Source: Patescibacteria group bacterium (lineage in GTDB: Bacteria > Patescibacteriota > Microgenomatia > UBA1406 > GWC2-37-13). From it: a stretch of 64,000 nucleotides of DNA. Positions 1-64,000 of the stretch are shown piece by piece (position 1 is the stretch's first letter; each line of letters starts with the position of its first letter). Position numbers and translations under genes: made by a program. Location: positions 240,064 through 304,063 of the forward strand of contig JANWUX010000002.1 in NCBI GenBank assembly GCA_025057905.1. Reading direction: 5' to 3'. Under the pieces are notes generated by a model. The model was not told the origin of the DNA. It worked only from the letters and a program-made list of their open reading frames with translations, and did no database searches.

Positions 1-399
1 CTAAAGACTCTTGAAGAGCCACCTTCAAAAACCCTTTTTATTCTTTCTGTTGATAATCAAGAAAAAATCCTACCGACGATCCTCTCTCGCTCGAGAATAA
101 TCATAAACAAAAGAAATTTTAAGTTATCAGAAGAAATTAAAGAGATTCTAAAAAAATTTGCCGAAAATGAAATCCTCGATTTGAGACTGAGTGAGAAAAT
201 ATCAGTAGGGGAAGTTATCTCTTTCCTTAAAGAAAAACTAAAAGAAGAGAAGAATATTCTTCCAATTCTCAAGGAAGCTTTAGAGATAAACAATTTGATA
301 GAAAAAAACAATTTGAATAAAATTTTGGCGCTGGATTATCTTCTAATTCAAATAAAAAGACTTTTTCAAAAAAAAGAGATCACTCGAGCATTCTCATGA
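1..399 (+). CDS. holB: DNA polymerase III delta' subunit, C-terminal part (gene starts before window)
   Basis: The reading frame is open from base 1 to the TGA at 397-399. It begins with L-K-T-L-E-E-P-P and soon after I-L-P-T-I-L-S-R-S-R, the signature of the clamp-loader AAA+ ATPases after the sensor region (delta' and gamma/tau). The remaining ~100 residues are helical and Lys/Glu-rich. There is no long proline-rich tail, so delta' fits better than tau. The product would be part of the clamp loader that puts the sliding clamp on DNA. The 3' end overlaps the convergent neighbour gene by 20 bases. The start and the Walker motifs lie outside the window, so delta' versus gamma is an inference. 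Confidence 0.75.
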   Translation, partial: LKTLEEPPSKTLFILSVDNQEKILPTILSRSRIIINKRNFKLSEEIKEILKKFAENEILDLRLSEKISVGEVISFLKEKLKEEKNILPILKEALEINNLIEKNNLNKILALDYLLIQIKRLFQKKEITRAFS

Positions 400-967
400 A
401 ACTATTAACACCGTAAGCCCAGCTTCCCCGTGAGCGAGGAGTGTATTTCTTCATTATTGCCGTTGCTGTGATTAGGCCTTTATCAATGTAATCTCTCTTT
501 ATCCCTCGAGCGACGGTTTCAATTGCCTCTTCATACGATTTAAATCTAATTACCTGAGTTCCGTATATCCCCCATCCCCAACAGTTGTAAGAGTTTTCAG
601 GGATATATTTGCAAAGATTTGATTCTTGCATGGCAATGGCCGGTAGAAGACGGTAATCTAGGCCGTATTTATCAGAGGCCTCTATGATTTTTTCAGCATA
701 ATCATAAAGGGGTGATTGATATTTTCTAAAAAATGACTTTAGGTTGGCGACCCGGCTATCGCCAAGTTCAGTTTCTAGGCGGTAACCATCTTGATTAGAT
801 GGTTGATAAAGTGATTGAAAATAATTTTTTTTCATGTCAATGTCGGCGATTATTCTTTCAATCACAGATTTTCTTTCCAAAAACCTAAAAATTCTAAAGC
901 ATAAAAAGAGATTGAGGCTTGACAATAAAGAGAAAAAAAGTAAATAAATCACCAGTTTTTTAATCAT
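380..967 (-). CDS. Membrane-anchored glucosaminidase/lysozyme-like protein (paralogue A)
   Basis: A 195-residue protein with one N-terminal hydrophobic segment (about residues 4-24), probably an uncleaved anchor, followed by a short linker. The soluble part contains Y-Q-S-P-L, then L-P-A-I-A-M-Q-E-S-N and a W-G-W-G-I-Y-G segment. This arrangement resembles peptidoglycan N-acetylglucosaminidase or lytic transglycosylase-like domains, with the Glu of Q-E-S as likely catalytic acid. It would act on the cell wall outside the membrane. A second copy (2535-3104) has the same order of motifs (Y-Q-S-P-L, L-P-A-I-S, V-E-S, F-G-W-G). The gene has its own promoter that places transcription start at the ATG. 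Exact family assignment needs a profile search. Confidence 0.6.
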   Translation of the reverse strand: MIKKLVIYLLFFSLLSSLNLFLCFRIFRFLERKSVIERIIADIDMKKNYFQSLYQPSNQDGYRLETELGDSRVANLKSFFRKYQSPLYDYAEKIIEASDKYGLDYRLLPAIAMQESNLCKYIPENSYNCWGWGIYGTQVIRFKSYEEAIETVARGIKRDYIDKGLITATAIMKKYTPRSRGSWAYGVNSFMRMLE

Positions 968-1002
968 AGGATTAATCTAGCAAAAAATAATTGATATATC
1001 AA
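968..1002 (-). promoter_or_regulatory. Promoter for leaderless mRNA of the gene ending at 380
   Basis: On the minus strand a -35 box TTGATA (997-1002), a 17-base spacer and a -10 box TAGATT (974-979) are followed by only 6 bases before the ATG at 967. Transcription would start at or next to the A of the ATG. No Shine-Dalgarno sequence can fit. Confidence 0.6.
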
Positions 1003-1044
1003 CTTTCCTTTTGCTAAATCACTTTTTCAGGAAGACTGTTGAGT

Positions 1045-1650
1045 TTATTGAGTGTTTCTGGCCACTTGAAGCTCTTGAGAGAGTGAATATTGAGTCCCCA
1101 TTTTTTTTGCTCGATAGAGGAAAAGAGATCCTCTTTTCTTTTTTCTGGTGATCATTGCCTGAAGCCAGGTAGAAGACTCGCTGATTTTTTTTCTGAGGTT
1201 TTTTAGCAGATTTAGAATGATCTCTAAAAATCTCACGTGATAGACGCCTGGTTTTTCTGGGAGTTCGTTGATTGTCTGTGATTCGATATCTTTTATGTTA
1301 GAAATTAGTTCATTTCCTTCTCTCTTTATTAAATCCAATTCGTTTTTAATGATAGCAAGAAGCTTTTTAATTTCTTCATTTACGATGACATTTTCATGAT
1401 GCCGTCGAAAATCAAAGATTGTTTTTTCGTTTTTCAAAAGAGAACTTTCTTTTTCAGATTGCGGCTTTCTTTCTTTTTTATTTGATTCCTGGTAGTAACC
1501 AAAAAGTTGATCAACTATTCCCATTCCAATATCCGAGACAGCCTTCACACTCCCTTTTACTGTTTGAGAGGTAACATCCTTGATTGTCTCTATTGGGTTG
1601 GAGTATGAAATTTTTGTCCCGTTTTTTTTTTGAAAACCTTTAAGTGACAT
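1045..1650 (-). CDS. Conserved CPR protein of unknown function (possible DUF5660 type)
   Basis: A 201-residue, highly charged soluble protein with no signal peptide or membrane segment. The N-terminal ~70 residues are Gly/Ser/Lys-rich; the middle (about 85-135) is predicted helical with repeated Glu/Lys/Ile, and the C-terminal part contains W-L-Q-A-M-I-T-R-K-K-K-R-G-S. I associate this pattern (helical middle, basic G-S-L-F-L tail) with a small family found in Microgenomates genomes and labelled DUF5660, but that comes from memory and is unverified. It follows the trigger-factor gene by 11 bases on the same strand. A TAAAAT hexamer lies 8 bases before its ATG, so it may also be transcribed separately. 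Function unknown. Confidence 0.55.
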   Translation of the reverse strand: MSLKGFQKKNGTKISYSNPIETIKDVTSQTVKGSVKAVSDIGMGIVDQLFGYYQESNKKERKPQSEKESSLLKNEKTIFDFRRHHENVIVNEEIKKLLAIIKNELDLIKREGNELISNIKDIESQTINELPEKPGVYHVRFLEIILNLLKNLRKKISESSTWLQAMITRKKKRGSLFLYRAKKMGTQYSLSQELQVARNTQ

Positions 1651-1661
1651 ATGGAATAATT

Positions 1662-2531
1662 TTACAACAGGCTAATTAGATAATCAATAGTCTTTTGTTT
1701 TCTAATAAGAGTGGCGTAGTAGTAGCTATTTCTTTTTGCTTTTTCTTTCTCTTCTTCACTGGTGAGACTATTGAAAAGTTTATAAAGATCTTTTTCCTCA
1801 ACTTGGATATTCTCTTCATTGGCAATTTTTTCAAGAATAAACTCTAGTTTGTAGGTCTCTTCAATCTCCTTTTTGAGTGAGTTTTTTAGCTCTTTTAGGC
1901 TTATTCTTTTTGTTCTTAAGTAATCTTCTATCGTCAAACCTACTTTTTTTACCTCATCAACTAGATTTACCAGTCGGTGATTGAGCTCTTCTTCTAAAAT
2001 AACGTCGGAAATCTCTACTTCGACTTTCTTGAGTAAAACCTCAAAAATTTGGCTAAGAAGAGTAGTTTTTTTTTGCTCTGTCTCTTTTTCTTCTTCTTGG
2101 TTTTTTCCTGGAAGCCAGATTTTGGGAGCTTTTGCCTCATCAGCTATTTTTTTTATACTCTCTTTATAGTTTCCTAGTTTAACTTCAGGTTTTAGCGGGA
2201 TGGTAAATCTAAGAAGCCAACTTTCACTTCCTTTTGGCCTCGTGAATTCTATTTTTGGATTGTATATGGGTAGAAAATTTTCTTTTTTGACTATCTCGGT
2301 GTAAATATCGGGTACGATCTTTTTGATCATTTCTTCGACTATTTTATTTTCAGGAATGTGTTTTTCTGCAATCGAGTCAGGGACGTTACCTTTTCGAAAG
2401 CCTTCAACTACCAAATCTTGTCTAAGCTTGTTAAAAGCTTCGGTTCTTTTTTGGTTGAGATAGTTTTTAGACAAAGTCACTTCAACCTCAACAGTGTTTT
2501 TGGGGATTTTTTTTAGATTGTAAGTATACAT
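1662..2531 (-). CDS. tig: Trigger factor, short form without PPIase domain
   Basis: A ribosome-bound chaperone that meets nascent chains. The N-terminal ribosome-binding domain (about residues 1-140) contains the signature G-F-R-K-G-N-V-P at ~44-51, the loop that contacts ribosomal protein L23. The C-terminal helical cradle follows (about 160-289). The usual FKBP-type peptidyl-prolyl isomerase domain between them is missing: only a charged Glu/Lys linker (~145-160) is present, so the protein is 289 residues instead of about 430. PPIase-less forms are chaperone-active in other systems. It lies 3 bases from the upstream glucosaminidase-like gene and 11 bases before the unknown gene at 1045-1650, suggesting one transcript. 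Confidence 0.88.
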   Translation of the reverse strand: MYTYNLKKIPKNTVEVEVTLSKNYLNQKRTEAFNKLRQDLVVEGFRKGNVPDSIAEKHIPENKIVEEMIKKIVPDIYTEIVKKENFLPIYNPKIEFTRPKGSESWLLRFTIPLKPEVKLGNYKESIKKIADEAKAPKIWLPGKNQEEEKETEQKKTTLLSQIFEVLLKKVEVEISDVILEEELNHRLVNLVDEVKKVGLTIEDYLRTKRISLKELKNSLKKEIEETYKLEFILEKIANEENIQVEEKDLYKLFNSLTSEEEKEKAKRNSYYYATLIRKQKTIDYLISLL

Positions 2532-2534
2532 CGC

Positions 2535-3104
2535 CTAAAATTCTACAGGAAATTCTTCAAGATACAATAGGAATCTTTCCTCTTCTTTTTTGAATTCATC
2601 AATAAACCACTTAACTTTTGACGCCCAGAGAGGATTTTCAGCATAGATTTCTCCGATCTGTTCGATAGTCATCAGTTTCCATTTCTCTACATAAGTCTCT
2701 TTCAAGTTCTTTCCAACTTTTTCAATTGCTTCTTGCCAGTTTTTGAACATGGCATAACCACCGCCCCAGCCGAAGGGGTTGTAGGAGCCTGGAAAAACAA
2801 ACTTACCAAAGGTTGATTCCACTCCTGAGATTGCTGGTAGTAAATAGCAATCAAGCTGGTATTTCTTACAAGTAAGAATAAAGATTTTTGTTTCCTCAAC
2901 AAGTGGTGACTGATATCTTCTCAAAACGTTTCTGATAGTGATCTCTTTCCTCAAAAAAAATTGACTAAATTCGTTTTTCTTTTCCGGGATAACTTTTACT
3001 GACAACTGTGCTGATGAGTCACTTACCGCCTTTGCCTTTACTGGTTTTGTCCATAAAAAGATTAATATTCCTGTAATAAAAATTAGAAAGATATTTTTTC
3101 TCAT
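2535..3104 (-). CDS. Exported glucosaminidase/lysozyme-like protein (paralogue B)
   Basis: The chosen ATG at 3104 gives M-R-K-N followed by a hydrophobic stretch and A-K-A, a normal signal peptide. An upstream in-frame start at 3134 would run through a regulatory hairpin and is less likely. The mature part has Y-Q-S-P-L, then L-P-A-I-S-G-V-E-S-T with a likely catalytic Glu, and F-G-W-G-G-G, matching the order in the protein encoded at 380-967. It probably cleaves peptidoglycan in the envelope. The protein is 189 residues. It is the first gene of a probable operon with tig. Glucosaminidase versus transglycosylase chemistry cannot be told from the sequence. Confidence 0.6.
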   Translation of the reverse strand: MRKNIFLIFITGILIFLWTKPVKAKAVSDSSAQLSVKVIPEKKNEFSQFFLRKEITIRNVLRRYQSPLVEETKIFILTCKKYQLDCYLLPAISGVESTFGKFVFPGSYNPFGWGGGYAMFKNWQEAIEKVGKNLKETYVEKWKLMTIEQIGEIYAENPLWASKVKWFIDEFKKEEERFLLYLEEFPVEF

Positions 3105-3166
3105 AAAAAAAGATCCTAAAGCTTTTCTAATCACTAAGAAAAACCTTAGGATCTAAGATAATTATA
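3105..3166 (-). promoter_or_regulatory. Promoter and hairpin leader with U-tract (attenuator-like)
   Basis: Minus strand: a TATAAT -10 box lies at 3161-3166, so the transcript should begin near 3154. The 50-base leader is almost entirely one hairpin. The arms AGATCCTAA (3154-3146) and TTAGGATCT (3119-3111) pair perfectly over 9 bp and are followed by seven Ts that end next to the ATG at 3104. A competing small hairpin, CTAAG/CTTAG, uses part of the first arm. The layout matches an intrinsic terminator with an alternative fold. No -35 box is convincing. Confidence 0.45.
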
Positions 3167-3277
3167 GCATAAAACTATAAGAAATTAAATAAAAGATTAA
3201 ATGAAGAAAATGTAATCGTCTAGATAATTCTTTCTCCGATTTGACTTTTTTTATGAAAAGTAAAAAAATATTATTTG

Positions 3278-3745
3278 ATGAAAGATTTTTTCGCTAGATC
3301 AAGAAGAAAAAAAATCAAGAGTTTTTTTACTCTTGTGGAAATTTTAGTGGTCATTGCTATCATTGGAATTTTGTCGGCTTTGTTTTTACCAAATTACATG
3401 GCCGCAAGAGAAAGGGCCAGAGACTCACAGAGAAAATCCGATCTGAAACAAATCCAGAAAGCATTAGAAATGTACCGTCAAGATCAATTTCCTCCGGCTT
3501 ATCCGACCTCCCTTCCGCCAGCTGGTTCAGAGTTTAAAAATAATATCATAAATGTTGTCTATATGAATAAATTTCCTACTGACCCTCTCCCTGGAAGACA
3601 ATACTTTTATTCTTATGACAATTCCAGTCTTTCTTACACCCTGTGTGCTTGTCTTGAAAACAGGGCTGATAGAGATGGCGTAACTTGTTCTCCTCCATGT
3701 TCTTGCCAAGCCAATCAAAAGTGTTTTCTTGTTACTCAGCCTTGA
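3278..3745 (+). CDS. Prepilin-like protein 1 (type IV pilin/pseudopilin)
   Basis: A 155-residue protein (ATG at 3278; an in-frame TTG precedes it). It has a basic leader followed by [16 protein letters not shown], the class III prepilin signal with Glu+5 and an N-terminal hydrophobic helix, then [10 protein letters not shown] typical of GspG/PilA-like subunits. The leader would be cleaved by prepilin peptidase. The residue before the conserved Phe is Phe, not the usual Gly. The C-terminal ~30 residues carry seven Cys, suggesting disulphides in the exposed tip. It is the first of six such genes in tandem and a good candidate for the major subunit, though that is inference. Confidence 0.85.
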
Positions 3746-3747
3746 CT

Positions 3748-4185
3748 ATGGGATTAAGATTTAAGTCCTTTACGCTTCTTGAGATGTTGGTTGTTATTGG
3801 AATTATTGGTATTTTAATATCACTTGGGGTTTCTTCCTACTCAACGGCTCAGAGAAAATCAAGAGATGCAAAAAGAAAATCTGATCTGAAAATAATTCAA
3901 AATGCTCTTGAACAATATTATTCAATCTGTGGCGGAAAATATCCTTCTTCGATAAATTTCAGCGGAACAATTACAGCAACAACTACTGATTGTCCTGGTT
4001 TAGCATCTGATGTCACTCTGATTTCAATGCCGACAGATCCGCTTGGCGGTAACTATCAGTGTGTTGGTACTTGCAATGCTTCTGCATATACAATATGCCC
4101 AAAAAATGTAGGAGGAGGGAGATTTTTAGAAACAGAGAATTGTAACTCAACTAATAAAAGCTGCTGTATTTCCAATCTCCAATGA
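3748..4185 (+). CDS. Prepilin-like protein 2
   Basis: The start at ATG 3748, two bases after the preceding stop, gives a short leader M-G-L-R-F-K-S before F-T-L-L-E-M-L-V-V-I-G-I-I-G-I-L. Glu+5 and the hydrophobic helix identify a prepilin-like subunit of 145 residues. The helix is followed by K-S-R-D-A-K-R-K-S-D-L as in protein 1, so the two are paralogues. The C-terminal half contains many Cys, including a C-C pair close to the end. Cleavage would occur after Ser, not Gly. The 3' end overlaps the next gene by 4 bases (ATGA), which supports translational coupling in the pilus operon. Confidence 0.85.
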   Translation: MGLRFKSFTLLEMLVVIGIIGILISLGVSSYSTAQRKSRDAKRKSDLKIIQNALEQYYSICGGKYPSSINFSGTITATTTDCPGLASDVTLISMPTDPLGGNYQCVGTCNASAYTICPKNVGGGRFLETENCNSTNKSCCISNLQ

Positions 4186-4577
4186 AAAAGAGTTTTACTC
4201 TTATTGAGATTTTAGTAGTGGCAACGGTTATTGGTCTTCTTGCTTCGGTTTTGACAATCTCATTTTCTCAATTAAACGTAAGAGCCCGAAATGACAGGAG
4301 AAGAGTTGATATTGAACAAATAAGAAGCGCCCTGGAAATGCATAGATCTAATAACAATACTTACCCCCAAACACTTCCGACGTTAACTCCTTATCTCTCT
4401 GTGCCTTCAGATCCTAAAAGTCCTACCTATAACTATCATTATAGACGAATTTCTGATACTGATTATGTGATTGGGGCTTTTTTTGAAAACTCAAGCTCAA
4501 CTTGTAGATACTCCCAAGCTTTATCATGTGGATCAGCCAATTGTAATATTTGCTTTGGACCCTATGGAGAGCGATGA
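4182..4577 (+). CDS. Prepilin-like protein 3
   Basis: A 131-residue subunit with leader M-K-K-S before F-T-L-I-E-I-L-V-V-A-T-V-I-G-L-L. The segment A-R-N-D-R-R-R-V-D-I-E-Q-I-R after the helix corresponds to the R-K-S-D-L segment in proteins 1 and 2. The C-terminus has four Cys in about 20 residues. It overlaps its neighbours by 4 bases on each side (ATGA arrangement). Expected in the inner membrane before assembly and in the pilus fibre or its tip afterwards. Whether it is a major or minor subunit cannot be decided from the sequence. Confidence 0.83.
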   Translation: MKKSFTLIEILVVATVIGLLASVLTISFSQLNVRARNDRRRVDIEQIRSALEMHRSNNNTYPQTLPTLTPYLSVPSDPKSPTYNYHYRRISDTDYVIGAFFENSSSTCRYSQALSCGSANCNICFGPYGER

Positions 4578-5062
4578 GATCAGAAAAGAGTTTCACCCTT
4601 GTTGAGATTTTAGTCTTGATGGTAATTGCCAGTGTTTTTTTTGGTCTTTTTATTCCAAATTATCAAAGGTTTGAACAGGAGAGAATCCTTCAAAATCAAG
4701 CGAGAAATTTTTCGCAGGTTTTTGAATTGGTAAAAAAAAAGGCCTTCTCTTCTGAGCTTCATGACAAAAACTGCCAAAATTTTTCTGGTTATAAGTTGAC
4801 CATAAAGTCTAATAATAATTATTCATTCAGTTTTGGTTGCCATACTAACTTCTATGAAATTCAGAATTACTACTTGAATCAAAATAACTTTTTTACTGAA
4901 GCCATAGGAAAAGAATTTTACTTTTCACCAACGGGAAGATTAATCGATATCGGTGGTGTAAGCACTTTAAGAATAAAAAATGAGATAATCAATAAATGTA
5001 TTGAAATTAACATTAACGAAAGGGGGATAATGACAGTAAATTATTTTCTAATAAATTGTTAA
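4574..5062 (+). CDS. Prepilin-like protein 4 (minor pseudopilin, GspH/FimT-like)
   Basis: ATG at 4574 overlaps the previous stop. The leader M-R-S-E-K-S is followed by [18 protein letters not shown], with Glu+5. The protein is 162 residues and lacks the R-K-S-D-L motif of proteins 1-3; its C-terminal half is rich in beta-prone Asn/Tyr/Phe with F-S-P-T-G-R, resembling the G-x-x-x-F/x-P-x-G-x pattern of GspH/FimT minor pseudopilins. That points to a minor subunit that primes pilus assembly. Placement inside an unbroken run of coupled pilin genes supports this. Confidence 0.78.
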   Translation: MRSEKSFTLVEILVLMVIASVFFGLFIPNYQRFEQERILQNQARNFSQVFELVKKKAFSSELHDKNCQNFSGYKLTIKSNNNYSFSFGCHTNFYEIQNYYLNQNNFFTEAIGKEFYFSPTGRLIDIGGVSTLRIKNEIINKCIEININERGIMTVNYFLINC

Positions 5063-5500
5063 GTGAAAAAAAGTTTTTCTCTTATCGAGGTTTTGGTATT
5101 TGCGGGAATCTTACAAATTTTTTTTATTGCCGCTCTATCAACAACGGTGTTTTTTGTTAGAAATCTTAAAAACGAGGAGTATAAAATCCTAGCTTCTTAT
5201 TACTTGGGAGATTTATCTGAATGGCTGAGATACAATAAAGATATTGATTGGAATGGATTTTCAAAGCGATCTTCTCCTAGTGGAATGAGGTATTGTTTCA
5301 ATAGCTTAAATTGGAATAATCAAGGAAGCTGCTCTAGTTATGGTCTTGGGAATCCACCTCTCTTTAAGAGGGAACTAGTCTTAACGACTATTAATCCTCC
5401 TGATAATACAAGAATAGAAGCTCATATCTTTGTTTCTTGGGATGATTCAGGAGTGGACAAGAGTGTCAATTCAAAAATTATTCTTACGCCTTTAGACTGA
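5063..5500 (+). CDS. Prepilin-like protein 5 (minor pseudopilin, PulI/PilV-like)
   Basis: It starts with GTG at 5063 directly after the previous TAA. The leader M-K-K-S precedes F-S-L-I-E-V-L-V-F-A-G-I-L, with Glu+5. The protein is 145 residues. The helix is followed by N-L-K-N-E-E-Y-K-I-L-A-S-Y-Y-L-G-D, similar to the arrangement in GspI/PilV minor pilins where an aromatic/Ala helix leads to a small beta domain. No long Cys-rich tail is present. The order FimT-, PilV- and PilW-like genes (proteins 4-6) is a usual order for minor pilin operons, which supports the assignment, but the similarity is weak. Confidence 0.75.
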   Translation: MKKSFSLIEVLVFAGILQIFFIAALSTTVFFVRNLKNEEYKILASYYLGDLSEWLRYNKDIDWNGFSKRSSPSGMRYCFNSLNWNNQGSCSSYGLGNPPLFKRELVLTTINPPDNTRIEAHIFVSWDDSGVDKSVNSKIILTPLD

Positions 5501-5506
5501 ATTATC

Positions 5507-6073
5507 GTGAAATTAAAAAGGTCCTTCACGTTAATTGAAACTATTGTTGTTTTGTCACTTATTGGTCTTTTTTTACCGATAATCTTCGCTATTGTTTTTA
5601 CTCTTGTAAGCCAACAGATGAAGGTAACAAGATTATCTTTAATCAAAAGGCAAGGAGATTTTATTTTGAATGAAATTTCATCTCTCATGAAAAACTCAGC
5701 CTTGTCAATTCACTCAGATTTTCCACCGAATGATCAAAACAATCTCTGTGATCGTGAAAACACAGTGTACGACACTGAATCGTCTTTGGTCTTCAGAGAT
5801 AAAAATAATTACTGGTTCAGAATTTTTTTTGATAATAATCGAATCGCTTCTTACTCCTCAGCAACAAATGTTACCTATTACTTAAACTCTAACGAGGTCA
5901 GGGTTTATGATTTTTTTATGAGGTGTCGGAATAATTCTTCCTATACTCCACCTTTGTTTGTTATCTGGTTTAGGATCTGCTATCGAAACCCAAATACAAA
6001 TGACTGTGCCCAGACAAATGAAGAAAAAGTTGATCTTCGATACGAAACGAGAATTAGATTGAGAAACAGATAG
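5507..6073 (+). CDS. Prepilin-like protein 6 (minor pseudopilin, PulJ/PilW-like)
   Basis: It starts with GTG at 5507. The leader M-K-L-K-R-S is followed by F-T-L-I-E-T-I-V-V-L-S-L-I-G, with Glu+5 and a hydrophobic helix. At 188 residues it is the largest of the six, as PulJ/PilW proteins usually are within a cluster. After the helix comes Q-G-D-F-I-L-N-E-I-S-S-L-M, an amphipathic stretch seen in this class. It probably sits with proteins 4 and 5 in the priming complex at the pilus tip. It ends 48 bases before pilM; the gap shows no terminator. Confidence 0.75.
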   Translation: MKLKRSFTLIETIVVLSLIGLFLPIIFAIVFTLVSQQMKVTRLSLIKRQGDFILNEISSLMKNSALSIHSDFPPNDQNNLCDRENTVYDTESSLVFRDKNNYWFRIFFDNNRIASYSSATNVTYYLNSNEVRVYDFFMRCRNNSSYTPPLFVIWFRICYRNPNTNDCAQTNEEKVDLRYETRIRLRNR

Positions 6074-6121
6074 TTCACAGTCAAAATTGATATTTCTGAA
6101 TCAATTTTCTATATTGAAAAT

Positions 6122-7144
6122 ATGGCAGGAAATTTCTTTTCTATCGAACTCAACAACCAGCGACTTAAAGTAATAAGTTTAAACAGGGTTGATAAAAACT
6201 ACGAAATTGACAAAATTGGTTCGATAAAGGTTTTGCCCGATTACTTCTCTTCCAACTTAGAAAAAACGATAAACGATCAGGCAAAAATTATCTCCGAATT
6301 CTTCGCTAACCTGGAAATCAAGAAAAAAAACGTCGTGATTACCTTGGCGGACAATTTGGTTTATCATCAAATTCTTGAGATGCCCTTACTCAAGGAAAAA
6401 GAGTTAATATCGGCTCTTAAATATCAAGCTGATCAGTTTATTCCAATGTCAATTGAAGAAGTTAATCTTGATTTAGAAGTCATAAAGGAAGACAAAGAGA
6501 GAAAAAAAGTCCTAATTTTTGTTGCTGCTTGCCCTAAAAAGACAATCGAGAAAATTCAAAATACGATCGAGTTGGCTGGCTATTTTCCTATCGCCATAGA
6601 GACAACTCTCTCTTCTTTGGCTCGCCTTTTAGACTATCTTAGTAAGAAAATTGTTGAAAAATATCCGGGAACAGATAGTTTGCTGTTGATTAATTTCGAA
6701 AATGACTTTTCAACGTTAACATTCTTCGATCAATTTCCTTTTTTGATAAAAAAAAATCGAACAATTTTAATTGGCTACCAATTGCTATTGAAAGAGTTGA
6801 TGATCAATTTTGATTTCTCAGAAGATAAAGCGATTGACTTTTTGACCAACTACCGTCCCGACCAAAACTCAAGTTTTCCCGTGAGCAAAGTAGTTAGGCC
6901 TCTCATTAGAGAGCTATCTGAAGAAATTAATCGATTTATCCTTTCGGAAAAACCTTCTATTATTTTTTTTGTTGGCCAGATTGGAAAGTGTCCAAGCCTA
7001 ATAGATTTTCTTCAACAAAATCTACCTTCCATCAAACTAGAAATTCTCAATCCTTGTCATTTTCTAAGAAAGAACCCGCTTGCAGAGAGTTTATTAAGCG
7101 AACTGCCGAGTTATTTTTCAGCCATTGGTAGTGAGCTAAGGTAG
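6122..7144 (+). CDS. pilM: Type IV pilus assembly protein PilM (actin-like ATPase)
   Basis: A 340-residue cytoplasmic protein of the actin/FtsA fold that binds the N-terminus of PilN and links the assembly motor to the inner-membrane platform. Supporting features are the position directly before pilN and pilO, the middle segment L-K-Y-Q-A-D-Q-F-I-P (about residues 98-107) typical of PilM, and L-L-L-I-N-F-E-N-D-F-S-T-L near 187-199, the second phosphate-binding strand. The usual D-I-G is changed to N-F-E, so nucleotide binding may be weak. The length matches the family (about 350). No ATPase (PilB/PilT), PilC or prepilin peptidase gene is in the window. Confidence 0.82.
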   Translation: MAGNFFSIELNNQRLKVISLNRVDKNYEIDKIGSIKVLPDYFSSNLEKTINDQAKIISEFFANLEIKKKNVVITLADNLVYHQILEMPLLKEKELISALKYQADQFIPMSIEEVNLDLEVIKEDKERKKVLIFVAACPKKTIEKIQNTIELAGYFPIAIETTLSSLARLLDYLSKKIVEKYPGTDSLLLINFENDFSTLTFFDQFPFLIKKNRTILIGYQLLLKELMINFDFSEDKAIDFLTNYRPDQNSSFPVSKVVRPLIRELSEEINRFILSEKPSIIFFVGQIGKCPSLIDFLQQNLPSIKLEILNPCHFLRKNPLAESLLSELPSYFSAIGSELR

Positions 7145-7152
7145 CTAAGCTA

Positions 7153-7761
7153 ATGAGAAAAAGAGCCATTAATCTAATTGTCAACAGGGAAGATTACCAA
7201 AAATACGAATATGGATTTAAACTCATTAGATACTTGACCATTGCTCTTTTTTTGATCATCTTAAGCTTTTTTTTTCTAATCATGTTTATTCTTGAAAATT
7301 TTAATGCCAAAATTGAAACTTTGAGAAAAAAAAAGATAGAATTATTAGCTGATTCAAACAGAAACCAAGAGTATCGGGTGAAAATAGCATATCTTATTAA
7401 TCATTACTATAAATTAAAAGATTTTCTAAAGAATGATGCTAATTCTTTCTTTTATTATTCCCTCCTCAATCAAACACTGAAAGCCACTTCAGATTCACAA
7501 GTGATGATTCGGGAATTTTCTATCAATAAAGATCGCCAATTCAATTTTGTAGTTAGCTTTGCTGATTTTGAAAGTTTAAGAAACTTTTTTAGGTTTATCG
7601 AGTCAAAAGAGTTTCTCAAAAACTTTGAATCAATTACTCTCAGAGAATTTTTGGTGATAGGAAAGACTGAAAGAGATGAAGGAAAATTTCAGCTCTCTTT
7701 CCACGGCCAGTTTTTGCCCAAAGAAGTTCTTGAAAGGGATGTAAATAATGATGAAAATTAA
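7153..7761 (+). CDS. pilN: Type IV pilus assembly protein PilN
   Basis: A 202-residue bitopic protein. The cytoplasmic N-terminus M-R-K-R-A-I-N-L-I-V-N has the conserved I-N-L-x-x-N motif by which PilN docks into PilM. One membrane helix follows (about residues 27-49), then a periplasmic coiled coil and a small ferredoxin-like domain. The order PilM-PilN-PilO is diagnostic. It starts 8 bases after pilM and overlaps pilO by 14 bases. Length matches the family (about 180-200). Confidence 0.85.
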   Translation: MRKRAINLIVNREDYQKYEYGFKLIRYLTIALFLIILSFFFLIMFILENFNAKIETLRKKKIELLADSNRNQEYRVKIAYLINHYYKLKDFLKNDANSFFYYSLLNQTLKATSDSQVMIREFSINKDRQFNFVVSFADFESLRNFFRFIESKEFLKNFESITLREFLVIGKTERDEGKFQLSFHGQFLPKEVLERDVNNDEN

Positions 7762-8473
7762 GATCAAGCCATATCTCTTTTCCCTAATCAGGGAAAACTT
7801 AACGTACATTATTGGTTTTTTTGTGATCATATTCTTCTTTTTTTTTATTATCTTCATGGGAGCAAGGAAGGTTTTAGATTCATTTAAACAGATTAATAAA
7901 TTACAGGAAGAGGTAAACAGGCTAAAAAATGATAAGATTGCCAATTTGGATCATAAAATCGCCGAAAAAGAAACTCTTGATGACTTGATAAAAACTTTGG
8001 CTCAGTTAATTGTTGAAAAAGAAGATTATTTCTCAATTGTGAAGACTCTGGACATTTTATCAGCCAAGACAGGATTCTACATTTCTAACTACTCAATTGA
8101 CCAAGACAAACTTAAAACTGAGAAGATTAATCTTCAAGTTAGTGGTCTAGGGAGCAGTCAGGATCTTCTAAATTTTCTAAAAGAGTACAATTTTGGAGGT
8201 GGAAGATTAGTAACTTCAGACAACATAGACTACAAATCTGACATTCAGGGGGTGATAAAGATAAATCTTACTTTGTACAATAAAAAAAGAACCAATTCAT
8301 CTGGCCAGAGCGACGCCTCATTTATCAACCAAAGAACTCAAGTTGAAAATCTTAATCAGATTATCTCCGAAATCAGGGAGATAAGATCAAAAATTGAGAC
8401 GAGCACCCACGAGCACAAAGAAGACAACAAAGATAGTATTGGTAACTATGAAAAAAAAGAGCAATCCTTTTAA
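7748..8473 (+). CDS. pilO: Type IV pilus assembly protein PilO
   Basis: A 241-residue inner-membrane protein with one N-terminal helix (about residues 20-38), a coiled coil with Q-I-N-K-L-Q-E-E-V-N-R-L (about 48-60) and a C-terminal ferredoxin-like domain. It would pair with PilN to form the periplasmic ring of the alignment complex. The start is either ATG 7748 or the adjacent ATG 7751. The last ~50 residues are low-complexity Glu/Lys/Ser-rich and extend past the usual domain end. The similarity in sequence is low, as is usual for PilO; the call rests on size, topology and gene order. Confidence 0.8.
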   Translation: MMKIKIKPYLFSLIRENLTYIIGFFVIIFFFFFIIFMGARKVLDSFKQINKLQEEVNRLKNDKIANLDHKIAEKETLDDLIKTLAQLIVEKEDYFSIVKTLDILSAKTGFYISNYSIDQDKLKTEKINLQVSGLGSSQDLLNFLKEYNFGGGRLVTSDNIDYKSDIQGVIKINLTLYNKKRTNSSGQSDASFINQRTQVENLNQIISEIREIRSKIETSTHEHKEDNKDSIGNYEKKEQSF

Positions 8474-8483
8474 CTAGTTTGTT

Positions 8484-8492
8484 TGGTATAAT
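8484..8492 (+). promoter_or_regulatory. Extended -10 promoter for rpmF (near-leaderless)
   Basis: TGGTATAAT, an extended -10 element, ends 8 bases before the ATG of rpmF at 8501. No -35 box is evident, as expected for extended -10 promoters. Transcription would start at the start codon or one or two bases before it. The same nonamer precedes rplS at 36824-36832. Confidence 0.55.
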
Positions 8493-8500
8493 AAACTAAA

Positions 8501-8650
8501 ATGACACCTCTGCCAAAAAGAAAACTCTCCACTCGCCGAATCGGTAAACGAAAGAAGACAAGATTAAAATCACTGCCTAGACTTGTCCTGTGTTCTTTTT
8601 GTTTTAAGCCCAAGATTCCTCATTTTGTTTGCAAAGCTTGCGGCAAGTGA
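8501..8650 (+). CDS. rpmF: 50S ribosomal protein L32
   Basis: A 49-residue basic protein. It starts M-T-P-L-P-K-R-K, as L32 proteins do (x-P-K-R-K), and ends with a zinc ribbon: C-S-F-C, then P-H-F-V-C-K-A-C-G-K, giving two C-x2-C pairs. It belongs to the large ribosomal subunit. The four-Cys form implies zinc dependence. It stands 6 bases before nusB in a ribosome/RNA-processing cluster with rnc and rpsP, and has its own near-leaderless promoter. Confidence 0.92.
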   Translation: MTPLPKRKLSTRRIGKRKKTRLKSLPRLVLCSFCFKPKIPHFVCKACGK

Positions 8651-8656
8651 CTATAA

Positions 8657-9007
8657 ATGGATCCTCGACACAAGAGACGAATCAAGATTGTCCAAGAGCT
8701 TTACCAAAATGAGTTTTTTCCTCAAAAAAAACTTTCGAAAAAAACAAAAGAAATCCTTACCTTCGAAAAAAAAATTGTTAAGATCATTGAAAAATACATA
8801 CTTAGGAAATCAATTGAAAGTGTTTCCAAAATTGATATCGCCATTCTTAAGCTGGCAATTTTTGAGCTTCTGATTGAAAAAAAGGAGCCGGTGAAAGTGA
8901 TTATTAATGAGGCTGTTGAACTTGGGAAGGAATTTGGCGGTGAAAAATCCTATGCTTTTATTAACGCGATCTTGGGAAAGGTTGTTGCCAATCAGAGAGA
9001 GATATGA
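8657..9007 (+). CDS. nusB: Transcription antitermination protein NusB
   Basis: A 116-residue all-helical RNA-binding protein that, with NusE (S10), binds boxA in rRNA leaders and supports antitermination. Visible family features are the N-terminal R-R-I-K-I-V-Q-E-L-Y (equivalent to the R-R-x-A-x-Q-x-L-Y helix), I-D-I-A-I-L-K-L-A-I-F-E-L near residues 57-69, and P-V-K-V-I-I-N-E-A-V-E-L-G-K-E-F-G, the most conserved NusB segment. It overlaps rnc by 4 bases, so translation is probably coupled. It is shorter than E. coli NusB (139 residues) but within the family range. Confidence 0.92.
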   Translation: MDPRHKRRIKIVQELYQNEFFPQKKLSKKTKEILTFEKKIVKIIEKYILRKSIESVSKIDIAILKLAIFELLIEKKEPVKVIINEAVELGKEFGGEKSYAFINAILGKVVANQREI

Positions 9008-9690
9008 AAAATTACCAACATTTTCAGGAAAAGATAAACTATAATTTTAAAGACACCCTTCTTCTGAGAAACGTTTTTGTTCATCGATCTTATCTTAATG
9101 AAAGGAAGAATTTTCCTCTGCCTTCTAATGAAAGATTAGAGTTCTTAGGGGATAGTGTTCTTTCTCTTGTTATTTCTCTTTATCTTTTTAAGAATTATCC
9201 CTGCCTTTGTGAGGGCGATTATAGTAGAATTAAAAGCCTGCTAGTAAAAGCTGAAACTCTTGCTGAGATTGCTCTTTCGTTTAATGTAGACAAATTGCTT
9301 CTTCTATCTAAAGGTGAGGAAAAGATGAATGGTCGAAAGAATAAAAACATTCTTGCCGACTCTCTTGAAGCTTTAATTGGAGCCGTTTTTCTGGATTCAA
9401 ACTTTGAAGAAAGTTATCGTTGGGTAACTAACTTTCTTTTTAAAGACAAGCTTGAAAAAATTATCAAAAACCAAGATTATCAATCATTTAAAAGTCGTCT
9501 TCAAGAGAAAGTTCAGGCTAAATATAAAACATTGCCTGAGTACCAAGTCTTGAAAGAGGTTGGCCCAGAGCACCAGAAAGTTTTTCGAGTCGGTGTTTTT
9601 ATAAAAGGAAAGAAATATGCTGAGGGATCAGGTCGGTCAAAGAAAGAGGCCGAAGAGGAAGCGGCTAAAAATGCTTTTGTAAATTTATAA
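9004..9690 (+). CDS. rnc: Ribonuclease III
   Basis: An endonuclease that cuts double-stranded RNA, mainly rRNA precursors. The 228-residue protein has the catalytic domain with signature N-E-R-L-E-F-L-G-D-S-V-L (about residues 41-52) and the second metal-binding region L-A-D-S-L-E-A-L-I-G-A-V-F-L-D near 119-133, followed by a dsRNA-binding domain (about 155-228) ending in the K-K-E-A-E-E-E-A-A-K-N-A helix. All acidic catalytic residues are present. The 23S gene in this window is bordered by a 16-bp complementary stem that would be its natural substrate. Confidence 0.95.
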   Translation: MKNYQHFQEKINYNFKDTLLLRNVFVHRSYLNERKNFPLPSNERLEFLGDSVLSLVISLYLFKNYPCLCEGDYSRIKSLLVKAETLAEIALSFNVDKLLLLSKGEEKMNGRKNKNILADSLEALIGAVFLDSNFEESYRWVTNFLFKDKLEKIIKNQDYQSFKSRLQEKVQAKYKTLPEYQVLKEVGPEHQKVFRVGVFIKGKKYAEGSGRSKKEAEEEAAKNAFVNL

Positions 9691-9711
9691 TGGATGTGTT
9701 ATTATTTTATA

Positions 9712-9963
9712 ATGGCAACTGCGATTCGGCTATTTCGAGTTGGAAAAAAAAATCAACCTTACTATCGAATCGTCGTTAGCAACAAAAGATCAAAAGCTAA
9801 TGGCAAATACATTGAGGTAATTGGCAAATATAATCCCCTTGTTGATCCCCCTCTTATTGAGATAAATAAAGAAAGATTCAATTATTGGTTTGAATGTGGC
9901 GCTGTTTTTTCTGAAGGTGTAAGAAAACTCTTGAAAAACAAAAAAAATCTCTTCAAAAAGTAA
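9712..9963 (+). CDS. rpsP: 30S ribosomal protein S16
   Basis: An 83-residue small-subunit protein. The start at ATG 9712 gives M-A-T-A-I-R-L-F-R-V-G-K-K-N-Q-P-Y-Y-R-I-V-V, the standard S16 N-terminus; an in-frame ATG at 9694 would add six non-conserved residues. Y-N-P-L near residue 40 is also conserved. The C-terminus is short and Lys-rich. TATAAT overlaps the start codon region (9709-9714), too close to serve this start, so the gene is probably read from the rpmF-nusB-rnc transcript. It converges with recG at a distance of 7 bases. Confidence 0.93.
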   Translation: MATAIRLFRVGKKNQPYYRIVVSNKRSKANGKYIEVIGKYNPLVDPPLIEINKERFNYWFECGAVFSEGVRKLLKNKKNLFKK

Positions 9964-9970
9964 TCAGATT

Positions 9971-12046
9971 TTAGTTTGGAGAAATTTTTTGAATCTCAAG
10001 ACTAGAAATTCTCCTTACAAGCGATGGAAATTTTTGGAGAAGGTTATTACTTATAAAAAAATAAACTGTTTTTTTTGTTTTTTCGATAAGTCTCAGATCT
10101 GAAAATGAGGCAATTTTTAACTCAAAAAAACCATGCTGGCGTGTTCCATATATCTCTCCTGGACCTCTAAGCTCAAGATCTTTTTGAGCAAGAATGGCTC
10201 CGTTGTTTATTCGGGTGATAATTTTTAATCTATCAATAGCGCTCTTAGTTTCCTTGTCGCAAAAAAGAAAGCAGTAAGATTGCTTGCTTCCCCGACCAAC
10301 TCGACCTCTAAGCTGGTGAAGCTGTGCCAAACCAAATCTCTCGGCAGCCTCGATTATGATAATCGTTGCTTCAGGTATATCAATGCCTACCTCAACAACT
10401 GGTGTTGTCACTAAGATATCAAACTCATGATTGGAGAATTTTTTCATCACTATCTCTTTTTCTTTTTGTTTCATTTTTCCATGAAGAAGGACAAGTTTGA
10501 ATTCTGAAAAGATTCTGGAGAGATTTTCGTATTCTTTTTTGGCAGCTTTAACCGATTTCATTGTCTCTTTATCTGATTGATCGATCAAGGGACAGATAAC
10601 AAACACCTGAGCTTTCTCATCTTTTATTTTTCTCTTGATCCACTCATAGCAATCTTTTCTTTTTGTTGGAGGGATGTAATAGGTTTTAACGGGTAGACGA
10701 TTTTCAGGCATTTTTTCGATAAAAGAAAAATCCAGCTCGCCGTAAAGAGTGAGAGCCACCGTTCGGGGGATAGGTGTGGCTGTCATTGTTAGAAGATGTG
10801 GATTGAGACCCTTTTTCTTTAACTCGGCTCTTTGTTTAACTCCAAAACGGTGTTGTTCATCAATGATTACCAATCCTACTCGATCATAACTTTTTTTCCG
10901 GGAGATTAAAGCCTGGGTACCAATGATAATATCACTCTCGAAAATCTTCTTTTCGAGATCTTCTTTTGATCCTGGAGTATCGATTTCACTGATGAGTTTA
11001 TGATTTCTTGAGATGAGTGAGATTTTTGGCCGATAATCTTGATCAATCGTTGAAAAAAGACGAATAAAAGTTTGATAATGTTGCTGAGCTAGGATTTCTG
11101 TTGGTGCCATGAGAAGGGTTCTGAAGTGATTAAGATAAACAAAGTAGGCAGCGAGGATTGCAACCACTGTCTTACCACTACCAACGTCGCCTTGAAGTAG
11201 TCGGTTCATTGAAGATGTTTTTTGTAAATCACTTAAGATTTCCTCCCAAACTTTTCTTTGGTCGCTAGTGAGTCTAAAAGGAAGTTGGTTGATGAATTGA
11301 CAAATTATTTTTTCAATCTCAGGCAACAAATAGAGACGATAGTCAAGTTTCTCTTTCTGCCAGCTTTTTCGAACGAGAGTTGAAGAGAGTTGAATAATAA
11401 AAAGCTCGTCAAAGGCAAGTCTTTCTCTTGCTTGAGCTATTTCTTTTTTTGTGCTGGGAAAATGTATTTTTTGATATGCTTCTTTTTCGCCTATCAAATG
11501 ATTAATTTTTCTTACTTCTTCGGGAAGAATTTCGCCGATTTCTACACTTTCAAGAGCGATTTTGATTTTCTCTCTGATGGTTCTAGAAGAAAGACCCTTT
11601 TTTTCGACATAGATTGGGACAATTCTGCCTGTATGAATTGTCGGTTTACCAATTTCGTACTCAGTCGGTAGAAAAATTATTTTATTGGCTTTGATTTCTA
11701 CTCCACCAGAGAAGCTGACGATTAGGTTTTTTTTGATCATGGTTAACAGAAAGGATTGATTATAGAAAATTGCTTCTACTTGACCAGTATCATCTGTGAC
11801 TAAAAATTTTTGGATCTTAAGACCTGATTGAGAGATTATTTGTTGACTATCGACAACTTTGCCAACGATGGTTACTTTTTCTCCTGGTTGAAGAAGATTA
11901 ATAGTTGAAATGACTGAATAATCTTGGTAGCGGAAGGGGAAATAATTAAGTAACTCAAAGTAAGTTTTTATCCCGAGCGTCTTTAATTTTCTAATAGTTG
12001 AAAGGCTTGTTCTTGGCAAGTTTTCGATTTTTTGGTCTTGTTCCAT
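9971..12046 (-). CDS. recG: ATP-dependent DNA helicase RecG
   Basis: A 691-residue superfamily 2 helicase that remodels stalled forks and Holliday junctions. The N-terminal wedge/OB-fold has G-E-K-V-T-I-V-G-K-V (about 54-63). Helicase motifs are intact: Walker A G-D-V-G-S-G-K-T, motif II D-E-Q-H-R-F-G, motif III T-A-T-P-I-P-R-T, and motif VI Q-L-R-G-R-V-G-R-G. Length is normal (about 690). RuvA, RuvB and RuvC are also in this window, so all the classical branch-migration enzymes are present. A small hydrophobic reading frame lies 12 bases upstream. Confidence 0.96.
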   Translation of the reverse strand: MEQDQKIENLPRTSLSTIRKLKTLGIKTYFELLNYFPFRYQDYSVISTINLLQPGEKVTIVGKVVDSQQIISQSGLKIQKFLVTDDTGQVEAIFYNQSFLLTMIKKNLIVSFSGGVEIKANKIIFLPTEYEIGKPTIHTGRIVPIYVEKKGLSSRTIREKIKIALESVEIGEILPEEVRKINHLIGEKEAYQKIHFPSTKKEIAQARERLAFDELFIIQLSSTLVRKSWQKEKLDYRLYLLPEIEKIICQFINQLPFRLTSDQRKVWEEILSDLQKTSSMNRLLQGDVGSGKTVVAILAAYFVYLNHFRTLLMAPTEILAQQHYQTFIRLFSTIDQDYRPKISLISRNHKLISEIDTPGSKEDLEKKIFESDIIIGTQALISRKKSYDRVGLVIIDEQHRFGVKQRAELKKKGLNPHLLTMTATPIPRTVALTLYGELDFSFIEKMPENRLPVKTYYIPPTKRKDCYEWIKRKIKDEKAQVFVICPLIDQSDKETMKSVKAAKKEYENLSRIFSEFKLVLLHGKMKQKEKEIVMKKFSNHEFDILVTTPVVEVGIDIPEATIIIIEAAERFGLAQLHQLRGRVGRGSKQSYCFLFCDKETKSAIDRLKIITRINNGAILAQKDLELRGPGEIYGTRQHGFFELKIASFSDLRLIEKTKKTVYFFISNNLLQKFPSLVRRISSLEIQKISPN

Positions 12047-12058
12047 CGAGTGATGGTT

Positions 12059-12169
12059 TTAGACAATAAAAAAAGACAAGATCGATGAAATTAAAAAAAC
12101 CATTAGGAGAAAAAAAACGATTATCTTCACCACGAGATCTTTTTTTGTCCTAAAAAAAAGAAACCTCAT
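12059..12169 (-). CDS. Possible 36-residue single-span membrane peptide
   Basis: An ATG at 12169 opens 36 codons: M-R-F-L-F-F-R-T-K-K-D-L-V-V-K followed by about 20 hydrophobic residues and TAA at 12059. The basic N-terminus and a single hydrophobic helix are consistent with an inner-membrane micropeptide. It sits 12 bases upstream of recG on the same strand and fills most of the otherwise empty space before the penicillin-binding protein gene. A reading frame this short in T-rich DNA can arise by chance, so existence as a gene is uncertain. Confidence 0.3.
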   Translation of the reverse strand: MRFLFFRTKKDLVVKIIVFFLLMVFLISSILSFFIV

Positions 12170-12226
12170 CTTGCAAGTTAATTATATCAACAAACAAAAA
12201 GGACTTTTTGATAATATTTTTTTTAA

Positions 12227-14788
12227 ATGAGATACCTATCAAGACCGTCGGCACTGAAAAAGAGAAACCTCCGATACAAATTGATCCCCTCCTTTCTGAT
12301 TATCTCTCTTTCTTCAATTTTAGTCTTTTTGATTTTTCTGTTTGTAGTTTTTGCTTGGTATGCGAAAGATCTTCCTTCTCCATCAAAACTGTCATCAAGA
12401 AAGAGCTATTCGACTATTTTTCTTGATCGTCACGGCCAAGTTTTGTACGAAATGTATCAGGAAAAAAACCAAATTCCGGTATCTTTGGCTGACGTTCCCG
12501 ATCATCTCAGAAATGCGACCATCGCCATCGAGGACAAGAATTTTTACCAACACAGCGGCATCTCAGAACTAGGCATGATAAGGGCGATAATTAACACGTT
12601 TCTTGGTCGCGGTCTTCAGGGAGGTTCAACCATAACTCAGCAGTTGATAAAGAACGTATTGTTGACACCAGAGAGAAGTCTATCCAGAAAGATCAAGGAA
12701 ATAATTCTTGCCTATGAGGTCGAGCGTCGCTATACTAAAGATGAAATTTTGATGATGTATCTCAATGAATCACCTTATGGAGGCACTTTTTGGGGAGTTG
12801 CTTCTGCCTCAAAGGGTTACTTTGGAAAGGAAGTAAAGAATCTAACCCTTCTTGAGTCAGCCATTCTTGCAGGTTTACCTCAGGCTCCCTCAGTCTATTC
12901 ACCATTTGTTGGAAAAAATGATGTTTGGAAACAGAGAACTAAAGATGTCTTAAGAAGAATGAGAGAAGATGGTCATATTACAAAACAAGAGGAAGACAGA
13001 GCTCTTCAAGAGCTAAAAAATTACCGTTTTGCTTCGTCGCCCAAAATAACTATTTATGCTCCTCATTTTGTATTTTACGTCAAAGAAATCATAGAGAAAG
13101 AATACGGCTCGGCTTTAATCAATCAGGGTGCTAAGATAAAAACGACTCTTGATCTTTCAGTTCAAAGATTAGCGGAAAAAATTGTTAAAGAAGAGATTAC
13201 TAAGCTGAAAAAATTTAATGTCACCAATGGGGCCGTCATAGTTCTTGACTCAAAGACAGGAGAGATTTTGGCCATGGTTGGCTCTTATGATTTTAACGAT
13301 GAAAAATACGGTAAATTCAACGCTGCTCTTGGTTTAAGACAACCAGGATCAACGGTCAAACCAATCACTTATGCGGTTGCTTTTGAGAAGGGTTTTACCC
13401 CAGCAACCGTTCTTATGGATGTAAAGACAGAGTTTAGCACTGGATCGCCCTCTGATCAGCCATACACACCTGTAAACTACGATCAGAAGTTCCGAGGTCC
13501 GGTACAGGTTCGCTTTGCCCTCGGTAACTCAATAAATGTTCCAGCGGTTAAGATGCTGGCAATCATTGGTCTTAAAGATTTCATGCAGAAGGCTTATGAA
13601 ATGGGACTGACACAGTTTGATCCAAATAGTCAAAACCTGAAGCGATTCGGCCTGTCATTAACTCTTGGTGGTGGCGAAACTACCTTACTTGATTTAACTC
13701 GCTCTTTTTCAGTTTTTGCTGATGGTGGTCAAAAGAAAGAGATCAGTTCGATTCTTGAGATTACTGATTTCAGTGGTAAGACAATTTTTAAGCTAGTAAA
13801 AACCAGAAAAAAACAAGTTATTTCACCAGAGGTGGCGTTTCTTATTTCTCATATTCTTTCGGACAATAACGCTAGGCTTGAAGTTTTTGGACCAAATTCG
13901 TATCTCAATATCTCCGGTAAAGTTGTCGCTGTCAAAACTGGCACCACCGATGACAAAAGAGATAACTGGGCAATTGGTTACACAAAAGCAATCACTGTTG
14001 GAGTTTGGGTTGGTAATAATGACAATTCAAAAATGGATCCTCGAATTGCTTCAGGCGCCACCGGTGCTTCACCAATTTTTCATAAATTAATGAAAGAACT
14101 TCTAAAAAAATACCCAGATGGAATCATGAATAAACCAGAAAAAATAAAGGCTGTTGAGATAGATGCCTTTCTTGGTGGATTACCAAAGGTGGGATTTCCT
14201 ACACGAATCGAGTACTTTATCGAGGGAACCGAACCAAAAGATATCTCGCCTTATTACAAAAAGTTAAAAATTTCAAAAAATACCGGAAGGCTTGCTAATG
14301 AGATAGAGATAAAAAACAGAAATTATGAAGAGAGAGAGTTCATTGTGATCACGGAGAATGATCCCATCTCTATGGATGGGCGAAACCGCTGGCAGGAAGG
14401 TATTGATAGCTGGGCAAGAGAACAAGAAGACAGCCGTTTCAGGCCACCAACGGAAACCTCAGATCACGCCTCAGAAGAGATCATTGTTTCGATCAAGAAT
14501 CCTCAAGATAGAATGACTCTCTCATCTAATAATCTTGAAATTAGGGCAAAAATTACTAGCGTTACCCGAATAAAAAACATCCTTATCAAGATCAACGATC
14601 AGGAGATTAAATCAATTAATCAAGATACAGACGAGATCAGGGAACTGATAAGTCTTCCTGACGGCCTTTATGTCCTCAAAGTAGTGGCTACTAACGAAAA
14701 AGAGAAGACGGGTCAGTCAACCGTTAGGTTTGGCATAAACCGTCTTTGGGAAGAGAAAGAGTCAACTCCAACTTCTCAACCTCAATAA
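12227..14788 (+). CDS. Class A penicillin-binding protein (PBP1A-like)
   Basis: A bifunctional peptidoglycan synthase of 853 residues anchored by one membrane helix (about 23-46). The GT51 glycosyltransferase domain has I-E-D-K-N-F-Y with catalytic Glu near 102, and G-G-S-T-I-T-Q-Q. The transpeptidase domain has S-T-V-K near 375 (acylated Ser), S-I-N near 434, and K-T-G-T near 568. After the catalytic domain a C-terminal extension (about 750-845) looks like an Ig-type beta domain, seen in other PBPs from small genomes. A GATAAT hexamer 11 bases before the ATG may be the promoter. It is convergent with rplT. Confidence 0.95.
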   Translation: MRYLSRPSALKKRNLRYKLIPSFLIISLSSILVFLIFLFVVFAWYAKDLPSPSKLSSRKSYSTIFLDRHGQVLYEMYQEKNQIPVSLADVPDHLRNATIAIEDKNFYQHSGISELGMIRAIINTFLGRGLQGGSTITQQLIKNVLLTPERSLSRKIKEIILAYEVERRYTKDEILMMYLNESPYGGTFWGVASASKGYFGKEVKNLTLLESAILAGLPQAPSVYSPFVGKNDVWKQRTKDVLRRMREDGHITKQEEDRALQELKNYRFASSPKITIYAPHFVFYVKEIIEKEYGSALINQGAKIKTTLDLSVQRLAEKIVKEEITKLKKFNVTNGAVIVLDSKTGEILAMVGSYDFNDEKYGKFNAALGLRQPGSTVKPITYAVAFEKGFTPATVLMDVKTEFSTGSPSDQPYTPVNYDQKFRGPVQVRFALGNSINVPAVKMLAIIGLKDFMQKAYEMGLTQFDPNSQNLKRFGLSLTLGGGETTLLDLTRSFSVFADGGQKKEISSILEITDFSGKTIFKLVKTRKKQVISPEVAFLISHILSDNNARLEVFGPNSYLNISGKVVAVKTGTTDDKRDNWAIGYTKAITVGVWVGNNDNSKMDPRIASGATGASPIFHKLMKELLKKYPDGIMNKPEKIKAVEIDAFLGGLPKVGFPTRIEYFIEGTEPKDISPYYKKLKISKNTGRLANEIEIKNRNYEEREFIVITENDPISMDGRNRWQEGIDSWAREQEDSRFRPPTETSDHASEEIIVSIKNPQDRMTLSSNNLEIRAKITSVTRIKNILIKINDQEIKSINQDTDEIRELISLPDGLYVLKVVATNEKEKTGQSTVRFGINRLWEEKESTPTSQPQ

Positions 14789-14809
14789 AAATCAGAATTA
14801 TAGATCAAA

Positions 14810-15166
14810 TCAAGCACTTGTCTGCTTTGTTTTTTCAACAAATTTTTTGAATATTTGAGGAAAATCAACGGCGATCTTTGAAAGAATTTTTCGGTCAACT
14901 TCAATTTTATTTTTTTTGAGGTTTTGAATGAATTGGGAGTATTTCATACCTAAAGTTCTTAAAGCGGCGTTGATGCGGATTATCCACAATTGTCTAAATT
15001 CTCTTTTTTTTCTTTTTCGACCGGCAAAGGCGTATTCTCCTGCATGAAGAACGGCTTCCATGGCTTTCTTGAACTGTTTATGACGGCTCATCCAATAACC
15101 TTTGGCCAATTTGAGGATTTTTTTATGTCTTTTTCTTGTTTGGACTCCTGGTTTGACTCGTGTCAT
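14810..15166 (-). CDS. rplT: 50S ribosomal protein L20
   Basis: A 118-residue basic protein required for early large-subunit assembly. It opens M-T-R-V-K-P-G-V-Q-T-R-K-R-H-K-K-I-L-K and contains K-G-Y-W and R-Q-L-W-I-I-R-I-N-A-A-L-R, conserved L20 segments. It is the last gene of thrS-infC-rpmI-rplT, two bases after rpmI. In other bacteria L20 represses this operon by binding its mRNA; no such site was examined here. Length is normal. Confidence 0.95.
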   Translation of the reverse strand: MTRVKPGVQTRKRHKKILKLAKGYWMSRHKQFKKAMEAVLHAGEYAFAGRKRKKREFRQLWIIRINAALRTLGMKYSQFIQNLKKNKIEVDRKILSKIAVDFPQIFKKFVEKTKQTSA

Positions 15167-15168
15167 TT

Positions 15169-15375
15169 TTACTTTTGGACTATCATTTTTAACAATTTCT
15201 TTTTAAAGGTTCCTAGCACTTCTTTAAGTTTTTTAACTCTTCTCAACCAGCGCTTGCTTTTTTTACTTCTTAGATGGCGAAATCCTTGCGACCGGTGAAG
15301 GACCTTGCCAGCTGAAGTAATCTTGAATCTCTTGACCGCTGATTTTCTGGTTTTTTGTTTCTGTTTTTTTGCCAT
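15169..15375 (-). CDS. rpmI: 50S ribosomal protein L35
   Basis: A 68-residue basic protein. The start at ATG 15375 gives M-A-K-K-Q-K-Q-K-T-R-K-S-A-V-K-R-F, matching the L35 N-terminus (K-T-x-x-x-A-x-K-R-F); five upstream codons in frame are not conserved. H-R-S-Q-G-F-R-H-L is the L35 central motif. A TATAAT box lies six bases before the ATG (15382-15387), so L35 and L20 can be made from a separate near-leaderless transcript within the thrS operon. Confidence 0.93.
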   Translation of the reverse strand: MAKKQKQKTRKSAVKRFKITSAGKVLHRSQGFRHLRSKKSKRWLRRVKKLKEVLGTFKKKLLKMIVQK

Positions 15376-15381
15376 TTTCTT

Positions 15382-15387
15382 ATTATA
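15382..15387 (-). promoter_or_regulatory. Internal promoter (-10 box) for rpmI-rplT
   Basis: TATAAT on the minus strand, ending 6 bases before the rpmI ATG. No good -35 box is seen at the usual distance. The spacing equals that of ruvA and ppsA and predicts a leaderless rpmI-rplT mRNA. Confidence 0.5.
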
Positions 15388-15417
15388 CAAAAAAAGAGTT
15401 GATTAATACGGTTTATT

Positions 15418-15954
15418 TTACTTCTTTCTTATAACAATCGCTCTCAGTACCCTCCCCTCAAGCCGGGGCGGTTTTGAAATGTTAATATCACCGATTGAGT
15501 TAATAAATCTATTTATCAACTCAAACGCCATATCTTTCTTATCGATCTCTCTTCCTCTTAAAATGAGATTGATTCTCAATTGATGGCCGTTTCTGAGAAA
15601 TTCTTTCCCTCTTTTGACTAATCTTTCAAAGTCAGCTTGTCCGATAAAAAGATTAAAGTTTATGTCCTTAGTGACTCCTTTTTTTGTGCCTTTTTTTGAT
15701 TCTTTGGCTTTTTTTTCCTCTTGATAAACAAATTTATTAAAATCGATTATTTTAGCCACCGGTGGCTGAGCATTTCGAGCCACAAGCACTAGATCGAGAT
15801 TTTGCTCCTGAGCTATTTTTAGAGCCTCTTTTTTTGATAAAATTCCCAACTGATTGCCTTTATCGTTGATAACTCTCAATGTTGGTGATTTTATTTGCCA
15901 GTTTATTTCGTAGAGTTTTTTTAGGTAAGATTTATGGCTAGAGGAAGCTTTCAA
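15418..15954 (-). CDS. infC: Translation initiation factor IF-3
   Basis: A 178-residue factor that binds the 30S subunit and checks start-codon pairing. The N-terminal domain (about 15-85) carries Y-E-I-N-W-Q-I-K-S-P-T-L-R-V-I and K-E-A-L-K-I-A; the linker is Lys-rich, and the C-terminal domain (about 95-178) has I-N-L-I-L-R-G-R-E. The likely start is TTG at 15954, inside the last codons of thrS (17-base overlap). No ATG precedes the conserved region, and the family is known for rare start codons (AUU in E. coli), used for self-control. Confidence 0.92.
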   Translation of the reverse strand: MKASSSHKSYLKKLYEINWQIKSPTLRVINDKGNQLGILSKKEALKIAQEQNLDLVLVARNAQPPVAKIIDFNKFVYQEEKKAKESKKGTKKGVTKDINFNLFIGQADFERLVKRGKEFLRNGHQLRINLILRGREIDKKDMAFELINRFINSIGDINISKPPRLEGRVLRAIVIRKK

Positions 15955-17695
15955 TTTGAGATATTAGGCGATCGACAAACTCATAAAATTTTACCTGACC
16001 GAAGTCTTTGCCTTCTCTTGTCCGCAGAGAGATAATTTCCGGAACTTCATTTTTTATTGTTTCTGCTTCCTTTGCTCCAATTATAATCATGTAGGGAATT
16101 TTTTGCAAGGTTGCCTGTCTAATTTTTTTTTGAAGTGTGCCTCCATCATCTATAACAACGCTTCTTATTTTTTTTGAAACAAGATAAGCGTTAGTTGCTC
16201 TAGCAAGAGAGGTGAATCTTTCGGAAATTGGCAGAATGGCTATCTGAACCGGTGAGAGCCAAACGGGAAAAGCACCGGCGTAGTGTTCAATCAGCAAACC
16301 AATAAATCTTTCTAAGGAGCCAAGTGGAGCTCGATGAATCACCACCGGCCTTTTTTTCTTGTTGTCTCGATCGATGTACTCGAGATTAAACCTTTCCGGA
16401 AGCATAAAATCAATCTGAATTGTCCCAGCTTGCCATTTTCTTCCAAGTGAATCTTTAATGATGACATCCAACTTGGGTCCATAAAAGGCCGCATCACCTT
16501 CGCTTGTAATGTATGGAACATTTTCCTTTTTTAATGCTTTTACTATCTCAAACTCAGCTTTTTTCCAAAGATCATCACTACCTAAATATTTCTCGTGTTT
16601 GCTTCTTAGCCCAAGTCTTGAATAGTAATCATCGATCTTGAAAATTTTGAGGAGATACTTCAGGTAGTTAAAAACCGAAAGAAACTCTTCAACAACTTGA
16701 TCTTCTCGACAAAAAATATGAGCATCATCCTGAGTAATATGTCTGACCCGCAGTATTCCTGTTAGCTCTCCAGTCTGCTCATATCGGTATACAGTTGCCG
16801 TTTCTGCAATTCTCAGAGGAAGATCTCGATAACTTCTTGGTTTTGATCTATAGATCATCATGTGCATTGGACAGCTCATCGGTTTTATTAAGTACTCCTC
16901 GTCATCAATTTTCATCGGTGAGTACATTTTTTCGCGATAGAGATCCCAGTGACCCGAGATTTGCCAAAGAGATTTTTTACCGAGATGGGGGGTGTAAGCA
17001 TGAAGGTAACCTCGCTTGGTTTGTTCTTTAAGGATAAAATCTTCAATTATTCTTCTTATTGTTGCTCCTTTAGGCGTCCAAATGATTAAACCTGTGCCAA
17101 TTTCTTCAGGGATAAGAAACAAACCCAGATCTTTACCGAGCTTTCTATGGTCTCTTTTTTTTGCTTCCTCTATTTGCCAGAGATAGTGTTCAAGCTCTTT
17201 TTTGGAAGCAAAGGCAGTTCCGTAAATTCGGGTTAGCATCTTATTATTTTTATCACCGCGCCAATAAGCACCGGCGATTTTGAGGAGTTTAAAATGTTTA
17301 ACTTCTTTGCAGGGTTGATCGACATGGCCCCCTCGACATAGATCAATAAAATCTCCTGATTGATAGACGGTAATTTTCTCTTTCCGATGAACAATTTCAT
17401 CAATTAACTCAAGTTTGTATGGATTGTCAGCAAAAAGTGTTCTTGCTTCCTTCTCTGAGACTTTTTTCCCCTCAATTTTCTTCCAGGAGAGAATAATCTT
17501 TCTCATCTCTACTTCAAGTTTCTGAAGATCAGCTTCGCTGATTTTAGTTTCTCCAAAATCAATGTCATAATAGAAACCGTTCTCAATCGGTGGACCGATA
17601 GCAATTTTAGCTTGTGGATAAAGTTTAAGAACTGCGGCAGCAAGAAGATGAGCCGCCGTGTGACGAAGTTTTTCTAGGTAAGTCATCCTCGCCAT
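15938..17695 (-). CDS. thrS: Threonyl-tRNA synthetase lacking the TGS domain
   Basis: Charges tRNA-Thr with threonine. The start at ATG 17695 (or 17686) gives a 585-residue protein that begins directly with the editing domain: H-T-A-A-H-L-L-A (H-x3-H) and D-L-C-R-G-G-H. The class II catalytic core follows with M-S-C-P-M-H (zinc Cys), R-Y-E-Q-T-G-E-L and the motif 3 region, then the anticodon-binding domain (about 480-585). The N-terminal TGS domain (~60 residues) of most bacterial enzymes is absent. A frame reaching further upstream would run through a tRNA-Arg gene and is rejected. It heads the classical thrS-infC-rpmI-rplT operon; two tRNA-Thr genes are in this window. Confidence 0.95.
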   Translation of the reverse strand: MARMTYLEKLRHTAAHLLAAAVLKLYPQAKIAIGPPIENGFYYDIDFGETKISEADLQKLEVEMRKIILSWKKIEGKKVSEKEARTLFADNPYKLELIDEIVHRKEKITVYQSGDFIDLCRGGHVDQPCKEVKHFKLLKIAGAYWRGDKNNKMLTRIYGTAFASKKELEHYLWQIEEAKKRDHRKLGKDLGLFLIPEEIGTGLIIWTPKGATIRRIIEDFILKEQTKRGYLHAYTPHLGKKSLWQISGHWDLYREKMYSPMKIDDEEYLIKPMSCPMHMMIYRSKPRSYRDLPLRIAETATVYRYEQTGELTGILRVRHITQDDAHIFCREDQVVEEFLSVFNYLKYLLKIFKIDDYYSRLGLRSKHEKYLGSDDLWKKAEFEIVKALKKENVPYITSEGDAAFYGPKLDVIIKDSLGRKWQAGTIQIDFMLPERFNLEYIDRDNKKKRPVVIHRAPLGSLERFIGLLIEHYAGAFPVWLSPVQIAILPISERFTSLARATNAYLVSKKIRSVVIDDGGTLQKKIRQATLQKIPYMIIIGAKEAETIKNEVPEIISLRTREGKDFGQVKFYEFVDRLISQIESFL

Positions 17696-17700
17696 TGAGG

Positions 17701-17772
17701 TGCCCTTAGAGGGATTTGAACCCCCATCTACGGTTCCGAAGACCGTTGCTTTATCCATTAAGCTATAAGGGC
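17701..17772 (-). tRNA. tRNA-Arg (anticodon TCG)
   Basis: A 72-base cloverleaf on the minus strand: acceptor GCCCTTA/TAAGGGC with discriminator A, D-arm GCTT/AAGC, anticodon stem ACGGT/ACCGT with loop CTTCGGA, T-loop TTCAAAT. Anticodon TCG reads CGN codons. CCA is not encoded. The 3' end is 5 bases from the thrS start codon, so both are probably on one transcript and tRNA 3' processing would create the 5' end of the thrS mRNA. Confidence 0.95.
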
Positions 17773-17787
17773 GGATAGTGATTTTAA

Positions 17788-17818
17788 ATTATAATATAAA
17801 CAGTGATTGACTAATCAA
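17788..17818 (-). promoter_or_regulatory. Probable promoter of tRNA-Arg-thrS-infC-rpmI-rplT
   Basis: Minus strand TTGATT (17813-17818), then overlapping -10 candidates TATTAT (17791-17796, 16-base spacer) and TATAAT (17788-17793, 19-base spacer). The start point would be 8-14 bases before the tRNA 5' end. The element overlaps the start of the divergent methyltransferase gene. Confidence 0.4.
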
Positions 17819-18360
17819 TGATTTTTTTTCTACTTTATTTTTTGATTCTGTTCCTTTTGCTGATTTTTTTAATTTCTCTTACTCTCTATATTGCTTCCCT
17901 TATTTACTCTACTCTTAAAGGTTCGCCTTACGTGTCAACTGAAAGTAAAAAAATCTCAAAGATTTTATCAGCTGTTCCGATAAAAGCAGGGAAAATTTTT
18001 GTTGAGTTGGGAAGCGGTGATGGGAGAGTGGTTCGAAAAGTCGTGAAAGATTTTGGCGTCAAGGGCATCGGAGTGGAGATTAATCCTATTCTTTTGTTTT
18101 GGTCACGTTTCCTATCAAGAGGAATAAAAAATCTGGAAATAAGCAAGGGTGATATTTTAAATTTTAGCCTCAAAGATGCTGATTACGTTTATCTATTTCT
18201 CATGCCAAAAATCATTGAAAAATTAAAAACCAAGATGGAAAAGGAGCTAAAAAAAGGAGTGATCGTTATCTCTCATGGTTTTCGAATAAAAGGCTGGAAT
18301 CAGCGACTGATTAAAGTGATTAAGGATAAGCCATTCTGGACTTTCTACTATCGGAAATAA
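17818..18360 (+). CDS. Membrane-anchored class I SAM-dependent methyltransferase
   Basis: A 180-residue protein. The N-terminal ~35 residues form one very hydrophobic helix, followed by a Rossmann methyltransferase domain with motif I V-E-L-G-S-G-D-G-R-V (about 62-71), motif II acidic residue in G-V-E-I-N-P and motif IV-like D-A-D-Y-V-Y-L-F-L-M-P. A small methyltransferase with an N-terminal membrane helix and an L-G-S-G-D-G-R motif resembles the FAM173/ATPSCKMT group, whose eukaryotic members methylate a lysine of ATP-synthase subunit c. That substrate is only a suggestion here. It is divergent from the tRNA-Arg-thrS operon. Confidence 0.72.
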   Translation: MIFFLLYFLILFLLLIFLISLTLYIASLIYSTLKGSPYVSTESKKISKILSAVPIKAGKIFVELGSGDGRVVRKVVKDFGVKGIGVEINPILLFWSRFLSRGIKNLEISKGDILNFSLKDADYVYLFLMPKIIEKLKTKMEKELKKGVIVISHGFRIKGWNQRLIKVIKDKPFWTFYYRK

Positions 18361-18378
18361 TCATCTGCAGGCGATTGT

Positions 18379-18743
18379 TTAGATTTCAATGAGAGCTCCT
18401 TGAGGCAAGTTGTTGACTTCGATTGTGGTTCGAGCTGGCGGATGATCATTAAAGTATTCCTCGCAGATTTCGTTAACTTGGTGAAAAAATCTCAATGATG
18501 AGAGGAAAATTGTAATCTTAATGACTCTTTCTAAATCGCTGCCAGCCTCCTGTAGAATATTTTTTAAATTTTCTAGTACCTGTCGAGTTTGATTGGCAAT
18601 TCCTTTCTCAAGTTGACCGGTTTTTGGGTTAATACCGATCTGGCCGGAACAAAATATCAGGTTATCAGTGATCACCGCCTGACTGTAAGGACCTATTGGT
18701 AAAGGAGCCTTGTTAGTAAAAACAATGATTTTTTTCTGGGCAT
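18379..18743 (-). CDS. ridA: RidA family enamine/imine deaminase, N-terminus in another frame at an A7 run
   Basis: RidA proteins hydrolyse reactive enamine/imine intermediates of amino-acid metabolism. The in-frame part (from GTG 18672) has I-F-C-S-G-Q-I-G and a C-terminal P-P-A-R-T-T-I-E-V-N-N-L-P with the conserved Arg, but lacks the first strand. Upstream, the correct residues K-A-P-L-P-I-G-P-Y-S-Q-A are encoded without a start codon in that frame. An ATG at 18743 opens M-P-R-K-K in another frame; a -1 shift on the seven As (18735-18729) joins it to I-I-V-F-T-N-K-A-P and gives a standard ~121-residue RidA. The run is a slippery A-AAA-AAA. It may be programmed slippage, mutation or sequence error. 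Confidence 0.72.
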
Positions 18744-18748
18744 TTTGT

Positions 18749-20356
18749 TTAAATTATTTCTTCTTTTCTCCTTTTAACATACGAAATCCACTCCTCAATA
18801 ACCTCGAAAACCATCTTAAAGGGAGCTTCGATTAAAAAATCAAGAATAAAGATCAAAAAGTTAAGCTTGGCGATCTCAGCAGAGAAAAATTTACCAAGAG
18901 AGAGAATGGGCATAAAAAAGAAATCAATAATTGGAGTTAAGATACTATCTTTTTCTGACAAAGTTAGTTCTTTAGAAATCTGGCTTACTCGAAAAGAAAA
19001 AAAAGTTACCACTGACACAAAAAAGATAAAAATTGCTTGGCTGATTAAATTAAATTTTAGGAATGTAAGTATTTCGTAGATAAGAAAAAGAGTGACAATA
19101 AATGTAAGTGAGTAAAAGATAGTAAAGCCAAAAATCAGGGTTGGTTTTTTTGGAGTCGATTTTCTTGGAACAAAAGCAATCTTAGTTTCAAAAGATGAGT
19201 CTCTGTCGATGATTTCGACAATTCGCTGGTAGATTTTTTTAGTGTTTTCTTCGCCAGGAACCCGAAAAAAAGCTAGGATAGCAACCATTAGCAAAGGCGG
19301 AAAGAGGGTATTGATAGCAATTGATTGATAGTTGATCTCATTGTAAAAGTACTGAGAGAGTGGAAACTCTAAAATCAGCGCAAAGATCATTTTGGTCAAT
19401 AGGATGTAAATAAAACTTTTTATTCCAAGATTTGTGATTCGTTTACCTATTTGCTGGTACTTTAACCGACAGGTTTCATCAACCTCGCTCCATAACTTAG
19501 ATCGATCTCTGAGAATTTTTCTGATCTCATTTGGTTTATTTTTAATCATCTCAAAAAGAATTAAGAAGGGAGGGAGTTGTTTTTTGGTGAATTTATTAAT
19601 ACTTTCAACATATGGATTGTTGATCAATTTTTCAATTTTTTTGAAGATTTCTGGTAATTTTGGAGTGATTTTTTCTAGTTCTTCAAACGAGTAAGAATAA
19701 AGAGGCTGATAGAAATCAATGAAAATATGATGACGAAGGTATGCTCGATCACTTCGACGATAGATTTTTTCCAAGGAAACAAGAAAGTAAACGTCTTTTT
19801 CTTCTTCTTTCAACCCTTCTATTTTGATTTTTTTTCTTAAAACTTGATAGATAAAGTAAGTGAGAATTGATTTTCTTTGGGATGACTCTGACTTGAGAAA
19901 CTCCTCAATCTGACAAGTAAGAAGATCAATGAGAAAATCATTAAAAAATCTTTGAAGAGATGTCTCTCGGCCGGGAATGATTTTTTTCTTTAAAAAAATA
20001 TACTTGTCAATTATTTCCTGAACTCTGGCGATATCATCTCCGCCAAAGTAACCATTATCAAAATATCTTGCCCACAGAAGTTCTCGAAGCAGATTTTCAG
20101 CTTCTCCTTTTCCTTGAGGATTTAGGGAAAATCTTCGTCTCAAAATTCTCTCGATGGCCGCTCGCAGTACTAGATGATCTTCTCTAAACTCGACCGCATT
20201 TCTTACTTTTTCATAGACTAAAGCGAAGAAAGAGACAGTTTGAGAAACATGGATTGCCGAAAGGTCATCGGGTCTTGATCGTTTCTTTATCTCTGACAAA
20301 GCGGCAAGAAGAACCTCAGTGTAAGAGGAGAGGCTAATCTCTTTCTCTTCGGTCAT
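18749..20356 (-). CDS. Large membrane protein of unknown function
   Basis: A 535-residue protein. The first ~320 residues are soluble, helical and charged (rich in Arg, Glu, Lys), with no motif I recognise. About five hydrophobic segments follow (roughly 330-350, 355-375, 415-440, 445-465 and a weaker one near 500-515), with basic loops between them and a basic C-terminus. Topology suggests a large cytoplasmic N-domain and a membrane-embedded C-half. The ridA ATG lies 5 bases downstream, so the two may share a transcript. A TATAAT stands 14 bases before the ATG. I do not recognise the family. Confidence 0.6.
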   Translation of the reverse strand: MTEEKEISLSSYTEVLLAALSEIKKRSRPDDLSAIHVSQTVSFFALVYEKVRNAVEFREDHLVLRAAIERILRRRFSLNPQGKGEAENLLRELLWARYFDNGYFGGDDIARVQEIIDKYIFLKKKIIPGRETSLQRFFNDFLIDLLTCQIEEFLKSESSQRKSILTYFIYQVLRKKIKIEGLKEEEKDVYFLVSLEKIYRRSDRAYLRHHIFIDFYQPLYSYSFEELEKITPKLPEIFKKIEKLINNPYVESINKFTKKQLPPFLILFEMIKNKPNEIRKILRDRSKLWSEVDETCRLKYQQIGKRITNLGIKSFIYILLTKMIFALILEFPLSQYFYNEINYQSIAINTLFPPLLMVAILAFFRVPGEENTKKIYQRIVEIIDRDSSFETKIAFVPRKSTPKKPTLIFGFTIFYSLTFIVTLFLIYEILTFLKFNLISQAIFIFFVSVVTFFSFRVSQISKELTLSEKDSILTPIIDFFFMPILSLGKFFSAEIAKLNFLIFILDFLIEAPFKMVFEVIEEWISYVKRRKEEII

Positions 20357-20393
20357 AAGAGGATCGATATATTATATCAAACCAATGCTGTTT

Positions 20394-21785
20394 TTACTCG
20401 ATTTCCCCCCCCAGAGAGATAATCTTATTTTTAAGAAGACTAGTTTTCTCTCTCATTATCTGATGATTGTCGGCCTCGACATTTAATCTTATTAATGGCT
20501 CAGTGTTGGAAGCTCTGAGATTGAATCGCCAATTTGGGTAATCAACCGACAGGCCATCAAGCCAGTTGATTTGACCATCGGAAAACTCAACGGCAAGCTT
20601 CTCCATAACTTCTTTTCCGGTTATGTTTTTTTCAAGTTTAAAGTTTGTTTCTCCAGATTCAAATGAAGTATAGTATTGTCGCCAAAGCTTTGAGAGGGGT
20701 TTTTTGGCTTGTGAAAGTATCTCAAATATATAGGCAATGACCGAAATAGAACTTTCAGCAAAGCCGGTATCTCGGAAAAAGAAATGACCAGAAGACTCGC
20801 CGGCAAAGATGCCGTTGACCTCATCAAGTTTTTTGCTGATGAAAGCATGCCCCACTTTAGTCAAGGACAACTTTGCATTAAGACTTTTAACAAGGTTAGT
20901 GACATTTCTGGTGTAGCGGATATCAACGACAATGGTCTCATTTGGTTTTTTTTCCAAAATTTTTTTGGCAATAAGACAAGTGATGATCGTCGCGGGGATT
21001 ATCTCGCCCTTCTCGTCGACAAAAAAAACTCGGTCACCATCGGCGTCGGGGGCAATTCCGAAATCAGCTTTTTCTTGAATGACTCGTTGCTGTAACCAGC
21101 GAAGATTTTCAAACTTGAGAGGATTGCCTTCGTGATTTGGAAAATTTCCATCTAGTTCTGCAAACATCATTACCGGTTCGACTTTTATTCGGTTAAAAAA
21201 CTCTCTGAGATAAAGAATCGCCATTCCGTTAGCCGTGTCGGTGACCACTTTAAACTTCTTGAGCGATTTTTGATTGATCTTTGATAGTGCTTCCTCTACT
21301 TCATTCCTGATTACTGATTTGTTTTCAATGATACGGCCATCGTTGGTTGAGGTAGAAAAACTCTCTGAGAAAAAAATTTCCTTAATTTTTTCTATTCCTG
21401 AACCAGCGCCGATCTTTATCAGTTTATGACCGTCTCTTATGACCATTTTGACACCGTTATGTTCTTTTGGATTGTGAGAAGCAGTGATCATCATTCCTCC
21501 ATCATACCCGTAGCGAAGAGAAGCGAAGTAAAAGCTAGGAGTTGTTGTTAAACCAATATCAACACCAATAACACCTTGATCGATGATCGCTCTTTTTGCT
21601 TGACTTACTAATGGTGGACTGCTCAAGCGAATATCGTAGCCAAAAGCGAGAGTTATTTTTTCTTTTTTGAGAAAACTTTTGATGTAAGTGATTACTGACT
21701 TGATAATTTTAAAAAAATCCTTTTCGTTAAAATCGACCCCGTAGACACCTCGAATATCGTAGGGTTTAAAAATTTTATCGGTCAT
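20394..21785 (-). CDS. Phosphomannomutase/phosphoglucomutase
   Basis: Interconverts hexose 1- and 6-phosphates for nucleotide-sugar synthesis. The start at ATG 21785 gives M-T-D-K-I-F-K-P-Y-D-I-R-G-V-Y-G, the usual N-terminus; further upstream codons lie inside holA. Domain 1 has the phosphoserine loop T-A-S-H-N-P-K-E-H-N-G (about 103-113), domain 2 the metal loop D-A-D-G-D-R (near 250), domain 3 G-E-S-S-G-H and domain 4 the phosphate-binding R-A-S-N-T-E-P. The 463-residue length is normal. Substrate preference (mannose or glucose) cannot be read directly; it would feed the surface polysaccharide genes at 55-57 kb. Confidence 0.9.
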   Translation of the reverse strand: MTDKIFKPYDIRGVYGVDFNEKDFFKIIKSVITYIKSFLKKEKITLAFGYDIRLSSPPLVSQAKRAIIDQGVIGVDIGLTTTPSFYFASLRYGYDGGMMITASHNPKEHNGVKMVIRDGHKLIKIGAGSGIEKIKEIFFSESFSTSTNDGRIIENKSVIRNEVEEALSKINQKSLKKFKVVTDTANGMAILYLREFFNRIKVEPVMMFAELDGNFPNHEGNPLKFENLRWLQQRVIQEKADFGIAPDADGDRVFFVDEKGEIIPATIITCLIAKKILEKKPNETIVVDIRYTRNVTNLVKSLNAKLSLTKVGHAFISKKLDEVNGIFAGESSGHFFFRDTGFAESSISVIAYIFEILSQAKKPLSKLWRQYYTSFESGETNFKLEKNITGKEVMEKLAVEFSDGQINWLDGLSVDYPNWRFNLRASNTEPLIRLNVEADNHQIMREKTSLLKNKIISLGGEIE

Positions 21786-21792
21786 GGAGTGA

Positions 21793-22476
21793 TTATAAAA
21801 AATAACAGGCAAGAATCTCAAGTGATTTTATGATCGAAAGGGGTGTGGCCGAGGTTTTTTCTTGAACTTCGATTCGATAAAGTCCTTTGTAAAAATCTAA
21901 TAGGTCATCTTTTTTCCATTTTTTTGCCTGATTAATTAGTCTTTTTTTTTGCCATTGTTCCATTTTAGGATCGAAAATCCCATCTTTGGCTAATATTAAG
22001 GCCCGAATTCGCCTCACCAACATATTAAAGATGTATGATTCATCATAAACCATTCTTATTTTGTTAAGAAGTTCAAAAAAATTTTTCAGATTTTCGGGGT
22101 AGACTGACTCTTGGAGCTTGAAAATGTTTTCTGAGAGTTTGAATTCTTTGATCATGACACCTTTGGGAAAACGAAGTAATTTTGAGGCAATGCCCTCTTC
22201 AAAATCGATTAGTTCAACTTCTTTTTCAATGAAAAGATGAATGATTTTATCTATACTTGTGCGTCTTTTTTTTATCACTTTTTCATAGAGTTCCTGAGTA
22301 AAAAAAATTTTTTTTGGCGAAAAGAGCATTGGTGAATCGATTAATTCACTAGCCTTTTTTATCTCTTCTGGATTTACCTCAATAATATGATAGCCTTCAG
22401 AGGCGTAAGTCTTTTTAAGCTTGTCGAAATAATTAAAGGCTAAGACAGAATCCTCGCCACAAATTACCGTGATCAT
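21793..22476 (-). CDS. holA: DNA polymerase III delta subunit-like protein (short)
   Basis: The clamp-loader subunit that opens the sliding clamp. The protein is 227 residues, much shorter than E. coli delta (343). It begins M-I-T-V-I-C-G-E-D-S-V-L-A, comparable to the F-x-G-x-D-x-x-L start of HolA, and ends with the helical collar region containing L-L-D-F-Y-K-G-L-Y-R-I-E-V-Q-E-K-T, similar to the L-x-x-L-x-x-x-D-x-x-x-K-T-G segment near the HolA C-terminus. Sequence similarity is weak in the middle. delta' is encoded at the start of the window. The stop lies 7 bases before the sugar mutase start. Confidence 0.7.
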   Translation of the reverse strand: MITVICGEDSVLAFNYFDKLKKTYASEGYHIIEVNPEEIKKASELIDSPMLFSPKKIFFTQELYEKVIKKRRTSIDKIIHLFIEKEVELIDFEEGIASKLLRFPKGVMIKEFKLSENIFKLQESVYPENLKNFFELLNKIRMVYDESYIFNMLVRRIRALILAKDGIFDPKMEQWQKKRLINQAKKWKKDDLLDFYKGLYRIEVQEKTSATPLSIIKSLEILACYFL

Positions 22477-23381
22477 CTCTTGACTTGAAAAGTCATCTAG
22501 TAAATGATTTTACAAAATCAAGCACCAATGACAAATCGGGAAATTAGAGAAGATTAGGAAATTTCAAAAAGATTTGTAACAAAGTATATCTCAACAAGGC
22601 TGGACGAGATTTTAGCTCAAATAAACAGTGTCCTTTCTTTGAGTGAGGATCAGTTTGTCTACTCATGAAGGTATTTATCTTTTAAAATCAATACTACTAG
22701 AAGAAATGTGAGTGAGCAGATTTTTTTGTGATCGGGGTGGAGGAGTTTAGAACTTAATCAAGTGGGTTCGTGATAATGAAATTAATTTTTCTTATGAAAT
22801 GGTTCATTTAGGAGAGTAGTTGTCGTTTCTAAAATTCTAGGTGATGGGAATAATGGATTTGGTTAAGAATGACTCATTGATCCGTTGATTCATAGATTTA
22901 TCAGGAAAAATTTTCAGCAATATTTTTCCAGATCAGGTTGAAAAATGGCAATATGATCTTTACTTTAGTAGTTTTAGGTGGCTAAATTCGAAAGGATAAT
23001 ATGAAAACAGTAAAGTTAGATTATTTGCTGGATAAGAGGAGAATCATACTTAAAAGAATAGGCATATAAAGACTTGCTCTTTGAGTTTATGTTCTTAATT
23101 TTTAAAAAAGACTTGTTCATGTTAGCCAGCACTAATTCGTGACTTCCATCATTTAAACTCAAGCTCTATCTTTTGAGTCTCTGATTCGTTATAAAAATTC
23201 TAAAGGAGAAGATAATTTAAAAAAAAATCGGTAATAGGAACCCTAAATTTCCGTTTTTTTCTGATTATCTAGCCTTTCTCAAAGGTAATAAGATTAACTA
23301 AGAAACAAATACACAAACCTGTCTTTTTGAGAGATTAACCTTCTTACTAAAAATTTATTTTGCTAGAATTTTTTTGTTGAG
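22477..23381 (+). other. 905-base stretch without an intact gene; probably decayed coding DNA
   Basis: No frame stays open beyond about 40 codons on either strand. On the plus strand pieces look like former protein: from ATG 22528 a frame broken by one TAG contains I-S-T-R-L-D-E-I-L-A-Q-I-N-S-V-L. Further on (about 22708-22960) come N-L-I-K-W-V-R-D-N-E-I-N-F-S-Y-E-M-V-H-L, then in the next frame K-I-L-G-D-G-N-N-G-F-G and L-I-D-P-L-I-H-R-F-I-R-K-N-F. Stops and at least one frameshift separate them. I do not recognise the ancestor. No RNase P, SRP or tmRNA motif is visible. Confidence 0.4.
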
Positions 23382-24284
23382 ATGTATGATTTGATTTGTG
23401 TTGGCAGTATTAGTGTTGATTTATACTTCAGAGGGGATAACTTTACCTGCGATGATAAACGTTACCACCTAGCCTTAGGAGGAAAGTATTATGCTGATTT
23501 TTTTTTCGAGGATATTGGTGGTGGAGCGGTTAATGTTGCCGTTGGTGCTGCTAAATTGGGACTAAAAGCTGCTGTCTTCGGTAAAATCGGCGAAAATGGT
23601 TTTAAGGAGATGATTTTAAAAAAACTTGCTGATAAAGCAGTGGCAACAAGATTTTGTCAAGTGGAGGATGATTACTATAAAATCTCTGCTATTATCCTCA
23701 ATAAAAACGGTGAGAGAACTATTATTCACTACGAAAAACCAACTCATCTTATCCGTCAATTTTTTCTTCACAAAGAACTAAAAAAGGCAAAAAATATTTA
23801 TTTCTCTCCTCTGCCTCATCTTAGCCTGAAGGAGAAAAAAAGAATGATAACTTATCTGAAAGGTGATCAAACCTTAACATTTGTTAACTTTTCAGCAGTC
23901 GATTGTCGAAGGCCAATTAGTGAGTTAGTTGATTTTTTTGAAGCTCTTGATATTTTAATAATTAATGCTCATGAGTTTTCTCTCATGATAAAAAAGCCCT
24001 ATGAAAAGATAGATTTTTTTAATCTTAAAATAAACCTTCCCTTTTTAAAGGAGAAAATTCTTGTGATCACTGACGGTGAAAAAGGTAGTTACGGTTACTA
24101 TCGTGATCAATTTTTTTACCAAGAGGTGATTAAACCAAAAAAAATTGTCGATACAACTGGCTGCGGTGATGCCTACACGGCCGGCTTTATTGCTCAGTAT
24201 CTAAGGACAGGAAATATCCCGATATCAATGCAAAAGGGCGCAGAGTATTCAGCTAAGAAGATTGCTCGACTTGGCCCCAACTAA
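23382..24284 (+). CDS. PfkB family carbohydrate/nucleoside kinase
   Basis: A 300-residue ribokinase-fold kinase that phosphorylates a small hydroxyl-containing substrate with ATP. Visible motifs: G-S-I-S-V-D-L near the N-terminus, G-G-G-A-V-N-V-A-V-G-A-A-K-L-G (about 44-58, PfkB signature 1 region), G-K-I-G-E-N-G-F, and D-T-T-G-C-G-D-A-Y-T-A-G-F (about 262-274, signature 2 with the catalytic Asp). The ATG at 23382 has a TAGAAT hexamer 12 bases upstream. It converges with ruvC and overlaps it by 36 bases. The substrate (ribose, fructose, adenosine or other) cannot be assigned from these motifs. Confidence 0.88.
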   Translation: MYDLICVGSISVDLYFRGDNFTCDDKRYHLALGGKYYADFFFEDIGGGAVNVAVGAAKLGLKAAVFGKIGENGFKEMILKKLADKAVATRFCQVEDDYYKISAIILNKNGERTIIHYEKPTHLIRQFFLHKELKKAKNIYFSPLPHLSLKEKKRMITYLKGDQTLTFVNFSAVDCRRPISELVDFFEALDILIINAHEFSLMIKKPYEKIDFFNLKINLPFLKEKILVITDGEKGSYGYYRDQFFYQEVIKPKKIVDTTGCGDAYTAGFIAQYLRTGNIPISMQKGAEYSAKKIARLGPN

Positions 24285-24737
24285 AGATCGGTTAAGTAAT
24301 CTGTAGGCGAGACCACAAGCGACCGCGTCAGCTTGATCATCTTGCCTTACATTAACTTTAAATTCAAGACGAATGATTTTTTGGATTGATTTTTTATCAG
24401 CCCGTCCAAAGCCACAGAGAGCCTGTTTGATTTGAAGTGGTGTGAGAAACTCAACTTTTATACCCTTCTGGGCCGCAAGAAGAAGAACAGCGCCTTGAAC
24501 CTGGCTGACAGAGATGATGGTTTTTTTATTCTTAAAAAGGAAAAGACTTTCCATTACTAGTACTTCTGGTTCATATTCTTGGATTATTTTTTCAAGACGT
24601 CTGTAGACAGTTCTTATTCTTTCTTCAAGTTTGTTTTTTTTATGCGTCTCTATCAAAGAAGAAAAAACCAGTTTATCTTCATTAATCAAAGCAATCCCAG
24701 TTCTTTCTAGGCCAGAGTCAATTGCCAGAATTTTCAT
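24249..24737 (-). CDS. ruvC: Holliday junction resolvase RuvC
   Basis: Cuts Holliday junctions together with RuvAB. The start at ATG 24737 gives M-K-I-L-A-I-D-S-G-L-E-R-T-G; Asp7 is the first catalytic acid. E in V-M-E-S-L-F (about 70) and the D-D-Q-A-D-A pair near 140 complete the metal site, and G-F-G-R-A-D-K-K-S is the conserved basic motif. The usual I-D-P-G is I-D-S-G. The protein is 162 residues, normal. The gene starts only 16 bases after the processing stem of 23S rRNA on the same strand, so it may be read through from the rRNA promoter. ruvAB are separate at 31.7-33.3 kb. Confidence 0.92.
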   Translation of the reverse strand: MKILAIDSGLERTGIALINEDKLVFSSLIETHKKNKLEERIRTVYRRLEKIIQEYEPEVLVMESLFLFKNKKTIISVSQVQGAVLLLAAQKGIKVEFLTPLQIKQALCGFGRADKKSIQKIIRLEFKVNVRQDDQADAVACGLAYRLLNRSLVGAKSSNLLS

Positions 24738-24759
24738 CGAAGATTTTGATAACAGAAAT

Positions 24760-27697
<2,938 letters not shown>

Positions 27698-27743
27698 ACT
27701 TCTATCATCAAAATCTCTTCTTTCCCGAGCTTTAAATGTGCCG

Positions 27744-27817
27744 TGGACTCGACCGGACTCGAACCGGTGACCTTCGCATTGCAAATGCGACGTTCTGGCC
27801 AACTGAACTACGAGCCC
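27744..27817 (-). tRNA. tRNA-Ala (anticodon TGC)
   Basis: A 74-base cloverleaf: acceptor GGGCTCG/CGAGTCC, discriminator A, anticodon stem TCGCA/TGCGA with loop TTTGCAA, T-loop TTCGAGT. tRNA-Ala(UGC) normally sits in the 16S-23S spacer; here it precedes the 23S gene by about 45 bases although no 16S is linked, which looks like a remnant of a split rRNA operon. Confidence 0.96.
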
Positions 27818-27933
27818 AGTTATTTTTACTTTCAAAAGTAGAACTTTGGCTTGTTAGGAGAGCAATAATGTCTCCAATAGCCCTTAATCAGGAAAGTTTT
27901 CTTCAATTAGCAATCAAATTTTGTTATGTCAAA

Positions 27934-27962
27934 ATAGTAGCAAAAGAAGAATTTTTTGTCAA
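27934..27962 (-). promoter_or_regulatory. Strong sigma-70-type promoter of tRNA-Ala/23S rRNA
   Basis: Minus strand: perfect -35 box TTGACA (27957-27962), a 17-base spacer, and -10 box TACTAT (27934-27939). Transcription would start near 27927, about 110 bases before tRNA-Ala. It is the best consensus promoter seen in the window, as expected for rRNA. Confidence 0.75.
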
Positions 27963-27992
27963 GGATTTATGAAATCTCGTTTACTTCAAAAC

Positions 27993-29216
27993 TTACCCGG
28001 TGATCTCGTTCTCGATTTCAAGTAGGCGGTTGTACTTGGCGACATTTTCACCATGAACTGGTGGACCAAAAGAGACTAGTTCGGCATTTAGAGCTACTCC
28101 TAAGTCAGCTAAGTAGCTTTCGTTGGTTTCATTAAGATCTGAGCTAATGATGTAAGTAACATTGTTCTCTCTTAAAAAATTGATCATCAGCATTGTCTCA
28201 GTAACGGTGCCAATCTGATTTGGTCTAATGATTACTGAGTTGAATAAGTTTTTGTTTATGTGCTTCTCAAGAATAGACTTAACTGAGCCGATTTTATCAT
28301 CAACGGCAAGGTAAGTTTCCTTGTTTAGGACTTGATACAATTTATTCCAGTTTTTGTCATCATTATTGGCAAAACTATCAATCAGTACCAGAATCGAGTA
28401 TCGGTCAATGATTTCTTCTTTCAGAAACTTGTAGTAATCATCCGGTGTAATTGAGTCTTTGTCTTTGATTTGATAGCGAGATTCTTTGAAAAAATCATTA
28501 GCACCAAAGTCAATGCTTAGAAAAACATCCCGCCCAAGAATAAGATGCTTTTTTTCAATCGAGTTTTTAAAAGCTCTCAAAACATCAGTGTTGTGGAAGA
28601 ATTGAAATTTATAGACATGTCTTATCTGATGGTATAAATCTACCCCAAGCTCATAGGCTGTGGAATACGAATAAGATGAAGATGGAATTATTTGGAACTT
28701 CCTAAAATTGAGGTCAACTTGTCCATGCCGACCGCCTCTTAAGAGAGAAAAGATTGGTGAGGGAAAAAACTCAATTTCTATCTTTTTTTTTGTTATCTTT
28801 TGATAAAGCTGGTTCAAGTATGCGTAAAGAGGCAGATTTTCATTTAATGCGGCGGCTTTGGCAACGAGGATGGAGATGGTCATTAATGTGTTAACACCAA
28901 GTCGGCTCCGGTTTTTTGTTGAGTCAGCCTTAATTAACCAATTATCAATCTCAACTTGTTTGCTTGGATCGACGCCTTTGAGTTTGGGTCCGATAAGATG
29001 GTTGATATAATAAACCGCTGTCCTGACGCCTTGTCCAGAAAATCTTTCTGGTTCGTCATCTTTAAGTTCAAAATTCTGGTAGTCATAAAGCCTTTCAAAA
29101 GAAGAAAAGCTAGTTTCAGCAGTTTTATCGTCATCCAGTATGATTTTTCCTTGAATGGTCGGGTAGCCTCGAGAATTGATTATCTCCCGAGCGATGATCT
29201 TTTTGATTCTAGCCAT
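27993..29216 (-). CDS. Divergent enolase homologue with altered active site
   Basis: A 407-residue protein (ATG 29216) alignable with enolase end to end: I-I-N-S-R-G-Y-P-T at the N-terminus, Q-G-V near 60, N-Q-I-G-T-V-T-E-T near 325, V-A-K-Y-N-R-L-L-E-I-E at the C-terminus. Key residues differ. The mobile loop (S-G-A-S-T-G) is gone. G-G-x-H-A is R-G-G-R-H-G. The Q-E-F acid is R-K-F. G-D-E-G-G with the general acid is missing. The lysine base before N-Q-I-G is R-P. H-R-S-G-E-T is S-D-L-N-E-T. One metal Glu is Asp; the two metal Asp remain. It is either a highly diverged enolase or an enolase-fold protein with another job. It follows ppsA by 11 bases. Confidence 0.8.
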   Translation of the reverse strand: MARIKKIIAREIINSRGYPTIQGKIILDDDKTAETSFSSFERLYDYQNFELKDDEPERFSGQGVRTAVYYINHLIGPKLKGVDPSKQVEIDNWLIKADSTKNRSRLGVNTLMTISILVAKAAALNENLPLYAYLNQLYQKITKKKIEIEFFPSPIFSLLRGGRHGQVDLNFRKFQIIPSSSYSYSTAYELGVDLYHQIRHVYKFQFFHNTDVLRAFKNSIEKKHLILGRDVFLSIDFGANDFFKESRYQIKDKDSITPDDYYKFLKEEIIDRYSILVLIDSFANNDDKNWNKLYQVLNKETYLAVDDKIGSVKSILEKHINKNLFNSVIIRPNQIGTVTETMLMINFLRENNVTYIISSDLNETNESYLADLGVALNAELVSFGPPVHGENVAKYNRLLEIENEITG

Positions 29217-29227
29217 AATATACAAAT

Positions 29228-31558
29228 TTAGTGAGGATTTTTCTTCTCAAGTAGTTTTTTTTCCGCCTCAAAGATAAACTCTCGGGTTCGCTCAATAGCG
29301 TCGGGAGAGACAGAGATGCTTGTTATTCCCGCCCTAACCAATCTCTCGATTATCTCTGGATAGTCAGACGGAGCCTGACCGCAGATGGAGGAAGTAACAC
29401 CGTACTTCTTGCAGGTTTTTATGACATACTCGATCACCGAAAGAACAATTGGTGTTCTCTCGTCGTAAATTGAGGTGACTGCCTCATTGTCTCTATCTAC
29501 TCCCAAGATCAGCATCGTCAGATCATTAGTACCGATTGAGACCCCATCAACGCCAATTTTCAAAAATTCTTCTATGTTGAGAGCAATCGAAGGCACTTCG
29601 ACCATTATCCAGAATTTAAATTCTGGGTAGCGGAATAGCCCAGCCTTTTCAACGATTGATTTTACTTTGATCAATTCCCAATTAGTCCGGATGAAGGGAA
29701 TCATTAAATGAAGATTCCGGAAGCCGTCTTCCCAAATTTTTCTAATAGCGTTCAGTTCAAGCTCAAAAACTTCAGGATTACTGATGTAACGAAAAGCTCC
29801 GCGAAAACCAAGCATTGGATTTTCTTCCATCGGTTCAAACTCTTTCCCTCCGAGTAAATTACGGTACTCGTTTGTTTTGAAATCAGTTGCCCGATAAATT
29901 ACCGGTCGGGGTGAAAAGGCCGCAACAAATTTTCTTAGCTCTTTTTTAAGATGATTGACGAACAAATTTTCATTTTTCTCTTTTATGAACTCTTTTGGGT
30001 GTATTCCCAAATCAGCGATAACAAATTCGGCTCTCAAGAGGCCAACACCATCGACATGTTTTCTTACTACCTCTTTAATTTGATCTGGTTCACCAAGATT
30101 GACATAAACTTTGGTCGCGGTGATTAACTTTTTGTTTGATGAAGTTTTTTTTGATGATGTGGGTAAAACTTTCCCAAGAAAGATCTCACCTGTATTACCA
30201 TTTACGGTTATGAGAGACTCAGATTTTATCACTTTGGTAGCTCCTTCTGCCCCGACAACCGCCGGTACACCAAGTTCTCGAGAGACAATGGCAGCGTGAG
30301 AGGTTCGACCACCTCTTTCGGTGACGATGGCGGCCGCTTTTCTCATCGCCGGGACATAGTCAGGATTAGTAGCAGGCGCCACTAGAACATCACCATTTTT
30401 TACTTTTTCAATATCTCTAGGTGAGAGAATTATCTTGGCGTATCCAAAAGCTATTCCCGGTGAGGCAGGCAAGCCAGTAAGAAGAGGTTTTTCGGTCAAA
30501 AATAGTTTTTTCCCGGTATCATTTTTAGCATCTTTAAGAGTTGTGACCGGTCTTGATTGAACAATGTAGATCTGGTCATCTTCAATTGCCCATTCAATGT
30601 CCTGGGGGAAGTAATAGAACTTTTCAATCTCTAAGACTAGAAGAGAGAGTTTTATAATTTCTTCATTGGTCAGTTTCTGTTTTTTCCCCTCCTCTTTTTT
30701 AAGAGAAACTTCTTTATTTTCGACATTGGCTTTGGTGAGTTTCTTTGGTTGATAATTGATTTCTTTTTTTAAAATGACAAAACTTCGCTTGTCGATCTCG
30801 TAATGATCAGGGGTGACTTTTCCTTGAACGATGTACTCTCCAAGGCCAAAAATTGCTTCAATGACGATTTTATTTTTGTTGTTGGTGACGGGATCGATCG
30901 AAAAGGCGATGCCTGATTTTTCAGACTCAATCATTTTTTGGACGATAACCGCTAAACCCACCTGATCATGATCAAAACCGTGATGGTGACGGTAGTAAAT
31001 GGCCCTTTCTGTAAACAAAGAAGCAAAGCAATCTTTGACTCTTTTGAGAAGATGATTCTCACCTCTGACATTTAGATAAGTCTCTTGCTGGCCAGCAAAA
31101 GAGGCACTGGGTAAATCCTCGGCTGTCGCTGAGGATCTAATGGCAACTAAAGGTAATTTGTAAAGAGACCTTATCTTCATTATTTTTTTAATAATGGATT
31201 TTTTTTCACTTTTATACCATTGAGCTTCTTTCCAGGACAGAGTTTCATAAAAATGAAGAATTTTTTTTGCCAGATTCAATGGGAGATTAGTTTTTAGAAT
31301 TAAATCCTGAATGTTCTTTGAAGCCTGCTGAAGTTCATTTGGATTATCGTAATTGACCGTTTTTAGAATTTGAATAATTTTTTTTCTGATTCCTCCAGCC
31401 TCAAGAAACTCAAAATAAGCGTTAGCCGTGATAATGAAGCCGTAGGGGATAGGAAATTTGGCATTAATCATCTCTCCCAGATTTGCGCCTTTTCCCCCAA
31501 CCCAAGAAATATCGTCTTTATCAACTTCTTCAAACCAAACAACTGATTTCTTCCCCAT
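29228..31558 (-). CDS. ppsA: Phosphoenolpyruvate synthase
   Basis: Converts pyruvate and ATP to PEP, AMP and phosphate. The 776-residue protein has the N-terminal ATP-binding domain with A-I-R-S-S-A-T-A-E-D, the swivelling domain with G-G-R-T-S-H-A-A-I-V-S-R-E (phospho-His near 410) and the C-terminal PEP/pyruvate TIM barrel with G-T-N-D-L-T, G-V-D-R-D and S-I-C-G-Q-A-P. All catalytic residues are present and length is normal. It shares a transcript with the enolase homologue downstream, a PEP-centred pair. The promoter places the transcription start on the ATG. Confidence 0.95.
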   Translation of the reverse strand: MGKKSVVWFEEVDKDDISWVGGKGANLGEMINAKFPIPYGFIITANAYFEFLEAGGIRKKIIQILKTVNYDNPNELQQASKNIQDLILKTNLPLNLAKKILHFYETLSWKEAQWYKSEKKSIIKKIMKIRSLYKLPLVAIRSSATAEDLPSASFAGQQETYLNVRGENHLLKRVKDCFASLFTERAIYYRHHHGFDHDQVGLAVIVQKMIESEKSGIAFSIDPVTNNKNKIVIEAIFGLGEYIVQGKVTPDHYEIDKRSFVILKKEINYQPKKLTKANVENKEVSLKKEEGKKQKLTNEEIIKLSLLVLEIEKFYYFPQDIEWAIEDDQIYIVQSRPVTTLKDAKNDTGKKLFLTEKPLLTGLPASPGIAFGYAKIILSPRDIEKVKNGDVLVAPATNPDYVPAMRKAAAIVTERGGRTSHAAIVSRELGVPAVVGAEGATKVIKSESLITVNGNTGEIFLGKVLPTSSKKTSSNKKLITATKVYVNLGEPDQIKEVVRKHVDGVGLLRAEFVIADLGIHPKEFIKEKNENLFVNHLKKELRKFVAAFSPRPVIYRATDFKTNEYRNLLGGKEFEPMEENPMLGFRGAFRYISNPEVFELELNAIRKIWEDGFRNLHLMIPFIRTNWELIKVKSIVEKAGLFRYPEFKFWIMVEVPSIALNIEEFLKIGVDGVSIGTNDLTMLILGVDRDNEAVTSIYDERTPIVLSVIEYVIKTCKKYGVTSSICGQAPSDYPEIIERLVRAGITSISVSPDAIERTREFIFEAEKKLLEKKNPH

Positions 31559-31564
31559 GTTTTC

Positions 31565-31593
31565 ATGATAGAAAAAATGTCAATTAAAGTCAA
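31565..31593 (-). promoter_or_regulatory. Promoter for leaderless ppsA mRNA
   Basis: Minus strand -35 TTGACT (31588-31593), 17-base spacer, -10 TATCAT (31565-31570), then exactly 6 bases to the ATG at 31558. Transcription should start on the A of the start codon. Confidence 0.65.
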
Positions 31594-31705
31594 TTTTTTT
31601 AAATTGTATTTGTTGAGAACAAATCTCATTGTCAATTTTGTGTTAAAATTCTGATTCTTTTTCAATTGGTTTATTAATACGAGGAAAGATCGACTTTGTC
31701 TTAGG

Positions 31706-31711
31706 TATAAT
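31706..31711 (+). promoter_or_regulatory. -10 box of ruvA (leaderless)
   Basis: Perfect TATAAT followed by six Ts and the ruvA ATG at 31718. No clear -35 element at 16-18 bases upstream. The 6-base distance equals that of ppsA, which it faces divergently. Confidence 0.55.
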
Positions 31712-31717
31712 TTTTTT

Positions 31718-32302
31718 ATGATTGGCAAGATAAGAGGCCTTCTCATCGAGGTGACGGGAAATATCGGTTTGATTGAGACTTTCCCTGGTGTTTGTTTTGA
31801 AGTTTACCTAACTCCACGGCTTCTCAGTCGTCATCAACTTAACTCAACAGTTGAGATTTACACTTACCTTCATCTCAAGGAAGATCAAATCAATCTCTTT
31901 GGCTTCGAAAGTCGGCAAGATTTTGACTTTTTTAAAAACTTGATTAGGATTTCCGGTATCGGACCAAAAACCGCCTTTAACATACTGTCATTTTATGGCT
32001 CTGAAAAATTAAAAGAGATCATTAAAAATAATGATATTGAAACTCTTGGCCTGGTGCCGGGTTTATCAAAGAAAACCGCGATGAAAATAATCATCGAGCT
32101 TAGTTCAAAATTAAGAAGCGCGCCGAAGGTTAATCATTTAATTCTTTCCGAGGAAGATCAACTTGTCGTTGAGGCTCTTGTCTCTCTTGGTTTTCAATCC
32201 AAACAAGTAAGATCAATTGTTGCAAGACTACCTCGGGATCTAACTCTTGAGGAAAAGATAAAGGAAGCCCTTAAAATTAAAGATAAAGAGTCAACGAGTT
32301 AA
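31718..32302 (+). CDS. ruvA: Holliday junction branch migration protein RuvA
   Basis: A 194-residue DNA-binding subunit that tetramerises on Holliday junctions and recruits RuvB. It starts M-I-G-K-I-R-G-L-L, then an OB-fold ending in L-F-G-F (about 65), two helix-hairpin-helix motifs with S-G-I-G-P-K-T-A and V-P-G-L-S-K-K-T-A, and a C-terminal three-helix domain (about 148-194) with V-V-E-A-L-V-S-L-G-F. Length is normal. It is followed by ruvB after 5 bases. Confidence 0.96.
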   Translation: MIGKIRGLLIEVTGNIGLIETFPGVCFEVYLTPRLLSRHQLNSTVEIYTYLHLKEDQINLFGFESRQDFDFFKNLIRISGIGPKTAFNILSFYGSEKLKEIIKNNDIETLGLVPGLSKKTAMKIIIELSSKLRSAPKVNHLILSEEDQLVVEALVSLGFQSKQVRSIVARLPRDLTLEEKIKEALKIKDKESTS

Positions 32303-32307
32303 TTCCT

Positions 32308-33270
32308 ATGAAGCCTCAAAACGAGGAAACCCTCAGGCCAAAAAGACTCAGCGATTACATTGGCCAAAAAAAAATTGTTAAAACCCTATCAGTCTTTATC
32401 GAAGCGGTCAAAAAGAGAGGTTATTCTAGCGAACACCTTCTCTTTTATGGACCACCGGGAATTGGAAAAACAACACTTTCTTACGTTGTTGCTAACGAGT
32501 TAAGTGGCCAATTGAGGATTACTTCTGGGGCAACAATTACCAAAACTGGTGACCTGGCGGCAATTCTCTCAAATCTTAAAGACAATGATGTTCTTTTTAT
32601 CGACGAAATTCACCGTCTGCCAAAATCTGTTGAGGAGATGCTTTATCCAGTTTTGGAAGATTACTACCTGGATATAATCATCGGCAAAGGGCCATCAGCA
32701 AGAGCTGTCAGACTTAACGTCCCCAGGATAACGATTATTGGGGCGACAACTAAGCTAGCTTTACTCTCAGCCCCCCTCAGAGAAAGATTTGGTCTTATTT
32801 TGAGACTTGATTATTATCAAATCGAAGATTTAAAAGAGATCGTCAAGCGGTCAGCAAAAATTCTAGAAATTTCCATCACTGACGACGCTGCCTATGAAAT
32901 CGCTCTTCGCTCTCGAAGAACGCCCAGAATTGCCAACAGAATTCTTCGGCGTGCTCGCGATATTCTTGAAGTTGAAAAAAGCTACTCAAAAATTGACAAA
33001 AATCTACTTGAAAAACTTTTCTCACTTCTTGAGATCGACGAACTAGGTTTAATGGATATAGATAAAAAGTACCTTCGAATTCTATCAGAGAAGTTTAACA
33101 ATCAGCCGGTAGGTGTTGAAACGATAGCTTCCGCGCTTTCTGAAGATGTCAAAACAATTGAGGACTTCATTGAGCCCTACCTTTTTCAAATCGGCTTTGT
33201 CAAGAAAACTGCTCGAGGTCGTCAGATTACTCAAAAAGCTCTTAAACATCTTCGGGTAACTCTTTTCTGA
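32308..33270 (+). CDS. ruvB: Holliday junction branch migration ATPase RuvB
   Basis: A 320-residue AAA+ motor that drives branch migration. It begins with R-P-K-R-L-S-D-Y-I-G-Q, then Walker A G-P-P-G-I-G-K-T-T (about 49-57), Walker B D-E-I-H-R-L, sensor 1 G-A-T-T, L-R-E-R-F-G and the sensor 2 region R-T-P-R-I-A-N-R. The C-terminal winged helix has G-V-E-T-I-A and R-G-R-Q-I-T. It is complete, slightly shorter than E. coli RuvB (336). Its stop codon touches the 3' end of the opposite-strand tRNA-Thr gene. Confidence 0.96.
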   Translation: MKPQNEETLRPKRLSDYIGQKKIVKTLSVFIEAVKKRGYSSEHLLFYGPPGIGKTTLSYVVANELSGQLRITSGATITKTGDLAAILSNLKDNDVLFIDEIHRLPKSVEEMLYPVLEDYYLDIIIGKGPSARAVRLNVPRITIIGATTKLALLSAPLRERFGLILRLDYYQIEDLKEIVKRSAKILEISITDDAAYEIALRSRRTPRIANRILRRARDILEVEKSYSKIDKNLLEKLFSLLEIDELGLMDIDKKYLRILSEKFNNQPVGVETIASALSEDVKTIEDFIEPYLFQIGFVKKTARGRQITQKALKHLRVTLF

Positions 33271-33341
33271 GCCGCCCAGAGGATTTGAACCTCCAACCGT
33301 TCGCTTACAAAGCGACTGCTCTGCCGTTGAGCTAGGGCGGC
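33270..33341 (-). tRNA. tRNA-Thr (anticodon TGT)
   Basis: A 72-base cloverleaf: acceptor GCCGCCC/GGGCGGC, discriminator T, D-arm GCTC/GAGC, anticodon loop TTTGTAA, T-arm GGAGG/CCTCT with loop TTCAAAT. Anticodon TGT decodes ACN. The discriminator base overlaps the last base of ruvB on the other strand. Confidence 0.95.
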
Positions 33342-33346
33342 TAAAG

Positions 33347-33431
33347 TGCCGGGAGAGGGACTCGAACCCTCACGGTCTATTCGACCACAGGATTTTAAGT
33401 CCTGCTTGTCTGCCAATTCCAACATCCCGGC
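33347..33431 (-). tRNA. tRNA-Leu (anticodon TAA)
   Basis: An 85-base class II tRNA: acceptor GCCGGGA/TCCCGGC, discriminator A, anticodon stem CAGGA/TCCTG with loop CTTAAAA, long variable arm, T-loop TTCGAGT. Anticodon TAA reads UUA and UUG. It lies 5 bases upstream of tRNA-Thr(TGT) and is probably cotranscribed with it. Confidence 0.96.
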
Positions 33432-33468
33432 TTTTTTATAAAAAAATTATACTCAAAAACTAATTATT

Positions 33469-35150
33469 TTAAGAATTTAAAATTCTTATCCTCATCAAGA
33501 ACTCAGTAGTTTTTGGATATTTTTTAGGCTCATTTCTTGCCCGCTTTATATAGTCGGCCAATGATCTAAGTAAGACTAAGTTTTTCCTTATGTGAGTATC
33601 TTCAAATGAATCTGATAACCACTCACGAAAATGTTCTTTAATCTTTTTTAGAGCTTCTTCTGGTGATCGATGTCTAGAACGGATTGTTCTTAATTTTTCT
33701 ATTAACCAGTTATTTCTTCTGATAAAGTCCTCAGTTTTTGCATTAATTGATAGCCTTTGGATTATTGAATCTTCACTAAATTTAGACTCTTGAAAAACTA
33801 AATTAACTGCCTCAATAATGATGTTTCTTTCTTGATTAAATCTGATTAATGCAAGTAATTTATTCTTATAGATTAACCTTTCAAGATTTGACACTTCATT
33901 TTAGGAAACTGTTTTCTGAAAAGCTCAATAACATCATTAAGATACTCCCAAGGATTATTAACTCTAACTTTAAATCCTAATTCGTCAAAAAATCTGACAA
34001 GATCAGCTAAAGACAAAGAAAAATAAAAAGAATTTCCTTGATAGTTTTTTCTTTTCTCGGCTAGAAATTGTCTAAATTTTTGATAATTAAAAGGTAGATC
34101 ATATTTTTCAAAGAGATTTTCTAGATCCCTTTCAAAATCTTTAAAATTAGGTTTCACTTTAAAATTATTTCCCAATTCTCTTAACAGAAAAAAAACTCTA
34201 GGCTTTACTTCTTCTACTTTGTAATAGGTAGAGGTATTTTCTTTTTTTTAAATTTTCAAGTCTTATTCTTGAGTCGTATCCCTGTTTTCTTGCTCTATCA
34301 CTTGTATAGATTCTAATATCAGAACAGAATTTAAAGTTAGTTATTTCACTTAGAGAGAATGACAATTGAAAATCTTCTGAAATTTCTAGATGAGGTATCC
34401 CTCCGACCTTTTTATAAGCACCAACTTTAGCTACTATCTGAGGTGCGCCAACCTCGATTTGAGTGTTCAAGAGTGTATTCAACCATTGGCCAAATTCAAC
34501 TTGATATTGATATTGAAAGGTGCTAGAGAATAAATTTTCATCGCCTTCTAGAATAAAATAGTTTAGATTCAGGAATAATGTTTCGATTTCACTTCTTAAA
34601 AATTGATTAACAATTTTCTCTACATATCGAGGTTCAACTAAGGTGTCTGCATCAAGAAGAGCGACAATTCCCTCATCTCCTTGGCCATTATTTTTGAATC
34701 TTTCTATAGCTTCGTTTAAACCAATATCTCTAATCATTCCAATATTTTTCTCAATTCCGTCAGTCGATAAATCAATCATATGAATTTTTATTTTTTTTCT
34801 TTGGCTTTTTTTAAAATATCTTTTTGATAGCTGGAAAGTTGTTTTTCTAAATCTTCTGCCAAAAAATCATTATCGCTTTTTAGATATTGACCGACAGACA
34901 AGATGATCTGATTTTCTTGGTAGACGGTTGATTTCAGAAGAGCATCTTCAGGAGAATTATTAACTAAAAAAATAATTTCATAAAGATTAGACGAAACGGA
35001 TTGTTTAGTGAATGATTCAATGAACCTAAAAATATAACCATTACTGAACTCAGCACAGACAGGGACAATTATCGAAAGTTTCATTTCTTTACTAGGTGTT
35101 TCTACAATTAATCCATTTTGGTGAAATTCTCTTTCTTTTGATTGGATCAT
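33469..35150 (-). pseudogene. Glycosyltransferase family 2 gene broken by three frameshifts
   Basis: Four consecutive frames (ending at 34788, 34198, 33873 and 33469) join into one ~560-residue GT2-like protein. Part 1 has K-L-S-I-I-V-P-V, the nucleotide-binding start of GT2. Part 2 has A-L-L-D-A-D-T (D-x-D motif) and I-S-E-D-F near the acceptor site. Parts 3 and 4 form a helical C-terminal region. Part 1 to part 2 needs a -1 shift at an A8 run (minus strand, about 34796-34803). Part 2 to part 3 needs a +1 shift at another A8 run (34242-34249), after which S-T-Y-Y-K-V-E-E-V continues. Part 3 to part 4 needs one extra base at an A4 run (about 33899-33902). It would have transferred a sugar to a surface glycan. 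Probably inactive unless the indels are sequence errors. Confidence 0.75.
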
Positions 35151-35290
35151 TTTTATTAGAATTAATAAATCACAGTTAAGGTAAGTAAGAAAGAAATTAC
35201 ATTTTATATAAAGTTGAAAAAATAAGAAATGAATTTTGTTTTAAAATAAGGATTGAACAGAGGAATTTTTTATTTTTTTTGAATATTAAG

Positions 35291-35364
35291 TGACCCCGAG
35301 GGGATTCGAACCCCTGATTTTCTGGCTGAAAACCAGACGTCCTTGGCCACTAGACGACGGGGCC
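35291..35364 (-). tRNA. tRNA-Glu (anticodon TTC)
   Basis: A 74-base cloverleaf: acceptor GGCCCCG/CGGGGTC with one G-T pair, discriminator A, anticodon stem TCTGG/CCAGA with loop TTTTCAG, T-loop TTCGAAT. Anticodon TTC decodes GAA and GAG. The 140 bases between it and the glycosyltransferase pseudogene are AT-rich and hold nothing recognisable. Confidence 0.96.
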
Positions 35365-35428
35365 ATAACTGGCCTTTTACTTTTAATTATATCAAACATT
35401 CTGTCTCTAAAGAAAATTTTAGAGACAA

Positions 35429-36088
35429 TCACTTCTCGCTTTCTAACTTTCTTTTCAATGACTCTAAAATCTCCTTGGCAACATCTTTTCCACCTAAACC
35501 AAAAGCTAGTCCACCAGCTAAAGAAATCATGGCGACAATTCCGGTGAAGAGGATCTTCACAAGATCTTGAGCGACACCTAGTTGATCGAGAATGATTAAA
35601 ACAGTAAAAAAAGTAATTGTTGACTTGGTGAAAACGGCCAGAGCATTGGCTGATTTTGCGCCTAAAGTTCTGGCGCTATGTTTCACTAAATCTCCTCCCA
35701 GATTTGATGCCACAAGACCAACGAAAGCAATAATCACAGCCACGATCACATTTGGCAAGTAGTACAGGAAGTCATTCAAAACTGATATTGCCCTTGACAA
35801 GCCCCAGATCTCAAGTGTTGGAATCAAGAAAACAACCACCAGCATCCACTTAGCTATCTCAGCCAAAACCTGAGTCCAGATATTTACCTGACCCTTTTGA
35901 ATCAGTTTGGTTTTGTGAAAAAAGTCATCAATCCGAAAAAAATTGAAGATTGTGATCAATAGATGCTTAAAAATAGCTCCAAATATAAACCCCATTGCCA
36001 GCACTAACAGGCCACCAACAAGTTTGGGAACAAAGCTGGCAAGCGAGCGAAAAAAATTTCCAAGGACTAAATTAACAATATCTATCAC
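35429..36088 (-). CDS. Conserved TM-helix / small mechanosensitive channel-like membrane protein
   Basis: A 219-residue integral membrane protein with about five hydrophobic segments (roughly 15-40, 78-98, 105-130, 150-170, 175-205). The last carries G-L-A-F-G-L-G-G-K-D-V-A, the pore-helix-like motif shared by MscS-type channels and the TM_helix repeat family, and ends in a short basic tail without the MscS beta domain. It is probably a pore-forming or scaffold membrane protein; ion-channel activity is inference. The start is GTG at 36088, chosen because a strong Shine-Dalgarno (AGAAAGGGGGTGA) lies just upstream, unlike the leaderless genes nearby. Confidence 0.72.
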   Translation of the reverse strand: MIDIVNLVLGNFFRSLASFVPKLVGGLLVLAMGFIFGAIFKHLLITIFNFFRIDDFFHKTKLIQKGQVNIWTQVLAEIAKWMLVVVFLIPTLEIWGLSRAISVLNDFLYYLPNVIVAVIIAFVGLVASNLGGDLVKHSARTLGAKSANALAVFTKSTITFFTVLIILDQLGVAQDLVKILFTGIVAMISLAGGLAFGLGGKDVAKEILESLKRKLESEK

Positions 36089-36225
36089 TCTCTCTCACCC
36101 CCTTTCTATCTATGGCATGTTCTCAAAAAAACTTAATCAAAGCGGGTCTTTTTTTGGTTGATAATTGATATGATTCCAACTTTCATTTTAGAGTGATTAA
36201 CTCTTGAATTCAATAAGAAAAGATA

Positions 36226-36447
36226 TCAAATTTTCCTTATTCGATCTAATTTCATTTTTTTAACGGCTTCAAAAAGGTAACTCTTACTGAGACTGGATCT
36301 TGTCATAACTTCAATGAAGTAAAGGGTGTTGTTTTTAAACGCGATAATATCAACCTCTCCTATTCTTGACCGAAAGTTTCTTTTGATGATTGTGAATTGA
36401 TGTTCTTGAAGATAATGACAAGCCAAATTTTCCCCTGTTTTTCCCAA
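36226..36447 (-). CDS. yraN: YraN/UPF0102 family endonuclease-like protein, short
   Basis: A 73-residue protein starting at TTG 36447. It has G-E-N-L-A, then I-G-E-V-D-I-I-A-F and Y-F-I-E-V, the E-x-x-A, E-V-D and (V)-x-E-V acid pattern of the UPF0102 PD-(D/E)xK-like fold. The normal E-V-K is E-V-M. Typical members are 110-125 residues; the last helix, here after K-M-K-L-D-R-I-R-K-I, is missing because of a TGA. The gene lies 18 bases downstream of rplS, a usual place for yraN. The loss of the active-site Lys and the truncation suggest reduced or lost activity. Function of the family is poorly known. Confidence 0.65.
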   Translation of the reverse strand: MGKTGENLACHYLQEHQFTIIKRNFRSRIGEVDIIAFKNNTLYFIEVMTRSSLSKSYLFEAVKKMKLDRIRKI

Positions 36448-36465
36448 GTTGTTGCTCGCTCTTAA

Positions 36466-36816
36466 TCATTCAGTAACTTTTTTTGATTTATCCCGGTAGA
36501 GTTTTTTTCTAATCTCTCTTTCAGAAAGATCTCTAATAAAGTATGTCTTAGCTTTTTTGTAAGAGGTTCTTTTGATAAGAACGATGTCAGCAAGAAAAGG
36601 AGAAGAAAGAGGGAAAATTCGCTCAACCCCGATTCCTGATTTGCTAATCTTTCTTACTGTGATAGTCTTCGTTTGAGGTGAATTGCCCCGAGTTTTTATC
36701 AGAATGCCTTTGAAGATTTGAATTCTTTCCTTGTCTCCTTCCTTAATCTTGTAGTGAATTGAGACTGTATCGCCAATATGAAATTTTTTGTTGTTAAAAA
36801 AAAGCAGATTAGACAT
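36466..36816 (-). CDS. rplS: 50S ribosomal protein L19
   Basis: A 116-residue protein at the subunit interface. Conserved segments: F-H-I-G-D-T-V-S-I-H-Y-K-I-K-E-G-D-K-E-R-I, F-K-G-I-L-I and G-I-G-V-E-R-I-F-P-L-S-S-P. The C-terminus has R-D-L-S-E-R-E-I-R-K-K-L-Y. Length is normal. The extended -10 box TGGTATAAT ends 7 bases before the ATG, so the mRNA is predicted to be leaderless. Confidence 0.93.
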   Translation of the reverse strand: MSNLLFFNNKKFHIGDTVSIHYKIKEGDKERIQIFKGILIKTRGNSPQTKTITVRKISKSGIGVERIFPLSSPFLADIVLIKRTSYKKAKTYFIRDLSEREIRKKLYRDKSKKVTE

Positions 36817-36823
36817 AAAATTT

Positions 36824-36832
36824 ATTATACCA
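36824..36832 (-). promoter_or_regulatory. Extended -10 promoter of rplS (leaderless)
   Basis: TGGTATAAT on the minus strand ends 7 bases before the ATG at 36816. It is identical to the element before rpmF at 8484-8492. No -35 box is visible. Confidence 0.55.
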
Positions 36833-36873
36833 AAACACCAAACATCGAATCGACTTAATTTTTCTTGGGAAAA

Positions 36874-38514
36874 CTAGTTTTTGGACTTATTATTTTGATA
36901 ATTTACTGCTTCTTTGAGGAATCTAATAAAAACAGGATGAGGCTTAAGAGGTTGGGATTTGTACTCAGGATGAGCCTGAGTTCCAAAATAAAAAGGGTGA
37001 ATTGACCTTGGTAATTCAATCATTTCACAAAGATTCTCAATCACCGAACGAGCACAAATCACTAGCCCAGCTTTTTCAAGTTGAGGTAAAAATTCATCAT
37101 TGACTTCGTATCGGTGCCGATGTCTTTCTGAGACAATTTCTCTATTGTAGATTTCCCAGGCCAGAGTGTTTTTTTTAACCTTTGCCTGCCAACTTCCCAA
37201 CCTCATTGTTCCTCCGTAAGCTCGTCGTTTAATTATCTCTTCTTGTTGAGGCATAAGATGAATAACTTTGTGAGGTGTGGTTTGATCGTTTTCTTCTGTG
37301 TTAGCATCCGACCAACCAAGCATATCTCGGGCAAAGGCAACCACTGCCAATTGCATTCCATAACATAGCCCTAAGTATGGAATTTTATTTTGCCGCGCCC
37401 ATGAAGCTGCACGGATCATCCCTTCGGCACCACGATTTCCCCAGCCGATCGGAACAATGATTCCATCCGGTCGGCCGATGACTTTTATTCCTTCTTTCTC
37501 AACTTTCTCAGCATCAACCCAGACCGTCTTAACCTCAGTGTCAGTTACCCAAGAGGCATGGTCAATGGCATCAAACAAGGCCGCATAAGAGTCTCTTAGT
37601 TGATAATCACCAGTTCCAAAATACTTACCGACGATCGCAATCACCACGTGATCAGTCTTCTTATGAAAAATTTTTTTAACCAGTAACCGCCACTGACTCA
37701 AGTCAGGCTTTTTTACTCTCAATTTCAGCCTTGATAAAATTTTTTCAGCAAAGTTCTGTTTATCAAAAATTAAAGGCACTTCATAAGGGTTTCTGACATC
37801 AGGATTGGAGATGATGTTTTCTGCTTTTACATTACAAAAAAGAGCGAAACGTTCAACTCTTCGCTTATCTAAGAAACTTTGGCAACGGGCAACTATGAAG
37901 TCTGGCTGAATCCCCATTGAGTTAAGAGTTCTCACTGATAGTTGGGTTGGTTTTGTTTTTGGTTCACCCAAATGAACAGGTGTGGGGACGTAGGAGACAT
38001 GAATGTGAACCACATCTTGGGGATGAGCTAGAGTTAATATGCGAGACGCCTCGTAATAAAATACGTTTAGATACTCGCCTGCGGTTCCGCCTAGTTCGAC
38101 AATAATAATTTGAGCTCTTTTTTTCCCCCCTAGAGTTTGAATACGCCGAATTATCTCATCGGTGATATGAGGCACTGCCTCTACATCCTCCCCCTGATAC
38201 TCAAAGCGTCGCTCTTTCTCAATAATGGTTTGGTAAATTCTTCCCATGGTGACAAAGTTGTCTTTTCCCATTTTCTCTCCCAAAAATTTTTCATAGGTCC
38301 CGATGTCCATGTCTGCTTCAGTGCCGTCATCACATAAGAAAACATCACCATGCTCAATTGGGTTGATCGTTCCGGCGTCGAGATTTAGGTAATTTTCAAA
38401 CTTCAGCATTGCTACTCGGTAACCTGCTTGCTTAAGAAGAAGACCAATTGAGGCTGAGGTAACCCCTTTCCCAATTCCAGATATCACGCCGCCGGAGATA
38501 AAGATGTATTTCAT
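36874..38514 (-). CDS. pyrG: CTP synthase
   Basis: Makes CTP from UTP, ATP and glutamine. The 546-residue enzyme has the synthase domain beginning K-Y-I-F-I-S-G-G-V-I-S-G-I-G-K-G with its P-loop, D-A-G-T-I-N-P and H-G-D-V-F-L, then the glutaminase domain (about 290-546) with G-L-C-Y-G-M-Q carrying the nucleophilic Cys and H-P-E near the C-terminus for the triad. The E of the I-E-H-G-D segment matches the metal site. Length is normal. It follows topA by 4 bases. Confidence 0.97.
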   Translation of the reverse strand: MKYIFISGGVISGIGKGVTSASIGLLLKQAGYRVAMLKFENYLNLDAGTINPIEHGDVFLCDDGTEADMDIGTYEKFLGEKMGKDNFVTMGRIYQTIIEKERRFEYQGEDVEAVPHITDEIIRRIQTLGGKKRAQIIIVELGGTAGEYLNVFYYEASRILTLAHPQDVVHIHVSYVPTPVHLGEPKTKPTQLSVRTLNSMGIQPDFIVARCQSFLDKRRVERFALFCNVKAENIISNPDVRNPYEVPLIFDKQNFAEKILSRLKLRVKKPDLSQWRLLVKKIFHKKTDHVVIAIVGKYFGTGDYQLRDSYAALFDAIDHASWVTDTEVKTVWVDAEKVEKEGIKVIGRPDGIIVPIGWGNRGAEGMIRAASWARQNKIPYLGLCYGMQLAVVAFARDMLGWSDANTEENDQTTPHKVIHLMPQQEEIIKRRAYGGTMRLGSWQAKVKKNTLAWEIYNREIVSERHRHRYEVNDEFLPQLEKAGLVICARSVIENLCEMIELPRSIHPFYFGTQAHPEYKSQPLKPHPVFIRFLKEAVNYQNNKSKN

Positions 38515-38518
38515 TTTG

Positions 38519-40534
38519 TTATTGAACGTCCTTTAAACTCCACGATTGAAAATCGCACTTTGGATAATTTTGACAACGATAATATCGCTTTTTAGTCCGC
38601 GAAAAGTGAATAGATATTTGTCCTTGACACTTTGGGCAGTGTTTGTTATTCAGGATTCTTGCATACGCTTTGGTAAACTGACAGTTTGGATAATTGGCGC
38701 AGGCAATGAACTTACCAAATTTTGACTTCTTGATTACTAATTTTCCTTGGCATTGAGGACACTGACCAAAATTTTCTTCTTTCACTTCGATTCTTCCCTT
38801 TTCTATCCTGACCTGTTTCACGATTTGACTGAATGGATGATAAAACTCTCTTAAAACAGAAATTATGTCTTTTTCCTCCTGGGCGATCTTATCTAGGTCT
38901 TCTTCCATTAGAGCTGTGAATTCAAGGCTGAAGATTTTAGGAAACTTTGCAGAAAGATAATCAGAAATGGCTATCCCTAAAGGACTAGGAACAAAGTAGC
39001 GACCATTTTTTTCGAGATAACTTTTCATCTGGATAAGGGTGATGATTGGAGCATATGTCGAAGGCCTTCCGATACCTTTTTCTTCCAAGGTTTTGATTAA
39101 AGAGGCTTCATGATACCGAAGCGGTGGCTTCGTCCAGAACTCTTCTTCTTTTGCTAAAATCAGCTTGACCTCTTCACCAGTTTTGATATTAAGGAGAGGT
39201 TTTTTATCTTGTGATGAAGTGACTTCATTACCAAAAATCTTCAAAAAACCATCAAAGACAAGTTTTTCTGTCTTACCTTCAAAAAGATAACCCTTTGTTG
39301 ACCTGACTCTTATCGTTTGATATAAAACCTCGGCTTCTCTCATTTGAGTGGCAAGAGCTCGATTGAATATTAGTTGATACAGTTTTTTATGGTTTATTGG
39401 CATTTGATTTACTTTTGGTGAGGATTCAAGTCTTGTTGGTCTGATTGCTTCGTGAGCTTCTTGGGCTAACCGGCTCTTTGTCTTGTAAGCTCTTGGTTTT
39501 TCGGAGAGATAACTCTCTCCAAAACGACTCTTGATGTAATCTCTTGCTTTAAAAACAAAGGCGCTGGCAAGGTCATAAGAATCAGTTCGGTGATAAGTGA
39601 TTAAACCATTTTCGTAAAGAGATTGGGCGATTGACATTGTTGTTTTGGCCGAGAAGCCTAAAATATAGAAAGCCTCTTGTTGAAGAAGAGAGGTGGTTAA
39701 GGGGGGAGGGGGAAATTTTTTTCCTACGGTTTCTTCGATTTTCTCAATCTGATACCGATCGTCAAGGATGTCCTTTATAATAAGGTGACAATTTTCTTCA
39801 TTAATTAAGGTTTTAGTGTATCGATACTCACCGTCAAAAAGGGAGAGAGTATTTTTTTCTTCAAAGTTCATGCCATTTTTAGACACAAGCTTAAGCTTCA
39901 GGGGACCAAAATTAAAAGAACCATATATCTGGTAGTACTTTTCTCTCTTAAATTGATGGATTTCTTTTTCTCGTTCAACTACAAGTCTCAAGGCAACGGT
40001 TTGAACTCGGCCGGCTGAAAGCCATTTTTTACCAATCTTTTCCCATAAAACAGGCGAGAGTTCATAACCGACTATTCTGTCTAAGATTCTTCTTGAAATC
40101 TGAGCTTTAACCAGGGGAATTCTCAGTGTCTGCGGATTTTCAAGAGCTTCTCTGATTGCTTTTTCAGTTATTTCGTGGAAAATGATTCTTTTTAGGTGGT
40201 TTTCTCTGAGACTGATTTCTGGCCATTTTTCATTAACTTTATTGAGAACAAAAGCGACATGATAACCAATAGACTCCCCTTCTCGATCTGAATCAGTTGC
40301 GATAATTACCTCTTCATGCTCTTTTGATAGGGAGATAATTTTTTCTACGATTTTCTCCTTTTTGGGATCAATTTCATACTCTGGTTTGAAGTCATTTTCA
40401 TAGTCAATAGCTAGTCTCTGTTTGGGAAGATCGCGGAAGTGGCCTAAAGTTGCAAAGACGTAATGATTCTTTCCTTGGAAGATCCTGTTAAAAGTTCGGG
40501 CTTTTGTTGGTGACTCAACAATTATTAGCGCCAT
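38519..40534 (-). CDS. topA: DNA topoisomerase I
   Basis: Relaxes negative supercoils by single-strand cutting. The start at ATG 40534 gives M-A-L-I-I-V-E-S-P-T-K-A, the TOPRIM start; four in-frame upstream codons are not conserved. Acidic D-S-D-R-E-G-E follows near 77-83, and the active-site Tyr lies in L-I-T-Y-H-R-T-D-S (about 315). The 671-residue protein ends in two C4 zinc ribbons (about 585-620 and 635-668). The gene lies between atpC and pyrG with gaps of 25 and 4 bases and may be cotranscribed with the ATP synthase operon. Confidence 0.96.
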   Translation of the reverse strand: MALIIVESPTKARTFNRIFQGKNHYVFATLGHFRDLPKQRLAIDYENDFKPEYEIDPKKEKIVEKIISLSKEHEEVIIATDSDREGESIGYHVAFVLNKVNEKWPEISLRENHLKRIIFHEITEKAIREALENPQTLRIPLVKAQISRRILDRIVGYELSPVLWEKIGKKWLSAGRVQTVALRLVVEREKEIHQFKREKYYQIYGSFNFGPLKLKLVSKNGMNFEEKNTLSLFDGEYRYTKTLINEENCHLIIKDILDDRYQIEKIEETVGKKFPPPPLTTSLLQQEAFYILGFSAKTTMSIAQSLYENGLITYHRTDSYDLASAFVFKARDYIKSRFGESYLSEKPRAYKTKSRLAQEAHEAIRPTRLESSPKVNQMPINHKKLYQLIFNRALATQMREAEVLYQTIRVRSTKGYLFEGKTEKLVFDGFLKIFGNEVTSSQDKKPLLNIKTGEEVKLILAKEEEFWTKPPLRYHEASLIKTLEEKGIGRPSTYAPIITLIQMKSYLEKNGRYFVPSPLGIAISDYLSAKFPKIFSLEFTALMEEDLDKIAQEEKDIISVLREFYHPFSQIVKQVRIEKGRIEVKEENFGQCPQCQGKLVIKKSKFGKFIACANYPNCQFTKAYARILNNKHCPKCQGQISIHFSRTKKRYYRCQNYPKCDFQSWSLKDVQ

Positions 40535-40559
40535 TGACAAATTCAATCTAAATATATCC

Positions 40560-40979
40560 TTAAGCTTGAACGGTTTTTTTTCTTCTTTTTAGAAGTTTGC
40601 TATCAATAAGCGCTCGCCTCATGGCAGCCAATGCCTCTTGACGAGTTTTTTCGTCGGTGGCCTGGGAAAGGATATTTTTTGCCCGCTGAATGGCCTCTTC
40701 GATCATTTTTTCACTTAACTCTTCTTGACCATAGGCTTGTGAGACAATAATCGTCGCCTCCTGACCATCGGTTTCAAGGTAGCCAGCACCAATTGAAAAG
40801 TATTCTTCTTCGTTGTCTATTTTTATCTTGATGATGCCCTCTCGAAGTAAAGTAAAAAGGTTGATATGTCTTGGGAGCACAGTAATTTCTCCGTCTTCAG
40901 CTGGAGCTGTGATTGAGTTAACTTCTTTTTCATAAACAATTTTTTTTGGGGTAATAATTGTCAGTTTTAATTTGTTCAT
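40560..40979 (-). CDS. atpC: ATP synthase F1 epsilon subunit
   Basis: A 139-residue central-stalk subunit. It begins K-L-T-I-I-T-P-K-K-I-V-Y-E with the beta-sandwich domain, including P-A-E-D-G-E-I-T-V-L-P-R-H (the conserved G-x-x-x-x-L-P-x-H region), then a helical hairpin (about 95-139) rich in Glu/Ala. That C-terminal hairpin can inhibit ATP hydrolysis in other species. It is the last gene of the operon and starts 2 bases after atpD. Confidence 0.93.
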   Translation of the reverse strand: MNKLKLTIITPKKIVYEKEVNSITAPAEDGEITVLPRHINLFTLLREGIIKIKIDNEEEYFSIGAGYLETDGQEATIIVSQAYGQEELSEKMIEEAIQRAKNILSQATDEKTRQEALAAMRRALIDSKLLKRRKKTVQA

Positions 40980-40981
40980 TT

Positions 40982-43214
<2,233 letters not shown>

Positions 43215-43218
<4 letters not shown>

Positions 43219-44705
43219 AAAGCTTCATTTATTAGCTTTTTTAACTCAACTTCATCTTCTTCCTCAATCACATTTTTTTTGTTGACTCTCTCTAACCATC
43301 GTCTACCTTTTTGATTTAAATAGCTTAAAATTCTCTCCTCACTTTCTTTAACTTTTGTAACTTCAATTTTATCAAGATAACCGTTAGCTGCTGCATAAAT
43401 TATGGCGACTTGATGAGCTAAAGAGAGAGGCTGATTTTTGTCTTGGACAAGGATTTGAGTTAGTCGAGCCCCCCGGTTGAGAAACTGCCGCGTTTGTTCA
43501 TCAAGTTCACTTTCAAACTGGGAAAAAGCTGCCATTTCTCGATACTGAGCAAGGTCAAGCTTTAGTTTTCCAGCAACTTTTTTCATCGCCTTCGTCTGAG
43601 CTGCTCCACCAACGCGAGAGACAGATAAGCCGATGTTGACTGCTGGTCTTATTCCAGAATTGAAAAGATCCGTTTCAAGGAATATCTGACCGTCGGTGAT
43701 CGAGATGACATTGGTGGGAATGTAGGTTGAAATGTCACCTTCCAAAGTTTCGACAATCGGCAAAGCAGTAATCGAACCACCACCATATTTTTCATCCAAA
43801 CGGCAAGCTCGTTCTAGAAGTCTTGAGTGAAGGTAAAAAACATCTCCTGGATATGCTTCTCGCCCAGCCGGTCGACGAAGAATTAAAGAAAGTTGTCGAT
43901 AGGCCCAAGCATGCTTTGTTAAGTCGTCGTAGACTATTAATACATCTTTCCCCTGATCCATGAAGTACTCTCCAATGGCGGTAGCGGTGTAGGGGGCTAA
44001 GTATTGAAGTGAGACTGGTTCAGAAGCTGAAGCAGAGACGACGATAGTATGATTCATGGCCCCATTTTCTCTTATGGTCTCAATAACCGAGGCAATTTTT
44101 GAATTTCTCTGACCAATTGCACAGTAAATGCAGATAACATTTTGACCTTTTTGATTGATGATTGTGTCAACAGCCAAAGTGGTTTTTCCGATTCCTCGAT
44201 CACCAATAATCAACTCTCGCTGACCTCGGCCAATGGGTACAAGAGCGTCGATTACTTTGATACCTGTCTGAAGTGGAACATCGACAGATTTTCTTTTGAT
44301 CACGCCTGGGGCAATTTTTTCTACGGGATAATTTGTAGTTTGAGTGAAGTTTTCTAGACCATCAACAGGATGGCCTAAAGAGTTTACTACCCGGCCGATC
44401 ATCTCTTTGGAGACAGGAACCGAAAGAGTATAGCCAAGACGAAAAACAAGATCGCCACCCTTAATTCCTAGATAGTCGCCTAGGATAATTGTTCCATTTC
44501 TTTCTTCGTCGATATCAATGACATAGCCCTTCACTTGATTTTGAAACTCAACCACTTCCCCATAACCAACATTTGATAAACCGGAGATAATTGCTACGCC
44601 ATCCTTTACCTCAAGCACCTGACCATAATCTTTGATAATTGGCGCTGTTCCGATTTCCTGAATTGTTGATTTTGCTTTCTCAATCAAATGGTCAAGTTTC
44701 TTCAT
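43215..44705 (-). CDS. atpA: ATP synthase F1 alpha subunit
   Basis: A 496-residue subunit with the non-catalytic nucleotide site: Walker [10 protein letters not shown] (the more usual Gln-Thr replaced by Gly-Ile), Walker B V-L-I-V-Y-D-D, and [15 protein letters not shown], the alpha signature. The N-terminal beta barrel and the C-terminal helical domain are present. It overlaps the short delta gene by 14 bases at its start, implying coupled translation. Confidence 0.97.
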
Positions 44706-44910
44706 AGAGCTTTTTTGAGATGTTATTTAGTCTTCCTTTTATTGAAAGATCAATAATTCTGTCAGCAAATTTAATCACCAACCCGGCAATTAAGGATTTA
44801 TCCACTTGATTGACTATTTGATAGTTCTTCAGCGAAGGGATTTTTTCGACTAGTTTATCTATTTCTTGGTGACTCAGTTCATAAGTTGAATAGATAACCA
44901 CCTTCTTCAT
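44692..44910 (-). CDS. atpH: ATP synthase F1 delta subunit, C-terminal domain only
   Basis: A 72-residue protein in the delta position between atpF and atpA. It contains [19 protein letters not shown] and S-I-K-G-R-L, the conserved C-terminal segment of delta/OSCP, preceded by L-S-H-Q-E-I-D-K. The N-terminal helical bundle (~105 residues), which binds the tips of the alpha subunits, is absent; the ATG follows the atpF stop within 3 bases and no other frame encodes the missing part. The domain that contacts subunit b is kept. How the stator is held at the crown is therefore open. Confidence 0.85.
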
Positions 44911-44913
44911 TCC

Positions 44914-45408
44914 TTAATTAATTGACTTTAGATGGCTAATAATTCTCCGATTTATATTTTTTTGATCTTTATCATCAAGAAAATCAGCAAGAGCTTTAGT
45001 CAAGATCATTGAAGCCAGCTCAACAGCTCTTCTGACGGTTTCTTTTTCTAGTTGGTCTCTTTCTCTTCTTTCAATCTCTTTAGCCTTTATGATAATTTCC
45101 TCAGCTTCTTTTTGAGCTTGACTAATCAGTTTTTCTCGTTGATCTTTGACTTGAGTTTTCATTTTCTCTAAGGCTTTTTGATAGTCAATTTCTAGCTTTT
45201 TCTTATGTTTTTCTATTTCTTTTTTTATTCTATCTTCTTCTTCCTTGAGAATTTTTTCAGATTTCTCTTTTAATTGCTCTCTTCTTTCTTCCTCATCGAG
45301 ATATTTAGCAAATGGTTTAGCAAGATATCGCCTGAAGATAAGAAAAAAGACAAAAAAATTTATAATTTGGGCAATGATTAACTTGATGTCGATTCCTAGA
45401 CCGCTCAT
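44914..45408 (-). CDS. atpF: ATP synthase Fo subunit b
   Basis: A 164-residue peripheral stalk subunit. One N-terminal membrane helix (about 8-26) contains I-A-Q-I-I-N-F-F-V-F-F-L-I-F, followed by a long charged coiled coil (about 35-140) and a C-terminal segment that would meet delta. R-R-Y-L-A-K-P-F follows the membrane helix as in other b subunits. Only one b gene is seen, so the stalk should be a homodimer. It lies 9 bases after atpE. Confidence 0.93.
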   Translation of the reverse strand: MSGLGIDIKLIIAQIINFFVFFLIFRRYLAKPFAKYLDEEERREQLKEKSEKILKEEEDRIKKEIEKHKKKLEIDYQKALEKMKTQVKDQREKLISQAQKEAEEIIIKAKEIERRERDQLEKETVRRAVELASMILTKALADFLDDKDQKNINRRIISHLKSIN

Positions 45409-45417
45409 TCTTCCCTT

Positions 45418-46491
<1,074 letters not shown>

Positions 46492-46499
<8 letters not shown>

Positions 46500-46773
46500 T
46501 CTTTAGTTCTAGCATTACTTTTTGTAAATTATAAGCCATTCCTATCAATCCCATCAAGAGTCCAATTTTAGAAAAAAAATGATCAGTTTTCAAGAAATAA
46601 TCAATAACTAATCCGCTTGTAATTCCAAGAATAATCGGTACGACTAAATAGTACCCAATGCTTGACCACTTAATTATCTTTAGCCAGTCCACTGAGTAAA
46701 TAGTTTTTTTTTGTTTAGTTTGGCTATGTATTTTTAAATTGAAATCTTGATCAATATAAAAATACTTTTTCAT
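46492..46773 (-). CDS. AtpI/AtpZ-like assembly protein of ATP synthase
   Basis: A 93-residue protein with two membrane helices near the C-terminus (about 38-60 and 68-86). G-Y-Y-L-V-V-P-I-I-L-G-I-T-S-G-L-V-I-D-Y-F and G-L-L-M-G-L-I-G-M-A-Y-N-L match the pattern of the small AtpI/AtpZ proteins that head ATP synthase operons and assist c-ring assembly or Mg2+ supply. The start at ATG 46773 is preferred; the frame continues upstream into the end of dnaE. The N-terminal ~35 residues are cytoplasmic and not conserved. Confidence 0.72.
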
Positions 46774-46777
46774 ATTT

Positions 46778-49700
46778 TCATACTTGAATTCTTTCCAAAT
46801 CAACCGCCTGATCAATGATGACACTTAAGTGACTATTTCGATCAACAATTTTCCCTTTTAGAAGAATTAACTTGTTAATATTTAAAATTGATCTTAGCTT
46901 GAGAAAAGTCTTTGGGAAAACAACACCCTCAATGTTGCCGGTCTCATCGAAGATTTGAATCACTGCCATTTCATGATTATCTTTCTTTGTTTCGAAGATC
47001 TTTCTACCGCTTATAATGCCGGCTAGAACTAATATTTTGTTTTCATCTTCAGATGTAATCTCGCCAATCTTTTTTGAGATTTTGCTTTCAACAATGGTTC
47101 TAAATTTAGCGAGAGGGTTTTTTTCGATCAAGAAACCAATAACCTCTCTTTCCATGGTCATTAGTTCTTCATCAGAAAATTCAGGTAGAATCTTAAAATT
47201 ATCAATTGGTTTTTTTAGTGGCTGACTGGCTTCAAAGAGACCAAACTGACCGAGAGCACTTTTTTCTTTAAGAGCTTGAATTTCTGTAATAATCTTTGGG
47301 TAATAAGCCAGAAGAGTTGATTTGTTAGCAAATCTAGAAAGGGCACCAGCTTTAATCAAACTTTCAACAGTTTTTTTGTTTACTTTTCTTAAATCAACCC
47401 GGTAAAGAAAGTCCTTGAAACTACTAAACTCCCCCTCTTTCCTTGCGGTTAAAATTGAATCAATGGCCGCTTGACCGACATTTTTTATTGCTGAGAGACC
47501 AAATCTAATCGAGTTGCCTTCAATTTTAAAACCACTCTCAGACTTGTTAATGTCTGGAGGTAAAACTTTGATTCCTATCCGCTGACATTCTTCAATCGCC
47601 TGTGACATTTTCATTTCCCGCTGAGGACCGGCAACCCCTTGAAGTTCAGCTGATAGAAGAGCAGTCATAAACTCAACCGGAAAATTGGCCTTAATGTAAG
47701 CAGTCCAGTAAGCAATCAAAGCGTAAGAAGCTGAGTGTGGCTTGTTGAAGCCATAGGCAGCAAATTTTTCCATAAAACTCCACAATGATTCAACAAGAGA
47801 TCGCTCGTAGCCTCTATCTAAGCAACCTTTTAAGAATTTTTCCTTCTCCTTTTTCATCATATCCTTTTTTTTCTTTCCAATCGCCATTCTTAGGTTATCT
47901 GCCTCACTCATTGTGTAGCGAGCGAGACGATGGGCAATTTCCATTACTTGTTCTTGATAAACTAAAACACCATATGTTTCCTCCAGAATCGGTTTTAGAT
48001 CAGGATGAAGATACTTGATTTTTTTTTGATTTCTTTTTCCTTCAAGAAAATTTGGAATCAGATCCATCGGTCCGGGCCGGTACAAAGCGATCATTGCCGA
48101 AATGTCAGAAATTTTTGTCGGTTTCAGCTCCTTGGCGAGTTTTCTCATTCCCGGTGATTCAAGCTGAAAAACACCAATTGTCTGTCCAGAAGAGATGAGC
48201 TCATAGGTTTTTTGGTCATTAAGGCTTACCTGATGAATATCAATTTTTTTTCCGGTGTTTTTTTCGACATACTTCAAGGCTTCCTCAATAATTGTTAGGT
48301 TTTTTAACCCCAAAAAATCAACTTTTAAAAGACCAATTGCCTTTTGGTCAGAGACTGCATTTAGATCGAGACAATACATATCATATTGAGTGATAATTCT
48401 TCCCTCTTTAACATCTCGTTGAAGAGGAACATACTCGACAAGTGGTTTATCAGAAATAACCACACCAGCAGCGTGAACTGAAGCATGCCTTGGCAGACCT
48501 TCGATTTTTCTGGCAATGTCAAGAACTTTTTTAACTTCAGCTTCACTTTGATAAGCCATTTTAAGAGCTGTAGATTCTTCAAGGGCCGCATTAATGGTCA
48601 TCGGAAATCCCTGTTTACCTGGTGGTATCATTTTAGCAATTCGATCACCCTCACTGTAAGATAAACCAAGAGCTCGAGCAACATCTCTTACGGCCAATCT
48701 TGCTTCCATCGTCCCAAAAGTAATAATCTGCGCCACTCGATCTTCACCGTACTTTCTTCTGACGTAAGCCAAAACTTCCTCACGTCGAGTGTCGGCAAAA
48801 TCGACGTCAATGTCAGGAGGAGTTGGTCGCTCGGGATTCAAAAATCTCTCAAAAGGAAGATTGTAATCAAGAGGATTGATATCAGTGATACCAAGGACAT
48901 AAGCAACCAAACTGCCAGCAACCGAACCTCGACCTGGTCCAACAGCAATACCATTGGCTTTCGCCCAGTTTACGAAGTCAGCAACGATTAAAAAGTAAGT
49001 CGCATAGGCCTTTCTGTTGATCACTTCTAACTCATAGTTTAACCGTTCATTGACTAGCTCTTGATTGTAGCCAATCACTCGATGTTTCTTTTCCTCGACA
49101 ATTTTTTTTAGGTAGATCTCCGGTGGTTCATTGTTAGGAGTGTCATATTTAGGCAAAATCCACTTCCCTAACGGTATTTCCAAATGGCACTCTTCGGCAA
49201 TCGCCAGTGTATTATCAATTGCCTCTGGTAAATCAAGAAAGGTTCCTCTCATCTCCGCCGGTGATTTAAAATAAAAGTCAGGAACTTCGATCATGCTTAA
49301 AGGGCGGTTTTTTTCGTGAATGGTGTGAAGGGTTTGAATGCAAAGTAGAATTTCTTGAGCAAAAGCATCCTCTGGTTCTAGATAGTGGACATCATTTGTC
49401 GCAACAATTGGCACACCAAATTTTCGAGAGAGTCTAATAAGTTTTTGGTTGACTATTTCTAGATTGTTCATCTTTGGGTGGCGCTGAATTTCGAGATAAA
49501 AATCTTCACCAAAGATACCCAGATATCTTTCAAGAATTTTTTCAGCAGTGTTGTCTTGGCCTTCAAGAAGTAGGTTTGGAATTTCTCCTTGAAGACATCC
49601 AGAAAGGGCAACTAACCCGTGGTGGTGCTTTTCAAGAAGTTCAAAATCAACTCTTGGTTTGTAATAAAATCCTTCTAAATTAGCTTGGGTGACAAGCTTT

Positions 49701-50005
49701 ATCAAATTTCTGTACCCTTGAAAATTCTTTGCCAGAAGGACTAAGTGATAATAATTATTTTCACCCGGGCCGTTTTTGTCGAATCGAGATTTTTTTGCCT
49801 TATTAACCTCAACGCCAATGATTGGTTTAATCCCAAGTTCTTTTGCTTTCACATAAAATTTAATCGCGCCATAAAGAGCTCCATGATCAGTAATGGCAAC
49901 GGCAGGCATTTGATATTCTTTGGCTTTGATAAGAAACTCATCGATTCGACACATGCCATCAAGAAGAGAGTAACCGGTGTGAAGATGAAGATGAACAAAG
50001 GCCAT
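46778..50005 (-). CDS. dnaE: DNA polymerase III alpha subunit
   Basis: The replicative polymerase, 1075 residues. The N-terminal PHP domain has F-V-H-L-H-L-H-T-G-Y-S-L-L-D-G with the metal-binding His set apparently intact, suggesting possible proofreading activity. The C-family catalytic Asp lie in P-D-I-D-V-D-F-A-D (about 400), after G-P-G-R-G-S-V-A-G-S. Y-Q-E-Q-V-M and Y-G-F-N-K-P-H-S-A-S-Y-A are further signatures. The tail has an OB-fold (about 980-1060). It is somewhat shorter than E. coli DnaE (1160). Its stop lies 4 bases before the AtpI-like start. Confidence 0.97.
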   Translation of the reverse strand: MAFVHLHLHTGYSLLDGMCRIDEFLIKAKEYQMPAVAITDHGALYGAIKFYVKAKELGIKPIIGVEVNKAKKSRFDKNGPGENNYYHLVLLAKNFQGYRNLIKLVTQANLEGFYYKPRVDFELLEKHHHGLVALSGCLQGEIPNLLLEGQDNTAEKILERYLGIFGEDFYLEIQRHPKMNNLEIVNQKLIRLSRKFGVPIVATNDVHYLEPEDAFAQEILLCIQTLHTIHEKNRPLSMIEVPDFYFKSPAEMRGTFLDLPEAIDNTLAIAEECHLEIPLGKWILPKYDTPNNEPPEIYLKKIVEEKKHRVIGYNQELVNERLNYELEVINRKAYATYFLIVADFVNWAKANGIAVGPGRGSVAGSLVAYVLGITDINPLDYNLPFERFLNPERPTPPDIDVDFADTRREEVLAYVRRKYGEDRVAQIITFGTMEARLAVRDVARALGLSYSEGDRIAKMIPPGKQGFPMTINAALEESTALKMAYQSEAEVKKVLDIARKIEGLPRHASVHAAGVVISDKPLVEYVPLQRDVKEGRIITQYDMYCLDLNAVSDQKAIGLLKVDFLGLKNLTIIEEALKYVEKNTGKKIDIHQVSLNDQKTYELISSGQTIGVFQLESPGMRKLAKELKPTKISDISAMIALYRPGPMDLIPNFLEGKRNQKKIKYLHPDLKPILEETYGVLVYQEQVMEIAHRLARYTMSEADNLRMAIGKKKKDMMKKEKEKFLKGCLDRGYERSLVESLWSFMEKFAAYGFNKPHSASYALIAYWTAYIKANFPVEFMTALLSAELQGVAGPQREMKMSQAIEECQRIGIKVLPPDINKSESGFKIEGNSIRFGLSAIKNVGQAAIDSILTARKEGEFSSFKDFLYRVDLRKVNKKTVESLIKAGALSRFANKSTLLAYYPKIITEIQALKEKSALGQFGLFEASQPLKKPIDNFKILPEFSDEELMTMEREVIGFLIEKNPLAKFRTIVESKISKKIGEITSEDENKILVLAGIISGRKIFETKKDNHEMAVIQIFDETGNIEGVVFPKTFLKLRSILNINKLILLKGKIVDRNSHLSVIIDQAVDLERIQV

Positions 50006-50060
50006 CTTTTTTGATCTGGGCTATAATAATAGCTAATCTTAACAGAATTTTATTTGAAAA

Positions 50061-50768
50061 ATGTTAAGTATTTTTCGAGCTTTTCTAATTAGAAAAGAAA
50101 AGTTGAATCCAGACACTCATTATTTCAGATTTCAACTTTCTGATCCAAAAGAAATTAATTTCATTCCGGGGCAGTATCTGATTTTAAGAATTGGCGATAA
50201 AAATCGCCTGTATTCGATTGCTTCCGCTGCTGACAAAAAAAACCTCATTGAGATTCTAGTTAAAATTTATCCCGGTGGCCTAGCTTCTGAATTTTTACTA
50301 AAGCTGACTCCAGGAGTGGAAGTTATCTTTAGCGGTCCATCGGGCGTTTTTCGCCTAAGGGAGAATCATCTAAGAAAAATATTTCTAGCGACTTCAACCG
50401 GAATTGCGCCATTTTTATCGATGATTAGATCCAAAAAACTCAGATTTGAGACAGACTACAATCTATTTTGGGGGCTAAGGCTCAAGACTGATACTTACTT
50501 TGTCAATGAGTTATTAAAAATCAGAGAAAATTCTGGAGGAAAATTTAATTTTCGAATCTGTTTATCACAAGAAACCCAGCCAGTTGACCCAAAAATCTTT
50601 CTTCCAGGAAGAGTCCAAATCGGTTTAGAAAAATTAATAAAACCAAAAGACTTCCCTCTTTTTGAGTTTTATCTCTGTGGCGGTAGTGATTTTGTTGAGG
50701 ATCTAAGAAATTACCTTGAAAAAAAGGGTGTTAACAAAGAACGGATTCTTTTTGAAAGATATATCTAA
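50061..50768 (+). CDS. Ferredoxin-NADP reductase-like FAD/NAD(P) oxidoreductase
   Basis: A 235-residue two-domain flavoprotein. The FAD domain has F-I-P-G-Q-Y-L and R-L-Y-S-I-A-S (about 48-54), the isoalloxazine-binding R-x-Y-S motif. The NAD(P) domain has T-S-T-G-I-A-P-F (about 115-122) and Y-L-C-G-G-S near 208, with a C-terminal aromatic Tyr two residues before the end, as in bacterial ferredoxin/flavodoxin reductases. There is no fused ferredoxin domain. Its electron acceptor is unknown, as no ferredoxin gene is in the window. TATAAT at about 50022-50027 is a possible promoter. Confidence 0.82.
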   Translation: MLSIFRAFLIRKEKLNPDTHYFRFQLSDPKEINFIPGQYLILRIGDKNRLYSIASAADKKNLIEILVKIYPGGLASEFLLKLTPGVEVIFSGPSGVFRLRENHLRKIFLATSTGIAPFLSMIRSKKLRFETDYNLFWGLRLKTDTYFVNELLKIRENSGGKFNFRICLSQETQPVDPKIFLPGRVQIGLEKLIKPKDFPLFEFYLCGGSDFVEDLRNYLEKKGVNKERILFERYI

Positions 50769-50781
50769 ACGATTAAGTTCT

Positions 50782-53421
50782 TTACTTATCTGAAAATTTC
50801 TTTTTGAAACTGACTAAAACAACTGGTGTTTGCTCGTCTGCCTGACCCATAGGATTATCGCCGAAAATTTTCTCAATTTCCTTATCGGTAAAAGTCCTCA
50901 CAGTTTTCGACAAAACTTGCTGACCAAGATCATTGGCGTCGATGATGACAACTCCAAGAAAACTTTGCTGATACTTTCGGGGAAGTTTTTCTAGGAGCCG
51001 CTGGTGAATTCTCGCTGCGACTTTCTCTGGTTTTTTTGGCGCCAGTTTTGCTGAAACATTTGAAGGATAGAGGGAGTATTCTGTGGGGCCATCAATCGCA
51101 GCAATTTCTTTGCCTAGAAGACGATAGAAAACACCCCTAATTCCAAAAATTCTAGCCAAGCCAGCAATGAGAGCGGCAAAAATTACCAATAGCAAGCTTT
51201 TTTCTTTTATTGTTAACTCCATTGTCCAAGGACTTCCCAAGCCAATTCCGTAAGGTGTCTTCTTGACGAAGCGGTAAAGAAGATTTGCCCAAAAACTTGG
51301 TTTTATCTCCCAAACAAAATAAGATCTTCCTTGAGCGATGGCAACCACCTTCTCGGAGATAGCAACGAAGAAGCTCTCTTTTTTGGGACTGATAAGTTTT
51401 CTTACTGCGACAATGACTTTGTTAGTCAGTTTCTTTTCAATACAGTCACCTTTCTTGATCAGTTCAGTTTTTATTGGATACCTGAAATAATCATCATTGT
51501 CGATCTTTAGACATAGATTTTTTCCTGGATTTGGCTGTCCAAGTTGATAAACACAAGTTTGCTGAGGTTCTTTTTTATCAAAAAACTCTCTCAGCCAGAG
51601 TTCAAGATTAATGAGTCGCCAAAAAATCATTGTATCGTCAACTCGGCCTTCAATGAATTTTTTGAATGCTTCAAGGACATTTTTCTGATTGAAGTAAGGG
51701 CGCTGAGTAAATGACTGAGAGAGAAAAATAGAATAAATTTTGTTTTTCATTCTTAAGAACCACTGATACTCCGGCGTGGTGAAGCCAATTTTATTTCTTC
51801 GTTGATTGATCATTGTAGGTAGAATTCCGTTTGTTGCTTGACGAAGAATATATTTATTCCAGCCATCTCTGATAATAGCCTCATCAGGAAGGGAAAACAA
51901 ATAGCGAAGAAGATTGACATCAAGAAACGGTACTCTCCCCTCAATCGAGAATCTCATGCTGTTTTTGTCTTCGTATCTAAGAAGGGCTGGTAAACTGTTA
52001 TAAAAAATATCCTCAATCAATCTTTTCTTCAAACTGTCGCCAGTTGGCTGAAAAATTTCCCGATGGTGCTCTTTGAGAAACTTGGGATTGAGTAACTTGT
52101 CAACATCTATCTCTTCTCTTATTTTCAGAAAGTTAAGCACCTTCTTATTAAGATAGCGAAACAAAACATCTCTAACGCCGACTATTTCTCGAAAAATCTT
52201 GGGAAGATTTGTATTTGTTTTGATTAGTTGCCTTAGATAAACCATGTAATAAGGTAAATATCCAGCCAACATCTCATCGGCACCTTGGCCATCAAGAAGG
52301 ACTTTTACATGTTTAGCAGCCTCTCTCATCACTTGATACTGGGCATAGGGACCAGATGAGATTGTTGGCTCCTCTTGAGTCCGAATAAAATCAGTCACAT
52401 CCCTGAAAAAATCTTCTGGTTTTGGATAGACCTTAGAATTCTTTATCTTTGGCCTAAGGTTTCTGACAACACTGTCGATGTATCTCTCTTCATCATTGAT
52501 TTCTCCTGGAAAAACAGCCGAGAAAGTCTTCTGGATTTTGCCCACTGACCTGGCCTCTTTGTTTTTTTCTTTTAGAAGTTGATTAACGACGGTGACGACC
52601 GTCGAGGAATCAAGCCCACCTGAAAGACATGTCCCAACTGGAACGTCAGCAATCAATCTCAGTTTTATTGCTTGGTATAGTTTTTCTCTAAATAAATTAA
52701 CCTCTTTTTTGGTTAATCTAGAGATTTTGAAAAGAATATTGACCAGTTCTTCTTCAAGAGATGTATATTTCTTTATCTCAATTTTAGAAGGTGTCATTCT
52801 CATCAAGTAACCTGGCATTAAGCGATAGACGTTTTTGAAGAAAGTTTCTTCGTTGTCATCGTGAACTCGAAACTTTAGATATCGATAGATAACTCGGTCA
52901 TTTGGCTCCTTTATTATTAGTCGACTGTTGATTATGGGTTTAATCTCTGAGGCGAAGATTACCTTTGTCGGTTTTTTCTCCAAAATGGTGTAATAAAGAG
53001 GTTTAATTCCAAAATGATCCCGCGCCAGAATTAGTTCATTTGATCGTCGGCTGAAAAGGGCAAGAGCAAACATACCGTTTAATTTGTCAAAACACTTTTC
53101 TTGCCATTCTTCATAACCATGAACGATAATCTCAGTATCACAGTTGGTCATGAAGCGATGACCTCTTTTTTCGAGATCCTTTTTCAATTCCTGATAGTTG
53201 TATATTTCACCGTTGTAAACAACAACCAAGGACTTGTCCTCGTTGTAGATTGGCTGATTGCCTCCTTCGATATCGATGATTGCCAGACGTCGGTTAATGA
53301 GTGTTACTTGTCTGTCTGAATAAACTCCCTCACCGTCTGGTCCCCGGTGAATAAGCCACCGAGAGATTTTTTTTATCAACTGATCATCTTCAAAACCAAA
53401 GAAGCCGGCAATTCCACACAT
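50782..53421 (-). CDS. Asparagine synthetase B fused to an F420-0:glutamyl ligase-like domain
   Basis: An 879-residue fusion. Residues 1-~615 are a full glutamine-dependent asparagine synthetase: C2 nucleophile in M-C-G-I-A-G, R-G-P-D-G-E-G, Y-N-G-E-I-Y-N in the glutaminase domain, and the PP-loop S-G-G-L-D-S-S (267-273) and L-D-G-Q-G-A-D-E in the synthetase domain. After a linker comes a second domain (~645-879) with I-K-T-E-L-I-K-K-G-D, F-F-V-A-I-S-E-K-V-V-A-I-A-Q-G-R, Y-G-I-G-L-G-S-P, D-G-P-T and V-V-I-I-D-A-N-D-L-G, which I read as the CofE-like (F420-0:gamma-glutamyl ligase) family. CofE adds Glu to a phospholactyl cofactor; no other F420 gene is visible. The fusion suggests an amide/peptide ligation on an unknown substrate. 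Confidence 0.8.
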   Translation of the reverse strand: MCGIAGFFGFEDDQLIKKISRWLIHRGPDGEGVYSDRQVTLINRRLAIIDIEGGNQPIYNEDKSLVVVYNGEIYNYQELKKDLEKRGHRFMTNCDTEIIVHGYEEWQEKCFDKLNGMFALALFSRRSNELILARDHFGIKPLYYTILEKKPTKVIFASEIKPIINSRLIIKEPNDRVIYRYLKFRVHDDNEETFFKNVYRLMPGYLMRMTPSKIEIKKYTSLEEELVNILFKISRLTKKEVNLFREKLYQAIKLRLIADVPVGTCLSGGLDSSTVVTVVNQLLKEKNKEARSVGKIQKTFSAVFPGEINDEERYIDSVVRNLRPKIKNSKVYPKPEDFFRDVTDFIRTQEEPTISSGPYAQYQVMREAAKHVKVLLDGQGADEMLAGYLPYYMVYLRQLIKTNTNLPKIFREIVGVRDVLFRYLNKKVLNFLKIREEIDVDKLLNPKFLKEHHREIFQPTGDSLKKRLIEDIFYNSLPALLRYEDKNSMRFSIEGRVPFLDVNLLRYLFSLPDEAIIRDGWNKYILRQATNGILPTMINQRRNKIGFTTPEYQWFLRMKNKIYSIFLSQSFTQRPYFNQKNVLEAFKKFIEGRVDDTMIFWRLINLELWLREFFDKKEPQQTCVYQLGQPNPGKNLCLKIDNDDYFRYPIKTELIKKGDCIEKKLTNKVIVAVRKLISPKKESFFVAISEKVVAIAQGRSYFVWEIKPSFWANLLYRFVKKTPYGIGLGSPWTMELTIKEKSLLLVIFAALIAGLARIFGIRGVFYRLLGKEIAAIDGPTEYSLYPSNVSAKLAPKKPEKVAARIHQRLLEKLPRKYQQSFLGVVIIDANDLGQQVLSKTVRTFTDKEIEKIFGDNPMGQADEQTPVVLVSFKKKFSDK

Positions 53422-53643
53422 AAAATCCGCTTCAAATCAACTATCTTGTTATCAAGAAATTCTATCAAATATCATGACTAGAGACTCACTAAATTTAGCA
53501 AATTGTCACATTCTCTCTGCAATTGTTTTTTTTCCCTGTCTGGTTTATAATCAAAAAAGCAATTCATTTGTTAACCATAATCGAAGTAAATTTTATAAAT
53601 TTGATTAATTTGCTTTAAAGTGTCTTTGCCTTATCTAAAGTAG

Positions 53644-54228
53644 ATGAAAAAAAACAAATCACAACGAAAACCAAATTACAGAGAGTTAATACTTGAAACC
53701 ATCAAAAAAAAACCAAAAGATTTACTCCTTGGTGTGATTATCTTTTTTTTGGTGGCGCCGCCCTTAATAATCTCAGTGACAAGGAATTTTAATCAAGAGA
53801 AAGTTTCTCCTCCTCAGTCAGCAAAGACGAAAAAAACACAAATTCAGGCTCAAAAAAAAGATCAACCTTCAAAATCAAAAATCTACATCGTTCAGCCAGG
53901 AGATGATCTTTGGGGCATTGCTCAGCGCTTTTATGGTTCAGGATACAGAGCTTACGACATTGCCAAGGCTAACAATCTTAACCAAGACCTTCCTCTTTTT
54001 GTTGGTCAGGAACTAGTCTTACCTGATTTGCCATCATTAGCTGAAGCAGGTTTGAACTTTTCAATTAAAGCCAAAAAAATAAAGTATGTCGTTCAACCCG
54101 GAGAGTCTCTCTCTTCAATCGCTCTGAAGTTTTACGGTGATCTCTTTGCTTGGCCAAAAATTGCCGAAGCCAATAATATCACTTTTCCAGATAACCTTGA
54201 AGTCGGTACCGAGTTGATTATCCCCTAA
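53644..54228 (+). CDS. Membrane-anchored protein with two LysM domains
   Basis: A 194-residue protein. It has a basic N-terminus, one membrane helix (about 27-48), a Lys/Gln/Ser-rich linker and two LysM domains (about 78-127 and 147-194): Y-I-V-Q-P-G-D-D-L-W-G-I-A and Y-V-V-Q-P-G-E-S-L-S-S-I-A. LysM binds N-acetylglucosamine polymers, so the protein should attach to peptidoglycan from the outside of the membrane. There is no catalytic domain. It is followed by a tRNA-Thr gene and another single-span surface protein. Confidence 0.88.
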   Translation: MKKNKSQRKPNYRELILETIKKKPKDLLLGVIIFFLVAPPLIISVTRNFNQEKVSPPQSAKTKKTQIQAQKKDQPSKSKIYIVQPGDDLWGIAQRFYGSGYRAYDIAKANNLNQDLPLFVGQELVLPDLPSLAEAGLNFSIKAKKIKYVVQPGESLSSIALKFYGDLFAWPKIAEANNITFPDNLEVGTELIIP

Positions 54229-54274
54229 TCTTGCTTCAATAACCTCACCTCAAGTAAAATTTAAAAAAACCAAA

Positions 54275-54347
54275 GCTGGGATAGCTCAATTGGCAGAGCA
54301 GCGGTATCGTAAACCGTTGGTTCCGAGTTCGAGTCTCGGTCCCAGCT
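54275..54347 (+). tRNA. tRNA-Thr (anticodon CGT)
   Basis: A 73-base cloverleaf: acceptor GCTGGGA/TCCCAGC, discriminator T, anticodon stem GCGGT/ACCGT (outer pair G-T) with loop ATCGTAA, T-loop TTCGAGT. Anticodon CGT reads ACG. A second tRNA-Thr (TGT) is at 33270-33341. Its 3' end is 5 bases before the start codon of the next gene, the same distance as tRNA-Arg to thrS. Confidence 0.96.
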
Positions 54348-54352
54348 CTAAA

Positions 54353-55069
54353 ATGAGGAAACATTATCCTGGTAGTCCCTCAAGAAAAAAAATCTTCTTT
54401 CTAGCTGTTGTTTTTTTTGTATTTCTTCTTTTTGCCATCAACCTGGGATTTCGACTAACAATCAAGGCTTCGCTTTTGGTCTTTAATTTTTTTTCTAGTC
54501 AATCGAAGTTTTCTGTAACAAATCGAGAAAAAGATACCATCAATTCAAATGCTTCTTTGATGGTCGATGAAATACCTCAGGCAACCAACAGTTCTCGAGT
54601 TATTGTTCAATTCACGCCAATCAACCTCGACGAAGTTTCGATTTATCTTAATAACCAAGAGGTTAAAAAGCTAAAAACTCAAATAACTTCAACAGTAACA
54701 GAAGAAATAGGCGAACTAAAAGAGGGAAAGAATGAAATTTATCTTGTAGGCAAGAACAATTCTGAAAATATTGAAAAAAAGACTAATCCAGTAACAATCA
54801 TCTACAAAGCAACAAAACCGAAACTTGAAATCATTGAACCAAAAAATGAGCAGACAATAAACTCAGATCAGTTGATGATAAGAGGTGAAACTGAAAAAGA
54901 GGTATTCGTAAAAATTGATGGAGTGCCAGTGATTCTTGATGCTATAGGAAGATTTCAACATTCAGTGAGGCTTAATGAAGGTGAAAACATTCTGACAATT
55001 GAGGCAACTGATGTTGCCGGCAACAGCGAAAAAAAAACTCTCAAAGTTATCTATCAGAAAGAAGATTAG
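54353..55069 (+). CDS. Membrane-anchored protein with C-terminal Ig-like (glucodextranase B-type) domain
   Basis: The start at ATG 54353, 5 bases after the tRNA, gives 238 residues; a longer frame would run through the tRNA. It has a basic N-terminus (M-R-K-H-Y-P-G-S-P-S-R-K-K), one membrane helix (about 14-36), then two beta-rich domains (about 75-155 and 160-235). The second has R-G-E-T-E-K-E-V-F-V-K-I-D-G and G-E-N-I-L-T-I-E-A-T-D-V-A-G-N, the pattern of the glucodextranase domain B / Big-type fold. It is probably a surface adhesion or wall-binding protein. There is no catalytic motif. Confidence 0.7.
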   Translation: MRKHYPGSPSRKKIFFLAVVFFVFLLFAINLGFRLTIKASLLVFNFFSSQSKFSVTNREKDTINSNASLMVDEIPQATNSSRVIVQFTPINLDEVSIYLNNQEVKKLKTQITSTVTEEIGELKEGKNEIYLVGKNNSENIEKKTNPVTIIYKATKPKLEIIEPKNEQTINSDQLMIRGETEKEVFVKIDGVPVILDAIGRFQHSVRLNEGENILTIEATDVAGNSEKKTLKVIYQKED

Positions 55070-56135
55070 AAAAGAACAAAAACAAAATAAAAGGATGAAA
55101 CAGGATATTATCAAAGAGTGAACTTACCAAAAGAAAAAGTATAACTGGTTTCTTACTTTCAAATCGTCTCCAAAACCAACTGAGAAAGTGGAAGAAAGCT
55201 AGCAAACCAACAATGCCAGCAGATACCAAGATCGTTAAAGGAGTAGAAGAAAAATTTGAGGCGGCATTTGATTGACCTTTATTTCTGACAAATCTAAGAT
55301 AGTTATAACCATAACCAAAGAGAGGCTTACTAAAGAAAAGTTGACTTCCTTCCCGATAATCATTCAGTCGGGAAAAGATGGTGTAAAGACGAGTCAGTTT
55401 CCCTCCCTCGCCAGCTGGTTTGGGAATTAAGAATAATAAGACAAATATCAATAGACAAACTATGCCAATGATTTTAAAAGATTTTCTTTCCACAACTATT
55501 AGGTAAACCAAGCTAATAAAAAAACTCAAGATTAACCCCCGAGAAAAACTGGCAATAAGTAATACAAAATAAGCACTTTTCAAGAAAAGGTTTTTTTCAC
55601 TTAAAATAACCAATCCAAAGACAGCGGCTGCGATCGATGTATCAAAAAAAACCCCAAAAGCTCGATTAAGGTGAGGATCCCAGCCCAGGTAGATTAGGTT
55701 TCTCAAGTCTGGGTAAAGAAAAAACTGTGTAGCCGTCGTAAAAAACGTAATCAGATAAAAGATCTTTAAGCCAAGCTCAACACCTTGAAAGTTTTCCTTT
55801 TGCTGTTTTAGCCAGAAGCTAAGATAGATGTAGTAACTCAGATAAAAAATAAACCTTAAAAGATACAAAAGAGCCACCAGTCTTTGAAAAGGGTTAAATT
55901 CAAAAAAATTAATGAGATAAGAAACACCCAAAACTACAGGAAAAAGAAAAAAGTTTCTGTCTTCTCTCAGAAAAAAAAATAGAGGTGAAAGTTTTAATTT
56001 AAAAAAAAGAATCATTAGAAAAAGACAAAGAGAGATTTCATAAAGATAAAAATTTATCTGCCGGTCAAAAAGAGTGATTCGAAAAATCTGGCCAAAAGAA
56101 AAAAGAAAAAAGTTAAACACCAAGAAAAATCTCAT
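55047..56135 (-). CDS. O-antigen ligase/polymerase-like membrane protein
   Basis: A 362-residue protein with about ten to eleven hydrophobic segments. One long loop (about 240-275) contains L-Y-T-I-F-S-R-L-N-D-Y-R-E-G-S-Q-L-F and L-F-G-Y-G-Y-N-Y, close to the R-...-G-x-G-x-x motif in the periplasmic loop of WaaL/Wzy-type enzymes. It would join or polymerise surface glycans outside the membrane. It follows a GT2 gene by 5 bases, which fits. Ligase versus polymerase cannot be told. It overlaps the convergent gene before it by 23 bases. Confidence 0.7.
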   Translation of the reverse strand: MRFFLVFNFFLFSFGQIFRITLFDRQINFYLYEISLCLFLMILFFKLKLSPLFFFLREDRNFFLFPVVLGVSYLINFFEFNPFQRLVALLYLLRFIFYLSYYIYLSFWLKQQKENFQGVELGLKIFYLITFFTTATQFFLYPDLRNLIYLGWDPHLNRAFGVFFDTSIAAAVFGLVILSEKNLFLKSAYFVLLIASFSRGLILSFFISLVYLIVVERKSFKIIGIVCLLIFVLLFLIPKPAGEGGKLTRLYTIFSRLNDYREGSQLFFSKPLFGYGYNYLRFVRNKGQSNAASNFSSTPLTILVSAGIVGLLAFFHFLSWFWRRFESKKPVILFLLVSSLFDNILFHPFILFLFFSNLLSDR

Positions 56136-56140
56136 AAACC

Positions 56141-56920
56141 TTAGCGAAGCGTCATTTGATAGAGTTTAGCTCTAACTAAAAAAGAATGAAAACTCATCAA
56201 AAATGAGTATACAAAGCCTTGTTCTCCATCAAGGAAACCACCCCAAAAAAAATAAGTCGTGAGAAATTTACCCAACGGGTAGCTTATCATTTGAAGGGCA
56301 CTTCCCTTTTGACCTTGCTCAGCCAGTTCTTTAGCTCTTAGAGTCGAGTAGTAATCTATATCAATGATAAATTCTTTGAGAGTGGGATGAGGATAATGAT
56401 TAAGGAAGTTTTTGAAAACGATCGTCTTAGTATCCAGGTCAGGGAAGAATCTAAACTCCTCATGAACCCGACCTGAAAACTTACCCAATCGTTTGTTGAT
56501 AAGCCTCAGTAAACCTTGAACTCGGGCCTTGAAAACTTCTCCAAACTTTAGCTCTTTTCCCCAAAAAAAGTCTCTTCGCTTAAGGTAAATTCCACCTAGT
56601 TGTTGTCGGAAAATGTCTCTGGAGAGAAAAAACCTTTTTATTTCTTGTTGAAGATCCTGGCTGACTTCTTCGTCAGCATCAACAAAAAGGACCCAATCAA
56701 ATTTTGCCCTTTCTAGAGCAAAGTTTCTTTGAGCAGAAAAATCGTTCTCAACTCTTCTTTGATAAACCTTGACTTTTTTAAGACGAGGAATTCTTTTTAA
56801 AGTCTCATCCTGAGAAAAATCATCAACAATGATAATTTCATCACAGAAAATGACTGACTTTAGACAACGATCAATGTTTTTTGCCTCGTTTTTTGTCAAA
56901 ATTGCTGCTGTTATCTTCAT
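56141..56920 (-). CDS. Glycosyltransferase family 2 (WaaE/KdtX-like)
   Basis: A 259-residue GT-A enzyme. It begins K-I-T-A-A-I-L-T-K-N-E-A-K-N-I, then E-I-I-I-V-D-D-F-S-Q-D-E-T, F-S-A-Q-R-N-F-A-L and L-F-V-D-A-D-E (D-x-D, about 86-88). R-V-H-E-E near 162-166 may hold the catalytic base. The arrangement (K-N-E-A, A-Q-R-N, D-A-D-E, H-E) is that of the WaaE group, which adds a sugar to a lipid-linked core glycan in the cytoplasm. It lacks a C-terminal membrane helix. It is the first gene of a pair with the ligase-like protein. Donor sugar unknown. Confidence 0.82.
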   Translation of the reverse strand: MKITAAILTKNEAKNIDRCLKSVIFCDEIIIVDDFSQDETLKRIPRLKKVKVYQRRVENDFSAQRNFALERAKFDWVLFVDADEEVSQDLQQEIKRFFLSRDIFRQQLGGIYLKRRDFFWGKELKFGEVFKARVQGLLRLINKRLGKFSGRVHEEFRFFPDLDTKTIVFKNFLNHYPHPTLKEFIIDIDYYSTLRAKELAEQGQKGSALQMISYPLGKFLTTYFFWGGFLDGEQGFVYSFLMSFHSFLVRAKLYQMTLR

Positions 56921-57001
56921 CGCTTTATAATAATTTTAGTTGAAAAAGCTTCATCTTTGATTCTATTGTAATCAGGAAAAATTCAAAATTTGGTGACAGT
57001 C

Positions 57002-57028
57002 TTCTGAAATATAGAAGATATTTCAGAA
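57002..57028. repeat. Perfect 11-bp inverted repeat (hairpin)
   Basis: Arms TTCTGAAATAT (57002-57012) and ATATTTCAGAA (57018-57028) flank a 5-base loop. It lies between the stop of the RmuC-like gene and the GT2 gene start, both on the minus strand. No U-tract follows on either strand, so a simple intrinsic terminator is unlikely; an mRNA-protecting hairpin or operator is possible. Confidence 0.5.
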
Positions 57029-57049
57029 AGATCAAGAAGTTTGTGATTG

Positions 57050-58306
57050 TTAGTTCTTGTTTGGGATTTTCGTTTTTTCTGATAGCTCAGTAAGAGTTTT
57101 TCTTATCTCTTCTTTTATCTTATCAAGATCTTCTTGGGCTTTGTTTATGAAACCTGAGGCCTTGGTCAGAGTCCCCTTGACTAAACTTAGATTGTCTAAT
57201 TTTTTTATGATTTCTTCAATTAGATTGTTAATAAGTGCCAAATCGATTGTCCCGGATCTCATCTCTCTTACTCTTAGCGCCAGCAAAAGCTTGGCTCTTA
57301 CTAGTTTGTAAGCGACCTCAAGAAATACAGGATCAGGATCAATTTTGTCTAAGACGCAAATCGTCCGGTTGTTAGAGTAATCTCTAAAAACACCGATTGT
57401 TTGATTGACATCTTTAATAACATTTTTTCCGCTTAGGACAGCCACTGAAGCCTGGGCGTTTCTATTCTCTTTGGCTCTTTCCAGCTCTTCCAGGAGTGCC
57501 GAGAGGTTCATTTGTTTGTCTTTGGCTTCGAAAACCATACTCAAAATAGCGCCACCAGTGCTGGCTGAGTTTAGAGTGACAACAATATCGCCAACTTTGC
57601 TATCAAGCATCAACCCAGAGGTTCGGCCTGTTGGCAGACAGGTATCGCCGAAAATCGAGGCAATTTTTTCTATCTGAGCAAAAACTAAGTTTTCGTAATC
57701 TAATCCTTTCTGTGTTCCCTTTTCTCTCTCTTCCTCGACAGCTTTTCTTGCTACCTGACTAGCTTTTATCTCTTTCTCAATGGCAATTAATCTTTCCATC
57801 ATCTCTTTCTTAAAAGTAGAAAGCGGGCTTTCAGGATTATTGGGATTGAGTAGACTGACGACTTTTGAGGCATCGGAGTCAAAATATTCAGCTAGAATTT
57901 TTTTGATCTTGGCAGTGGCACTGCTGTTATTTTCTTCATCGAAAAGATCAGAAAGTCGACCTCCTTCGCCTAAGTACTGTTCCAAAACTCTTGACATTAA
58001 ACCACTCTGAGGATCAAAATTTTCGGTAAGTTTTTTTTGAATAAGTTCATCGGTCTCCTTAAGCCTGTTCTCAAACTCGTTTTTTAGCTGAATAAACTCT
58101 TTGTCAACCTGACTGATGAATTTTTGAAATTCCTTTTCGACATAGTCAACATTGGTCGTTGTCTCAATATTCTTGAGAGCAATTAAGCCAATTTTCAATG
58201 CCCTAATGATAATTTTTTCTCTTTCACTTTCGTTATAATTAAGGATTAAATCAATAATTTCTTTGTCAGTAATGGTGATTATTAGTTTATTCAGTCCCTC
58301 GTTCAC
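57050..58306 (-). CDS. RmuC/DUF2130-like coiled-coil protein with PD-(D/E)xK nuclease motif
   Basis: A 418-residue soluble protein. The N-terminal ~200 residues are helical and charged, with coiled coils (about 55-95, 170-200). A compact domain follows (about 200-330): G-L-D-Y-E-N, then K-V-G-D-I-V-V-T-L, then M-V-F-E-A-K-D-K. D240 and E260-x-K262 make a plausible PD-(D/E)xK active site. A coiled-coil N-part before such a domain is the layout of RmuC and DUF2130 proteins. A short palindromic insert (C-L-P-T-G-R, residues 223-228) lies between the two motif parts. The C-terminus is helical again. Nuclease activity is inference. Confidence 0.6.
   Translation of the reverse strand: MNEGLNKLIITITDKEIIDLILNYNESEREKIIIRALKIGLIALKNIETTTNVDYVEKEFQKFISQVDKEFIQLKNEFENRLKETDELIQKKLTENFDPQSGLMSRVLEQYLGEGGRLSDLFDEENNSSATAKIKKILAEYFDSDASKVVSLLNPNNPESPLSTFKKEMMERLIAIEKEIKASQVARKAVEEEREKGTQKGLDYENLVFAQIEKIASIFGDTCLPTGRTSGLMLDSKVGDIVVTLNSASTGGAILSMVFEAKDKQMNLSALLEELERAKENRNAQASVAVLSGKNVIKDVNQTIGVFRDYSNNRTICVLDKIDPDPVFLEVAYKLVRAKLLLALRVREMRSGTIDLALINNLIEEIIKKLDNLSLVKGTLTKASGFINKAQEDLDKIKEEIRKTLTELSEKTKIPNKN
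57627..57642. repeat. Short palindromic insert inside a coding region
   Basis: CCTGTTGGCAGACAGG has 5-bp complementary ends and reads in frame as C-L-P-T-G-R on the minus strand. It resembles a GC-richer palindrome I remember being inserted, in frame, in many CPR genes. No second copy was seen in this window. Confidence 0.4.
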
Positions 58307-58464
58307 GATAAATTAAAAACCTCTAAAATTTAATATATAAAGAAAATTCCAATGGTTAGTTAAATTTTATGATATAAATTAATTAAATTTTACGGCATAA
58401 AGAAGTAAGTTTGAAAATAAAAATATCAGACTTAAATTTTGTGATAAATTGAAAAACTTAAGAA

Positions 58465-58905
58465 ATGACCATAGAGAATCAATCCTATCTGATCATCTAC
58501 TTGGGGATTGGCTTGATTGTTTTGGAAATTATTCTTGGAGCGGTGGCAGGCTTTGATCTCTTTTTTAATTGGGGTAATTCTGATAATCTCTGGAGTCGTC
58601 GGAATTCTGACAAAAAATTTATTTGCCCTTGTGTCTTCAATCAGTGCTCTCTCTGTAGTTTACTTTTTAATTCTTAAAGGATTTATCAGAAAAAAATTAG
58701 TCATCGAAACAAAAAATACAAATGTCAGTAATCTTATTAACAAAAAAGGCATCATTACTAAAAAATTACTCGAACAGAGGCCGGCCAGGTAAAAGTTGAG
58801 GGTGAGATTTGGAGAGCCATCAGCGATGAGTTAATTGACAAAGACGAGGAAGTGATAATAAAATCTGTTAGTGGGGTCACTTTAATTGTGGACAAAGCAA
58901 AATGA
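58465..58905 (+). pseudogene. NfeD-like membrane protein, two frameshifts
   Basis: Three frames together encode a normal short NfeD: membrane segments Y-L-G-I-G-L-I-V-L-E-I-I-L-G (frame 1), then L-I-G-V-I-L-I-I-S-G-V-V-G-I-L (frame 2), and the C-terminal OB-fold G-Q-V-K-V-E-G-E-I-W-R-A (frame 3). The first shift (+1) is at the T6 run 58561-58566, the second (-1) at the A6 run 58760-58765; they cancel, so the end is in the first frame. The TGA at 58903-58905 overlaps the stomatin ATG. NfeD and stomatin proteins work as a pair at membranes. The conserved sequence on both sides of the shifts suggests a very recent defect, slippage or sequencing error. Confidence 0.75.
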
Positions 58906-59792
58906 CAGCGGTATTTGTTTTTTGTTCAATTTTGGCAATTATTTTTCTTGTTTCCTCGGCGAAAATCATTCGACAGTACGAAAAAGGCGTTGTCCTTAGA
59001 CTTGGAAAATTTCATTCGATTATCGAACCAGGATTAAATCTCGTAATTCCATTTTTAGACACGTTAATAGTTGTTGATGTTCGAGAACGAGTAATTAACG
59101 TTGAACCTCAAAAGGTAATCACAAAAGACAACGTTACCGTGACAGTTGATGCCGTAATTTATTATAAAGTTGTTGATCCAGTTAAAGCGACATTCGAAGT
59201 TGAAGATTTCAATGCAGCAGCGACGACATTAGCTCAAACTAATCTCCGAAATGTAGTTGGTGAAAAAACTCTTGATGAAACTTTGGTGGCGAAGGATGTT
59301 ATTAATAGTAGTCTAAGAGACGTTCTTGATGAGGCGACAAATAATTGGGGAGTGAAAATAACCCGGGTTGAGGTTCAAAAGATCGATCCTCCACCAGAAA
59401 TAGCTGAAGCAATGAGTCTTCAAATGAAAGCTGAAAGAGAAAAGAGGGCGTCAATACTTTCATCTGAGGGAATAAAGCAGAGTCAGATCCTTGAAGCCGA
59501 AGGAAGAAGAAATGCAGAAATTCTTAAAGCCGAAGGCGAGGCAAAAGCGAAAATTATTAAAGCTGAAGCTGAAGCTCAAGCAATCCAAAAAGTTGCTGAA
59601 GCTGCCAATGCTTTTTTTGATGAAAAAGCTAAGGCTTGGCGGAGACTTGAGGTTTCTTCAGTGGTTCTAAAAGATAATACAAAATTTATTATTCCAGCAA
59701 ATAGTGAAATTGTTAGTGTTTTGAATCTGGAAGGAGACTCGAAGGCAGATCAAGTTATTCCAATACAAAAGAGAAATAAAAGGGACTCATAA
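58902..59792 (+). CDS. SPFH/stomatin-like membrane protein (slipin)
   Basis: A 296-residue protein with an N-terminal hairpin-type membrane segment (about 3-20) and the SPFH domain: Q-Y-E-K-G-V-V-L-R-L-G-K (about 26-37), P-G-L-N, V-D-V-R-E-R-V and D-A-V-I-Y-Y-K-V-V-D-P. A helical region (about 190-235) rich in A-E-G/A-E-A repeats follows and should mediate oligomer formation. It belongs to the slipin class, whose genes are usually coupled to nfeD, as here (ATGA overlap). It probably forms a membrane scaffold; exact role unknown. Confidence 0.9.
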   Translation: MTAVFVFCSILAIIFLVSSAKIIRQYEKGVVLRLGKFHSIIEPGLNLVIPFLDTLIVVDVRERVINVEPQKVITKDNVTVTVDAVIYYKVVDPVKATFEVEDFNAAATTLAQTNLRNVVGEKTLDETLVAKDVINSSLRDVLDEATNNWGVKITRVEVQKIDPPPEIAEAMSLQMKAEREKRASILSSEGIKQSQILEAEGRRNAEILKAEGEAKAKIIKAEAEAQAIQKVAEAANAFFDEKAKAWRRLEVSSVVLKDNTKFIIPANSEIVSVLNLEGDSKADQVIPIQKRNKRDS

Positions 59793-59872
59793 ATTCTCAT
59801 TTCTAATGCTAAATTGACCGATTTTTAAGTTTTTTAATGGAAAGTTTTTTAAATATTTAGTTTATACCTTTC

Positions 59873-61417
59873 TTGTTCTCTTTTTGGATAAGGCTAACTT
59901 TAATAATTCTCTTTTTGCCGTTAGTTCTATTTTTCAAAATTATCTCTCGTAAAGATTCTGTCGATAATTCAATCAGCTCCAAAAACAAACTTCTTAAATT
60001 AGTTACAAAATTTCTCATAAAGGTTTTTTTTACAACAATTGTTTTGATATTAATTTTCCCTCTTTGGCTTTTTGGTTATCTAGCTTTCTTTTTTGGTGTT
60101 AAAGAGTTTCTCGGTCTAAATCCCCAGTTAGTCGCTATCAGAGGAACGGGATCAATGTATCCCACCTTTCCGAAAAGCCAAAAAAAGGACCCTAAAGAAA
60201 AAGCCAAAGAACTTGTTGCTTATGTTGAAATGTTTCCTTACCCTCAGGGTTTGTCTTTGCTTGGTCGACGTTACTTCAACTATCGGCTCAAACGAGGCGA
60301 TATTGTCTATGTTGAAAATGAAATAATCAATAAATCATCTCAGCAAACTTATGGAACAGCCTCAGGTTGGGTAAAAAGAATCATTGCTTTGGAAGGTGAT
60401 ACAGTAGAGTTAAAAAGCGGAATTGTCTACCTTAATGACCAACCACTTGCTGAGCCTTACACCGCCAAACCACGCTCCACTTTTGGGCAACAATTTCTTA
60501 GAGAATGCAAGAAGATTACTGTCCCTAGAGGAAAAATTTTTATTATGGGCGACAATCGAAAAGGAAGTAGTGATTCTCGAGAGATTGGTTTTGTTGATAT
60601 TGCTGATGTCAAGTTAGTTCTTCCTTTGGAACATCAGATGGTAAAGTTTACTAAATATTGGCGTAAAACTGACAATGATTTTCAAGATGAAGCAAAAATT
60701 AGACTTGATAAAAGGAAGTATCTTGAGCTTTTGAATCAAAAAAGAAGAGAACTTGGCATTTCACCCCTTAGATATCAAGAAAAGCTTGAGATTTCAGCCA
60801 AATTGAGGGGTCAGGCGATGATTAAGTTCAATGATCTTTCTTTTGAAGCCACAATAAGTGGTTACACAATGAAAAAAGCAATGAACGAGGCAGGCTATGA
60901 CAATATCATCTGGGGCGAGACGTTGGTCGAGGGCTATTTAGAAGTAGAAGAGCTCATTGAATATCAAACTCAGTTTCCGCGAACAGTTAAGTTCTTAATC
61001 GATCCCAAGTTTCAGGAATTTGGAATTGCAGAGATTGAAGGGAAAATCAATAACTGTCCAACAAATCTTATAGTCAGTCATTTCGCTGGCTATGTTCCAC
61101 CAAATTATCCAAGAGAAGTTGTCGATGGTTGGGAACGATTTCTAAACGGCCTCATAGAGATCAGGAACGAAATGAATACCATGAAGCAAAATCAAAATTT
61201 TTATGAAAAATACCAGAAAGAAATTGATGATATCCACCAAATCCTCGAACAAAGAATCCAAAAACTAGCTCCAATTGTTGAAAAAATCAGAAAAAATCTT
61301 TGGTTAAGTGAGGAGGAAGAAAAAATTCTAAATGAGGATAGATCAATTCACGAGAAGAACAATGAGTTGCTTGAAATTTTGTATGAAAAAATTCATTCAG
61401 AAGAACAGAAACAATAA
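59873..61417 (+). CDS. Signal peptidase I fused to a CAP-like domain and coiled coil
   Basis: A 514-residue fusion. Two hydrophobic helices (about 4-22 and 44-75) precede the SPase I domain: G-T-G-S-M-Y-P-T-F with nucleophile S94, V-K-R-I-I-A-L-E-G-D with general base K168, and M-G-D-N-R-K-G-S-S-D-S-R (225-236). The normal P-G-D is E-G-D, and a ~50-residue stretch lies between box B and the lysine region. Residues ~280-410 look like a CAP/SCP (YkwD-type) domain: L-L-N-Q-K-R-R-E-L-G-I-S-P-L, W-G-E-T-L-V-E-G and F-G-I-A. The tail (425-514) is a coiled coil. The start is uncertain: TTG 59873 is used; an ATG at 59837 in the same frame is followed by a TAG after 7 codons. Confidence 0.8.
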   Translation: MFSFWIRLTLIILFLPLVLFFKIISRKDSVDNSISSKNKLLKLVTKFLIKVFFTTIVLILIFPLWLFGYLAFFFGVKEFLGLNPQLVAIRGTGSMYPTFPKSQKKDPKEKAKELVAYVEMFPYPQGLSLLGRRYFNYRLKRGDIVYVENEIINKSSQQTYGTASGWVKRIIALEGDTVELKSGIVYLNDQPLAEPYTAKPRSTFGQQFLRECKKITVPRGKIFIMGDNRKGSSDSREIGFVDIADVKLVLPLEHQMVKFTKYWRKTDNDFQDEAKIRLDKRKYLELLNQKRRELGISPLRYQEKLEISAKLRGQAMIKFNDLSFEATISGYTMKKAMNEAGYDNIIWGETLVEGYLEVEELIEYQTQFPRTVKFLIDPKFQEFGIAEIEGKINNCPTNLIVSHFAGYVPPNYPREVVDGWERFLNGLIEIRNEMNTMKQNQNFYEKYQKEIDDIHQILEQRIQKLAPIVEKIRKNLWLSEEEEKILNEDRSIHEKNNELLEILYEKIHSEEQKQ

Positions 61418-61524
61418 TCTCTCCAAAAGAGAACTAAAGAGTTCGTGTTTGGTTGTGTTTGCTTCTCATTCATATTTATTTTATTATTGATTTGTTGCGG
61501 ATTCTTCGCTTAGTTAGTAAAATT

Positions 61525-61644
61525 ATGTATCAAGACTTGAAACTAAAACTGAAAGGTTGTAAAATTTACGAAAATCAATTTGGTAAAAAATTAGTCTATC
61601 ACAAAGAGTTATGTCAAGTCATGAAAGATTACCTCAGTTACTAG
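61525..61644 (+). CDS. Possible 39-residue peptide
   Basis: ATG 61525 to TAG 61644, basic and Tyr/Leu-rich, no recognisable motif, overlapping the next frame by 34 bases. No Shine-Dalgarno. Included as a weak candidate only. Confidence 0.15.
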   Translation: MYQDLKLKLKGCKIYENQFGKKLVYHKELCQVMKDYLSY

Positions 61645-61937
61645 GAGCTTTACAAGCTCTAAGAGAGGCAGAAATGTTCCCTCCTGGATCAAAAGAAAGA
61701 GAAGAACTTGAGAAGATGGGTTTTTATGGTATTTCTACAAGTAGTTACTTTGACGAACATCCAAACCCACCTCCAGAGAAAGGGGGAATCGGAAGATTAA
61801 ACTCTCGCAGAAAAGGGAGTGGCCGTCCAACTCCTCAAGAATTAGCAGATCGTGTCGCAAGAGAAATGCTAGCTAGTGGAAGGACTCCTCAGGAGATCGG
61901 TCAAGTAGTGGCAAGAATCTTGGGTTTCAAGGGGTAA
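61611..61937 (+). CDS. Orphan 108-residue hypothetical protein
   Basis: A small soluble protein, unrecognised. The N-terminal ~40 residues are helical (L-G-A-L-Q-A-L-R-E-A-E-M), the middle is Pro/Gly-rich (P-N-P-P-P-E-K-G-G), followed by a basic linker R-R-K-G-S-G-R-P and a C-terminal amphipathic helix pair (E-L-A-D-R-V-A-R-E-M-L). Amino-acid use is richer in Gly, Pro and Arg than its neighbours, which may reflect later acquisition. Composition and size argue for a real protein. The 250 bases after it hold nothing recognisable. Confidence 0.45.
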   Translation: MSSHERLPQLLGALQALREAEMFPPGSKEREELEKMGFYGISTSSYFDEHPNPPPEKGGIGRLNSRRKGSGRPTPQELADRVAREMLASGRTPQEIGQVVARILGFKG

Positions 61938-62184
61938 AGAAAATTAATTTTTTATTAGAATCTTCTCGAACATACAGATTACATTCCTACACTCTTTCAT
62001 GAGCATTATACTTTTTTGATGTTTCTTAATAAAGAAAATAATTGAAGATTAAGTATCTATTTAATAAAACTAAATTTAGATTTTGATTTTTTATTTATTT
62101 TATTAATAATCTAGTTCCTCAGACAGGTTTTAAGTTTGGTTGCAAAATCATTGAAGTTGTCGAACCAAAAATTCTTGTAATTTT

Positions 62185-64000
62185 CTAGAACACTTGCAAT
62201 GCTTTTTTTGTTTTTAAGAATAATTTAACATTTATAACTAAATCATCGAGTAAAAAGTCCTTAGTTTTTTTCTTGTTTTTGGTCTTGAATATCCTGGAAT
62301 ATCCATCGATTTTTCTATAGCCATCTGTATGTTCTGTTCCTTTTGGATCAATAAACAAAATTAAATATCGTTTGCCTTTTTGTGCCCAAAAAATAAAATC
62401 TGGCTTAAAATTGGCAAGATTGTTTTCTTTTGGATTATAGTAAGGTATTGAAACTTCATCTAAATTTTGATCTACTTTTGAAAACATCCACCAGTCAAAT
62501 CTAGAAAAAATGTTGTCAGGTTGAGCAATATATTTTTCTAGCTCTTCGATAAATTTTACTTCACTTTCAACTCTGATAATATTATTAAGATAATCGATTT
62601 TTTCTGCCTCCGAAATAATCACCGGTAAATAATAATGATTAGCCAAATACTTTATTTTGATTTTTTTATTTTTGATCTCAAAATTTTCTGATTGTTGAAA
62701 CAATGTCATCTGTTTTTGAAACTCGCTTAATGGAATTTTTCCATATTGCTCTCTTAACCTTTTTTCTCTTTCAGGATAATATCTGACTTCTTCAATCTTT
62801 CTTTTAATTTCCTCGTATTTCTCTCCATTGATAAATCTAATTTTTTTAAAGTGAACAATCTCATTCTCTAATTTTTTAAATTTATCAAGCTCTTTGTTTT
62901 TAACAGAAAAATAATCAAAAATCCGACCTAAAATTAGCTCTGGATCAGCAAGAAAATTATTTTCGCCAAGATCATAGTATTGATCTTTTCTTTCAAAACT
63001 TTCTTTAATTTTTTTTAAAACCTTTACTTGACAATCATATTTAATCAAAGCAATTTTTTCGCCTAAAAATTTATAAAAATTTGAGGTAATATCAAAATCT
63101 TTGCTATTAATTAAGTATTTTTGTACATCTTTTTCCTCTGCTAAAATTCTCTCGGTAGTTTTATAAATCGGCACTAAAAGAAGATGTTTCCTTACTTCAG
63201 GATTTAAAACAAAAACATCGCCCAAACTCTTATCTTGTTTTTCTGCTTTTAGTGTGGCAATTATCTCTTTTAAGTTTTCTGCCTTAGTGCCAAAGACAAA
63301 TAAACTTTCAATTGGTAAAATTAAATCCTTTATTTTTTGAAATAATTGTTCATTAATTAATTTAGCATTTAATAAATTTTGAAGTCGCTTGCGTTTAGTC
63401 TTCTGTGGCTCTATTCTTACTCCTCGACCAACTGACTGTAAAACAAATTTTTTAGCATCGCTTCCAACTCCAATATTAACAAATAAAATAACATTTGGCC
63501 TATTAGAATCCCAACCTTCATAAAAAGTGCGAGAACCCATCAAGATATTTATATAAGAATCGTCTTTATTTATCGCTTTAAAATAACTTTCATTTTCAAA
63601 GCTTTCGTTTATCTCGTATCCTTCTAATTTATCTTTAAGCCATTCTGAAATATCACCAATCTTGATTAAGGCAAAAGGTTTTTCGGCAGTCATCAACCTA
63701 AAAATAAATTCCTGTTTATTGCTAGGAATTTTTAATACTTCAATTTTGCCCGGTATTTAGTGTTAAAAACATATTTTAAAATATCTTTATATTGCAATTT
63801 TAAAATCAAATCAAAATCAATAAAACATTCCAATTCTTCAAAAATAAATTTATTATTGCTACGAAACTCTTTGATTAGTTCCTCTTTTGCTTCTTTAAAA
63901 AGATCAGCTCTAATTTCATTATTGGCTACTTTTTCTAATTCTTTAAAAAATAATTCTCAATCAGATTGTTTTATATCGACAGAGTTAACAAGGGTTATAA
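62185..64000 (-). pseudogene. Type III restriction enzyme Res subunit, C-terminal part, broken (continues past window)
   Basis: The intact C-terminal frame (62185-63696) has helicase motif V/VI features M-G-S-R-T-F-Y-E-G-W-D-S-N-R-P-N-V and Q-S-V-G-R-G-V-R-I-E-P, then a PD-(D/E)xK endonuclease domain with F-K-P-D-F-I-F-W and I-D-P-K-G-T-E-H near the C-terminus. Upstream sequence (63757-63956) encodes more of the same protein in another frame: a -1 shift near 63756 joins F-N-T-K to I-P-G-K-I-E-V-L. An in-frame TGA at 63957-63959 (S-D-stop-E-L-F-F) breaks it again. The enzyme would cut DNA with a Mod methyltransferase, which is not in the window. Probably inactive. Confidence 0.78.

Follow-up and report, generated by a model that had tools for sequence, protein, structure and literature searches.

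CofE activates a carboxylate by means of GTP and metal ions, after which an amino acid attacks it (PMC10861534 and PMC8498797). In FbiB a CofE domain is fused to a nitroreductase (PMC8498797), and a CofE relative that acts outside F420 is already known, namely chlamydial FolC2 (CT611), which complements an E. coli folC mutant (PMC1971073). The gene described here, found in a window of 64,000 nucleotides (the whole stretch of DNA that was analysed), resembles FbiB in having a fused CofE domain and differs from it in the partner, which is an N-terminal AsnB half; no nitroreductase domain was found by Pfam in the whole protein. N-acetylglutaminylglutamine amidotransferase is an AsnB-family enzyme that works with a ligase, which is not known to be CofE-like, and the synthesis of N-acetylglutaminylglutamine amide offers a precedent for pathways that ligate and then amidate. 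No paper on an AsnB/CofE-like fusion was found in the open literature, subscription papers lying mostly outside the search; one published paper reportedly deals with a viral cofE, and among 17 pattern matches from a single scan of viral contigs there was no relative.

The fusion gene and its two halves

The gene has 879 codons in one uninterrupted frame, and its product starts with MCGIAGFFG; the plus-strand reading of the same interval contains 33 stops. Its features are the following.

50782..53421, minus strand: AsnB / CofE-fold fusion gene, 879 aa, single open frame
53416-53418, minus strand: catalytic Cys2, upstream of the GATase_7 match
52933..53292, minus strand: GATase_7 glutamine amidotransferase domain, residues 44-163 (Pfam)
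51589..52692, minus strand: Asn_synthase domain, residues 244-611 (Pfam, E 5e-66)
52603..52623, minus strand: pyrophosphate loop SGGLDSS, residues 267-273
50785..51540, minus strand: compact CofE-fold domain as modelled, residues 628-879 (AlphaFold2 with Foldseek/VIA)
51325..51357, minus strand: motif SEKVVAIAQGR, residues 689-699
51220..51249, minus strand: motif GIGLGSPWTM, residues 725-734
51076..51096, minus strand: motif IDGPTEY, residues 776-782
50929..50943, minus strand: motif IDAND, residues 827-831
50824..50859, minus strand: motif DNPMGQADEQTP, residues 855-866, counterpart of MGE..EQTP in full-length CofE relatives

The preliminary description had read one frame as a full AsnB followed by a domain with the CofE pattern; the frame, the Pfam domains and the CofE-fold model bear this out, the strand being minus, and all the motifs that it quoted (C2, SGGLDSS, SEKVVAIAQGR, GIGLGSP, IDGPTEY and IDAND) are present.

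Over residues 2-547 the protein scores well above the cut-off of the asparagine synthase model TIGR01536 (440.9 bits against 267.1), and this match, Cys2 and the SGGxDS loop place the AsnB half among the asparagine synthases. Unlike these, the protein has an extra C-terminal domain, and it misses the E. coli AsnB model PRK09431 (277.7 of 499); it also differs from N-acetylglutaminylglutamine amidotransferase, reaching 298 of the 570 bits of TIGR03104. Among solved structures this half comes closest to the hydroxyamidotransferase 7YLZ (E 8.5e-47), followed by E. coli AsnB 1CT9 (E 8.9e-45). The AsnB half is predicted to be a glutamine-dependent asparagine synthetase with all its parts, and its product is likely to be asparagine. 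The fusion is the sole full-length PF00733 match in the source genome, which contains in addition three short pieces of one other locus. Outside the window, contig C3 of G000 encodes a short PP-loop protein related to Asn_synthase in two overlapping frames (L134, 1088-1851); in relatives it is encoded by one frame of some 250-280 residues.

The C-terminal domain matches F420_ligase (PF01996) at residues 650-828 (E 9e-9, 35.6 bits against a Pfam cut-off of 25), the match spanning only profile positions 2-148 of 218; this score and the predicted fold assign it to the PF01996 family and the CofE fold. A structural comparison with CofE, proposed as a check in the preliminary description, gave a match: the AlphaFold2 model of residues 628-879 (pLDDT 92.3; mean pLDDT 82.6 and pTM 0.69 for the full-length protein) is matched to A. 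fulgidus CofE 2PHN by both Foldseek and VIA, with an rmsd of 4.1 against solved CofE. The sequence of the compact domain alone found nothing in the PDB at E <= 1, and a 12-row profile of the domain reached solved CofE at E 0.15.

With A. fulgidus CofE (2PHN, 7ULD) the domain shares the fold of the model, the Asp150 motif and the MG[EQ]...P end motif. In the profile alignment Asp828 of IDAND falls on Asp150; Asp777 of IDGPTEY lies by eye on Asp109, and the profile alignment puts Asn112 opposite, so that its counterpart is unsure. We take Asp109 and Asp150 to be metal ligands of A. fulgidus CofE. Unlike CofE, the domain stays far below the curated model TIGR01916 (16.1 bits against 180.65), its stretch after the Asp motif is shortened, the place of the F420-binding R234 is absent, and no F420 gene set accompanies it in the source genome. 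None of the aligned full-length CofE relatives shows GIGLGSPWTM. The domain belongs to a compact branch, which misses the curated CofE model; the match at E 0.15, the rmsd of 4.1 and the IDGP aspartate, which the profile does not place on Asp109, make an altered chemistry on the same fold possible. Full-length CofE-like proteins occur in other relatives (L002 of G011, and L003-L011); L002 matches A. fulgidus CofE at E 1e-31, and its 211-residue piece scores 177.4 of 180.65 bits on TIGR01916.

Distribution of the fusion and separation of its halves

The AsnB half alone was searched against proteins of 483-1538 residues, a range open to unfused ones; 7999 candidates were scored, and 2934 relatives were obtained at E <= 1e-100; the best 120 of them all have 835-965 residues and carry the CofE-like domain, with the QGR motif present in every one, all eight chosen motifs exact in 94 and one or two missing in 26. 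Residues 630-879 retrieved 887 proteins at E <= 0.001, the best 120 of which carry Asn_synthase, the second domain being sometimes below the Pfam cut-off; since the length filter of this search excludes standalone domains, the AsnB-half search is the fairer test of the fusion. The same fusion and adjacent separate genes, which the preliminary description had suggested looking for, were both found: the two Pfam domains lie in one frame in 14 of the 57 genomes searched (source genome included), a fifteenth (G005) has two pieces at contig ends, and separate genes occur in G050 (asnB, compact cofE-like, gatC, gatA, gatB) and in G210 (asnB, compact cofE-like, gatC, gatA, the gat genes being named by eye). 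An assembly artefact is ruled out, because the fusion recurs in other genomes and in all of the 120 best AsnB-half relatives (of 2934).

A scan of named genomes yielded at least 593 matching stretches, at least 536 of them relatives; the best 80 of these relatives (57 fused, 22 standalone and 1 cut) come from Roizmanbacteria, Saccharibacteria, WOR-3, Oscillospiraceae and many Actinomycetota. A family confined to CPR is excluded, since fused copies are also carried by Actinomycetota such as Knoellia, Brachybacterium and Catenulispora. These loci were gathered through patterns inside the CofE-like half, which hides copies in which that half has decayed; the counter-check to this bias is the AsnB-half search, in its best 120 of 2934 rows only. 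Of 239 genomes drawn evenly from the phylum, source genome included, 16 have the domain at E <= 1e-10.

A tree of 74 domains (36 AsnB-fused and 38 not), obtained by a quick method without bootstrap, shows three changes between the fused and unfused states, against about 25 in shuffles, and a branch with SH-aLRT 99 separates the AsnB-fused rows and six standalone rows from all the others. This tree and that of the AsnB halves are midpoint-rooted and have many inner branches open; 24 fused rows had been dropped beforehand from the latter, where several long branches remain. The simplest reading that fits the domain tree would be one fusion followed by two separations, one in Roizmanbacteria/Woesebacteria (L071, L073, L075, L080) and the other in Actinopolymorpha (L105, L128). 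In Actinopolymorpha rutila the unfused AsnB L159 groups with the Catenulispora AsnB half (support 94), and thus both halves persist there as separate genes. Four genomes (G037, G042, G044, G046) have compact cofE-like genes and no PF00733 match, hence home-made asparagine is not essential to the compact domain.

Among the 38 domains not fused to AsnB is that of L141 (4576-5988, in G131), which has adenylate kinase as a second type of fusion partner (Pfam: ADK E 2e-30, F420_ligase E 2e-9); its gene lies between secY and map.

Constraint on the two halves

Conservation was checked at 22 AsnB sites and 24 sites of the CofE-like half, picked from conserved columns and from AsnB catalysis, in 56 fused loci (the cut L084 was left out) and 113 database proteins. 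Nine of the 56 loci (L070, L077, L078, L090, L091, L094, L110, L112, L119) have an altered Cys2 or SGGxDS loop, and all nine keep every site of the CofE-like half, except for E863Q in two. L093, L097, L101, L106 and L108 are changed at R45, N70 and E484, and L086 at these positions and at D377, while L051, L082 and L121 have an end that is cut or miscalled. All 22 AsnB sites are kept in 101 of the 113 database proteins. Asn70 is replaced by Val in L056, L057, L121 and 8 of the 113 database fusions; as Asn70 is presumably a glutamine-site residue, these copies may be able to use free ammonia.

Pairwise dN/dS, calculated by the simple Nei-Gojobori method, agrees with decay of the AsnB half and retention of the CofE-like half in most groups, not in all. 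Intact Knoellia pairs gave 0.13-0.17 for the AsnB half against 0.05-0.16 for the CofE-like half, and Knoellia compared with Janibacter sp. HTCC2649, where the AsnB half is decayed, 0.43-0.46 against 0.10-0.14; the corresponding ranges are 0.16-0.30 and 0.06-0.10 in the Terrabacter group, 0.43-0.62 and 0.17-0.27 for L086/L091/L119, and 0.26-0.62 and 0.15-0.40 for the strongly decayed L077/L078/L094/L112. The Leekyejoonella-Flexivirga pair is less clear (0.23 against 0.18), and the trend is opposite in intact Catenulispora pairs (0.08-0.15 against 0.16-0.23) and in Brachybacterium-Helcobacillus (0.56 against 0.64). Roizmanbacteria are too distant for Nei-Gojobori, and the AsnB half is slightly better kept there; over the 113 proteins, mean identity to the window protein is 0.62 for the AsnB half against 0.57 for the CofE-like half.

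Retention of the CofE-like half in the nine loci where the AsnB half decays, together with dN/dS in most groups, indicates that it has a function of its own; its activity is likely independent, being older than the fusion and outlasting it. A strict dependence on AsnB was rejected in view of the genomes without PF00733, the separations, the decay of the AsnB half and the dN/dS values. Coupling to asparagine is likely, but facultative.

A CofE-like half that is no longer a ligase, and is instead some other nucleotide-dependent enzyme or a sensor joined to AsnB by gene adjacency only, would agree with its partly rebuilt core, with the adenylate kinase fusion of L141 and with the standalone genes outside Microgenomates, for which no constant neighbour was seen among the loci viewed by eye. 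However, different phyla share the IDGP, IDAND and MGQ..EQTP motifs, and we consider this rather unlikely.

F420 genes, gene neighbourhood and the proposed activity

The preliminary description had noticed no other F420 gene and judged a role outside F420 likely, and the genome search points the same way: CofC, CofG and CofH have no match in the source genome assembly (92% complete), and the sole CofD match, below cut-off, is YvcK according to TIGR01826 (306.8 against 196 bits). A search with one standalone compact protein gave 2751 database proteins at E <= 1e-5, some perhaps true CofE; in the best 120 of these the source name is F420-0 glutamyl or glutamate ligase, except for P0205 ('hypothetical protein'). 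Compact relatives bear such names although 19 of the 23 carrier genomes checked are without CofH over cut-off (11 have some CofH-like match, 4 of the 23 pass). A role in F420 synthesis was rejected as a likely one, since no F420 gene set was found, TIGR01916 is far from reached and the place of the F420-binding arginine is absent. The acceptor is therefore likely some other molecule, given the missing gene set and the rebuilding, in the compact domain, of the region that holds F420 in CofE.

In Roizmanbacteria the usual gene order, determined by eye, is LysM, LemA, HtpX, fusion, gatC, gatA, gatB, dnaE and ATP synthase, and a motif scan with gene signatures detects a gat gene in 17 of the 24 loci from L051-L130 that contain at least one of seven landmark genes. 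Within the window dnaE directly follows the fusion gene; the gat genes of the source genome are on another contig, where GatB passes its models, GatA is just short (461.5 of 481.1 bits) and GatC was named by eye. Since this order is inherited within Roizmanbacteria, the gatCAB neighbourhood does not amount to many independent observations, and as support for a joint function it is weak. Converging on the fusion gene, 50061-50768 on the plus strand encodes a 235-aa FAD/NAD oxidoreductase (PF00970 and PF00175), whose closest match is the reductase portion of BenC. In several Intrasporangiaceae a guaA-like gene (GMP synthase, by eye) is directly upstream of the fusion, e.g. L090 2601-4190.

The preliminary description had envisaged a pathway that ligates an amino acid to an acceptor and amidates it. 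Its first part, an amide ligase outside F420, is retained in our proposal. In the second, the CofE-like half would attach Asp or Glu to an acceptor, and its product would be amidated by the AsnB half. In favour of this, models of AsnB relatives for other acids score well, below cut-off (as TIGR03104 above), the best PDB match of this half is the hydroxyamidotransferase, just ahead of 1CT9, and the source genome encodes GatB and an AspRS of bacterial type but no AsnRS above cut-off, so that translation there has no clear need of free Asn. Conversely, TIGR01536 is passed by a wide margin, the AsnB half decays and splits off in some lineages, and the three of 57 relatives with AsnRS over cut-off (G020, G024, G032) all have the fusion and encode AsnRS in its gene row, a hint at free Asn in these genomes. 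Amidation of the ligated product thus appears distinctly unlikely.

A folylpolyglutamate-type ligase, the compact domain replacing FolC as FolC2 does, is in our opinion very unlikely. The domain is, like FolC2, a CofE-family member, and two standalone members show weak matches to TIGR04132, presumably the FolC2 model (20.2 and 20.8 bits); its cut-off is, however, 350 bits, the window domain is unmatched at E <= 10, and no folate gene was noticed beside the loci inspected by eye. The domain is also found in Actinomycetota, which normally have FolC. A part in forming peptidoglycan bridges was considered as well, in view of cell-wall types, and set aside.

CofE chemistry, and FolC2 as a family member with another acceptor, lead us to propose, with moderate confidence, that a predicted AsnB is joined here to a compact CofE-fold domain acting as a nucleotide- and metal-dependent amide ligase outside F420, which would place an amino acid onto a carboxylic acid; this amino acid may be the asparagine or aspartate of the AsnB half. 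The AsnB half would convert Asp and ATP to beta-aspartyl-AMP, which ammonia from Gln would attack to give Asn. The carboxylate of the acceptor would be phosphorylated in the CofE-like half by a nucleotide, assisted by metal ions, and an amino group would attack the acyl phosphate, a mechanism proposed for CofE (PMC10861534). The fusion would ensure co-production and perhaps a local supply of the amino acid, on which the ligase would not depend. On a wider and more speculative reading, which we regard as a minor possibility, compact CofE-fold proteins might form an unrecognised ligase family that joins asparagine (or aspartate) to a small acid, the AsnB fusion uniting synthesis and ligation in one chain to make a new, widespread metabolite or a building block of the cell envelope. 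Which half matters is put to a natural test by the fusion, its separations and the AsnB-decayed lineages, and a standalone protein of 234 residues makes the question of function directly testable.
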